From a bacterium (lineage in GTDB: Bacteria; UBP15; UBA6099; DSWB01), in assembly GCA_020061125.1 (NCBI GenBank), contig JAGUYV010000347.1, positions 1 through 6,742 on the forward strand: a DNA stretch of 6,742 nucleotides, read 5' to 3'. Below are positions 1 to 6,742 of this stretch, one piece after another. The notes under the pieces are model-generated. The model had not been told where the DNA came from. It saw only the letters and a program-made list of their open reading frames with translations, and did not search any database. The translations under genes and the position numbers were made by a program. Numbering within the stretch: position 1 is the stretch's first letter; the number at the start of each line of letters is the position of its first letter.

Positions 1-182
1 AGGGCGTACAGGGCATAGCCCTGCCGGCTCAACCGCTCGCCCAAGGCCCGATAGCGCCCGCCGTGCTCGCTGATCCCGTGCACCAGCGCCACCACGGCCG
101 CCGGATCGCCGTCGGGCAGCCAACGGCGGCCGTGGAGATGCAGTCCGTCATCGGTGGGGAAACGGAATTCGCGGTAATCCAT
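1..182 (-). CDS. Alpha/beta hydrolase, monoacylglycerol lipase/lysophospholipase type (5' part only)
   Basis: This is the first 60 codons of a minus-strand gene that leaves the window at base 1. The protein begins MDYREFRFPTDDGLHLHGRR, and residues 33-44 read LVHGISEHGGRY. In the serine aminopeptidase S33/Hydrolase_4 family this is the oxyanion-loop HG with the following G-EH--RY signature; it is followed, as usual, by an amphipathic helix and GYALYA (55-60). The nucleophile elbow GxSxG and the rest of the triad would lie outside the window. Members hydrolyse ester bonds of monoacylglycerols, lysophospholipids or similar small esters; the substrate here cannot be told. A purine-rich GAGAGAG lies about 5 bases upstream of the ATG and supports the start. 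The gene follows the receiver gene and probably shares its transcript. The family call is firm, the specific function is not. Confidence 0.85.
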   Translation of the reverse strand, partial: MDYREFRFPTDDGLHLHGRRWLPDGDPAAVVALVHGISEHGGRYRALGERLSRQGYALYA

Positions 183-769
183 GGCGCTCTCTCGAATTCT
201 CCCCGACGGGAGACACGTTTTCCAGGCTCCCTTTGAGAATGGAATCCATCCCCCAGATGATCGGCACCGCAATCGGCATGGAGAGAACTCCGACCCATTT
301 TTTGGTTCTTCCCGGCTTTGGCAGGTGGCGGAAGTAGGTCCCGTTTGCCGAGCGGGACCTTGCGCCAGAGGTCCCGCTCGGCAAGCGCGGCGAAATGTTC
401 GGCAATGTGATCAATGTACAGCCACAGACGCGCCCAGGAAACGGGTTTGAGCAAATATCCCCACGCGCCCAGTTCCGCCCATACGCCCGCCATGTTGGCC
501 GTATGCCGGTCCGTGACCAGCAGAATGGCGATGCGCCCCCCCATTTCTCTCAAGGACTCCAGCAACTGCTCGGTGTCAGAGCCGGACAGTTCCGTGTCCA
601 TAAGCAGGATGTGCGGCCCGGGGCGGTGCTTGATGTGATCCATGATCACTTCGCCGCTTGCGCAGATATGCGAAGCCCATCCCTGCTCCGTGAATTCCGC
701 GGCCATGGCTTCGCGTTCGCGGCCCTGGCTCATGGCTATGATGACTGATGGCTTGGAGAGGTTTGTCAT
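29..769 (-). CDS. Receiver-domain (CheY-like) response regulator; C-terminal frame doubtful
   Basis: Residues 8-125 form a response-regulator receiver domain. The phospho-acceptor candidate is D58 in LLMDTELSG, followed by T86 in LLVTD, aromatic Y105 and the invariant lysine K108 in GYLLKP. The acidic pair that normally follows the first strand and binds Mg is missing: the strand VIIA is followed by MSQGRERE. Phosphorylation may therefore be weak or absent (inference). No DNA-binding or enzymatic output domain follows. The open frame is 246 codons, but residues after about 155 look like out-of-frame translation (many Cys, Trp, Arg and Ser) and the last 51 codons lie over the hydrolase gene. 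The true protein may end differently; see the alternative segment at 148-303. The ATG at 769 has no clear ribosome binding site and lies 22 bases after the stop of the DUF5665 gene. No sensor kinase is in view. Confidence 0.75.
   Translation of the reverse strand: MTNLSKPSVIIAMSQGREREAMAAEFTEQGWASHICASGEVIMDHIKHRPGPHILLMDTELSGSDTEQLLESLREMGGRIAILLVTDRHTANMAGVWAELGAWGYLLKPVSWARLWLYIDHIAEHFAALAERDLWRKVPLGKRDLLPPPAKAGKNQKMGRSSLHADCGADHLGDGFHSQREPGKRVSRRGEFERAPWITANSVSPPMTDCISTAAVGCPTAIRRPWWRWCTGSASTAGAIGPWASG
148..303 (-). pseudogene. Probable displaced C-terminal segment of the receiver protein (hydrophobic tail in another frame)
   Basis: In the frame one step away from the receiver frame, codons from the run of six A's (plus-strand T6 at 298-303) encode WVGVLSMPIAVPIIWGMD, then LKGSLENVSPVGENSRERHG, and end at a TGA at 148-150. 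Codons here end mostly in G or C like the real genes, while the receiver frame over the same bases does not. Removing one A from the run would join GKNQK directly to WVGVL and give a protein of about 206 residues with one hydrophobic segment at its end, overlapping the hydrolase start by only 35 bases. Explanations are a genuine frameshift mutation, an assembly or read error in the homopolymer, or programmed slippage. It is a reading of frame quality, not a homology match. Confidence 0.45.
336..384. repeat. Perfect 16-bp inverted repeat with 8-base loop, plus a third half-copy
   Basis: TTGCCGAGCGGGACCT at 345-360 is exactly complementary to AGGTCCCGCTCGGCAA at 369-384, with loop TGCGCCAG at 361-368. 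A further AGGTCCCG at 336-343 can instead pair with CGGGACCT at 353-360, so two hairpins exclude each other. On the minus strand this is coding sequence just after the receiver domain (AERDLWRKVPLGKRDL), and the two direct CGGGACCT copies lie 33 bases apart, in frame. No T-run follows on either strand, so it does not look like a standard intrinsic terminator. Function unknown. Confidence 0.9.
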
Positions 770-791
770 GGTATATTGAACACGCCGCGCG

Positions 792-1184
792 TCAATATGC
801 GCCCGGCGGACGGTTGTTCAACTCCTGGCGCACGATTTCCACAATGCGCGCGATGTATTTTCCTATCAACGGCAGATCCACCATTTCCCGCAGCAGAAAC
901 AGCGCCAGACCCACGACCACGGTCATGCCCACGATGAAGCCAAATCCGCGCGCCACGCCCGCCGCAAAATTGGTCAGCAGCATCCGCCGCGGATTCTGCA
1001 TGTGCGCCACAAACTCGCGCAGCCTCATGCCCTCAAGAATGTAGGCCAGCTTATGCAGGCTGCGGATGGTTTCCTTTTCCAGTTCCACGGTTTCTGTGGT
1101 GCGCGGCACGCTGAACATCAATGATTTGTCCTCACCGCGCCCTGCGGCGTTCTCGTCCGGCAAAGGGTTCTGTGGTTCCGTCAT
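792..1184 (-). CDS. DUF5665 family small membrane protein
   Basis: A 130-residue protein of unknown function. Residues 54-122 match what I recall of the DUF5665 family: LREFVAHMQNPRRMLLTNF, then AGVARGFGFIVGMTVVV, then VDLPLIGKYIARIVEIV. Residues 79-98 form one membrane helix (GFGFIVGMTVVVGLALFLL). The first 35 residues are acidic and probably disordered, and residues 33-52 could form an amphipathic helix or coiled coil. The start was chosen at the ATG ending at 1184, because AGAGGA (TCCTCT at 1192-1197 on the plus strand) lies 7 bases upstream; an in-frame ATG 12 codons further out lies at the predicted -10 box and is rejected. It is the first gene of the minus-strand block, 22 bases before the receiver gene. 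No enzymatic role is known for the family. The family call rests on memory of the pattern. Confidence 0.8.
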   Translation of the reverse strand: MTEPQNPLPDENAAGRGEDKSLMFSVPRTTETVELEKETIRSLHKLAYILEGMRLREFVAHMQNPRRMLLTNFAAGVARGFGFIVGMTVVVGLALFLLREMVDLPLIGKYIARIVEIVRQELNNRPPGAY

Positions 1185-1210
1185 TATGAATTCCTCTCGC
1201 TGCGTGTGTA

Positions 1211-1240
1211 ATTTTAACACGCCGCTTCCGTTTCTGTCAC
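1211..1240 (-). promoter_or_regulatory. Sigma70-like promoter candidate for the minus-strand block
   Basis: Read on the minus strand, GTGACA (plus 1235-1240) and TAAAAT (plus 1211-1216) each match the sigma70 -35 and -10 boxes at five of six positions and are 18 bases apart. The predicted transcript start at about 1204 leaves a leader of about 20 bases that includes the AGAGGA ribosome binding site. The -10 box sits within the imperfect palindrome GTGTAATTTTAACAC (1206-1220), which could be an operator but is too short and AT-rich to assert. Confidence 0.5.
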
Positions 1241-1259
1241 GAATGGAGTCAAGGTTTTT

Positions 1260-1288
1260 TTCGATGCATGGCCGCCGCGGGATATACT
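1260..1288 (+). promoter_or_regulatory. Possible promoter for the ornithine cyclodeaminase gene
   Basis: TATACT at 1283-1288 matches the -10 consensus at five of six positions. A poor -35 candidate (TTCGAT, 1260-1265) lies 17 bases upstream. The predicted start at about 1295 gives a leader of about 30 bases before the GTG. Only the -10 box is good, so an activator may be needed or the call may be wrong. Confidence 0.3.
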
Positions 1289-1310
1289 ACAGCAAGGAAC
1301 ATTTCCGGCG

Positions 1311-1318
1311 GGGGAGGA
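1311..1318 (+). promoter_or_regulatory. Strong ribosome binding site deciding a GTG start
   Basis: GGGGAGGA lies 7 bases before the GTG at 1326. It fixes that GTG as the start and makes the alanine/proline-rich N-terminal extension part of the protein rather than leader sequence. Confidence 0.85.
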
Positions 1319-1325
1319 TTTCGCC

Positions 1326-2414
1326 GTGCCATTTTCATTGCCCGAATATCAAGAGCCGGATTTCGCCGCCGCACCGCTGGCCGCGGCGCCGGATTGCGCC
1401 ACAGCGCCCGCTCCCGCCCCCGGTGTGGCCCCAGACAACTTTCACGCAACGACCATCTACCCCGAGTACTTCAAGATTGGCGGCCAATGGGTTCTGGCGC
1501 ATGAAAGCCGCATGGACTGTGTGGCTGTGGTGCGCGGCGCGGATGTATCGGTCGTGGAGTTCCGCAACCTGAAGCAGGGCGACGCCGTAGCGCTGGGCCG
1601 CAGCGAAGACGGCAGCGAGGGCATTCTGGTGCATGCGGCCGGATTCGCCGGGGAACAGGCCCTTCGCGAGGCCTTTGCGTTCCGAACAGGGCGCACGCGC
1701 GAAACCTCGTACTCACGCGACTACGACACCCTGTACGAGCTGTTGCGCTTCGAGAAGGTTCACGGACGGATTGTGTGGGTGCTGGGGCCTGCGGTGTCGT
1801 TCGATTCGGATTCGCGCAACGCCATGGTGTCGCTCATAGAGGCGGGTTTCGTGCATGCCGTGCTGGCGGGCAATGCCCTGGCCACGCACGATGTCGAGGG
1901 CGCAGTGTTCAAAACCGCGCTCGGGCAGGACATCTACACGCAGGCCTCGCGCCCGGGCGGACACTATCATCATCTCGATGTTCTCAACCGCGTGCGCCGC
2001 TCGGGGAGCCTGCGCGCGTTCATGGAATCGGGACCGGCGCCGGACGGCATCATGGCGGCATGTCTGCGCGCGGGCGTGCCCGTGGTTCTGGCCGGCTCCA
2101 TCCGGGACGACGGCCCCATGCCCGAAGTCATCGCGGATGTGTACGCGGCCCAGAACGCCATGCGCGAACACGCCTGCCGCGCCACCACCATGATCAGCCT
2201 GGCCACGCAGCTCCACGCCATCGCCTCGGGCAACATGACCCCGGCGTACCAGGTGGTGAACGGCCGCGTGCGCCCGGTCTATATCTACACCGTGGACATC
2301 TCCGAGTTCGCGGTCAACAAGCTGCGGGACCGCGGCAGCCTCGAAGTCACCTCCATCGTCACAAATGTGCAGGACTTCCTCGTGAATCTCAAGCGCAACC
2401 TCATCGGGGCGTAA
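1326..2414 (+). CDS. NAD-dependent ornithine cyclodeaminase, LOR/SDH-like (TIGR00300; ArgZ C-terminal/MMP1218 type)
   Basis: 362 residues, GTG start. The enzyme is expected to convert ornithine to proline and ammonia in the cytoplasm using bound NAD. Residues 41-105 form the N-terminal LOR/SDH-like part (TTIYPEYFKIGGQWV, then MDCVAVV). Residues 147-357 form the conserved catalytic/NAD part, with HGRIVWVLGPAV, LAGNALATHD (180-189), GGHYHHLDVLN (211-221), VLAGSIRDDGPMPEVI (254-269) and a final DRGS (335-338) typical of this family. The N-terminal guanidino-group-modifying (arginine dihydrolase) domain of cyanobacterial ArgZ/AgrE is absent, so this is the stand-alone form known from methanogens. 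Residues 12-37 are an unusual Ala/Pro-rich, probably disordered extension. It is not related to the mu-crystallin type of ornithine cyclodeaminase. The gene is monocistronic by context: divergent from the DUF5665 gene, and followed by a separate promoter. No arginine-pathway gene is in the window, so the physiological substrate is inferred from the family. Confidence 0.88.
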   Translation: MPFSLPEYQEPDFAAAPLAAAPDCATAPAPAPGVAPDNFHATTIYPEYFKIGGQWVLAHESRMDCVAVVRGADVSVVEFRNLKQGDAVALGRSEDGSEGILVHAAGFAGEQALREAFAFRTGRTRETSYSRDYDTLYELLRFEKVHGRIVWVLGPAVSFDSDSRNAMVSLIEAGFVHAVLAGNALATHDVEGAVFKTALGQDIYTQASRPGGHYHHLDVLNRVRRSGSLRAFMESGPAPDGIMAACLRAGVPVVLAGSIRDDGPMPEVIADVYAAQNAMREHACRATTMISLATQLHAIASGNMTPAYQVVNGRVRPVYIYTVDISEFAVNKLRDRGSLEVTSIVTNVQDFLVNLKRNLIGA

Positions 2415-2424
2415 CGCGCCCGGA

Positions 2425-2453
2425 TCCTCTCCACTCGCATATCGTGCTATAAT
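2425..2453 (+). promoter_or_regulatory. Extended -10 promoter for the minor pilin operon
   Basis: TGCTATAAT at 2445-2453 is a perfect extended -10 element: TG, one base, then the TATAAT consensus at 2448-2453. The position 17 bases upstream (TCCTCT, 2425-2430) is a poor -35 box, which extended -10 promoters tolerate. The predicted start at about 2460 lies 36 bases before the first pilin ATG. Confidence 0.7.
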
Positions 2454-2461
2454 AGACACAT

Positions 2462-2476
2462 CCCGGAACTGCCGGG
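2462..2476 (+). other. Small hairpin at the predicted 5' end of the pilin mRNA
   Basis: CCCGG (2462-2466) pairs with CCGGG (2472-2476) around an AACTG loop. It would lie at the very 5' end of the transcript and leaves the GGGAG ribosome binding site (2486-2490) free, so it may protect the message rather than control translation. The stem is short and the role is inferred. Confidence 0.35.
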
Positions 2477-2495
2477 GCCTTGCATGGGAGCACGA

Positions 2496-3014
2496 ATGCG
2501 CGCACGCACACACACGGGTTTTTCCCTGGTCGAATTCTTGCTTGTGGTTGTGCTGATTTCCATCCTCGCGGCCATCATCGTGCCGCGCTTCGAGTACGCG
2601 CACATATCCCAGCAGGAAGTGTATGCCGTGGCCCACGACATCGCCAAGGATTTGCGCAAAACGCGTCACTACGCTGTCGGCCAGGGCGAGCAAGGCTCGC
2701 AGGGCCAGACCGTTCACACCACCTCTCCCACCTACAAAACCTATGGCCTCACCATATTGTCCTCCACCTCGTGGGAGTTGTGGGAATACGACGGGGTCGT
2801 GCCCGTGAGCCGTTCTCTTTACACGGAATCCCTGCGCAACAGCGAGGTGCAGGTTTCAAGCGCAACACCAGATTTCGTGTTCGACAGGCTGGGAACGCCG
2901 GCCACGCCCGCCGCGGGCGGGTTCATCGAGGTCAAGGATTCCAAAGACCGGTACCAGTGGAATGTCTCGGTGATCAAAAACACGGGGCGCGTCGTTCTGG
3001 TCCGGGTCAAGTAG
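2496..3014 (+). CDS. Type II secretion/type IV pilus minor pseudopilin, GspH/FimT-like
   Basis: 172 residues. Basic leader MRARTHTG with a prepilin peptidase cleavage site after G8, then mature FSLVEFLLVVVLISILAA with Phe at +1 and Glu at +5, both needed for processing and assembly. One membrane helix spans about 9-30. The periplasmic part ends in a GspH/FimT-like strand pattern: FVFDRLGTPAT (127-137), GGFIEV (141-146) and VSVIKNTGRVVLVRV (157-171). The start at 2496 is preferred because GGGAG lies 5 bases before it; an in-frame ATG at 2484 would add four residues. In known systems GspH sits in the pseudopilus near the tip with I, J and K. It is first in a four-gene operon, 4 bases before the next gene. 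The family level is firm; T2SS versus T4P cannot be decided here. Confidence 0.85.
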   Translation: MRARTHTGFSLVEFLLVVVLISILAAIIVPRFEYAHISQQEVYAVAHDIAKDLRKTRHYAVGQGEQGSQGQTVHTTSPTYKTYGLTILSSTSWELWEYDGVVPVSRSLYTESLRNSEVQVSSATPDFVFDRLGTPATPAAGGFIEVKDSKDRYQWNVSVIKNTGRVVLVRVK

Positions 3015-3018
3015 AGCC

Positions 3019-3648
3019 ATGAAAAAATCGCCGGAAAGCAGCATGCCGCGCTCGCGCGGCGGGTTCACAATCATCGAGCTGGTTGTGGTTGTGTTCATGC
3101 TGCTGATCATCGTGCTCACGATCATGTACTCCGTGGAGCGGTCTCTGCGCACCAGCAACGAGTTGTACCGCATGACCACGGCCACCTTCCTTGCGCAGCG
3201 CAAGATGGAGGAGGTCATGACGCGCGCGAGTTGTTACACCACAGGCGGTCAATGCCCTCTCAACCTGGCCAAGGCGCCGCCCCTGCAGTTCTATTACGAC
3301 TTCAAGGAGAGTTTCTGCTCACATCCACCCGGCTACTGCGCCGCGTCTTACGGCGCCCTGGCCGCATGCAATGCGGATTGCGCGTGCGAATGGGTGGCCG
3401 GCGCGTGCACCAACTATGACCGCGCCTGTGAATTCCCGTCGCCGTTCGAGCAGTTCAAGTGCCGGGTCTATTACCTGGATGCGTCATCCGGGGCCGGCGG
3501 GGGCATTGTAATCCCCGCGGATTACATCATGGAAATCCAGGTTCGCGTGTGGTTCGACGAGAATTACAACAATATTTGCGACAGCAATGAGGCCGATGTG
3601 CTTTACCAGACCGCGCTCACTTACCGGTCACCGGCCTGGAACTTCTGA
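3019..3648 (+). CDS. Minor pseudopilin, GspI/PilV-like, with cysteine-rich insert
   Basis: 209 residues. Leader MKKSPESSMPRSRGG, cleavage after G15, then FTIIELVVVVFMLL with Phe +1 and Glu +5 (E20); membrane helix about 16-37. LAQRKMEEV (58-66) matches the helix of PilV/GspI proteins. Residues 70-150 contain ten cysteines (72, 79, 100, 107, 117, 121, 123, 130, 137, 148) and an eleventh is C187. The core ACNADCACEWVAGACT is far richer in cysteine than usual for the family and looks like a small disulfide-bonded module. FDENYNNICDSNEAD (179-193) resembles an Asp/Asn-rich calcium-binding loop. The family is usually about 120-180 residues, so the insert explains the extra length. The ATG at 3043 (leader MPRSRGG, with GGAAAG 4 bases upstream) is an equally fair start. 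The gene lies 4 bases after the GspH-like gene and 2 bases before the next, so translation is probably coupled. Confidence 0.82.
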   Translation: MKKSPESSMPRSRGGFTIIELVVVVFMLLIIVLTIMYSVERSLRTSNELYRMTTATFLAQRKMEEVMTRASCYTTGGQCPLNLAKAPPLQFYYDFKESFCSHPPGYCAASYGALAACNADCACEWVAGACTNYDRACEFPSPFEQFKCRVYYLDASSGAGGGIVIPADYIMEIQVRVWFDENYNNICDSNEADVLYQTALTYRSPAWNF

Positions 3649-3650
3649 TC

Positions 3651-4526
3651 ATGCACAAGCGCGCCCAGCGGGGCATGACATTGATCGAGATCCTCATCGT
3701 GATCGCCGTGATGGCGGTGGTGATCATCGCCGTGGCGCCTCTGATCCGCACCACATGGGTGTCGTGGATCACCGCGGACCGGCGCGACGAAATCCTCGAA
3801 ACCGGACGCGCGGGCTTGAGCAAGACCGTCCGGGAAATCCGCTCGGCCTATGATATTTACCAGGCCACGGACACCGCATATCTCGATTACTATCCCCACT
3901 GGTCCACGGGCAGCGCAGGACTCATCTACCGCTTCAACTATGATGCGCCCAATGTGGACTATGAATTCGGCGTGGCCACCCCGGCGTTTTCGCCGGACTC
4001 GCTGGCCGCGCCCGTTGACTCGTTCAGCTATGTGACCTACACACGAGGGCTGGACGAAGGAGCGGCCCGGGGGCGGCGCATCAACAGCATCAAGTTCAAT
4101 CTTGCCGTGTCCGACGAGCGCCGCCTGCTGCCGGAAACCGATCACCTCAACCCCATCCATTTCATGAGCCAGGCGTATCTGCGCCGCTCCCGCGAGGGCT
4201 GGCAGATTGCCGACAACCTCAACTTTTCAAATGAGGTGTACCGCTTCGACATAAGCAACGGGGATTCCCTGTGCTTCAAGGCGTACAGCGACCGCGTGGA
4301 CCCGTCGGCCATGATCAACCGGGATGTGACCATCACCTTCGGCGCGGGCAATACGCGCGTGCTGCAGATGGACTACTACGCCACGGACGATTATTTCGCC
4401 ACATGCTGCGTGGCGAACCAGGCGCCGTGCAATCTGGGCGGGGATCCCACCACGGACGTAGACATCCTGTTAAGCGACGGCACCGAATGGACCTGGATCA
4501 GGGACCAGGTAAGGGTGCAGAACTGA
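3651..4526 (+). CDS. Minor pseudopilin, GspJ/PilW-like
   Basis: 291 residues. Leader MHKRAQRG, cleavage after G8, then MTLIEILIVIAVMAVVIIAV with Met at +1 and Glu at +5 (E13); membrane helix about 9-31. The following helix ETGRAGLSKTVREIRSAYDI (50-69) fits the GspJ/PilW pattern, where a long N-terminal helix leads into two beta-rich halves (about 72-165 and 185-285). The C-terminal half holds four cysteines (208, 252, 253, 260), including an adjacent CC pair. At 291 residues it is longer than a typical GspJ (about 200) and nearer to PilW size. It is exported to the inner membrane and assembled into the pseudopilus or pilus tip with its neighbours. No clear ribosome binding site is seen before the ATG; the gap of 2 bases after the previous stop suggests translational coupling. 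Confidence 0.8.
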   Translation: MHKRAQRGMTLIEILIVIAVMAVVIIAVAPLIRTTWVSWITADRRDEILETGRAGLSKTVREIRSAYDIYQATDTAYLDYYPHWSTGSAGLIYRFNYDAPNVDYEFGVATPAFSPDSLAAPVDSFSYVTYTRGLDEGAARGRRINSIKFNLAVSDERRLLPETDHLNPIHFMSQAYLRRSREGWQIADNLNFSNEVYRFDISNGDSLCFKAYSDRVDPSAMINRDVTITFGAGNTRVLQMDYYATDDYFATCCVANQAPCNLGGDPTTDVDILLSDGTEWTWIRDQVRVQN

Positions 4527-4528
4527 TT

Positions 4529-5083
4529 ATGATCAAAAAACCGGACACACAGCGCGGCGCCATATTGCTCATGGTCGTCTTTCTTATCTTTCTCATTGCT
4601 ATTCTGATGATCTATTTGAGCCTGCTGCATCGCAAAGATCTGGAGATCGTGACCAACCAGATGGAGGATTTGCAGGCGCTTTACTGCGCGGATGCGGGCA
4701 TCCAGCGCGCGATATACGACATCCGCAAAACCGCGGCCCAGCCCAACTGGCCGGGCGGCGGCCGCTCCGTGAATCTCGATCCCTACGGCGGCGCGCAGGA
4801 TTGCGTCACCAACATCCCTGCCGGGCCGGATGCGCCTGGCTACGACTCCCTGGGGACCTATTCCGTCAGAATCACCGAAAACAAAGCCAACGATGACGCC
4901 AACAAGGAAGTGCCGGGCGCTGTGTACCGTTATGTCATGATCACCTCCACGGCCCGGCTGAACCCGCCGAGCAACCACCAGCGCAGCATCACCGCGCTCG
5001 TGCGCCGTTCCGCCATCTGGACCATGTTTCCGTTCCCCAACCTGACTTATTACACGGAAATACGCCAGTATCAGGAAAACTGA
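4529..5083 (+). CDS. PilX/GspK-like minor pilin-type membrane protein
   Basis: 184 residues. MIKKPDTQRG precedes AILLMVVFLIFLIAILMIYL, a membrane helix at about 11-32. G10 is a plausible prepilin peptidase site, but position +5 is Met instead of Glu; absence of Glu5 is also known for GspK and for PilX of Pseudomonas. The helix continues with LQALYCADAGIQRAIYDIRK (48-67), the typical PilX/GspK pattern in which an A-[ED]-A-G element follows. The rest (70-184) is a small beta-rich domain ending in TYYTEIRQYQEN. It is much shorter than GspK (about 300 residues) and lacks room for the GspK alpha domain. In known systems K caps the tip of the pseudopilus. It is last in the operon, 2 bases after the GspJ-like gene. 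The start ATG at 4529 fits the leader; an open frame continues upstream but it overlaps gspJ. Confidence 0.75.
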   Translation: MIKKPDTQRGAILLMVVFLIFLIAILMIYLSLLHRKDLEIVTNQMEDLQALYCADAGIQRAIYDIRKTAAQPNWPGGGRSVNLDPYGGAQDCVTNIPAGPDAPGYDSLGTYSVRITENKANDDANKEVPGAVYRYVMITSTARLNPPSNHQRSITALVRRSAIWTMFPFPNLTYYTEIRQYQEN

Positions 5084-5099
5084 CCGGCGCGCGCGCCGG
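5084..5099. terminator. GC palindrome after the pilin operon, possible weak terminator
   Basis: CCGGCGCGCGCGCCGG is a perfect 16-base palindrome directly after the stop codon of the PilX/GspK-like gene. A TTTT run follows only after 11 bases (5111-5114), so it does not have the form of a strong intrinsic terminator. The position at the operon end fits a transcription end or mRNA-stabilising hairpin. Confidence 0.4.
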
Positions 5100-5118
5100 G
5101 GCAGGGCGCATTTTCCGG

Positions 5119-5152
5119 TTTTCCCGCAAAGCGGTTTCCATTATGCTATGGC
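5119..5152 (+). promoter_or_regulatory. Weak promoter candidate for the C45 hydrolase gene
   Basis: TATGCT at 5142-5147, or the overlapping extended element TGCTATGGC at 5144-5152, resembles the pilin promoter (TGCTATAAT) but matches the consensus less well. TTTTCC at 5119-5124 is a poor -35 box. Read-through from the pilin operon is an alternative. Confidence 0.25.
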
Positions 5153-5203
5153 AAGGCCCGCGCATGCGCGAAGCCGAATTTCTTGAACACGGGGTCCCAT
5201 CAC

Positions 5204-6742
5204 ATGTCCATGTCCGATATGAGCCGGTCCGCCGCCGACGCCATGCAGTGCGATTCCGCAACTCTCGATCGCAGCCGGGGGGTGTATGTGCTGCGCTTGC
5301 GCGGCACCTACGAGGAGATGGGATTTCAGCACGGCAGCCTGGCGCTGCGCGCCACCGGCAACGCCGCGCTCCACTATTTCGACAATCTTATCAGGACCAT
5401 CGTGGCGCACTCGGTTCCGCCCCTGGCCGGAACTGCGGACGCTCTGCTCAAGCGCGTGTTTCACTCCCTGAACCGCGGGCGCCTGGGCGACGAGCTGGGC
5501 GCGCATGTGCGCGGATACGCCCAGGCCATGGGCCGACCCGCCGCGGACCTCGAAAAGATCGCCATGGTTCCGGACATCCTGCACTTTCTCATAGGAGTTG
5601 CGTTTCCGCCTCTGGCCATGGGGCCGTCCTGCTCGGGCTTTATGGCGCGCGGCGGCGCCACCACGGATGGGAAGCTGCTTGTGGGCCGCAATTTCGATTT
5701 CTTCGGCCAGGGCGTGTGGGACGCGGCCAACGCGCTCGTGATCATGCAGCCGGACTCGGGGCAGAAAATCTGCTGGGTGGGCGCGCTGGGCGTGCCCGCG
5801 GGGCCGCAGGGCGTCAACGAGGCCGGCATCATCATTTCCCTTCACACCAAATTCAACCGCGACGTGCGCCTTACGGGCATCCCGCTCTTTTCTCTGTGCG
5901 CGCGCATCATGCAGCATGCCGAAAGCGTAGACGACGCCATCGCGCTCATCTCCGAACAGCCCCGCATCTGTGGTCTTTCCCTGTTCATCACAGACGCCAA
6001 AACGCACGACGCCGCAGTCTGCGGCTTCTCGGCCAATCACATGGAAATCATCCGCCCAGATAACGATGTGCTGATCCGCACCAACCATTATGTGACCCCC
6101 GAGATGCAGAAACACGAAATCGCTCCGCACCCGTGGCACCTGCACAGCACGGGCCGCTACAAACGGATCGCACATCTTCTGCGGGAAAAGCACGGCCGGC
6201 TGGAACCCGCGGATATTCCGCGCATTTTGTCGGACCGCGTGGACCCCTGGGAGGGCGGCGGCGAGCGCGTGGCCGGCAACATCGTGAGCGCCACCAACAA
6301 CGCGCAGTCCGTGGCGTATTCGCCGGACGAGGATGCGCTGTGGCTGGCCAACGGCCCGTTCCCGGTGTGCCGCAGCGCGGAGTTCATCGGCTTCCGGATT
6401 TCGGCGCTGTTCAACGGCGGAGACTGTGAGCTGCCTTCGCTGCCCGGCGCGCCCGCGCTGTCCGAGGCCGAGCAGACCGCCGCGGCGCACTATCAGCAGG
6501 CGTGGCAGGCGCACGAGGACCATCACGACGACAGCCGCGCCCTGTTCCACCTTTTGCAGGCGTCCGCGGCCCTGCCCGAAGAGCCTGTTTTCCCGCGCCT
6601 CGCAGGCATCACCCACATGAAGATGCGGCAATTCGAGCAGGCCGTGCCGCTGCTTGAGCGCAATGTGAAGTTGACCCGGGGCGCCGCGCTCATGCGCGCC
6701 GAGGCTCTTGTGTGGCTCGCCCGGTGCCTGGACATGGCCGGC
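5204..6742 (+). CDS. C45-type Ntn-hydrolase (acyl-CoA:6-APA acyltransferase-like) with TPR-like C-terminus, 3' incomplete
   Basis: 513 codons, open to the window end. The family (peptidase C45, acyl-coenzyme A:6-aminopenicillanic acid acyltransferase-like) cleaves itself before a cysteine that then becomes the N-terminal nucleophile. That cysteine is probably C143 in GPSCSGFMARGG, followed by the family's GRNFDF (161-166). Further family-like elements are RGTYEEMGFQHG near residue 35, GVNEAGI (203-209), RTNHYV (292-297) and SATNNAQSVAYSPDE (362-376), which ends in LWLANGPFP. Members hydrolyse or transfer acyl groups on amides; the substrate here is unknown and penicillin biosynthesis should not be assumed. 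No signal peptide is seen, so it is probably cytoplasmic. Residues 464-490 (PRLAGITHMKMRQFEQAVPLLERNVKL) match a TPR repeat and another starts at about 498, which is unusual for the family. ATG 5204 is preceded by GGGG at 5191-5194; M3 and M6 are other possible starts. Confidence 0.82.
   Translation, partial: MSMSDMSRSAADAMQCDSATLDRSRGVYVLRLRGTYEEMGFQHGSLALRATGNAALHYFDNLIRTIVAHSVPPLAGTADALLKRVFHSLNRGRLGDELGAHVRGYAQAMGRPAADLEKIAMVPDILHFLIGVAFPPLAMGPSCSGFMARGGATTDGKLLVGRNFDFFGQGVWDAANALVIMQPDSGQKICWVGALGVPAGPQGVNEAGIIISLHTKFNRDVRLTGIPLFSLCARIMQHAESVDDAIALISEQPRICGLSLFITDAKTHDAAVCGFSANHMEIIRPDNDVLIRTNHYVTPEMQKHEIAPHPWHLHSTGRYKRIAHLLREKHGRLEPADIPRILSDRVDPWEGGGERVAGNIVSATNNAQSVAYSPDEDALWLANGPFPVCRSAEFIGFRISALFNGGDCELPSLPGAPALSEAEQTAAAHYQQAWQAHEDHHDDSRALFHLLQASAALPEEPVFPRLAGITHMKMRQFEQAVPLLERNVKLTRGAALMRAEALVWLARCLDMAG

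Follow-up and report, generated by a model that had tools for sequence, protein, structure and literature searches.

The window, as we call the whole stretch of 6742 bases analysed here, holds an ORF (3019–3648, + strand) whose 209-residue product resembles a minor pseudopilin and contains 11 cysteines (residues 72, 79, 100, 107, 117, 121, 123, 130, 137, 148 and 187), raising the questions of where such a concentration of cysteines came from and what it may do on a type IV filament. The initial annotation had counted ten of them within 77 residues (72–148), which is exact, had noted a C-x3-C-x-C-x-W...C core, which was located at residues 117–130, and had read the segment as an insertion of a cysteine-rich module into a minor pilin resembling GspI/PilV. 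This reading was upheld by the GspI fold of the protein, by the H-I-J-K order of the pilin-like genes and by orthologues that lack the module but can be aligned up to it from either side.

The product of the ORF carries a class III (type IV pilin) cleavage and methylation segment, G15-F16-T-I-I-E20, followed by the hydrophobic N-terminal part of alpha1 (3061–3123, + strand), and so it has the G-F-x3-E signal peptide and hydrophobic alpha1 that mark type IV pilins. PF07963 matched with 22.4 bits, over the cut-off, in one search and with 19.1 bits, just under it, in another; residues G15, F16, T17 and E20 are invariant in the orthologue alignment. The best NCBIfam match was TIGR01707 (gspI), with 23.5 bits over residues 15–70 compared to a curated cut-off of 44.35, and because of this shortfall the protein is named here GspI-like and not a member of TIGR01707. 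An AlphaFold2 model of low confidence, built from seven sequences, was pilin-shaped, with alpha1 at residues 18–75 and three C-terminal strands (146–154, 170–179 and 194–201) forming the sheet of the pilin head (3454–3621, + strand). When this insert-bearing model was compared to solved structures with VIA-align, 2ret_A came first (Z 6.7, rmsd 2.5, 84/84 residues), and 5bw0_B gave Z 6.5 (rmsd 2.7, 89 residues); the model of an insert-free orthologue matched 5bw0_B (Z 7.9, rmsd 2.5, 88/89 residues), 2ret_A (Z 7.7) and 3ci0_I (Z 7.2). These top structures are all solved GspI proteins, namely EpsI (2ret), XcpV (5bw0) and the GspI of ETEC (3ci0), aligned over 81–89 residues that make up nearly the whole domains, although with Z values of 6–8 and low-confidence models the evidence for the fold is moderate. 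Foldseek searches of the PDB gave no significant match for the insert-bearing or the insert-free model, with GspI found within the top 50 rows for the latter, without significance. When GTDB genome contigs and IMG/VR were queried with the window protein, no relative was retrieved.

Four pilin-like genes follow one another in the window in the order H-I-J-K, the cysteine-rich one being the second, and the same order was found in those relatives whose loci were read. The first (2484–3014, + strand) encodes a GspH-like minor pseudopilin without cysteines, detected by PF07963 (21.7 bits) and, below the cut-off, by PF12019 (GspH, 14.9 bits), its best match being TIGR01708 (gspH), also below the cut-off. 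The third (3651–4526, + strand) encodes the minor pseudopilin at the GspJ/PilW position, with four cysteines and a PF07963 match, and relatives have the same position occupied. The fourth (4529–5083, + strand), at the GspK/PilX position, lacks Glu5 and matched NF037980 (GspK, 17.9 bits, the best match) and PilX_N (13 bits), both below their cut-offs. Altogether, computation supports that the minor pseudopilin encoded at 3019–3648 occupies the GspI position in a type IV filament, either T2SS-like or a type IV pilus.

The surroundings of these genes differ among genomes. In the relatives whose loci were read, the H-I-J-K genes adjoin, upstream of GspH, a putative hydrolase of the metallo-beta-lactamase fold, as named from its sequence, which is missing from the window, where an apparent ArgZ-like ORF stands in that place instead (1326–2411, + strand); this ORF covers ArgZ-like proteins in their C-terminal portion only (PF21570, with PF21571 just under the cut-off). 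Downstream, an ORF that runs off the contig (5183–6742, + strand) belongs to the acyl-CoA:6-aminopenicillanic acid acyl-transferase family (PF03417, C45-type) and has a possible TPR tail.

The origin of the cysteines was approached through a sample of seven genomes of UBP15, a little-known and uncultured phylum, which includes the genome of the window (G000, a MAG of 513 contigs, 79% complete), the single member of its genus in the sample, and relatives from, among others, UBP15 UBA6099 and ADurb.Bin236. An orthologue of the pilin was present in 6/6 of the other UBP15 genomes. Five of the orthologues align to residues 12–95 and 130–207 and lack what lies between; that of G006, the sixth, is truncated by a contig end after residue 152. 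Two pairs of cysteines are invariant in 7/7 orthologues and form part of the scaffold: C72 and C79, at the end of alpha1 and the start of the alpha-beta loop (3232–3255, + strand), and C137 and C148, which flank an invariant FP-x-PF motif (3427–3462, + strand). Between C79 and C137 there are 57 residues in the window copy compared to 22–26 in the relatives, in such a way that the alpha-beta loop contains about 31–35 extra residues, located approximately at residues 97–130 (3307–3408, + strand), without counterpart in the six orthologues and including six cysteines (100, 107, 117, 121, 123 and 130). The remaining cysteine, C187 (3577–3579, + strand), is also confined to the window copy and, by parity, is probably unpaired. 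Since relatives without the module align on both of its sides, the segment is an insertion. Besides the orthologues of the six phylum members, the alignment search returned four weak matches to Sumerlaeota and other pilins, all of them without the module, and no direct or inverted repeats that could mark an insertion mechanism were found around it. Thus, when the conservation of the cysteines in relatives was checked, as had been suggested at the outset, four were found to be kept as scaffold, whereas the other seven, and with them the entire module, are missing there. Structure prediction was similarly divided, as the pilin head was modelled, while pLDDT fell below 50 over the insert region (residues 97–135).

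The cysteine content had also been described as exceptional for a minor pilin. Against a background of 1.6% cysteine, taken from the 125 longest ORFs of 20 sampled contigs of the same genome (some false ORFs included), the binomial probability of at least ten cysteines in 77 residues is 5e-7 for a single window of that size, and that of at least 11 in 209 residues is 7e-4, figures that overstate the rarity because cysteines cluster in real proteins; the comparison with the orthologues, with four cysteines invariant and seven confined to the window copy, is the stronger evidence. Rare as it is against this background, the content has parallels among pilins of the phylum, since a separate pilin operon of the same genome encodes pilins whose mature forms hold 8 cysteines in about 145 residues, and pilins of 170–188 residues with 10 cysteines occur in relatives. 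Therefore, cysteine richness alone is less exceptional than first claimed. This second operon (L105, G000:C448, 1896–8581) contains two major-pilin-like ORFs, a prepilin peptidase, PilV/PilW-like genes and a PilX-like ORF of 1031 residues; with its relatives (L043, L052, L054–L056 and L064), whose pilins have 8–10 cysteines, it shows that cysteine-rich pilins are common in the UBP15 phylum.

Regarding the identity of the module, the likeness to PSI/plexin domains that had been suggested was not sustained, with no Pfam match and no match to a solved PSI-domain sequence in the PDB, in searches whose HMMER filters drop very weak matches. Sequence searches of Pfam and the PDB with the module gave nothing reliable in general. 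The top PDB match, an ING PHD finger, was rejected, as its E value of 0.06 is at chance level, the Cys4-His-Cys3 order is absent and the host protein is extracytoplasmic.

A better candidate emerged from a search of 386 genomes with the module alone, in which most of the weak matches, interrupted by stops or confined to short alternate reading frames, were put down to chance. This search led to an ORF of 3215 residues in genome G030 (locus L122, G030:C12) with C-x8-C-x5-C-x-W-x4-C repeats together with thrombospondin type 3 repeats. With a profile of the G030 repeats, the insert scored above 1000/1000 composition shuffles, and 4/1000 shuffles with fixed cysteines reached its score. When the 386 genomes were searched with a profile of 12 rows (11 from G030, plus the insert itself), matches with E ≤ 0.001 were found only in G030 and in 6/7 genomes of the UBP15 phylum. 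An independent, cysteine-anchored profile was also used, made of 171 phylum repeats with the window, its genome and G030 left out. Uncorrected, it gave the insert 18.3 bits, a score reached by 0/10000 composition shuffles, 4/10000 with fixed cysteines and 120/10000 with fixed cysteines and tryptophan; with the composition correction of HMMER, the score decreased to 7.2 bits, reached by 49, 134 and 637 of 10000 shuffles, and to 4.3 bits within the whole of P0001. A MAFFT-aligned phylum profile was weaker, with 6.8 bits, reached by 22/5000 shuffles.

The repeat-like core of the insert (3337–3429, + strand) reads C107-x9-C117-x5-C123-x-W125-x4-C130-x6-C137, with C121 as an extra cysteine, compared to C-x8-C-x5-C-x-W-x(4,6)-C-x7-C in the UBP15 repeat. 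Its loop lengths (9/5/4/6) are inside the ranges of the phylum repeat, which together with the profile matches constitutes moderate evidence, and N, A, D and E at four core positions are the residues that the repeat prefers. The two thus share cysteine and tryptophan spacing, residue preferences, phylum and use as loop inserts, although the insert is a single diverged copy with extra cysteines at 100 and 121, the latter at a position where the repeat avoids cysteine. A common origin of insert and repeat is likely, judging from these sequence features, though not proven.

The repeat occurs in the phylum in tandem arrays of as many as about 60 copies, within giant proteins that are probably located at the surface, and most copies have no Pfam name, as searched. 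In L157 (G002:C97), an ORF of 3723 residues of which 3608 were read, 59 copies of the motif were counted; L158 (G003:C42) has 42 copies and L162 (G001:C154) seven nearly identical ones. Two of the tandem-repeat giant ORFs of relatives also contain FecR and Ig-like domains and one contains TSP3. Loops of other beta domains also carry the repeat, there in one to a few copies. In an orthologous giant Ig-type protein of 2150–2170 residues, a given loop carries a single module in G002 and G004 but three of them in G001 (L160/L161 and L163, with 44% identity over 1843 columns), which means that modules are gained and lost in loops; a further protein family has a single copy in each of G002, G004 and G005. 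The genome of the window encodes at least one other module protein, a partial ORF at a contig end (L168, G000:C425, 4969–5775, − strand), in which 35 cysteines were counted in 269 residues, with repeated N-G-L-D-D-D-S-D-G-Q-M-D-C units.

These data bear on the possibility that the loop grew locally, unrelated to the phylum repeat, with its disulfides doing nothing other than stiffening the pilin head. As other pilins here are also cysteine-rich, stabilisation alone is the main rival to recognition; pilins of the genome and phylum with 8–10 cysteines and without the module agree with it, as does the modest profile match after composition correction. However, local growth leaves the shared Cys/Trp spacing and the N-A-D/E preferences to coincidence, along with an uncorrected score above that of 10000/10000 composition shuffles and the recurrence of the module within loops of other phylum proteins, so we regard it as unlikely.

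A search for periplasmic disulfide isomerase genes had been proposed as a check. VKOR is a disulfide-forming enzyme, and its gene was found in 7/7 genomes of the phylum; that of the window genome (L075, G000:C387, 1078–1854, 258 residues) is a single match. DsbA (PF01323) was not found in this genome, which is 79% complete, and is present in 5/7 genomes. One DsbD_TM match just above the cut-off was also detected in the window genome. As VKOR is encoded in all seven genomes and the protein is extracytoplasmic, disulfides are plausible and are favoured over a metal site. An insert that binds metal or is redox-active, such as a Cys4 site for zinc or copper, in place of a disulfide knob, could draw on the chance-level likeness to the ING PHD finger (E 0.06 at best) and on MopE-like copper-binding motifs that score below the cut-off in some repeat carriers, but the PHD match lacks the order of zinc ligands and there is only one histidine; such a site is very improbable. 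We give equally little credit to a functionless loop expansion, neutral or decaying: its presence in a single genome and the odd extra cysteines C187 and C121 would fit, but the new cysteines within the insert are even in number, the frame is intact and third-position GC is 0.74 in the insert compared to 0.80 elsewhere in the gene. Finally, a repeat fragment misjoined to the pilin gene during assembly is hardly credible, for even if the contig is short, the MAG fragmented and incomplete and repeat-rich genes assemble badly, both flanks are in frame with conserved pilin sequence, the operon continues and no repeated DNA surrounds the insert.

We therefore favour, as the fairly probable reading, that the alpha-beta loop of a GspI-like pilin gained one module of the phylum repeat, forming a disulfide knob displayed close to or at the tip of the filament, with a likely role in recognition or adhesion. 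According to this proposal, the loop would have received a single copy of the module in a lineage-specific gain, while the head would retain two ancestral disulfides among C72, C79, C137 and C148. By conservation and parity, the core cysteines 107, 117, 123 and 130 may form two further disulfides and C100–C121 a fifth, leaving C187 free. The VKOR pathway would oxidise the module into a compact folded knob, which would be presented at or near the tip, where the H, I, J and K subunits sit. A GspK-GspI-GspJ complex at the filament tip is established for the T2SS (PMC8179133), hence the expectation that the loop is displayed there. The knob might serve in recognition or adhesion, the most likely role, or in docking of an exported partner. 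Recognition or adhesion is our best guess, by analogy, since minor pilins onto which binding modules have been grafted are known, with 264 architectures counted, and the internal domain of GspK offers a precedent (PMC8179133). The cell thus probably moved a surface module onto a filament tip.

Compared to known systems, the protein shares with GspI, XcpV and EpsI (TIGR01707) the head fold, the position between H and J and the class III signal peptide, and differs from them in its score below the cut-off, its four conserved cysteines and the cysteine-rich loop of 31–35 residues. It has in common with the modular pilins PilB (vWA) and PilC (lectin) of Streptococcus sanguinis (PMC8179133) a non-pilin module on a minor pilin, probably at the tip, but theirs is C-terminal, whereas the one described here is small, disulfide-rich, placed in the alpha-beta loop and of putative role. 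The inserted alpha-domain of GspK (PMC8179133) likewise lies inside a pilin head at the tip, although in another subunit, at another place and with another module. The principle of modular pilins was already known, while this module and its placement in the alpha-beta loop are, as far as searched, new.

A likeness was also found outside the bacteria. By hmmscan, the array of G001:C154 matched Paramecium_SA (PF01508) with 55.9 bits, over the Pfam cut-off of 21.2, whereas the window insert had no match at E ≤ 10. A six-frame PF01508 search missed this same array and therefore under-reports. The surface antigens of ciliates have repetitive cysteine-rich motifs without experimental disulfide maps (PMC4136848), and they and the phylum repeats are both cysteine-rich and of surface type; cysteine-rich composition can inflate scores of this kind, and the likeness may reflect either descent or a shared cysteine pattern. 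Our tentative wider reading is that a mobile, disulfide-rich loop module of UBP15, with a pattern resembling that of ciliate surface antigens, might have spread as tandem arrays and single loop inserts across giant proteins of the surface and become, in one lineage, a recognition element of the filament tip.

The six insert-free orthologues represent the minor pilin before a module arrived in its alpha-beta loop, and with the module tied to a repeat expanded in the giant proteins of the phylum, the locus offers a case for how filament tips acquire new binding functions. It also draws attention to a little-described class of bacterial repeats with a possible parallel in the surface antigens of ciliates.
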